Part shown: positions 1 to 26,804 of the stretch, piece after piece
Position numbering within the stretch: position 1 is the first letter of the stretch
Layout of the letters: each line of letters starts with the position of its first letter
Virus record (IMG/VR): IMGVR_UViG_3300033147_000359
Coordinates: 1 to 26,804 of that record
Reading direction: 5' to 3' (one strand)
Length of the DNA stretch: 26,804 nt
DNA from: a virus
Program-made: the position numbers and the translations under genes
The notes under the pieces: generated by a model
Databases searched by the model: none
What the model was told of the DNA's origin: nothing
What the model saw: only the letters and a program-made list of their open reading frames with translations

Positions 1-1
1 T

Positions 2-799
2 GATGGGGGTTCTGAAGGTAGGCACCCAGTATCTAGTTATTCGTCTTATTTGAGTTCTTGGCAGTCAGTAAGTTCTAAAATAGAATATGACGAAGATGGT
101 AACGGATGTATAATTGAAGTTTCACCTATACCTAAGACATGGCATAAAAATGTTCAAAATGGTAAAGTTAAATTCATTACAATGGACGGGAATAATCCTG
201 TAAATACTTATTTATATGTAAATATTTGGAATGAACCTTATTGGTCAACCGCCGTTAAAAAAGTAGTTTATACGTATAAAACTACCCGTAGGTCAAAACA
301 AGAAGGAAGTGGTATTGCTACTAAGACAATACATGAAAGTATAGTACCTACGTTTATAAATGTCCCAAGTGATATACCGTACCAATACGAATCAGGCAAC
401 AATTACAATACGGTTGATACTTATTTACAAAATAGGGCAGATATAGAAGCAGCTAAATCTGCTTCAGGTATAATTAAGGGAACCATAACTGTTTTAGGAG
501 ATGAAACTTTAAATTTAAGAATGCAGGTAAATGGGTTAGAAGTAGTAAAAGTTGTACATGATTTTTCAAGTGGTTTAGGTTACGTATGCCATTTAGATTT
601 AATAGATGAAGCATTTTACCCAGGTGTAATCACATATATTGGAGATGAATTTGAGGTACGTAAAAATAATGAAGTTACAAATAATGGTTTTATAACTGAG
701 TATTTATATAATCAAAAGAAAATAGAAGCAATAGTAGGGGTACAAGAAAGTGATCAAGGTGATGACCCTAAAGCAGGTATAGCACATTATGCAGATTAA
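2..799 (+). CDS. phage structural protein, 5' partial (baseplate or tail hub-like?)
   Basis: The reading frame is open from base 2, so the gene enters from upstream; a TTG at position 50 is in frame but is not needed as a start. The protein is polar and rich in Asn, Tyr, Thr and Val, as in tail or baseplate proteins, with no catalytic motif. Its C-terminal third contains a segment around LRMQVNGLEVVKVVHDFSSG followed by a GYVCHLDL strand, which vaguely resembles the C-terminal barrel of baseplate hub (gpD/gp27-like) proteins where a strand pair ends in a GY-containing strand. That likeness is inference. It lies 8 bases before another structural gene, which supports a virion role. No signal peptide or membrane segment is evident. 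The precise function is unknown. Confidence 0.55.
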   Translation, partial: DGGSEGRHPVSSYSSYLSSWQSVSSKIEYDEDGNGCIIEVSPIPKTWHKNVQNGKVKFITMDGNNPVNTYLYVNIWNEPYWSTAVKKVVYTYKTTRRSKQEGSGIATKTIHESIVPTFINVPSDIPYQYESGNNYNTVDTYLQNRADIEAAKSASGIIKGTITVLGDETLNLRMQVNGLEVVKVVHDFSSGLGYVCHLDLIDEAFYPGVITYIGDEFEVRKNNEVTNNGFITEYLYNQKKIEAIVGVQESDQGDDPKAGIAHYAD

Positions 800-807
800 G
801 GAAAAAT

Positions 808-3291
808 ATGTCAAAATGTCCAATTTGTAAAAATACAATAAATAATATTAGAGGTTTACGAGGAGAAGATGGTTTAGATGTAAACGGCGACCCAATACCT
901 TTTTGGACTGATGACCCCATATTAACACAACGGGGATTAGCTGGAAATGACTACAAAGGTAAAAATCCCATAAGATGGGTACACATTAGGGAATTACAAA
1001 ATTATTATTCCGAAGTGGAAACTCTTTTAGGAATGACTAATACTACTTGGTTAAGTGTTTCAAAAGCAGAACCTTGTAGACATGCACATATAGAGCAACT
1101 CAGGATAGCAGTTGAAGCTATTTTAGTAGTTATGGGAAAAACAATGGTTGATTATTTTAAATATGATAGACAAGGAACTGAAATAGTTACAACTCAAACT
1201 GATTGGACAGATGTAGATAGACCTATTTCTGGGGTTAATATAGATAAACCACTAATTCCTATAGATACACCTTTAAGAGCACTTAACATAGAGGAACTTA
1301 GAAGAGGAATGTTAGCAATATCTAACGCTATAATTATGAGATTCCAAAATATACTTATCCCAGGTGATATTGGAAGTCAGAGGGCTTATGCTAATTATTC
1401 AACATCACCTAACCCTTTCTTTATAAATACAGATTCAACCAATGCTTGGCGTTTAAGGGATATGCGTTATGTAGAAGTACAAAAATTTCAACACGATAAA
1501 ATATCTATTTTTGAAGGTCCATTTTCTTCCTGGTTGTCGAATGACGACTTAACTCTCACTGGGACTTGGAGTGCACATATGACTCAAAACACTAATTTTA
1601 TGACTATAGATTACTATTATGAAGATGGGGGAGTATGGTACTACAACTACTCACATGATGCTTTTTGGGTTTCTACTGAACCTATAAGCAGTGATTCGGA
1701 CGAAGAAGAACATGACTATGTGTTTTATGGAGCATCTAGAGACTATGGTGGAAATTATATAGACAAATTTACCTGTCCTTGGAAGAAAAATATAGGAACT
1801 AGTGATGGTTCAGTTTCTCAAGTTGCAGTTACTACTAGAACATATCCAGCACTACTACCTGAATTAAGCTATCCAATAACTTTTAATAGTACTGAGATGT
1901 ATATTTATATAGGTGGAGTACTTTGGGAAAGTGTAGATAACTTTTCTGGGCAAACTTCGGATGCTAAGGTATATACAATATCAACTTCAGTAGTAGCTAG
2001 AGTAGGTACTGCTACCATAACTTTTGGTAACGGTGTAAATGGTGCAATCCCAACGAATGGAGCGAGTATAGTAATCGAATTTGCTGTAGGAGTTTCAATA
2101 CTTTGGGAACATGAAGCTAGGGTATTAGATTCCATAACTAATAGTCAATATACAAAATTGACTTCTGTAGATGGAGTCAGGAATTCGTTATTTGTAAATT
2201 TAAATAATCCTTACTACATGAATATAACTGTAAATACTGATTTGGACATATACCATGACCGAATGGAAATAACTATTAGAGACGAAGTCAAAACAGGTAC
2301 ATTTACTGACCCAAATATATATGCTAGAGAGTATGGTAGTGCCAACGATTTTGATAACTCTTGGGGAAATCTGACTATTACTAATAGTCATTCTTATAGA
2401 AGGCAATATTGGTTTGATATTTATAACTCACTATTTGGAGAAACTCATAGGACTACACCTTCAGTAGTTATGAATCCGGTCATTAAAGAATTTAACTGTA
2501 CTCAAATATCCTCAGTAGACCATAGCAGTATTAAAATCACTCAACTACCTTATAGTATAAGCGGTACAGTTGTAACTTTTCCATATGCTAACTTTTTAGG
2601 AGTTACACAAGCCGATTGGTTGGCCAATTATTCTTACTCACATGAAGATACTAATAATGTCTATTATACAAAAGGTGGAGGTGGAGCAGTTCATCCCGGA
2701 GGTATGACTTTAAAATTTTCTAGAAATCAATATAGGTATATTCACATTTATGGAGATTTTCTTCCTGGAGTTACTGAAACTATAGAAAACTTATCAGGGG
2801 ATACTATAACTTATCACGATTTAGACCAAATGGTTTCCATAGATTCTCCACTCCAAACTGGAGAAAGCTGGGATTTATCTTCAGGGTATTACTCAACTAG
2901 TCAAAGTGAGCAATTACCAGTAACTTTTACTTGGCAGGTAAATAATATGTGGTTTAATGATAGTTTGTATAAATATAATAGTATAGATAATTTAACACTA
3001 CTTTCAACATTCTCTGACCTATCACAAGGTGAGCAAGGAATATTTACGGCGTTTAAATCAGGTGATAGTGGGTTCAAATTATATGTAGTTAATGCATCAG
3101 CAACTACCTATGATGGACATGTGAAACCAGCCGGAGATAATTACACATACTTATATGTAAGTGAAGATGGAATCACTTGGACAAATCCAGGCGTATATAA
3201 AGGAAGAGCGTATGATGCAATTCCAGTAGACCTAGGAGCGTACGTTCCTACTCTATTCATAAGAAAAGCTATAACAGTAGTAGCAGCATAG
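808..3291 (+). CDS. large virion protein, probable tail/baseplate or fibre component
   Basis: An 827-residue polar, aromatic-rich protein. The N terminus has a CPIC knuckle (C4, C7) and a later C90-x-H92 that could complete a metal site. Residues about 57-63, 92-99 and 158-165 repeat a short motif: VHIRELQ, HAHIEQLR and ALNIEELR. This 'H-I-x-E-L-R' motif recurs in phage tail and fibre proteins (family knowledge), usually at the start of a helix near the attachment end. The remaining 650 or so residues are beta-rich, with many Thr/Ser/Asn/Tyr, as in receptor-binding or adhesin-like regions. The start follows AAGGAAAA at a good distance. It sits between two other likely virion genes. Receptor-binding or baseplate function is inference; no enzymatic domain is visible. 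Confidence 0.6.
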   Translation: MSKCPICKNTINNIRGLRGEDGLDVNGDPIPFWTDDPILTQRGLAGNDYKGKNPIRWVHIRELQNYYSEVETLLGMTNTTWLSVSKAEPCRHAHIEQLRIAVEAILVVMGKTMVDYFKYDRQGTEIVTTQTDWTDVDRPISGVNIDKPLIPIDTPLRALNIEELRRGMLAISNAIIMRFQNILIPGDIGSQRAYANYSTSPNPFFINTDSTNAWRLRDMRYVEVQKFQHDKISIFEGPFSSWLSNDDLTLTGTWSAHMTQNTNFMTIDYYYEDGGVWYYNYSHDAFWVSTEPISSDSDEEEHDYVFYGASRDYGGNYIDKFTCPWKKNIGTSDGSVSQVAVTTRTYPALLPELSYPITFNSTEMYIYIGGVLWESVDNFSGQTSDAKVYTISTSVVARVGTATITFGNGVNGAIPTNGASIVIEFAVGVSILWEHEARVLDSITNSQYTKLTSVDGVRNSLFVNLNNPYYMNITVNTDLDIYHDRMEITIRDEVKTGTFTDPNIYAREYGSANDFDNSWGNLTITNSHSYRRQYWFDIYNSLFGETHRTTPSVVMNPVIKEFNCTQISSVDHSSIKITQLPYSISGTVVTFPYANFLGVTQADWLANYSYSHEDTNNVYYTKGGGGAVHPGGMTLKFSRNQYRYIHIYGDFLPGVTETIENLSGDTITYHDLDQMVSIDSPLQTGESWDLSSGYYSTSQSEQLPVTFTWQVNNMWFNDSLYKYNSIDNLTLLSTFSDLSQGEQGIFTAFKSGDSGFKLYVVNASATTYDGHVKPAGDNYTYLYVSEDGITWTNPGVYKGRAYDAIPVDLGAYVPTLFIRKAITVVAA

Positions 3292-3296
3292 GGAGG
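3292..3296 (+). promoter_or_regulatory. ribosome binding site of the gene at 3301
   Basis: GGAGG lies directly after the upstream stop codon and 4 bases before the ATG at 3301. It is a strong Shine-Dalgarno site and fits a highly expressed virion gene. Confidence 0.7.
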
Positions 3297-3300
3297 AAAA

Positions 3301-4074
3301 ATGCAGAACTTTAAATTTAGTGTTGCAAAAGTAGAATTGAAACAGGGTGCAGTATCAAAAAAAGAAATAAATTTAACTACCGATATTTCTATAGAGTATG
3401 ATATGAGTACCGTGAAGAAACATGGCCAAGATGGTTTAGTACAGGATGAATTTAGTGATACCAAACAAATAAACATATCTTTAACATACGCACCAGAAGA
3501 TATTGAACCTACTCTTATTAAAGATGAAGATTATGATTTACATTTTACTACTGGGGCTAATAGTGGTGGAATAGCAGTTACTTTAGCAGATTGTAAATTA
3601 CTTAAATATTCAGTAATACAATCTCAAAGTGGTTTTGCAATGACTACTTTAATATTTTCAAAGAAAAATGAAATGAATTCAGTGGTAGGGGCTTCTATTA
3701 CAAAACAAAGGGTCAAATTTGGAAGTAATTATATTGGGGATTCGGCATATGTAAATGTTAATTATGTAGGAAATACACAACCCATAATTGTACCTACTGC
3801 TTTAGGGGTATTAATTCAATCTACTTCAGATTTAGGTGGTGGACAATTGGAAGTTAGGGTTAGAGGATATGTAAAAAAAGATACCCGTTTAGAATTGGAA
3901 CAATACCTCATAAATTTATACAATACGTTATCTACAGGTTCAGGTACCTTAACAGTAGAATATGGTGCAACTTCATATACCATAACTAATTGTTATTGGA
4001 GAAGTGGTTCCCCAGATATTAGTAATAAGAATTTTACAGATTTTGAATTGAGTTTTATAAAATCAGCCTATTAA
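3301..4074 (+). CDS. phage structural protein, unknown fold (possibly tail)
   Basis: A 257-residue protein with two roughly equal halves. Residues 1-125 are mixed beta strand with charged loops. Residues 135-257 contain a helix (about LELEQYLINLYNTL) flanked by strands and end in a Thr/Tyr-rich beta segment. No catalytic motif, signal peptide or membrane helix is apparent. It has the strongest ribosome binding site of the structural block and is its last gene before a promoter gap. Strand-helix-strand composition of this kind is seen in tail tube, distal tail and baseplate proteins, but I cannot tell which. It could also be a head-tail connector or decoration protein. Confidence 0.5.
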   Translation: MQNFKFSVAKVELKQGAVSKKEINLTTDISIEYDMSTVKKHGQDGLVQDEFSDTKQINISLTYAPEDIEPTLIKDEDYDLHFTTGANSGGIAVTLADCKLLKYSVIQSQSGFAMTTLIFSKKNEMNSVVGASITKQRVKFGSNYIGDSAYVNVNYVGNTQPIIVPTALGVLIQSTSDLGGGQLEVRVRGYVKKDTRLELEQYLINLYNTLSTGSGTLTVEYGATSYTITNCYWRSGSPDISNKNFTDFELSFIKSAY

Positions 4075-4167
4075 TCAGACTCACTGCAGTACTACTTTTG
4101 TAAGTACAAAAAATAATATTCCCATTTAAAACCAATAAGTTACTTTAAAAAAAATATTACTTGCCCC

Positions 4168-4196
4168 TTGACTTTTCGCCTAAAATAATATATACT
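4168..4196 (+). promoter_or_regulatory. strong sigma-70-type promoter
   Basis: TTGACT at 4168-4173 and TATACT at 4191-4196 are separated by exactly 17 bases. The sequence continues TATATTATAAG, and the next ATG is at 4234. It lies in the 159-base gap (4075-4233) between the structural genes and the run of small genes, so it should start transcription of the second module. The rest of that gap holds only AT-rich sequence and a weak inverted repeat near 4098-4116 with no T tract. The same arrangement recurs at 10965-10993 and 4599-4627. Confidence 0.85.
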
Positions 4197-4233
4197 TATA
4201 TTATAAGAAAGAGAAAAGAAAGGTAGGTTTAAA

Positions 4234-4470
4234 ATGAGGGTTAAGATAAATATTAGGACAAAAGAACAAAAGGAAAGAAAAAAATATTCAACGGTTAATA
4301 AATCGTATACATTAAAAGATGCAAAAGAATTAGCTAAAGTATACGCAGAAGATGATAATATAGTAGATGTATTTATAACTCACTTTGCTACATGGCATAA
4401 TTATTTAGTTTGTTATTTAAAGAAAGACGGTAAAAAAGGATATATAAAAGAAAGTGCAAGAATAAGTTAA
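4234..4470 (+). CDS. small unknown phage protein (78 aa)
   Basis: A basic 78-residue protein, first gene after the promoter at 4168-4196. Its ribosome binding site is AAAGGTAGG. The N terminus is Lys/Arg-rich (about residues 3-20), followed by a predicted helix with the segment LKDAKELAKVYAEDD and a beta-rich C terminus. I recognise no family. First-in-operon small basic proteins in phages are often early host-interaction or DNA-associated proteins, but nothing here proves that. Confidence 0.6.
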   Translation: MRVKINIRTKEQKERKKYSTVNKSYTLKDAKELAKVYAEDDNIVDVFITHFATWHNYLVCYLKKDGKKGYIKESARIS

Positions 4471-4472
4471 AA

Positions 4473-4613
4473 ATGAGACATATTGAAAATGAATGGTTGG
4501 AAGATTTAAAAGAATTGTTAAATGTCAATAATGAGAATGATATTAAAGGAGCTATCAGAAGGTTAAAAGAAGAAAATAAAGAATTAAAAGAGAAAGAGTT
4601 GTCAAAAAATTAA
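4473..4613 (+). CDS. very small helical protein (46 aa)
   Basis: ATG at 4473 begins 2 bases after the stop of the preceding gene and runs 46 codons to TAA. The product is almost entirely predicted helix, with a C-terminal Lys/Glu/Leu heptad-like stretch (about residues 31-44) that could form a coiled coil. The ribosome binding site is poor, so expression would rely on coupling to the upstream gene. The -35 box of the promoter at 4599-4627 lies inside its last codons. Codon use looks like that of its neighbours. The gene call is moderately supported; no function is recognised. Confidence 0.45.
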   Translation: MRHIENEWLEDLKELLNVNNENDIKGAIRRLKEENKELKEKELSKN

Positions 4614-4627
4614 AAATATGCTATTCT
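4599..4627 (+). promoter_or_regulatory. sigma-70-type promoter inside the end of a small gene
   Basis: TTGTCA (4599-4604) and TATTCT (4622-4627) are spaced by 17 bases and followed by TATATTAGAGG, the same downstream bases as in the other two promoters. The ATG at 4646 is only 18 bases after the -10 box, giving a very short leader. It is weaker than the other two by match to consensus. Confidence 0.65.
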
Positions 4628-4645
4628 TATATTAGAGGTGATAAA

Positions 4646-4834
4646 ATGAAAAATATTGAAGTAATTAAAAAAAATAAAAGACAGGTACTTAGATTACAAG
4701 AAATGGATATTCTGTTTACATTAGTAAGGAAACAAAAAAAACAATTAAAAATAGTTAATGAAACTTATCAATTATATAAACAAGAATTAGTTAATATACA
4801 GAAAAATTTAATTAAGTGTCAAAAATTAATTTAA
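4646..4834 (+). CDS. small basic helical protein (62 aa)
   Basis: A 62-residue Lys/Gln/Leu-rich protein, probably all helical with coiled-coil character and a strong net positive charge. The ribosome binding site GAGGTG is well placed, and a promoter lies just upstream. It could be a nucleic-acid or host-protein binder, but there is no family signature. It is followed 12 bases later by the gene at 4847. Confidence 0.55.
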   Translation: MKNIEVIKKNKRQVLRLQEMDILFTLVRKQKKQLKIVNETYQLYKQELVNIQKNLIKCQKLI

Positions 4835-4846
4835 AGGGGGATTAAA

Positions 4847-5254
4847 ATGAATTGTAAACACGGTATTACTAGTGAAAGTTGTGCAATATGTAACGGTACA
4901 ATGTTAAAAAAAGAAAACGTACAAAAACAATATAGGAATGAAAAATTAAAAAGAAAAGAATATACAAAACAACATAAACATTTACAGGAATTATCAATTC
5001 TTTTTGCAAAAAGTTATAATAAGGATGTTACGGATGAAGATATAAAATATATTTTAGTAAATACTAAAGATGTAGAAAAAGAAGAAATAGAAATATTTTT
5101 TAATATAGCTAAAAAATTAGAAAGAACATTATATGCTATTGAATGGGTTTATAAATATGCTTGGAATGAAAATATAATTGAATTTATAAAAAATGCAGAT
5201 GATAATAAATGGTATTTAAGAATACAATCAATAAAAGAAAGGTTAGGTTTATAG
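4847..5254 (+). CDS. small protein with N-terminal Cys/His metal site (135 aa)
   Basis: Residues C3, H5, C12 and C15 (CKH...CAIC) make a compact Zn-binding knuckle at the N terminus. A Lys-rich helix follows at about residues 20-50, then a mostly helical acidic C-terminal domain with Trp and Tyr. The ribosome binding site AAAGGGGG is strong and 6-7 bases from the ATG. I do not recognise the family. It belongs to a group of small Cys-pair proteins in this window (5411, 11051, 13342), typical of accessory phage genes that bind nucleic acid or host proteins. Confidence 0.6.
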   Translation: MNCKHGITSESCAICNGTMLKKENVQKQYRNEKLKRKEYTKQHKHLQELSILFAKSYNKDVTDEDIKYILVNTKDVEKEEIEIFFNIAKKLERTLYAIEWVYKYAWNENIIEFIKNADDNKWYLRIQSIKERLGL

Positions 5255-5256
5255 AA

Positions 5257-5424
5257 ATGAGTGAGTGGGTAAAAGTAATTATTACATGCGAAAATGGTAG
5301 AGTAATTAAATTAGACCCTGAAGTATGGAATGAAACTACGGTAATTAATAGATTGGAAAAGAAAGGTGAAAAAATAATTAGTATTAAGCATATAAGTAGG
5401 TGGGGTCAATATGCTGAAGGATAA
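5257..5424 (+). CDS. small unknown protein (55 aa)
   Basis: I chose the ATG at 5257, 2 bases after the previous stop, over the in-frame ATG at 5209, which would overlap the upstream gene by 46 bases and add a basic extension of 16 residues. The product starts MSEWVKVIITCENG and has a beta-strand/helix/strand pattern. No family is recognised. Its end overlaps the start of the next gene by 14 bases. Confidence 0.5.
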   Translation: MSEWVKVIITCENGRVIKLDPEVWNETTVINRLEKKGEKIISIKHISRWGQYAEG

Positions 5425-5569
5425 ATTTAAAGAATTTATGGAAAAAATGTGCCTAGGTTGTCATAAAGAATGTGTAATTAAAAAAGAAGTTAGAGAGTGT
5501 ATGTTAGCCTATAATGATTTTGAAATAGATTACTTAGAGGAGGTATTAAATGAGAATAAGTATTTGTAG
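5411..5569 (+). CDS. small Cys-rich, putative zinc-binding protein (52 aa)
   Basis: A 52-codon frame from ATG 5411 to TAG 5567-5569. It has C14, C17, C21 and C30 in the pattern CxxCHxxC(x8)C, typical of a small Zn site between two helices. It overlaps the upstream gene by 14 bases and the downstream gene by 20 bases, so it would be translationally coupled. An AAGG-like site lies upstream inside the previous gene. Function unknown. Confidence 0.45.
   Translation: MLKDKFKEFMEKMCLGCHKECVIKKEVRECMLAYNDFEIDYLEEVLNENKYL
5537..5544 (+). promoter_or_regulatory. ribosome binding site of the gene at 5550
   Basis: GAGGAGGT, 5 bases before the ATG at 5550, is close to the full anti-Shine-Dalgarno complement. 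It supports the short reading frame that follows. Confidence 0.65.
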
Positions 5570-5705
5570 GCACGCTTATCCCAAAACTTGGAAAGAGTAT
5601 ATTTTACCTAAACCATTATTATTAGGTGGATATGTAAAATTTCTCAAGGACATACAAATTTTTAGATGGCTATTTTGGCATATAACTTTGGACTATAGGA
5701 GATAA
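5550..5705 (+). CDS. small basic aromatic protein (51 aa)
   Basis: ATG 5550 to TAA 5703-5705. The 51-residue product is basic and rich in Trp, Tyr and Leu, with a C-terminal amphipathic segment (about residues 33-48) holding two Trp. The segment could associate with a membrane or a protein, though it is too short and charged to call a transmembrane helix. Its excellent ribosome binding site (5537-5544) is the main evidence that it is real. Function unknown. Confidence 0.5.
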   Translation: MRISICRHAYPKTWKEYILPKPLLLGGYVKFLKDIQIFRWLFWHITLDYRR

Positions 5706-5709
5706 ATAA

Positions 5710-5922
5710 ATGGAATCAAATAATAAGGTTGAGGATTATTTAGAAGATGTTAAACGACGGTCACAAGAGTATGTTAAAATTGAGGACGTTTTGAAATTAC
5801 TTGAACCGGTAAAATTAGCAGGTGATATAAATTATAATGTTGCCGATATAAATGGATTAGAAAGTAAAAAAGTTGCACAGTATATACACAGTCAAATGCA
5901 GTATAAATTAATAGGTAAATAG
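5710..5922 (+). CDS. small acidic unknown protein (70 aa)
   Basis: A 70-residue protein with an AGGAGA site 8 bases before the ATG. The N-terminal half is helical and charged; the C-terminal half contains a Tyr/Gln helix. No family is recognised. It sits 8 bases before QueE and would be cotranscribed with it. Confidence 0.55.
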   Translation: MESNNKVEDYLEDVKRRSQEYVKIEDVLKLLEPVKLAGDINYNVADINGLESKKVAQYIHSQMQYKLIGK

Positions 5923-5930
5923 GAGAAGAA

Positions 5931-6566
5931 ATGAAATTAAAAATCAACGAAGTATTTAATAGTATACAAGGAGAAGGAAGATATCAAGGACAACCGGTTA
6001 CATTTATAAGATTATCGGGTTGTACGAGGAAGTGTGATTTCTGTGATACAAAATACCATACTAAAATTAATAAGTGTATAAGTCCAAAAGTCTTTGCTAA
6101 AGGACTTAATATTCTAGGTAATATAATCGTATTCACAGGGGGGGAGCCGTTATTGCAACTGGAAGCTATACGTGAATTGAGGTATGAATTACCCAGTAAT
6201 ATAGGGTTTCATTTAGAAACAAATGGGGATTTAATGAAAAATTGGGGTTGGGTTGCTGAAAATGTAGACGGGTTATTTGATTATGTAGTTGTTAGTCCTA
6301 AGGATAAGGAAACAGCTGAAAAGGTATATAATATTTTAAAGAAAGAAGGTTGGGTATTTGATTGGGATATTAAGGTAGTAACAAATTTAGGATTGATTGG
6401 TGGAGATATGTTAAAATGTGCAACAATGTTGATGCCATTAACAAGGTATAACCGTAAAATGGATACTTTAATAAGACAAGGTGTTTGGGAATACTGTATA
6501 AAAAATAATTTATCTTATAGTGCACGGTTACATGTTGAAGTATTTGGTAACAAGAAAGGAATATAA
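5931..6566 (+). CDS. queE: 7-carboxy-7-deazaguanine synthase
   Basis: A radical-SAM enzyme that turns 6-carboxytetrahydropterin into 7-carboxy-7-deazaguanine, the third step to preQ0. The sequence shows the QueE hallmark NSIQGEG near the N terminus (residues 10-16), the cluster-binding triad C31-x3-C35-x2-C38 followed by DT, and the SAM-binding TGGEPLLQ segment at about 69-76. Length (211 aa) is normal for the short QueE type. The ATG has AGGAGAAG just upstream. It is separated from QueC and QueD by replication genes but on the same strand, and its stop overlaps the next ATG by one base. Family assignment is firm; use for DNA rather than tRNA is inferred from the DpdA-like gene at 13732. Confidence 0.93.
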   Translation: MKLKINEVFNSIQGEGRYQGQPVTFIRLSGCTRKCDFCDTKYHTKINKCISPKVFAKGLNILGNIIVFTGGEPLLQLEAIRELRYELPSNIGFHLETNGDLMKNWGWVAENVDGLFDYVVVSPKDKETAEKVYNILKKEGWVFDWDIKVVTNLGLIGGDMLKCATMLMPLTRYNRKMDTLIRQGVWEYCIKNNLSYSARLHVEVFGNKKGI

Positions 6567-6985
6567 TGAATAATGTTAATTTAAAAGAAATTTTAGGGGA
6601 AGCAAAACCAATATTTGACCAGGTAGATAATATAGGTAAAGAATTAAGAGAATTAAGTACCCTTAATATGGAATATTATCACAGTACGTTAGATAAATTA
6701 TCTGGCTGTTATACGTATTTAATGCCACTTTATTTAAAATTACACGCATTTAAAAAAAATAAGGAAGTAAGCAAATACATGTCTTTAAAGCTTGGGTTTG
6801 TGCCCAATGAAATCGAGAAAAAATTTGTAAGTACCGTAGCAGATAAAGAAGCATCTTATGAGGTAAGGGATTTAAGAATGGCTAGGAATATAATTGAAGG
6901 TTACATGAAAGCTACGGAAAATGCTATCAATACGTGTAAAAAACATATGGGTGGGAATGAAAAAGAAAGGCAGGTTACAATATAA
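6566..6985 (+). CDS. helical protein, possible UvsY-like recombination mediator
   Basis: A 139-residue, mostly helical protein. Two features recall T4 UvsY (137 aa): the size, and a C-terminal pattern of 'DKE...VRDLRMARNIIEGYMKATENAI' type, comparable with the UvsY 'DKD...VDTSLQYWGILLDFCSGALDAI' helix. A central Lys-rich stretch could bind ssDNA. UvsY loads the RecA-like UvsX onto SSB-coated DNA, and this window also encodes RecA, an SSB-like protein and an SbcCD pair, so a mediator would fit. It overlaps QueE by one base and the following sigma-like gene by one base (TAATG). The resemblance was judged by eye and is weak, so treat the call as a hypothesis. Confidence 0.35.
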   Translation: MNNVNLKEILGEAKPIFDQVDNIGKELRELSTLNMEYYHSTLDKLSGCYTYLMPLYLKLHAFKKNKEVSKYMSLKLGFVPNEIEKKFVSTVADKEASYEVRDLRMARNIIEGYMKATENAINTCKKHMGGNEKERQVTI

Positions 6986-7431
6986 TGGGAAGAAGAAAAA
7001 GTGAAGATAAGTTAACCCCTTTTGTTTTAGAATTTAAAGAGACAGAAAATGGTAAAGTACTTAATCAATTAATGAAAGCATCTGAAGGATTAATTTGGAC
7101 AGTAATGAAATATTACCACATGTATTATTTTCCAAAGTTAATTCAAGAAGAAGTAGTTGAGGATTGTAAAACCATTATACTATTACGTGCTATAGAAGGA
7201 TTTAACTTTAATAAGGGGAGATTTTCAACATACTATACTTGGAAATTAAAAAGTTTTATAAGGTATAGACAACATTTTCTTCTTAAGCGTAAAAAATTAG
7301 TGGAACATTCTTCATTAGATCAAGAAATTATTGGAAAAGAACATATGTCGTTAGATGACTTTATACATAATTTTGATTTAGTATTTAAACAAAAATGTAG
7401 TAAACAAATGCGAGAAATTTTTAGCATTTAG
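6985..7431 (+). CDS. sigma-factor region 2-like protein
   Basis: Residues about 28-86 match sigma-70 region 2: LIWTVMKYYHMYYFPKLIQE, then an LLRAIEGFNFNKGRFSTYYTW segment corresponding to the family's 'A(V/I)xxFDxxKGxxFSTYAxW', then a basic IRYRQHFLLKRKK stretch. These elements bind core RNA polymerase and the -10 region in the family. No region 4 helix-turn-helix is visible in the remaining 55 residues, so it resembles reduced phage sigma factors such as T4 gp55 in architecture. It probably redirects host polymerase to later phage promoters. It overlaps the upstream gene by one base and is followed 14 bases later by the primase-helicase. Confidence 0.7.
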   Translation: MGRRKSEDKLTPFVLEFKETENGKVLNQLMKASEGLIWTVMKYYHMYYFPKLIQEEVVEDCKTIILLRAIEGFNFNKGRFSTYYTWKLKSFIRYRQHFLLKRKKLVEHSSLDQEIIGKEHMSLDDFIHNFDLVFKQKCSKQMREIFSI

Positions 7432-7445
7432 TATATAATAAAAAT

Positions 7446-9677
7446 ATGAAGATAAAAAATGTCGGTAACATCATTGAAAAATTAAAACCTTTACTTGCAC
7501 AGTATCTCCAGGAACAGGGTTTAAAATTTAAAACTTCTTTATTTCAATGTCCTAATTATAAAGAGCATGATGGGGGAGGCGATGAAAAACCAAGTTGTGG
7601 TTTCTTACCTGATTCAAACCAAGAAAAGTACCACTGTTTTGCATGTGGGAAGGTAGGCACTATTTTTGATGCAGTTCATTTATTAGAAGGTAAGGACATC
7701 ACAGGTTTGCATTTTTATAGTATTGTAAAATATCTTGCAGAAAAATATAGCATAGAATATGAAATAGAAGAACCTACTGAGGAAGAAAAAGAATTTGATT
7801 TAGTACAATCTTTTTTAGGTACAATAGTTAATAGTGCACATACTTATTTAGTTAATAATAAACCAAAAGAAGTAACGAATTACATTAAACAAAGAAAATG
7901 GGAAGAATGTATTAATAGATTTCAATTTGGATATTTACTACGTAATGAAAAAACAGAACAATTCTTTATAAATGCATATTTAAAACACCCTGAATTAAAA
8001 AGATTAATAAATATTAATGCGGGACAAATAATGGGGAGATTAATTTACCCGGTTAAAAGTAAATACGGTACAATTATGGGTTTAGTACATAGGGCTATTT
8101 TAGAAAATGACCCTAGACATAAATATATAAAACACTTTATTAATTCCCTTAAAAAAGAAGGTATTGTTTTTAATTTAAGAGGTATCGATAAAAAAGTATA
8201 TATTGTAGAAGGAGGTAGTAGTGTTTTAACATTATGTCAAAACGGTATAGAAAATGCAATATCAATTTTAGGTACTGGTTTTAACGAAGCCAAATATACT
8301 AATTTAGTAAAGAATAATATAGAAGGAATGGTACTTTGTTTTGACGGAGATAAAGGCGGGGAAGAATGTTTAGAAAGAACTATAGGTATTGTACAACATA
8401 AACCAGATATTAAAATATACGTCAAAAAATTACCTAAGGGGGATGACCCAGATAGTTTTATCATTAAACAGGGTATTGAAAAATTTAAAGAATTACCCGA
8501 AATTAGTTTATTTAAATATCAAATTAATAAGTTAAAAATTGCAGATTCCCCTAAAATAAGAGAGTCTACATATGCGTTAATTTTAGCAACCAATGATGCT
8601 ATTTTAAGAGAACGTATGTTACACATGATGATTAAAGAGTTAAAAATTCAAAAAACAAGTTTATTATCTGAATTATCTAAATATGAACAATTACATTCCG
8701 TAACAACGGATATTAAGGTAACGGAAGTATTAGAAGAAAAAGAAAGTTTAAAAAAAGAATTAGAAAGATTTGAAGAAAGGGTTTGGCGAGCAGATAAAAT
8801 ATTAGGCGTATCCACAGGGTTTCCAATAATGGATGAAAAATTAGATGGATTACAGGATGGTTTACATGAAATAGGCGGCATATGGAATGTAGGTAAAAGT
8901 GCCTTTTTGTTAACCATGGCTTTAAACATGTTATCATCACCGGCTAACCATGTACTATATTTTAGTATAGATGACCCTATTCAGACAAAAACAATACCGA
9001 GAGCCATGGCCAATTTAAGTAAAATACCTATAAACGTAGCTGCTAATCCTTATTGGAAAATTCAAAAAAATGAAACTTTAAAGGATATTCAAAAAATGGA
9101 ATTATCTCAAAAGAGAGAAGAAGCTTATAAATTATTAGAGGAAATGTCAAGTAGATTTTCTTTAAAAGATTCTTCACATGGTTATCAATTAGATTTCGTA
9201 GAAAAAATGGTAAAAATAAGAAAGTTAATTGCAGGTAATAAGAAGTTAATTGTATTTATTGACTTTTTACATATGATAGGTGTCAAGGGTAATATGGAAA
9301 CAACTGAAGCATTAACAAAAATTTCAAGGCAATTAAAACATTTTTCAGGCATGTATAATATGCCAATAATCACTACGGTAGAAGGTACAAAAGAAATAGG
9401 GAATGTCCGTGAAATGAAGGGTAGTCACATTAAGGGGTCAGTATCTTTACAATTCGGAGCGGATACTATAATATTATTATCTTCAGATTTTTACAGTAAT
9501 CCAAAATCCAATATGTATTTTAGAGATGAAGAAGGTAATGCCAACCCAATTGTAAAAGTAAAAATTGATAAAAATAAAATAAGTGGTTTTAAAGGAAGTT
9601 TACATTATAAATTTTACCCGGAGTTATGTAGGTTTGAGGAATGTAATGAAGAAGACCAGGAAAGGTACAGCCAATGA
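7446..9677 (+). CDS. bifunctional DNA primase-helicase
   Basis: A single 743-residue protein joins a DnaG-type primase to a DnaB/gp4-type helicase, the T7 gp4 arrangement. It shows a CHC2-like zinc site (C35, H41, C64, C67), a TOPRIM core with E255 in VEG, D300/D302 in DGDKGG and a later GDDPDS, and a RecA-like motor with Walker A GIWNVGKS (G478-S485, K484) and Walker B VFIDFLH (D606). It would unwind the fork and lay primers for the polymerase at 14896. No clear Shine-Dalgarno precedes the ATG; TATAATAAAAAT fills the gap, so coupling to the sigma-like gene is likely. Unusually, the TOPRIM motif reads VEGGSS rather than the common VEGxxD. It overlaps the next gene by 4 bases. Confidence 0.9.
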   Translation: MKIKNVGNIIEKLKPLLAQYLQEQGLKFKTSLFQCPNYKEHDGGGDEKPSCGFLPDSNQEKYHCFACGKVGTIFDAVHLLEGKDITGLHFYSIVKYLAEKYSIEYEIEEPTEEEKEFDLVQSFLGTIVNSAHTYLVNNKPKEVTNYIKQRKWEECINRFQFGYLLRNEKTEQFFINAYLKHPELKRLININAGQIMGRLIYPVKSKYGTIMGLVHRAILENDPRHKYIKHFINSLKKEGIVFNLRGIDKKVYIVEGGSSVLTLCQNGIENAISILGTGFNEAKYTNLVKNNIEGMVLCFDGDKGGEECLERTIGIVQHKPDIKIYVKKLPKGDDPDSFIIKQGIEKFKELPEISLFKYQINKLKIADSPKIRESTYALILATNDAILRERMLHMMIKELKIQKTSLLSELSKYEQLHSVTTDIKVTEVLEEKESLKKELERFEERVWRADKILGVSTGFPIMDEKLDGLQDGLHEIGGIWNVGKSAFLLTMALNMLSSPANHVLYFSIDDPIQTKTIPRAMANLSKIPINVAANPYWKIQKNETLKDIQKMELSQKREEAYKLLEEMSSRFSLKDSSHGYQLDFVEKMVKIRKLIAGNKKLIVFIDFLHMIGVKGNMETTEALTKISRQLKHFSGMYNMPIITTVEGTKEIGNVREMKGSHIKGSVSLQFGADTIILLSSDFYSNPKSNMYFRDEEGNANPIVKVKIDKNKISGFKGSLHYKFYPELCRFEECNEEDQERYSQ

Positions 9678-10117
9678 AACAATATTTTTATGGTTTTGAA
9701 AAAACTAAAAAAGCAGTATATAATTTAAGTAGAAAGATAAAAAGAAGTAAGTTTAAGCCTAAAACATTAGTAGCTTTAGCAAGGGGTGGCTTATTAATAG
9801 GTTTATGGTTATCACATAAATTAAATGTACCCTTAATGATATTATCGGTAAAAAGTTACGATGATTTAGGAAATCAAGGTAGTACAGTATTAATGAATAC
9901 CAGTTATACGGTACCTTTACAATCACCTATATTAATAATAGATGAGGTATGCGATAAAGGACTTACTTTAAATGTAGTAAAAAATCATTTTGAATCTATA
10001 GGCGTAGGTGTAAAAACAGCTACTTTATTATATAAACCACATTCTATAATTAAACCGAATTGGAGTGTAGAACAAGTTAACAATGAAACATGGGTTACTT
10101 TCTTTTGGGAGAAATAA
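9674..10117 (+). CDS. phosphoribosyltransferase (PRTase superfamily)
   Basis: A 147-residue type I PRTase. Around residues 93-107 it has the PRPP-binding signature as ILIIDEVCDKGLTL, and an upstream LARGGLLIG loop at about 36-44. These enzymes join a base to PRPP, or run the reverse reaction. It resembles small xanthine/hypoxanthine PRTases, but the base cannot be read from the sequence. It overlaps the primase-helicase by 4 bases (ATGA) and the FolE2 gene by 1 base (TAATG). Its position beside a 7-deazaguanine pathway gene suggests salvage or handling of a purine or deazapurine base; that is inference. Length fits a minimal PRTase domain with no extra module. Confidence 0.75.
   Translation: MKQYFYGFEKTKKAVYNLSRKIKRSKFKPKTLVALARGGLLIGLWLSHKLNVPLMILSVKSYDDLGNQGSTVLMNTSYTVPLQSPILIIDEVCDKGLTLNVVKNHFESIGVGVKTATLLYKPHSIIKPNWSVEQVNNETWVTFFWEK
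10107..10112 (+). promoter_or_regulatory. ribosome binding site deciding the FolE2 start
   Basis: GGGAGA lies 4 bases before the ATG at 10117. The in-frame ATG at 10090 would add nine residues inside the upstream gene and has no such site, so 10117 is preferred. Confidence 0.65.
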
Positions 10118-10962
10118 TGAAAAAAATTAATTTACCAGATATTCAAAAAACAAGGGATAAAAGAGGTATATGTATTAATAGGGTAGGGGTAGAAGGAATT
10201 GATTTTCCATTATATATTTCTACTAAAAACGGTAAAAAGGTTCTAGTATATGCTAAAATTGATTTATTTAGTTCTTTAAAGCACGGAATTAAGGGTACCA
10301 ATATGAGTCGATTCCTCGAAACTTTAATGGTACATAAATACGTTACAATGGATAAGTATAAATTACGTGAATTTTTAAGGGCATTAAAAAAAAGATTGGG
10401 CGAAGTAAGTGATGTATATGTAAAAATTACCTTTAAATATTTTAAAAAGAAAACATCGCCCGTAAGTGGTAAAGAAAGTGTAATGGCTTATGAGTGTATA
10501 TTTGAAGGATTATTAAAGAAAAAGTATAGGTTTACGTTAACGGTAAAAGTATTAACTACATCTAATTGCCCATGTTCAAAAGAAATAAGTAAATATGGTG
10601 CACATGGTCAAAGAAGTATTTCTACGGTTATAATAGAACCAATTGCAAAAAAGAAAGTTTGGATAGAGGATTTAATTGAGTTAATAGAAAATCAAGGTAG
10701 TTGTGAAATATATCCACTATTAAAAAGGCCTGATGAAAAGTACGTAACAGAAAAGGCGTATAATAATCCAAAATTTGTTGAGGATATTGCAAGAGATATT
10801 TCAATAAACCTTCAAAAATTAAATACTATAAGGTGGTATAAAATAAAAGTAAGTAACGAAGAATCAATACATTCACATAATGCAGTTTGTTATATTGAAA
10901 GAGTTAAGAAAGGCGGTACGTGGAGAAAAAGTACATTTAGTTTAAGGAGTATTTCAAAATAA
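10117..10962 (+). CDS. folE2: GTP cyclohydrolase, FolE2 type (IB)
   Basis: Opens GTP to 7,8-dihydroneopterin triphosphate, the entry step to preQ0 and also to folate. From the chosen start (281 aa) the N terminus has LPDIQKTRDKRGICINRVGV, the FolE2 opening. The metal-site block has C151 and C153 in NCPCSKEISKYGAHGQRS, and further on are LKRPDEKYVTEKAY, NPKFVEDI and an ESIHSHNA segment, all signature FolE2 blocks. QueF is excluded because it lacks this CPCSKE...GAHxQR layout. FolE2 belongs to the tunnelling-fold family but is unrelated in sequence to FolE and can use metals other than Zn. No terminator follows; a new promoter starts 3 bases after the stop. Confidence 0.92.
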   Translation: MKKINLPDIQKTRDKRGICINRVGVEGIDFPLYISTKNGKKVLVYAKIDLFSSLKHGIKGTNMSRFLETLMVHKYVTMDKYKLREFLRALKKRLGEVSDVYVKITFKYFKKKTSPVSGKESVMAYECIFEGLLKKKYRFTLTVKVLTTSNCPCSKEISKYGAHGQRSISTVIIEPIAKKKVWIEDLIELIENQGSCEIYPLLKRPDEKYVTEKAYNNPKFVEDIARDISINLQKLNTIRWYKIKVSNEESIHSHNAVCYIERVKKGGTWRKSTFSLRSISK

Positions 10963-10964
10963 AG

Positions 10965-10993
10965 TTGACTTAACCTCCAAAATATTCTATACT
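10965..10993 (+). promoter_or_regulatory. strong sigma-70-type promoter of the downstream operon
   Basis: TTGACT (10965-10970), a 17-base spacer and TATACT (10988-10993), followed by TATATTATAAAGAAA. Bases from the -10 box through TATATTATAA are identical to those at 4191. A leader of about 50 bases ends in AAGGAGGGAAG before the ATG at 11051. It probably transcribes the long set of genes up to and beyond the end of the window. Confidence 0.85.
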
Positions 10994-11050
10994 TATATTA
11001 TAAAGAAAATGAAAAAAAAGTTAACGTATAAATAAAAAGGAGGGAAGTAC

Positions 11051-11242
11051 ATGTCAATTCCATTAATAAAAGAAATAGATAATTTTGGACCGTATGAAAA
11101 ATGTTATTTTTGTAGCAGTACATGTATTACATGGCATGAAAATACAAATAATCCAGTATGTACAAAATGTGCTAAAATTCATGAAGTTAAGGAATTACCC
11201 GATTTTGGGCAGATAGTTAGAAAAAATAAAAGAAATAAATAA
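11051..11242 (+). CDS. small zinc-ribbon protein (63 aa)
   Basis: C18, C21, C37 and C40 form a CxxC...CxxC zinc ribbon; C25 and H29 lie in between. The C terminus is basic (RKNKRNK). It is preceded by AAGGAGGGAAG and is the first gene of the operon started at 10965. Small zinc-ribbon proteins of this form commonly bind nucleic acid or polymerase, but no family is recognised. An early regulatory role is possible. Confidence 0.65.
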   Translation: MSIPLIKEIDNFGPYEKCYFCSSTCITWHENTNNPVCTKCAKIHEVKELPDFGQIVRKNKRNK

Positions 11243-11260
11243 GGTATATAATTAAAACAA

Positions 11261-11269
11261 AGGGGGTGA
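11261..11269 (+). promoter_or_regulatory. very strong ribosome binding site for the gene at 11274
   Basis: AGGGGGTGA with 4 bases to the ATG matches the anti-Shine-Dalgarno core closely, which suggests abundant translation of the winged-helix/Lys-rich protein. Confidence 0.7.
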
Positions 11270-11273
11270 AATA

Positions 11274-11678
11274 ATGGGTAAAGTAAATATGGTAAAAGAA
11301 GTATTACAACAAGGAGCATTAACTATTGAGGAAGTAGTAACAAAAACAGGTGCTTCAAAAGCTACTGTAGCAATTGTGTTATCTAAGTTAAAAAAAGCAG
11401 GTAGTGCAATTGTAGAAGACAAAGAAAAGAAAACATATAAAATAGTTAAGTTGGTTGAGGCACCAAAGGAAAAAAAAGAAAAAAAAAAGAAGAAAAAAAA
11501 AGAAGAACCTGTAAAGGTAGAAATAAAGGAAGAGAACGTAGTTATAAAAGAAACAGTACCTGAAAAAAATGTAGTAACTGAGTTAGAAGAAGTAAAAGAA
11601 GTTGAGGAAAAAATAGTAGATGATAATTTAGGTATAGAAGTAGAACCTGCACCATCTAATTTAGAAGATTTAGAATAA
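11274..11678 (+). CDS. winged-helix protein with Lys-rich linker and acidic tail
   Basis: Residues 1-60 form a small winged helix-turn-helix: LTIEEVVTKTGASKATVAIV then LSKLKKAG and a short hairpin. Next comes a Lys/Glu stretch (about residues 64-77, mostly Lys) and an acidic C-terminal half ending in NLEDLE. Such a layout suits a DNA-binding protein with a flexible tail, either a transcription regulator or an abundant nucleoid-like protein; which is not determined. The strong ribosome binding site and first-in-operon position argue for high expression. The Lys codons are nearly all AAA and create three long A runs (11470-11501) that may cause polymerase slippage. No enzymatic motif is present. 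Confidence 0.65.
   Translation: MGKVNMVKEVLQQGALTIEEVVTKTGASKATVAIVLSKLKKAGSAIVEDKEKKTYKIVKLVEAPKEKKEKKKKKKKEEPVKVEIKEENVVIKETVPEKNVVTELEEVKEVEEKIVDDNLGIEVEPAPSNLEDLE
11470..11501 (+). repeat. poly-A tract (A8, A10, A9) in a coding region
   Basis: Runs of 8, 10 and 9 A residues at 11470-11477, 11479-11488 and 11493-11501 are separated by single or few bases and encode the Lys-rich linker. Such runs promote RNA polymerase slippage and replication errors. Confidence 0.7.
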
Positions 11679-11691
11679 AGGAAAATTTAAT

Positions 11692-12561
11692 ATGAAGCCC
11701 AGAACTAAAGTCAACAATGCTTGGAAAGGAAAATTATATAAGTACTTTAATACCTTATCTAAGAAGGACTTATCCAAAGTAAAGCAAGCGGTATATTATA
11801 CATCAAAAGTAAATGATTGTGAAATATTTAATTCAGGAATAATGGGTGGTCAAAGATTAATTTATAAAGAGATAGTGGCCAATATTCCTTCAGATGTTAA
11901 AACAGTATATATACCGTTTGCTTGTGGGCTTGGTTTGACGTATTATTTATTACTCAAAGGTTATAAAGTAATAGCAATTGATAGAATGGAATGTGTAAAT
12001 AGGTTGGCAGACTTTTTATTTAAGAATAAAAATATTGATTTTGCAGTAAGTGTTTTAAAACAAACAAGACCAACTTTAAAAAATCCAAGAGAATATTTAA
12101 TAAGTATGCAAGAAAAGATACGAGGAAAATTATGCAACATTTGTTTTAAGAAAGGAGATGCATTTGAGTTATTACCAAAATTAATAAAATATTTCGGTAG
12201 AAAGAATGCATTGGTATATTTAGGAACACCTACTGTAATGGAAAATAACAAGAAATTTTATCAAAAATATATTAAATTAGAGTACTCATTAAATTCCTGT
12301 ATACGGGATGATTGGGATAAAGGTAATGAAAGTACTAAAATAAGGAAACTTCTTAGTATATGCAAGGAAGCAGACGGTTTTAAGTATGTTTTTGCAGGTT
12401 TAGGTACAGGTATTATGGGGTTAAGTGAAAAAATAAGTATATTTAAAGAATATTTCAAACATGTTAATTATATATATAAACCCTACGATGTTTTCGATGA
12501 CCATATTTTATTTGCTTCAACTAAAATCATAAAAATTAATAAAGGGCTACATTATGTCTAA
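11692..12561 (+). CDS. methyltransferase-like protein, D12-type but lacking DPPY
   Basis: A 289-residue protein whose layout follows Dam/D12-type adenine methyltransferases. It has an N-terminal GGQRLIYKEI segment, a SAM-binding loop VYIPFACGLG (residues 72-81) with a following acidic IAIDRM strand, and a later GDAFELLPKLIKYF...VYLGTPT segment. In active D12 enzymes the last strand ends in DPPY, but here the aligned residues are G178-T-P-T181. The catalytic Asp and Tyr are therefore missing, so N6-adenine methylation is doubtful. It may have a new substrate, bind DNA or SAM without catalysis, or be a degenerate copy. It overlaps QueC by 8 bases, which suggests a linked role. The assignment rests on visual motif alignment. 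Confidence 0.5.
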   Translation: MKPRTKVNNAWKGKLYKYFNTLSKKDLSKVKQAVYYTSKVNDCEIFNSGIMGGQRLIYKEIVANIPSDVKTVYIPFACGLGLTYYLLLKGYKVIAIDRMECVNRLADFLFKNKNIDFAVSVLKQTRPTLKNPREYLISMQEKIRGKLCNICFKKGDAFELLPKLIKYFGRKNALVYLGTPTVMENNKKFYQKYIKLEYSLNSCIRDDWDKGNESTKIRKLLSICKEADGFKYVFAGLGTGIMGLSEKISIFKEYFKHVNYIYKPYDVFDDHILFASTKIIKINKGLHYV

Positions 12562-13342
12562 AAATTTAGTTGCAATGTATAGTGGTGGAATAGATTCCAA
12601 TGTAACAGTGTTTTATCCATTAGAACAAGGATACGATGTATACCCCGTGTATATTTGTTGGCGTACCGGTAATGTTGCCGTAAAGGAATGTAAGATAATT
12701 ATGCAGTTATGGCATAAGTACAAAGATAAATATAATGGAAGATTTCATAAACCTTCAATAATTGTAAATAGTAATTTAATTAAGGATATAAAAGAAAATA
12801 TAAAATACAGAAATAAAATAATGCTAGATTTTGTAGCACGTAATATAATGTCAAAATATGGTACTAATTTATTAAGTATGGGTGAGTATAATCAGTCGAA
12901 GGAAGTAGGTTGGGTTAACAATTGGTCAGTAGCATTAGATGATTGTGAACCAAGTGCATTACAAGAATATTTAGACCAATACAATATTAAATTAATAATA
13001 ATGGATGACTTCGGAAAAGCTTCTTTAAAACATGACAGAGTTCAATTATTAAAAGATGTCATAGGGGAAGATGTATTTTTAACTACTTCGTGCGGATATG
13101 GCCATAATGGAATTGATTGCGGCGAGTGTTACCTATGTGGAGAAATTGCAGTAGCAAAAAGAAAAGTATTTGGATATGATAAAACGATATATTTAAAAGA
13201 CCCTGAAGTCCACAACATATATTATCCAGAATATTGTGTGCAAATGAATTATTTGCCAGGTTTATTAAGGGTATTAAAAAATAATTATAAAAATATAAGA
13301 ATACCTAGATTAGAATTAATTAAAAAATTAAAGGAGATGTAA
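12554..13342 (+). CDS. queC: 7-cyano-7-deazaguanine (preQ0) synthase
   Basis: Converts 7-carboxy-7-deazaguanine to preQ0 with ATP and ammonia. The ATP PP-loop SGGIDS is at residues 10-15, and the QueC zinc site C180-x8-C189-x2-C192-x2-C195 is complete. Between them the region is longer and more divergent than in bacterial QueC, with total length 262 aa against about 220-240, because of a C-terminal extension of about 50 residues. No glutamine amidotransferase fusion is visible. It overlaps the methyltransferase-like gene by 8 bases and the next gene by 1 base (TAATG). The family is clear; the extension is unexplained. Confidence 0.9.
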   Translation: MSKNLVAMYSGGIDSNVTVFYPLEQGYDVYPVYICWRTGNVAVKECKIIMQLWHKYKDKYNGRFHKPSIIVNSNLIKDIKENIKYRNKIMLDFVARNIMSKYGTNLLSMGEYNQSKEVGWVNNWSVALDDCEPSALQEYLDQYNIKLIIMDDFGKASLKHDRVQLLKDVIGEDVFLTTSCGYGHNGIDCGECYLCGEIAVAKRKVFGYDKTIYLKDPEVHNIYYPEYCVQMNYLPGLLRVLKNNYKNIRIPRLELIKKLKEM

Positions 13343-13728
13343 TGAGAGAAGTATGTACGTATTGTAAAGGTAGAGGCGGAAATTATTATACAGATAAAAG
13401 CTCATGTTGTAATGATGAAAAATGGAATAGATGTAGTTTTTGTAAGGGAAAAGGAGATATAATAAAAAAGAAAGAAAAATTAGAAATAGATTCTTTCAAT
13501 ATTAAAGAATTAAACCAATTTATGGAATGGGTAGTAGAAGGAAATAAATTAGGTAAGAAAAAATATGATAAGACTAATTTCGTTAAAGACAATATGTTCG
13601 AATTTTTATATTCCGAACTTAGGGATTCAGTTAATTATCTATTTTTTCTATATAAAAAAATTAGATTATTGGAAGAAAACATGATTAAATATTTACCTGA
13701 AAAAGAAGGTACAAAAAAATTGAGGTGA
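13342..13728 (+). CDS. DnaJ-type CxxCxGxG zinc protein
   Basis: The N terminus has two CxxCKG(R/K)G repeats, C5-x2-C8 and C31-x2-C34, each followed by GxG, with C22-C23 between. This is the repeat of the DnaJ cysteine-rich domain, but no J domain is present. The C-terminal 80 residues are helical with aromatic patches (YSELRDSVNYLFFLYKK). It lies between QueC and the DpdA-like gene with 1-base and 3-base junctions, so it may act on or with the modification enzymes, but this is inference. A general small chaperone-like or nucleic-acid-binding role is equally possible. Confidence 0.6.
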   Translation: MREVCTYCKGRGGNYYTDKSSCCNDEKWNRCSFCKGKGDIIKKKEKLEIDSFNIKELNQFMEWVVEGNKLGKKKYDKTNFVKDNMFEFLYSELRDSVNYLFFLYKKIRLLEENMIKYLPEKEGTKKLR

Positions 13729-13731
13729 AAA

Positions 13732-14481
13732 GTGTTTTTTGCATTTGAGTGTCCCATAGCATATTTAAAACAATTTCAACAAGTTAGTGACTTTGATTTT
13801 ATATTAGCACATTTACTTAAAGATAGGGATTACTACAATTTTTATAAAAAATCTAATAAGTTTAAAATATTAGATAACGGTGCATGTGAATTAGGTAAAT
13901 CAATTGATACTGATAATTTAATTAAATGGGCATATGATTTAGAAGTAGATATGTTAGTAGCACCGGATTGTTTATTAAATAAAAATGAAACTATAAAATT
14001 ATGGAAAAAATTTAAAAAAGATTATGTAGCGTTACCCTTTAAAATAATGGCAGTACCTCAAGGAAAAACAGTATTAGAATATGTAAAATGTTTAGAATAT
14101 TTTGAGAAAGAAAAAAGAGTAGATATAATAGGGTTAGGTTATAAACCCATATCAACTTCTTTTTATAGAAAATATAAGACACATAAAAAAGATGTAACTA
14201 CTACAAGGTTGAATTTAGTAAAAGAATATATCATTAAAAAGCCAACCCACTTATTAGGTTTAGGTTCCAGTGGTGGCTATGAAATTTTACATAATAATAT
14301 ATCTGCAACAACTGATAGTGCTTCACCCGTTATATTAGCTATTGAAAATAAAAGTATTCCAAGGAATGGTAGATATACTAGAACAATACCTCACTTAGAT
14401 TTTTATTATAAATTTAATAAGAAAGTCCTAAAATTAGCTATTCAAAATGCTTTAAAATTAAAGGGGTTTAGTAGTGAATAA
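13732..14481 (+). CDS. DpdA-like DNA-guanine transglycosylase (TGT fold), phage type
   Basis: DpdA enzymes exchange guanine in DNA for preQ0 or a relative, using the tRNA-guanine transglycosylase fold. The 249-residue protein shows FECPIAYL at the N terminus, an LDNGA motif with D48 (TGT-like DSGG position), VAPDCL with D79, a GLGSSGGYE loop at about 178-186, and TTDSAS with D195, the best candidate for the nucleophilic Asp. The CxCxxC...H zinc site of bacterial TGT is absent, as is an RNA-binding PUA domain, and the protein is much shorter than the 370-residue bacterial enzyme. The GTG start has GAGGTGAAAA just upstream. It overlaps the dUTPase by 8 bases. Assignment is by fold motifs and by the complete preQ0 pathway nearby. 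Confidence 0.82.
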   Translation: MFFAFECPIAYLKQFQQVSDFDFILAHLLKDRDYYNFYKKSNKFKILDNGACELGKSIDTDNLIKWAYDLEVDMLVAPDCLLNKNETIKLWKKFKKDYVALPFKIMAVPQGKTVLEYVKCLEYFEKEKRVDIIGLGYKPISTSFYRKYKTHKKDVTTTRLNLVKEYIIKKPTHLLGLGSSGGYEILHNNISATTDSASPVILAIENKSIPRNGRYTRTIPHLDFYYKFNKKVLKLAIQNALKLKGFSSE

Positions 14482-14893
14482 AATTTTATTTATTAAAAAT
14501 ATACCGGCTGCTAAAATTCCAACTAAAAGTTATCAAAATGATGCAGGTTGGGATTTGTATAGTGTAGAGACTAAGTATTTGAACAGGGGTTTTATTACTG
14601 AAATAGATACTGGAATAAATATTGCATTTCCAAAAGAATTTTACGGTATAATATTTACAAGGAGTAGTATGGGTATAGAGGGTATTCAGCTGCATAACGG
14701 TGTCATTGATTCAGGTTACCGGGGTAAATTATCTGTTTTTGCATATAATCATGCCGAAGATATTCAAATACATGCAGGTGATAAAATAGCCCAGTTATTA
14801 ATATTTAAAAATTACCCAATTCAATTTTGTCAGGTTAGTTATTTACCGGAAAGTGAAAGGGGAACTAAGGGCTTTGGTTCCAGTGGAAAATAA
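14474..14893 (+). CDS. dut: dUTP diphosphatase (trimeric dUTPase)
   Basis: Hydrolyses dUTP to dUMP, keeping uracil out of DNA. All five trimeric dUTPase motifs are visible in order over 139 aa: AGWDLYS, RSSMG, GVIDSGYRG with the catalytic-type Asp, GDKIAQLLI and RGTKGFGSSG. Length is normal. GTG start; it overlaps DpdA by 8 bases, and the polymerase ATG follows 2 bases after its stop. Position beside a polymerase carrying a uracil-DNA-glycosylase domain supports a joint uracil-exclusion role. Confidence 0.93.
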   Translation: MNKILFIKNIPAAKIPTKSYQNDAGWDLYSVETKYLNRGFITEIDTGINIAFPKEFYGIIFTRSSMGIEGIQLHNGVIDSGYRGKLSVFAYNHAEDIQIHAGDKIAQLLIFKNYPIQFCQVSYLPESERGTKGFGSSGK

Positions 14894-14895
14894 TT

Positions 14896-17343
14896 ATGGA
14901 TTTAAGATGCGATAAATGTAATTTATATAAAACATCAATAGCCGGGAATTTTTCAGCTGTAAAAATTGATGGTGCAGGAAATATCAATTCTAATATAATG
15001 TTAATAGGTGAAGCCCCTAGTTATAGTGAAATAAGGGAGAAAAAACCATTCGTAGGAGAACCGGGTAACTTATTAAGAAAGTACTTATTAACGGTTGGTA
15101 TAGATAATACTAATGCATTTTTTACATATGTTTGTAGATGTAAACCCCCACCCACAAAAAAACCTAGTAAAAAAGAGATTGAAAAATGTTTTCCATATTT
15201 GGATGCAGAAATTAAAAAAATGAAGCCACAAGTAATTGGTGCCCTGGGTGCATCTGTATGTTCTGTTTTAGAAATAGAAGGTAAAATTACAAGTATAAGA
15301 GGTAGTAAAATTTGGAATGAAAAATATAATTGTTGGGTAGTACCAGTATATAAACCATCTTATGTAACACGGTTTATTAATGATTCTAAACAAAGAAAAG
15401 AATTTGTAATGGATTTAGGATTATTAAAAAAATTAGAGGGTGAAGAGGATTATCAAGAAGAAAAAGTAATATATAAATTTGCAGACACTTTTTCTAAAAT
15501 TAAAAAAGCTACTGAATATTTAATAAACCAAAAACATATGGTAGTAGATATCGAAACAAATCACTTAAATTGTTTAAAATCTAAAATAGCATGTATAGGG
15601 TTTTCAGCACAACCTAAAACGGGTATAGTTATACCTTATCAATATTCAAAAATATTTAATGAAAAAGAGCAGTTAAAAGTAAAGGAATATTTAACAACCA
15701 TATTAACTTCAAAGGTGTTTAAGATATTACAAAATGGTAAGTTTGACGTTAAACATTTATTAGTAAAAGGTATACCAATACATCGATTTTTCTTCGATAC
15801 AATGTTAGCACATTATTTATTAGATGAAACGGGTTCCCATGGTTTAGGGGTATTATTACAAATATATACTTCAATGCCTAACCATAAAGATTTAATGGCA
15901 GAGTATTTACATTCTGAAAAGAAAACATACAATAGAATTTTTGAAGCACCGTTACCTACATTAATAGAATATACTGCAAAAGATGCTGACGGGGAGTTTA
16001 GGGTATTTTTAAAATTACAAAAATTAATAGCACAAGAAAAATTAGATAAGTTATTTTACCATATAATAATGCCATTAACATATGTTTTAGCACACATGGA
16101 AGTAAATGGAATTGAAGTGGATAAAAAATATGTAGATAAAACTGCTACTACTTTTAAATATAAATTAAAGGAAATCGAAAGGGATTTACAACATGATAAG
16201 TATATAAGGCAATATTTAAATTTACATACTAAAGAACCTGAATTTAATTTTAATTCTCCAAAACAATTAAGGGAATTATTATATGAAGTAATGAAAATTA
16301 AACCTGTAAAATATAATAAGCCTACTAAAACAAAACCAAAGGGTTCCCCTTCAACCGATAAAGAAACGTTAGAAATATTATCAAAAACTTCAAAATATTT
16401 AGTATTAGAGAACATGTTAAAATTTAGAAAAATTAAAAAATTACAGGACTATATAAAAAGTTATAAGGAATTAGCAGAAGAATCAGTTGACGGTAGAATA
16501 CATACTACATATATGCAAAGAGGTACTAGGACAGGTAGGTTAGCAAGTAGTGAACCTAATTTACAAAATATTCCTTCAGTGGAAAGAGATCCTATAAATG
16601 CTGCAATGGTAAGAAATTGTTTACGTGCAAAAGAAGGCTATACTTTAATTGAAGGAGATTATTCACAAATGGAGTTTAGAATATGGGCAGATAATTCAGG
16701 CGACGAAAAAATGATAAAATATATATGTAATCCTGATTTAGATATTCATATTCAAATTGCTTCTAAGGTATACAATATAAAGTACGGTTCAGTAACAGAA
16801 CATCAAAGGAGTATAGCTAAAGGGGTAGTATATGGTTTAATGTACGGTAGAGGGGCTTATTCTATTGCTAAACAATTTGGAGTAGATGTAAATGAAGCTG
16901 AAAGAATAACAACTACTTTTTTTAAGGAGTTTCCCACTGCTGCAAATTGGCTTAAACATAACGTTGATTTTGCAAAAAAACACGGTTATATTTGTAATAT
17001 GTTTGGTAGAAAAAGGAGATTAGAATATATACATAGTACAGACGGTGAAAAACAGGCTTTAGCAGAAAGACAAACTAGAAATAGTCCAATACAAAGTGGG
17101 GCAGCCGATATTGTATTTATTGCAATGATTAAATTATTTAAGGCAATAAAAGATACACCTATGAAAATGTTATTAAACGTACATGATAGTATTGGACTTG
17201 AGGTGCCAGATAACATGGTAAAAGAAGCATGTAATTTAATGAAAGAAATAATGGAAAATGCAGTACAATTAAAGGTACCCCTAAAAGTAGATTTTAAAAT
17301 AGGTAAACAATTTGGGGAAATGAATAAGGAAAAGAGTATATAA
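14896..17343 (+). CDS. polA: uracil-DNA glycosylase / family A DNA polymerase fusion
   Basis: An 815-residue protein. Residues 1-170 match family 4/5 uracil-DNA glycosylase: Fe-S cysteines C5, C8, C82 and C98, GEAPS at 38-42, and PFVGEPGNLL. The usual HPS motif reads K153-P-S, so activity is uncertain. Residues about 210-390 carry the 3'-5' exonuclease: DIE (D218, E220), QNGKFD, YTAKDAD. The polymerase has TGRLASSEPNLQNIP, motif A GDYSQMEFR (D588), motif B RSIAKGVVYGLMYG (R638, K642, Y646) and motif C VHDS (D764). Tyr646 takes the Phe762 place of E. coli Pol I, as in T7 polymerase. It is presumably the main replicative polymerase, working with the primase-helicase. No thioredoxin-binding insert is recognised. 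Confidence 0.9.
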   Translation: MDLRCDKCNLYKTSIAGNFSAVKIDGAGNINSNIMLIGEAPSYSEIREKKPFVGEPGNLLRKYLLTVGIDNTNAFFTYVCRCKPPPTKKPSKKEIEKCFPYLDAEIKKMKPQVIGALGASVCSVLEIEGKITSIRGSKIWNEKYNCWVVPVYKPSYVTRFINDSKQRKEFVMDLGLLKKLEGEEDYQEEKVIYKFADTFSKIKKATEYLINQKHMVVDIETNHLNCLKSKIACIGFSAQPKTGIVIPYQYSKIFNEKEQLKVKEYLTTILTSKVFKILQNGKFDVKHLLVKGIPIHRFFFDTMLAHYLLDETGSHGLGVLLQIYTSMPNHKDLMAEYLHSEKKTYNRIFEAPLPTLIEYTAKDADGEFRVFLKLQKLIAQEKLDKLFYHIIMPLTYVLAHMEVNGIEVDKKYVDKTATTFKYKLKEIERDLQHDKYIRQYLNLHTKEPEFNFNSPKQLRELLYEVMKIKPVKYNKPTKTKPKGSPSTDKETLEILSKTSKYLVLENMLKFRKIKKLQDYIKSYKELAEESVDGRIHTTYMQRGTRTGRLASSEPNLQNIPSVERDPINAAMVRNCLRAKEGYTLIEGDYSQMEFRIWADNSGDEKMIKYICNPDLDIHIQIASKVYNIKYGSVTEHQRSIAKGVVYGLMYGRGAYSIAKQFGVDVNEAERITTTFFKEFPTAANWLKHNVDFAKKHGYICNMFGRKRRLEYIHSTDGEKQALAERQTRNSPIQSGAADIVFIAMIKLFKAIKDTPMKMLLNVHDSIGLEVPDNMVKEACNLMKEIMENAVQLKVPLKVDFKIGKQFGEMNKEKSI

Positions 17344-17362
17344 TAATTAAAGAAAGGATAAT

Positions 17363-17560
17363 ATGCTAATTACAATTACGTATAATGAAAATGTAAATTT
17401 AGGGAATTATGAATCTGCAAAATGTGGCATGAAAATTCAATCGGATAAAGAAATTAAATCCAAGGAAGATTTAAAAAAAATAAAAGGGGGTTTATTTAAA
17501 TTGGCGAAAGAAATGGTAGAGGAAGAACTTAAAAAAATAGAGGAGGAAAGAAATGTATGA
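17363..17560 (+). CDS. small unknown charged protein (65 aa)
   Basis: Preceded by AAAGAAAGGATAAT. The product begins with a beta-strand segment (MLITITYN) and ends in a Lys/Glu-rich helix with coiled-coil character (about residues 33-65). It overlaps the SSB-like gene by 8 bases and so is likely coupled to it. No family is recognised. Confidence 0.5.
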   Translation: MLITITYNENVNLGNYESAKCGMKIQSDKEIKSKEDLKKIKGGLFKLAKEMVEEELKKIEEERNV

Positions 17561-18158
17561 AAATATTGGTGGATTAGATTTTACGGTAGGTGAAGTTAAA
17601 GAAGGCGGTTTTTCAGATTTAGCAGAAACGGTTTACAATGTAATATTAAAAAGTATAAAAAAAGAAACAGCTCCTTTCGGGGAAATATTAAAATGGACTT
17701 TTGAATTAATAGGTGCACAATTTTCTTACACTGATAATGAAGGTAATGTAAAACAAAGAATTGTAACAGGTACTACTAGTTTATTATGTAACCCTAAAAC
17801 TAAGTTATATGAATGGTATAGTAAATTAACGGGGAAAGAACCCGGTATAGGTGAAAAAATTACATTGTCTATACTTGTAGGGGTACGGTGTCAGGTATTA
17901 ACAAAGAATACTAAAAGTAAAAAAGCAGATGATAACGGTAAGTTTAGGGTATATTCAAACGTAGATAGACTTATTGAGTTAGTAAGTAATACACCTCAGT
18001 CAACTCCTAAAGTACAAGAGGTACCCACTACACCGGTTCAAGAAAAACCAGTACAAGAAATAGCTAAACCAGTAGATAAAGAAGTACCTTTACAGGATAA
18101 GGTAGAACCGGAGGTAGAAAAATCGGCAAGTGATGACTTATTTGACGACATTTTTTAA
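17553..18158 (+). CDS. single-stranded DNA-binding protein-like
   Basis: A 201-residue protein with an N-terminal domain of about 140 residues (beta-rich, with aromatic residues such as KWTFELIGAQFSY and VGVRCQV) and a long Pro/Gln/Val/Glu-rich linker. It ends in an acidic tip, DDLFDDIF, with a terminal Phe. Acidic tails ending in Phe are the partner-binding feature of SSB proteins in bacteria and phages. It sits directly before the RuvC-like and RecA genes and after the polymerase. I cannot confirm an OB fold by eye, so the name rests mainly on the tail and the neighbours. GAGGAGGAAAG is the ribosome binding site. Confidence 0.6.
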   Translation: MYENIGGLDFTVGEVKEGGFSDLAETVYNVILKSIKKETAPFGEILKWTFELIGAQFSYTDNEGNVKQRIVTGTTSLLCNPKTKLYEWYSKLTGKEPGIGEKITLSILVGVRCQVLTKNTKSKKADDNGKFRVYSNVDRLIELVSNTPQSTPKVQEVPTTPVQEKPVQEIAKPVDKEVPLQDKVEPEVEKSASDDLFDDIF

Positions 18159-18161
18159 AAA

Positions 18162-18794
18162 ATGATTAAATTAAATATAAAACAAATAGAACAAATAACG
18201 GGTAAACAAATACGGTATAACACTGTCAGTGTTGGCTTTGATACGGCTCCTGCATTTACAGGAATTTGTATTTTAAAGTCAGACACGCAAAATGTAATAA
18301 TTGAGCATTTAGAAGTAATAGCTACATCGGTAAGAGATGATCATTTTCGTAGGGCAGCGAATTATGGTGATGCATTAGAAAAATTTAAACAGACTTTAGG
18401 GAAATATAGCGGTCATAAGGTAATGGTGATAGAACGATGTTATTATGGAAGAAATGCAGAATGTCTCATTCAATTAGCACAATTTGGAATACTCACCTAT
18501 TACGTTTTAAAGAATCATTTTAATGCACATTTTTATTATGGGGCAACAACTGCAAGAAGTATAATAGGGTTTAATCAAAAACGGCAACAATTAAATGGTA
18601 CGTTAAAAGCCAAAGTCTATACTAGAGATACTAAAGATAAGAATGGAAAAATTAAACATAAAAAGGGCGAGAAGAAAAAAATTGATTGCAAATCATTAGT
18701 ACATAATTATTTGGAAACAGATTTTGGATTAAAGTTCAATAGTCCAGATGAAGCGGATGCTTTTGTACTTGCATTGGCGGGGTTATTAACATGA
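18162..18794 (+). CDS. RuvC-like Holliday junction resolvase
   Basis: An RNase H-fold nuclease of 210 aa. The acidic residues appear in the RuvC order: VGFDTAPAFTG (first Asp), MVIERCYYGRN (Glu) and SPDEADAFVLALAG at the C terminus (last Asp residues). An insert near residues 148-170 is Lys-rich. It would resolve the branched DNA made by RecA and the SbcCD-like pair before packaging. No good ribosome binding site precedes it; the ATG is 3 bases after the SSB-like stop. It overlaps RecA by 4 bases. RuvC-like proteins are common in phages without RuvA or RuvB. Confidence 0.8.
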   Translation: MIKLNIKQIEQITGKQIRYNTVSVGFDTAPAFTGICILKSDTQNVIIEHLEVIATSVRDDHFRRAANYGDALEKFKQTLGKYSGHKVMVIERCYYGRNAECLIQLAQFGILTYYVLKNHFNAHFYYGATTARSIIGFNQKRQQLNGTLKAKVYTRDTKDKNGKIKHKKGEKKKIDCKSLVHNYLETDFGLKFNSPDEADAFVLALAGLLT

Positions 18795-19774
18795 GTAAAG
18801 AAAAAGAAAATGATTTTGGATTACAGGAAGCACTCAATGCCTTAAATAAAAAGTTTGGTTTAGGGTATATAAGTGCTAAAAAACAATATAGTATAAATAA
18901 ACGTACTTCTTTTGGGGTTTTTTCATTGGATGCAAGAACAGGCGGAGGTATACCTGAAAAAAAAATAGTAACTATTGCAGGGGAATATTCTTCAGGTAAA
19001 ACCACGGTAGCATTATTAACAGCTGCACAATTTCAAAAGAAAAATAAAAAAGTTGTTTATATAGATACGGATCATGGTTTAGATTTAGATTGGGCACATA
19101 AGTTAGGAGTAGATACTAGTAAGAATTGGTTTCATTGTCAACCTGATTATATTGAACAGGTAAGTGATACCATAGAAACATTATTAATGACGAATGAAGT
19201 GGGTTTAATTATATTTGATTCCGTTGCTAATACACCTTCAAAAAAAGAATTAGATGAAAGTTGTGATAAAAAAAGTATGGGCGGTATAGGTGCAGAAATG
19301 GCTCAAATGATGAGAAAGATTACAAAAAGATTAGGACATACAAATAGTTCAATATTAGTTATAAATCAGTTAAGAGATAAAGTAGGTAGTTCTTTCGGTA
19401 ATGTAGAATACATGCCAGGTGGTAGAGCTTTAAAGTTTCAATCTGATATTATAATTTGGTTAAGACCTTCTAATTGGTTGCCAGAACAGGGTGAACCAAG
19501 AATTGGAAAAGTAAGTAAATTTAGAGTAACTAAAAATAGAACTGCACCACCATTACAAGTAGGTGAATTTGCCATTTATTTTTCAGGCAAAGTGAACAAT
19601 AAAGAAGCCATTATAAAAGAAGCTTTAGCAAAAGGTATTGTATTTAAAGCAGGTGCCTGGTATTATTATGAAGATGAGAAAAAGAAAACTCAAGGGCTTA
19701 TCAATTTTGTTAAGAAATTAATTGTAGAAAATAAAATTGAAGAAATAAAAGATAAGGTTTTGAAAAGTGCATAA
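18791..19774 (+). CDS. recA: RecA-like recombinase (phage RecA/UvsX type)
   Basis: Forms ATP-dependent filaments on ssDNA and performs strand exchange. It shows Walker A GEYSSGKT (residues 64-71), a Walker B LIIFDSVAN, the KSMGGIGAEM segment typical of the RecA family and the INQLRDKVG motif of its ATPase core. Length is 327 aa, shorter than bacterial RecA (about 350). It has the RecA-specific 'SSGKTT' P-loop, so I call it RecA rather than the more divergent T4 UvsX. It overlaps the RuvC-like gene by 4 bases and the nuclease gene by 8. It probably drives recombination-dependent replication with the SSB-like protein and SbcCD-like pair. Confidence 0.93.
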   Translation: MSKEKENDFGLQEALNALNKKFGLGYISAKKQYSINKRTSFGVFSLDARTGGGIPEKKIVTIAGEYSSGKTTVALLTAAQFQKKNKKVVYIDTDHGLDLDWAHKLGVDTSKNWFHCQPDYIEQVSDTIETLLMTNEVGLIIFDSVANTPSKKELDESCDKKSMGGIGAEMAQMMRKITKRLGHTNSSILVINQLRDKVGSSFGNVEYMPGGRALKFQSDIIIWLRPSNWLPEQGEPRIGKVSKFRVTKNRTAPPLQVGEFAIYFSGKVNNKEAIIKEALAKGIVFKAGAWYYYEDEKKKTQGLINFVKKLIVENKIEEIKDKVLKSA

Positions 19775-20486
19775 ACAAATTTCATGGTCTCAATTAGAAA
19801 TTTTTAATTTATGCCCTTATAAGTGGTGGTGTCAATATGTACGTAAATTATATTCTGCTTCTAATATATTTGGTGCACATGGTTCAGCAATGCATAATTT
19901 ACTCAAGGAAATATATGTAAGTCAAAATTTTGATAGAAATACGTATATAGAAAAGTGGAAAGAAATCTTTAAAAAAGAATATACAAGTAGAAAGTATCCA
20001 AGATTTGAAGAAAGATTAATAAATGGGCAGTTGCGTAAAGGATATACAATGATATGTGATTTTTTTGAAACTGCGGAAAAATATAATTTATTAAGACCAT
20101 CTTATGCTACAGAAAAAAAAATAACGTGTAAATTTAAAGATTACAAAGTTATTTGTATTTTAGATTCAATCCAATTAATTAATAATAAGTTAACATTAAT
20201 TGATTATAAAACAGGAGCAGAAAAAGATAACCATAAATTACAAGTAACACTTTATGCAGAAGCAGAAATTAAAAAATACGGCACTAAAATTGAACAATGT
20301 GCAGTTTGGTATTTAAAAGAAAATAAAATAGTAACCTTTCAATCAAAAAGAAAAGAAACGTCTAAGTATATAATAGATACAATAAGAGAAATGGAAGAAA
20401 GTTTTAAGACAGGTGTATTTGAACAACGTAAACACCAGTATTGTAAAGGATGTATTGCAAAAACAAAAGGATTATGTAAAAAATGA
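19767..20486 (+). CDS. Cas4/RecB-like PD-(D/E)XK nuclease
   Basis: A 239-residue single-domain exonuclease of the RecB/Cas4 group. The N terminus has SWSQLEIFNLCPYKWWCQYV, a His lies at about residue 35-40 (GSAMHNLL), the catalytic LTLIDYKTG supplies D and K, and a Gln-Tyr helix (LQVTLYAEA) follows. Cysteines at the N terminus (NLC) and a CKGCIAKTKGLC cluster at the C terminus would hold a 4Fe-4S cluster as in Cas4 and AddB. It probably trims DNA ends for recombination. Not a CRISPR component here, since no array or Cas1/2 is seen. GTG start, overlapping RecA by 8 bases. Confidence 0.85.
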   Translation: MHKQISWSQLEIFNLCPYKWWCQYVRKLYSASNIFGAHGSAMHNLLKEIYVSQNFDRNTYIEKWKEIFKKEYTSRKYPRFEERLINGQLRKGYTMICDFFETAEKYNLLRPSYATEKKITCKFKDYKVICILDSIQLINNKLTLIDYKTGAEKDNHKLQVTLYAEAEIKKYGTKIEQCAVWYLKENKIVTFQSKRKETSKYIIDTIREMEESFKTGVFEQRKHQYCKGCIAKTKGLCKK

Positions 20487-20755
20487 GAGATAGAGCTATA
20501 CTTTTATTTGAAGCTTTAAAAATAGGAATAGTAGTTAATATAGGTGACCAGAAATATAAATTAAGGGAAGACGGTCAACTTTTATTTGAAGGTACTAGAT
20601 ATTCTAATGAGCAAGTCGATAAGATATGGTTAGGATATCCTTCTGAAATATGTAGTTTAATAGGTTTAGCTAAAGAATTAACTGATGTAGAAGCGTACAT
20701 TATTTCTGTAAATATTAGTTTAATAAATCAAAGTAAGAAAAGGAATAGAAAATGA
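20483..20755 (+). CDS. small unknown protein in the recombination operon (90 aa)
   Basis: It overlaps the preceding nuclease by 4 bases (ATGA) and the next gene by 4 bases, so it is an integral operon member. A beta-hairpin-rich middle (about KYKLREDGQLLFEG) lies between helices, and the last ten residues are basic. No family is recognised. It may be an accessory factor for neighbouring nucleases. Confidence 0.6.
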   Translation: MRDRAILLFEALKIGIVVNIGDQKYKLREDGQLLFEGTRYSNEQVDKIWLGYPSEICSLIGLAKELTDVEAYIISVNISLINQSKKRNRK

Positions 20756-21069
20756 AACCTAAATATTTAATGAAAGAAGATTCTATTTCTAAACAAGGTT
20801 TTGACCAAGAAGAAAAAGCAAGGAAACATATCGCGTCAGGTAAATTATGGTTTGATTCTTATGATCTTTCACAACTGGGAAAAGACAAATTCCTGATTGA
20901 TGTAAAAAAAGTAGTGTCCCAGTCAGGTATCAGATTATCTAAAAAAAATATAAAGAAACTTTTTGAAACTGCAATGAGGCAAGATAAAAATGCAGGTTAT
21001 TTAATCTATATAGGTGATTTTGTTTTAAAAGTAATGGTGGAAAGGAATCCTGAAAAATGTTACATTTAA
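20752..21069 (+). CDS. small PD-(D/E)XK-like nuclease or resolvase
   Basis: A 105-residue protein of the pattern seen in small phage endonucleases: an ASGKLWFDSYDLSQLGKDKF block, then FLIDVKK with the D-x-K part of the PD-(D/E)XK motif, then LSKKNIKKLFETAMRQDKNAGYLIYIG. In such families the third strand reads 'EFLIECKTT', and here the Glu is replaced by Asp. The N-terminal WFDSYD may supply the first acidic residue. Reported relatives act as Holliday junction resolvases or nicking enzymes (family knowledge). It overlaps the SbcD-like gene by 13 bases. Confidence 0.55.
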   Translation: MKPKYLMKEDSISKQGFDQEEKARKHIASGKLWFDSYDLSQLGKDKFLIDVKKVVSQSGIRLSKKNIKKLFETAMRQDKNAGYLIYIGDFVLKVMVERNPEKCYI

Positions 21070-22001
21070 CGGCGGCCGATTTTCATCTTAATGAGCGGAA
21101 AAGGTTGCCAGATTATTTAGAAAACCTTGATGCTATTGTTAAAATTGCCTTAAAAGTAAAACCAGACGTATATGATATTTTAGGAGATATTTTTGACAGC
21201 AGAAAGCCTACTCCATTAGAACTTAAAGCATTTGCTATTCATTTAAATACTATGAAAAAAATAGTAAAACATATTAATTTAATAATAGGAAACCATTGTA
21301 CTGTAAATGGGGGTTTATCAACCATTGATTGGGTTATAGATAATAAGGTAAAAGTAGCTAAAAAATTAATTTTAAAAGAAGACGGTAAAAAAATATATTT
21401 TGCACACCGTACTTTTTCAGAAGCCAAATTAGGCCCAAAAGAAATACATTTAAATGCAGTAAGTTGGAAAACCTTAAAAGAATACGATGTAATAATGGTA
21501 GGTCATATTCATAAACCACAAATATTAAATAAAATAAATCCTTTAGTATTAATTCCAGGTTCAATTGAAAAAGTTAATTTTGGAGAGAGAAATGAAGAAA
21601 AATTTGTTTGGACATGGGATACAAAAGATTTAAAATTAAAAGCACATAAATTATATACCCGGCCAATGTACTATGTAATTTTGAATTTGGATACTAGAGA
21701 AAAATTTGTGAATGATAAAGTATGTGAAGTAGGTAGGGATATTGTATCAGATGCTATTTTAAAAATTAAAGTAATGGGTAAACAAGTATTAATAGATAAA
21801 ATAAATTATGATAATTTTATTAAAAAATTTGAAAGTTGTTATAGTGTGAATATCCATTTTGAATATACTGATGAAATAAAAGAATATATGACACAGGATA
21901 CTGAAGAACAAAATGATACTCAAATAATACGTCAATATATGGTAGAGCAACAGATAAATCTTAAAGTACAAAAAGTAATTGAAAGGATAATGTTGAAATG
22001 A
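21057..22001 (+). CDS. sbcD: SbcD/Mre11-like nuclease subunit (T4 gp47-like)
   Basis: A calcineurin-type metallophosphoesterase of 314 aa. Metal-binding motifs appear in order: ADFHLNER (D8, H10), GDIFDSRKP, GNHCTVNGG (the family's GNHD position, with Cys), FAHRTF and VGHIHKP. It pairs with the ATPase directly downstream, which it overlaps by 4 bases (ATGA), the usual SbcD-SbcC order. Together they process double-strand ends for RecA. The start codon follows GGAAAGGAAT inside the previous gene. Confidence 0.88.
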   Translation: MLHLTAADFHLNERKRLPDYLENLDAIVKIALKVKPDVYDILGDIFDSRKPTPLELKAFAIHLNTMKKIVKHINLIIGNHCTVNGGLSTIDWVIDNKVKVAKKLILKEDGKKIYFAHRTFSEAKLGPKEIHLNAVSWKTLKEYDVIMVGHIHKPQILNKINPLVLIPGSIEKVNFGERNEEKFVWTWDTKDLKLKAHKLYTRPMYYVILNLDTREKFVNDKVCEVGRDIVSDAILKIKVMGKQVLIDKINYDNFIKKFESCYSVNIHFEYTDEIKEYMTQDTEEQNDTQIIRQYMVEQQINLKVQKVIERIMLK

Positions 22002-23635
22002 ATCTTTTAGAATTACGTATCAACAATTTGTACAGTCATATGGATACAATAATACCCTTCAATAAAGAAGGTTTTTATTTTATTTATGGCATAAATAAAC
22101 AAACTAAGAAAAGAAATGGAATCGGTAAAAGTGCAATTTTAGAAGCTATAAAATATGCATTATACGGTAAAACACGTACAAAGGTTATAGATGAAGTAAT
22201 TTCTTTTGGAGAAACGTCAGCAGAGGTAGGCATAACCTTTGAAGTTAAGGGAAATACTTACATAGTTAATAGAAAAAGGAAGAAAAATTCATCTACTAAG
22301 GTAGAAATTTATAAGGATGGTAAAAATTTAGAAATAAGTACGGGCGGTGAATGTAATAATTTTATTGAAAAATTGTTTGGTTTAACATATGAACAGTTTA
22401 TGCATTCTTTTTTATTCGGCCAAAATGAATTTGATAATTTACAAAGTTTTACTACTACTAAGTTAATAATGTTTTTAAAGACTATGTTAAATTTAGAAAG
22501 ATTTGATAATTATAAAGAGAAAGCACAAATTCATTTAGATAAAATAAAAGGTGAAATAAACCAATTATTGGGTATGAAAGCAGTAGTAAGTAGATTATCT
22601 TCTGTAAGTCATTCTAAAAAAGAATTGCAAATTAATTTAATAAATATACAGGCTAAATATAATGACCAAGAAAAACTTTATAACGTAACCAGTAAGGAAG
22701 TAAATACATTACTTAATAAATTAAAACCCATAGAAAGGGAATTAGCGTCAAAAGGGTATAGAAAAAATCAATTAGAAAGTAATGTAAATTATATAGGTAA
22801 GGAAAATAAGTGTCCAATGTGTAAACAATCCTTATTAAATAAAGAATTACAACAAAAAGAATTAAAAGAATTAAAGGAAATATCTCAAAAAATAGGGGGT
22901 TTATTTTTAGAGGTTGAAAATTCTAAAGAGGCTTATAAAAAAGAAAATAATATAAAAGAAGATTTGAGACAAATTTTAAATAAACTTTCTACTAAATTAG
23001 GAGAAACAACACAACAATTAGAAATTCTTATAAATTGTGAGGGCTTAAATGCCGATAAAATAGAAATAAAATTTAAAGAATTATCTGAAAAGAAGGTAAT
23101 ATTAGAAGAAGTAGTAAGAATTTTTAATAATAAGGGGTTACCATTATATTATTTAACTAAAAGTATTCCAAAATTAGAAAACGTAATAAATAGAATATTA
23201 GTACAATTAGATGAATTTAGAGTAAAAATAAAGACACAAGGAATTCAAAAATCTACTTCAAAGTTAACCAATATGTGTGAAATAAAAATATTTAGAGGTG
23301 CAGACGAATATTCTTTAGAACAATTATCCGGTGGTCAAGAAAGATTAGTTAATTTTGCATTTAGGATAGGTATAGCAAAAATATTTTCAGAGAAATCAAA
23401 ATTTGATTCCTTATTTTTAGATGAAGTTTTTGGTGCTTTAGGGGAAGTTAATAGGGAAAATTTGGTAGAACAGATTAAATTATTAAAAAATAATTTTAAA
23501 AAAATATTAGTTATATCTCATTTAGATGAAATTAAAGATTATTTTAAAGAAGAATCTGAAAATATCTTTATAGAATTTAATAATGGGGTATCAAAGGTTA
23601 TATATAATAATAATGATGATAAAGATAATATGTAA
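21998..23635 (+). CDS. sbcC: SbcC/Rad50-like ATPase (T4 gp46-like)
   Basis: A 545-residue SMC-type ATPase, short for the family because of reduced coiled-coil arms. The P-loop is NGIGKS at 40-45 (K44), preceded by an extended G31-I-N-K-Q-T-K-K-R loop. The zinc hook CPMC (C272, C275) joins the arms, the signature LSGGQ is at 443-447, Walker B LFLDE at 472-476, and VISHLDE is the switch His. The long GxN insert before the P-loop is seen in some phage relatives, from memory. It partners the SbcD-like protein and ends just before a 53-base AT-rich gap. Confidence 0.9.
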   Translation: MNLLELRINNLYSHMDTIIPFNKEGFYFIYGINKQTKKRNGIGKSAILEAIKYALYGKTRTKVIDEVISFGETSAEVGITFEVKGNTYIVNRKRKKNSSTKVEIYKDGKNLEISTGGECNNFIEKLFGLTYEQFMHSFLFGQNEFDNLQSFTTTKLIMFLKTMLNLERFDNYKEKAQIHLDKIKGEINQLLGMKAVVSRLSSVSHSKKELQINLINIQAKYNDQEKLYNVTSKEVNTLLNKLKPIERELASKGYRKNQLESNVNYIGKENKCPMCKQSLLNKELQQKELKELKEISQKIGGLFLEVENSKEAYKKENNIKEDLRQILNKLSTKLGETTQQLEILINCEGLNADKIEIKFKELSEKKVILEEVVRIFNNKGLPLYYLTKSIPKLENVINRILVQLDEFRVKIKTQGIQKSTSKLTNMCEIKIFRGADEYSLEQLSGGQERLVNFAFRIGIAKIFSEKSKFDSLFLDEVFGALGEVNRENLVEQIKLLKNNFKKILVISHLDEIKDYFKEESENIFIEFNNGVSKVIYNNNDDKDNM

Positions 23636-23688
23636 TAATAGTAAATTAAAATGTCAATTTATTTAATTGGAAAAGGATTGATTAAAAC

Positions 23689-24783
23689 ATGAAATATATG
23701 GTTTGGACAAATTTAGCTAGAAAAAAATTAATAAAATTGTGTTCTGAAGGGTACACTGACGCTGAAATAGGTAAGTTTTATAGTCCTGTATTAACGTATA
23801 CCCAAATCGAAAAAGCACGTAAAAGATACGACATAGTTAAAGCTGTACTTTCTAAGAAAAAAGAAATTATTAAAATGAGTGATAAGTTTCTTGCTATAAC
23901 TGAGGGCTTAAAGGATAGTATTAAAAGTGTCAAGCCGTATAAAGCAATTAAAATTAAAAAATCAAAGGGTGATACATTAATGATACAATTTACTGATTGG
24001 CATATTGGTAAAGAAATTAAAAATGAAGCAGGGGAAATCATCTTTAATGAAGAAATAGCCAGATTACGTATTAATATATTAGTAAATCAGTGCTTGAATC
24101 TTCTCGATAATCATATAAGTAAAGGCGTACCTATTACAGATGTCGTTATAATGTTTACGGGAGATATATTAGATGGTATGGGTATATTTGCTTCACAGGA
24201 ATCTCAGTCTGAGATGGCCCCACCCTTTCAAGTTATTTTAGCATGTGAAGTTATCCAAGAATTTGTATTAGCTTTATTGCAAAGAAAATTGAGAATAAAA
24301 ATGTATGGTATTAAAGGAAATCATGGGGAAATTAGAGAAAATGGTAAAAGTAAGGACCCTAATGCAAATTGGGATTTAATGTTATATTTAATACTTGAAT
24401 TTTGGTTGAAGACTATGTTAAAAAATCCTTTAGTATCAATAAGGTATACTGAAACAGATTTTATGAATTTTGTAGTCAATGGGTGGAAGTATCATATAAG
24501 GCATATTGGTCCAAAACAAACTGAGACACCTTCCGGTAAAGCTAAGATATTAGGTTGGGCTAAAACGCATTCTTTTGATGCTATTGCTTATGGTCATTTT
24601 CATCATTGGGCTGTAGGGGATAGGAGTAAAGTAGTAGTATTTAGGGGAGGTTCACTTACAGGACTAGATGATTTGTCAGAAAAGATGGCGGAGGAAAGCA
24701 CACCCAGTCAATTATTATGGGGCTGCAATAATAAGAGGGTGATGAGTTTCCTATATGCAGTAGATTTAGGTGGAAAGAAATAA
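23689..24783 (+). CDS. metallophosphoesterase with N-terminal helix-turn-helix
   Basis: A 364-residue second calcineurin-like phosphoesterase. Residues about 8-50 make an HTH (LIKLCSEGYTDAEIGKFY). The catalytic domain then shows TDWHIGKE (D103, H105), TGDILDGMG, a GNHGE, a histidine-bearing IRHIGP, and YGHFHHW. The usual GNHD/E and GHxH motifs are complete, so it should be an active phosphodiesterase or phosphatase. The DNA-binding N terminus suggests a DNA or nucleotide substrate, or a site-specific nuclease. It is not obviously paired with an ATPase. AAAGGATTG precedes the ATG. Function unknown beyond the superfamily. Confidence 0.7.
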   Translation: MKYMVWTNLARKKLIKLCSEGYTDAEIGKFYSPVLTYTQIEKARKRYDIVKAVLSKKKEIIKMSDKFLAITEGLKDSIKSVKPYKAIKIKKSKGDTLMIQFTDWHIGKEIKNEAGEIIFNEEIARLRINILVNQCLNLLDNHISKGVPITDVVIMFTGDILDGMGIFASQESQSEMAPPFQVILACEVIQEFVLALLQRKLRIKMYGIKGNHGEIRENGKSKDPNANWDLMLYLILEFWLKTMLKNPLVSIRYTETDFMNFVVNGWKYHIRHIGPKQTETPSGKAKILGWAKTHSFDAIAYGHFHHWAVGDRSKVVVFRGGSLTGLDDLSEKMAEESTPSQLLWGCNNKRVMSFLYAVDLGGKK

Positions 24784-24836
24784 AGAAAAAATTTTATAAA
24801 TTTAAGATATTAATTATTTAAAAGGAGAGACATTTA

Positions 24837-25493
24837 ATGGAAATAAAATTAAATTCTGTAATTGAACATACATTATTAAACCCTAAAGCAAAATTGAAAG
24901 ATTTAAGAAAATTATGTAATGAAGCACAATTTGATAATTTTAGGGCAGTTGTAGTAAACCCTGAATGGGTGAATTATTGTAAACAACAATTAGAAGGTAC
25001 TTCTATTAAAGTTGTACAGGTATATAATTTTCCTACTTCCCAAAGTGAATTATTACAAGGCGATGAAGTAGATGTATACGTAAAATTAAATGGAATTAGT
25101 AGAAATAATTATACTAAAGAAATGGGTAAATTAATTATACATAGTACAGTAAAAGGTTTAGTAAAAGAAGGTGTGCACAAAAAAAATATTAAGATTGTTA
25201 TTGAAACAAGACTTTTATCTGATAAGGATGTACTTATAGCAAGTAAATTTTGTGCTAATGAAAAAGTAGGCTGCATTAAATCTTCTACCGGATTATATAA
25301 AAGAATTAATGGTAGAACTAATTTACAAGACTTAGAGTTAATTAAAAGGGGTATAAGATTTTGTACATATAAACCGAAAATTAAAATAGCAGGTGGTATA
25401 AGTACAATGAAAGATGTAAATGAATTAACTTGTAAGGGTGCAGATTTAATTGGTTCTTCTAAGGGACCAAATATATGTAAGGTTATGGATTAA
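24837..25493 (+). CDS. deoC: deoxyribose-phosphate aldolase
   Basis: Splits 2-deoxyribose-5-phosphate to acetaldehyde and glyceraldehyde-3-phosphate. Class I aldolase residues are all present: D79 in DEVDVY, Schiff-base K148 in CIKSSTG, and K183 in IKIAGGIST, matching D102, K167 and K201 of E. coli DeoC. Length is 218 aa against about 250-260, and the LNGI segment after DEVDVY replaces the usual family pattern, so it is divergent. AAAGGAGAG precedes the ATG. In a phage it may recycle host deoxynucleosides, or run in reverse or on a special substrate beside the deoxyribosyltransferase-like gene; the latter is inference. Confidence 0.87.
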   Translation: MEIKLNSVIEHTLLNPKAKLKDLRKLCNEAQFDNFRAVVVNPEWVNYCKQQLEGTSIKVVQVYNFPTSQSELLQGDEVDVYVKLNGISRNNYTKEMGKLIIHSTVKGLVKEGVHKKNIKIVIETRLLSDKDVLIASKFCANEKVGCIKSSTGLYKRINGRTNLQDLELIKRGIRFCTYKPKIKIAGGISTMKDVNELTCKGADLIGSSKGPNICKVMD

Positions 25494-25507
25494 AGGAGGG
25501 TTAAATT

Positions 25508-26080
25508 ATGTTACAGTCACTTGAAGCATATGCTAAATTAATTAAAGATTTTAAGATTATATATTTAGCAGGAGGTATTCAAGCTGCAAAAATGCCTAAT
25601 AGTTGGAGAAGTAGTTTATCAAATTTTATTAAATATAATAATAGAAATGCATTTAACCCTGTAGATGATAATGGTAATATATTTAATCAATCTATATTAG
25701 GTTATAGAGATGACGGTACTAAGATATTTTTAGAGGATTTACAAGATATGGATGAATTAAAAGAAGCTTTATTATTACGTCAAACGGAATTAAATGATAA
25801 GAAGGCAATAAAAGAAGCCGACGTAATATTCTTTTTCTTAGATGATAGGATTGGTCACGGCACAATGAAAGAATTTGATTGGGCTTATGATTGGAAAAAA
25901 CCAATAATTATAGTAAGAACTATTTCAAGAAAAAAATTAGCTCATTGGAATAAGTGGAGAAGATATTTTGGGTTAATAATAGAAAATAATATAGTAGAAT
26001 TTAGAAGTTTAACGGAAGCTAAAGAATTTTTTATAAAATATATGGGATTTAAGGGGGTAAATAATGATAAGGGTGAGTAA
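25508..26080 (+). CDS. nucleoside 2-deoxyribosyltransferase-like protein
   Basis: A 190-residue Rossmann-like protein. IIYLAGGIQ at the N terminus, then ADVIFFFLDD and GHGTMKEFDWAY (E122), matches the NDT family pattern: YLAGP-like loop, 'ADxxx...D' strand and 'GTxxE' catalytic helix. NDTs move 2-deoxyribose between bases. The middle differs from typical NDTs, with an Asp/Asn-rich insert at about residues 48-70, so the substrate may be unusual. It lies 14 bases after DeoC and overlaps QueD by 17 bases, an arrangement that suggests base or nucleoside exchange linked to modified purines. Specificity is not readable from sequence. Ribosome binding site: AAAGGAGGG. Confidence 0.65.
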   Translation: MLQSLEAYAKLIKDFKIIYLAGGIQAAKMPNSWRSSLSNFIKYNNRNAFNPVDDNGNIFNQSILGYRDDGTKIFLEDLQDMDELKEALLLRQTELNDKKAIKEADVIFFFLDDRIGHGTMKEFDWAYDWKKPIIIVRTISRKKLAHWNKWRRYFGLIIENNIVEFRSLTEAKEFFIKYMGFKGVNNDKGE

Positions 26081-26483
26081 GGAATTTACATTTGATTCTA
26101 GTCATCGGTTAAATAATAATTCTAAAAGTAAAAGGTGGAATAAAAAAATATTTGGTAAGTGTAATAATTTACCATCTCATGGACATTCTTATAAATTAGC
26201 AATAACAGTTGAAGGAGAACCTAACTCCGATACCGGTATGGTAATTAATTTTGTAGATTTAAAAGAAATAGTAAACGCAGTAATTATCGAAAAATATGAC
26301 CATAGATTTTTGAACGATGTAATCAATGGGATAACTACATGTGAAAATATGGCAAAAATAATTTATGATGCCTTATATATACCCCTATATAATTTTAATG
26401 GTATTGAATTATATTCAGTAATTTTATATGAAACGGCTACAAGTTGGGCAACCTATATTAGGAAGGAAAATAAACATGAATAG
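26064..26483 (+). CDS. queD: 6-carboxytetrahydropterin synthase
   Basis: Converts dihydroneopterin triphosphate to 6-carboxytetrahydropterin, the second step to preQ0. Zn ligands H14 (SSHRL), H39 and H41 (SHGHSY), catalytic Cys C33, the YDHRFLND Asp-His pair and the C-terminal YETATSW Glu are all visible in 139 aa. The CNNLPSHGH spacing (five residues between Cys and HGH) resembles 6-pyruvoyltetrahydropterin synthase more than E. coli QueD, so it is a PTPS-like QueD. With QueE and QueC in the same operon, the QueD role is most likely; a pterin role cannot be excluded. AAGGGGGTAAATA precedes the ATG. Confidence 0.9.
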   Translation: MIRVSKEFTFDSSHRLNNNSKSKRWNKKIFGKCNNLPSHGHSYKLAITVEGEPNSDTGMVINFVDLKEIVNAVIIEKYDHRFLNDVINGITTCENMAKIIYDALYIPLYNFNGIELYSVILYETATSWATYIRKENKHE

Positions 26484-26804
26484 ATTTACAAAAGAAGAGA
26501 CAAAAAAATTAATAGCAAGATTTTGTAATATTATGGATGATTTTAAAGGTCATAAAGATTTTCCAGAAGTATTACTTGATATGATGGAAGTGCATAATAA
26601 TAAGTCAAATGATTATGCTTCAGAAGAAAGTCCATTTTCAAATATTGAATTATGTGAGAGAGGTGGTTTCCCAGCATGGAAGGGATGTATTATTAGATTA
26701 GGTGACAAATATTCACGTTTATTAAATGCATTAAGTGGTAAATTATTTAAGTATGAAGGTATTGAAGATGCTTTTTTAGACAATGCTAATTATTCAGTAA
26801 TTGG
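26476..26804 (+). CDS. DUF1599/MazG-like protein, 3' partial
   Basis: The reading frame from ATG 26476 is open to the end of the window, giving 109 visible codons. It overlaps QueD by 8 bases with AAGGAAAA upstream. Residues about 40-58 read EVHNNKSNDYASEESPFSNI and later RLGDKYSRLLNAL. This is the pattern of a helical MazG-like/DUF1599 family often found with nucleotide-modifying phage enzymes, in which Glu and Asp residues would bind Mg. Hydrolysis of a dNTP is a possible role. I am moderately sure of the family and do not know the substrate. Confidence 0.5.
   Translation, partial: MNRFTKEETKKLIARFCNIMDDFKGHKDFPEVLLDMMEVHNNKSNDYASEESPFSNIELCERGGFPAWKGCIIRLGDKYSRLLNALSGKLFKYEGIEDAFLDNANYSVI

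Follow-up and report, generated by a model that had tools for sequence, protein, structure and literature searches.

The window analysed here is the whole of IMG/VR record IMGVR_UViG_3300033147_000359, a viral DNA of 26,804 bases whose right end falls inside an operon containing deoC and queD. ORF calling together with family scans confirmed four plus-strand open reading frames lying head to tail at this end, preceded by a metallophosphatase ORF:

24837..25493, + strand: DeoC-like deoxyribose-5-phosphate aldolase (218 aa; D79, K148 and K183 match the DERA catalytic residues)
25508..26080, + strand: NDT-superfamily protein (190 aa; Tyr19, Asp97, Glu122; Gly116; Pro51; AlphaFold2 model with pLDDT 80)
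26064..26483, + strand: member of the QueD / 6-pyruvoyl-tetrahydropterin synthase family (139 aa; Cys33-x5-His-Gly-His)
26476..26804, + strand: 5' part of a DUF1599 (nucleotide modification associated domain 1) protein, the gene being cut by the contig end

Gaps of 53 bases ahead of DeoC and of 14 bases between DeoC and the NDT-like gene are followed by overlaps of 17 bases (NDT-like/QueD) and 8 bases (QueD/DUF1599), and a ribosome-binding-site-like stretch stands before each of the four ORFs. The first-pass annotation, which had described these genes as adjacent with the last three overlapping, is thereby confirmed.

The assignment of DeoC is based on its match to deoxyribose-phosphate aldolases in the PDB (E 5e-21) and on the presence of the catalytic Asp and both Lys residues. 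Its score against TIGR00126 (105.6 bits) lies slightly below the equivalog cut-off of 117.3, and about 12 residues are missing between the 'NFP' and the 'DEVD' strands, two core strands, so that the function of the protein could be altered. Matches to deoC were obtained in 15 of 50,697 phage records, several of which are short, unannotated records and were left out; in the one deoC-bearing huge phage that was inspected, no NDT-like gene lies beside deoC. QueD scores 116 bits against the PTPS family (PF01242) and possesses the active-site Cys and the HGH zinc motif (C33...HGH). It reaches 86.9 bits against TIGR03367 (cut-off 89.25), and its Cys-HGH spacing of five residues is that of mammalian PTPS. 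Among solved structures it is likewise closest to mammalian 6-pyruvoyl-tetrahydropterin synthase, whereas other phage QueD proteins (L002-L004) display a Cys-x3-HGH arrangement. Of the DUF1599 protein, 109 aa remain from the ATG at 26476, and this fragment itself matches no Pfam family. Two phages of the Kyanoviridae, Methylophilales phage Melnitz and Pelagibacter phage HTVC008M, encode proteins 43-45% identical to it that exceed the PF07659 cut-off, and through these the DUF1599 half of the earlier label 'DUF1599/MazG-like' is probable. For the MazG half no link was seen: comparison of DUF1599 with MazG by hhalign, using shallow alignments, returned a probability of 0.2, no MazG (PF03819) match occurs anywhere in the record, and profile similarity thus gave no support to a MazG or all-alpha NTP pyrophosphohydrolase. 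'MazG-like' is consequently an inferred name for this protein.

The NDT-like protein belongs to PF05014 (32.7 bits, above the cut-off of 28.8) and shares only some 20% identity with its relatives. None of these was recovered when viral and genome contigs were scanned with one or two sequences, and initially a single weak phage relative was found. Stepwise alignment-guided scans yielded two relatives with a three-sequence alignment and 29 loci with a second alignment, from which 24 usable relatives, all from viral contigs, were obtained; plasmids contained no NDT-like relative. AlphaFold2 modelled the protein at pLDDT 43 without an alignment and at pLDDT 80 (pTM 0.76) with 25 sequences. In Foldseek searches against the PDB this model matched nucleoside transferases (8pqt), CMP N-glycosidases (MilB, BcmB) and DNPH1 at similar E-values and with TM scores of about 0.5, and therefore the fold alone does not decide the substrate class. 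Among viral models the closest in fold is gp53 of Gordonia phage Archimedes, 145 residues long (E 1.8e-6); this DmtZ homologue is 37% identical to the DmtZ of Ghobes and occupies the same place in the gene order, ahead of a dUTPase-like gene. When the profile of the NDT-like family was compared with single sequences, DmtZ proteins gave 2e-9 to 5e-5, DNPH1 0.004 and LlNDT 0.01; the window protein together with its archaeal-virus relative reached 6e-6 against the DmtZ profile. HMMER produced the same ranking, with weak scores for the two-sequence profile. The nearest characterised relative is thus judged, by profiles and by the modelled fold, to be DmtZ of Z-genome phages.

The phage family of NDT-like proteins (L024-L051) is broad and shares the motif LPxxVPTxGTxxEI, whose core is common to DmtZ. 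The viral records in which its members sit reach 530 kb and lack QueD. A linkage of the family to PurZ was considered and dropped, since an adenylosuccinate synthetase is present in only 1 of 28 records. Among viral structures the NDT-like model also matches A0A6J5LQ71 and A0A6J5S4N9, phage proteins named dATP/dGTP diphosphohydrolase N-terminal domain, which are possibly fusions of an NDT-like protein with a pyrophosphohydrolase.

The residues of the active site bear on the substrate as well. The catalytic triad (Y19, D97, E122) is invariant or nearly so across the NDT-like family. The position six residues ahead of the catalytic Glu is occupied by Asp in each of the four nucleoside transferases in the comparison (LlNDT, LhPDT, BpNDT and CtNDT). 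DNPH1 and BcmB carry Ser there, DmtZ carries Thr, and 4hx9, an engineered deoxyribose-5-phosphate transferase, carries Gly. The window protein has Gly116 at this position, and all 24 relatives have Thr. Hence the Asp that marks an NDT (EC 2.4.2.6) and serves the free 5'-OH is absent, and the combination characteristic of DmtZ, the triad with a non-acidic 5' phosphate pocket, is present. Pro51, a transferase-type residue corresponding to Pro57 in Ghobes DmtZ, is kept in 24 of 24 relatives. By contrast, the position of Asp12, which is Asp in all five DmtZ proteins and essential for activity on dAMP (PMC12884076), is taken by Gln25, and a base other than adenine would therefore be preferred, if any. 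The pocket residues including Gly116 lead us to predict 5'-monophosphate substrates. Exchange at the level of nucleosides, the substrates originally suggested for an assay of this protein, was set aside because the 5'-OH-binding Asp is replaced, and a nucleotide-level role, on dNMPs rather than nucleosides, is plausible from these residues.

The window encodes further enzymes of 7-deazaguanine metabolism upstream of the operon:

5931..6566, + strand: QueE-like radical SAM protein (phrog_2076)
9674..10117, + strand: XGPRT-like purine phosphoribosyltransferase, beside FolE2
10090..10962, + strand: FolE2 GTP cyclohydrolase (PF02649)
12554..13342, + strand: QueC-like PP-loop ATPase (PF06508 at 22.8 bits, cut-off 22; PF02568 also matched)
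13732..14481, + strand: TGT/DpdA-like guanine transglycosylase, kin to proteins of Campylobacter CP220, Cellulophaga phiST and Flavobacterium immuto

QueD, FolE2, QueE and the QueC-like protein make up a complete preQ0 route, to which the exchanger is added. The latter, 249 residues long, matches only three phage groups (Flavobacterium immuto, Campylobacter CP220-like and Cellulophaga phiST-like); the immuto match (E 7e-16) is annotated as DNA guanine transglycosylase (DpdA), and TGT-type residues (LDN, PD, QG, HLLG and a late Asp) are kept across a six-member alignment. The CP220/phiST group presumably corresponds to DpdA3, which later work has reportedly tied to complete replacement of guanine. 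Because a TGT/DpdA-like enzyme is encoded in the same fragment, base exchange at the DNA level is the expected route of insertion and, as far as its sequence indicates, should suffice to place the modified base.

Other genes of the fragment encode primase-helicase, dUTPase, RecA-like, RuvC-like and exonuclease proteins, and 14896-17343 encodes a fusion of a uracil-DNA-glycosylase domain with a DNA polymerase of family A. The fusion has full-length matches in L006-L009, which also possess FolE2 and a DpdA-like protein; a search for close relatives of the phage by way of its polymerase found none. Between FolE2 and the QueC-like gene lies a Class I methyltransferase-like protein (11692-12561; weak PF02086) without the usual DPPY-type motif, which could act on the modified base. 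In Brevundimonas phage StAshley (L021), a protein annotated as hypothetical (6668-7468) matches the DpdA-like profile (E 2e-13) and is likely the unannotated exchanger of that phage.

PF05014 and deoC are absent from all 12 other QueD- or DpdA-bearing records (G001-G007, CP220, immuto, phiST, BUCT-ZZ01 and StAshley; some are fragments, five are complete phages), and conversely QueD and deoC are missing from every one of the 28 viral records with a member of the NDT-like family. Neither the NDT-like protein nor DeoC therefore accompanies the 7-deazaguanine route regularly, and chance may have brought the operon together. Absence from relatives that keep QueD had been named beforehand as refuting a nucleotide-level route to the modified genome, and it is what these records display. 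The NDT-like protein and DeoC could help the guanine swap, but related phages perform it without them.

As the best explanation we tentatively propose a small set of genes for deoxynucleotide turnover, co-transcribed with QueD in a phage with 7-deazaguanine DNA. QueD, FolE2, QueE and the QueC-like protein would make a preQ0-type base, which the DpdA-like enzyme would swap for guanine in finished DNA; both activities are established for the families and carried over to the proteins of the window. The NDT-like protein would act on deoxynucleoside 5'-monophosphates, as its residues, fold and kinship to DmtZ suggest, and release the free base and deoxyribose-5-phosphate by way of a covalent Glu122-deoxyribose-5-phosphate intermediate. 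DeoC, to judge from its catalytic residues and its pairing with the NDT-like gene, would then split deoxyribose-5-phosphate into glyceraldehyde-3-phosphate and acetaldehyde, pulling the preceding step forward. Sugar phosphate is not among the products of a nucleoside transferase, whereas a dNMP glycosidase yields deoxyribose-5-phosphate. Since this substrate of DeoC would be produced only if the NDT-like protein used nucleotides, the pairing fits a dNMP glycosidase. At the weakest step, which draws on the name of its family and the company it keeps, the DUF1599 protein may convert dNTPs into the dNMPs required; the phage phosphoribosyltransferase could turn freed guanine back into GMP, from which FolE2 would be fed. 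The gene overlaps and the shared strand count for such turnover. Against it we count the low identity of the NDT-like protein to its relatives, the modest fold match, the possibly altered DeoC and the absence of both genes from the other QueD- or DpdA-bearing records. We infer dNMP hydrolysis, its coupling to DeoC, any role of DUF1599 and any help to the base swap from residues, models and gene company.

Alternatively, the genes could belong to routine salvage or breakdown of the host's deoxynucleotides, have nothing to do with the modified base and merely share an operon with QueD. The 28 viral records in which the NDT-like family occurs without QueD or deoC agree with this, as does the presence of a dUTPase and nucleases in the phage. 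Nevertheless, the NDT-like and DeoC genes run in the direction of QueD, with an overlap, and deoC is rare in phages and unusually placed next to an NDT-like gene and QueD, so that we regard plain salvage as unlikely, if the most serious competitor.

The first-pass annotation had proposed, as a speculation, that the NDT-like protein might provide a nucleotide-level route to the modified genome. In the present form of this idea, a dNMP such as dGMP would donate its deoxyribose-5-phosphate to a 7-deazaguanine base, kinases would convert the product to a dNTP for the polymerase, and the DUF1599 protein would lower the normal dNTP. This proposal finds support in part: it gains from DmtZ, the nearest characterised relative, which performs such chemistry with the Z base (PMC12884076), and from the nucleotide-type pocket. 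Pro51, common to transferases and missing in human DNPH1, points the same way through its conservation in every relative. Furthermore, Hutinet et al. 2019 left open both a route through modified dGTP and the existence of undetected 2'-deoxyribosyltransferases in 7-deazaguanine phages (PMC6884629). The DpdA-like exchanger in the same fragment speaks against it, as do the lack of the NDT-like protein in all 12 QueD/DpdA relatives checked and the failure to see a kinase in the fragment; moreover, DeoC would drain sugar phosphate leaking from the intermediate. Nucleotide-level attachment of 7-deazaguanine is accordingly possible and not favoured: we consider it improbable, and prefer on sequence and modelling grounds a turnover of dNMPs to base and deoxyribose-5-phosphate, followed by DeoC. 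More doubtful still would be two routes of insertion in one phage, that is, exchange in DNA by the DpdA-like enzyme and a DmtZ-like dNMP route to 7-deazaguanine, with DeoC and DUF1599 shaping the pool.

Finally, for each base it makes QueD gives off one acetaldehyde, and the DeoC reaction is reversible, so that DeoC, adjacent to QueD, might detoxify this product by joining it with glyceraldehyde-3-phosphate to deoxyribose-5-phosphate (a load of ~2-5 mM acetaldehyde per cell, by arithmetic that assumes full guanine replacement and genomes of 50-150 kb), but all other QueD phages checked lack deoC and acetaldehyde diffuses out of cells, which makes this the least credible of the readings.

Turnover of dNMPs, our preferred reading, would still represent a phage that pairs a nucleotide glycosidase with DeoC. 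If instead the NDT-like protein charges 7-deazaguanine, the principle of DmtZ would extend beyond the Z base to another modified base. The distinction bears on how phages reach high or complete guanine replacement and on the charging of 7-deazaguanine onto a nucleotide before replication (PMC6884629).

A firmer lead than any role of the NDT-like protein is provided by the phosphoribosyltransferase at 9674, which matches 13 of 50,697 phage records. Twelve of these are real phages from four lineages; the thirteenth, MT835497 (L022), is filed as a phage and was rejected as an actinobacterial contig that encodes a phosphoketolase and a betaine-type transporter. All four phages inspected, one per lineage (BUCT-ZZ01, StAshley, immuto and phiST), contain preQ0 genes, often adjoining the phosphoribosyltransferase, with gene orders such as QueE-PRT-x-QueD-FolE in BUCT-ZZ01 and FolE-PRT in StAshley. 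By this sampling, phage relatives of the enzyme appear only in 7-deazaguanine phages. The simplest reading suggests recycling, in which guanine expelled by the exchange is led through GMP and GTP to FolE. Our literature search found no paper joining phosphoribosyltransferase, DpdA and phage, and the link can be tested now in cultured phages.

Among known systems, the clusters of Flavobacterium immuto, Cellulophaga phiST and Brevundimonas StAshley resemble the window in their QueD/QueE/FolE genes, phosphoribosyltransferase and DpdA-like protein, yet they possess neither an NDT-like protein nor DeoC. In immuto and phiST the exchanger has as neighbours a gene annotated as NTP pyrophosphohydrolase and another that is nucleotide-kinase-like, the nearest analogue in functional terms. 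Nucleoside 2'-deoxyribosyltransferases such as LlNDT and CtNDT share PF05014, the triad and the Pro with the NDT-like protein and differ in the 5'-OH-binding Asp that Gly116 replaces. The nucleotide N-glycosidases DNPH1/Rcl, MilB, BcmB and BlsM agree in fold, in the Tyr/Asp/Glu triad and in the lack of Asp at the 5'-OH position; human DNPH1, however, has His where the window protein has Pro51, and it is weaker than DmtZ against the family profile. DmtZ itself acts in Z-genome phages, where it hydrolyses dAMP and moves deoxyribose-5-phosphate onto the modified base, so that an NDT-family enzyme attaches this base to deoxyribose at the nucleotide level, alongside a dNTP pyrophosphohydrolase (PMC12884076). 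The window differs from that system in its 7-deazaguanine pathway with exchange in DNA, in the neighbours DeoC and QueD and in Gln25 instead of Asp12, and no PurZ was found in the fragment. Even so, DmtZ with DutZ/DUF5664 in PurZ0 Z-genome phages (Poubanne et al. 2026, PMC12884076) is the nearest system by profile and fold: in both cases a phage protein of the NDT superfamily with a non-acidic 5' pocket and the transferase Pro adjoins other nucleotide genes, in a phage that has a base-replacement pathway.
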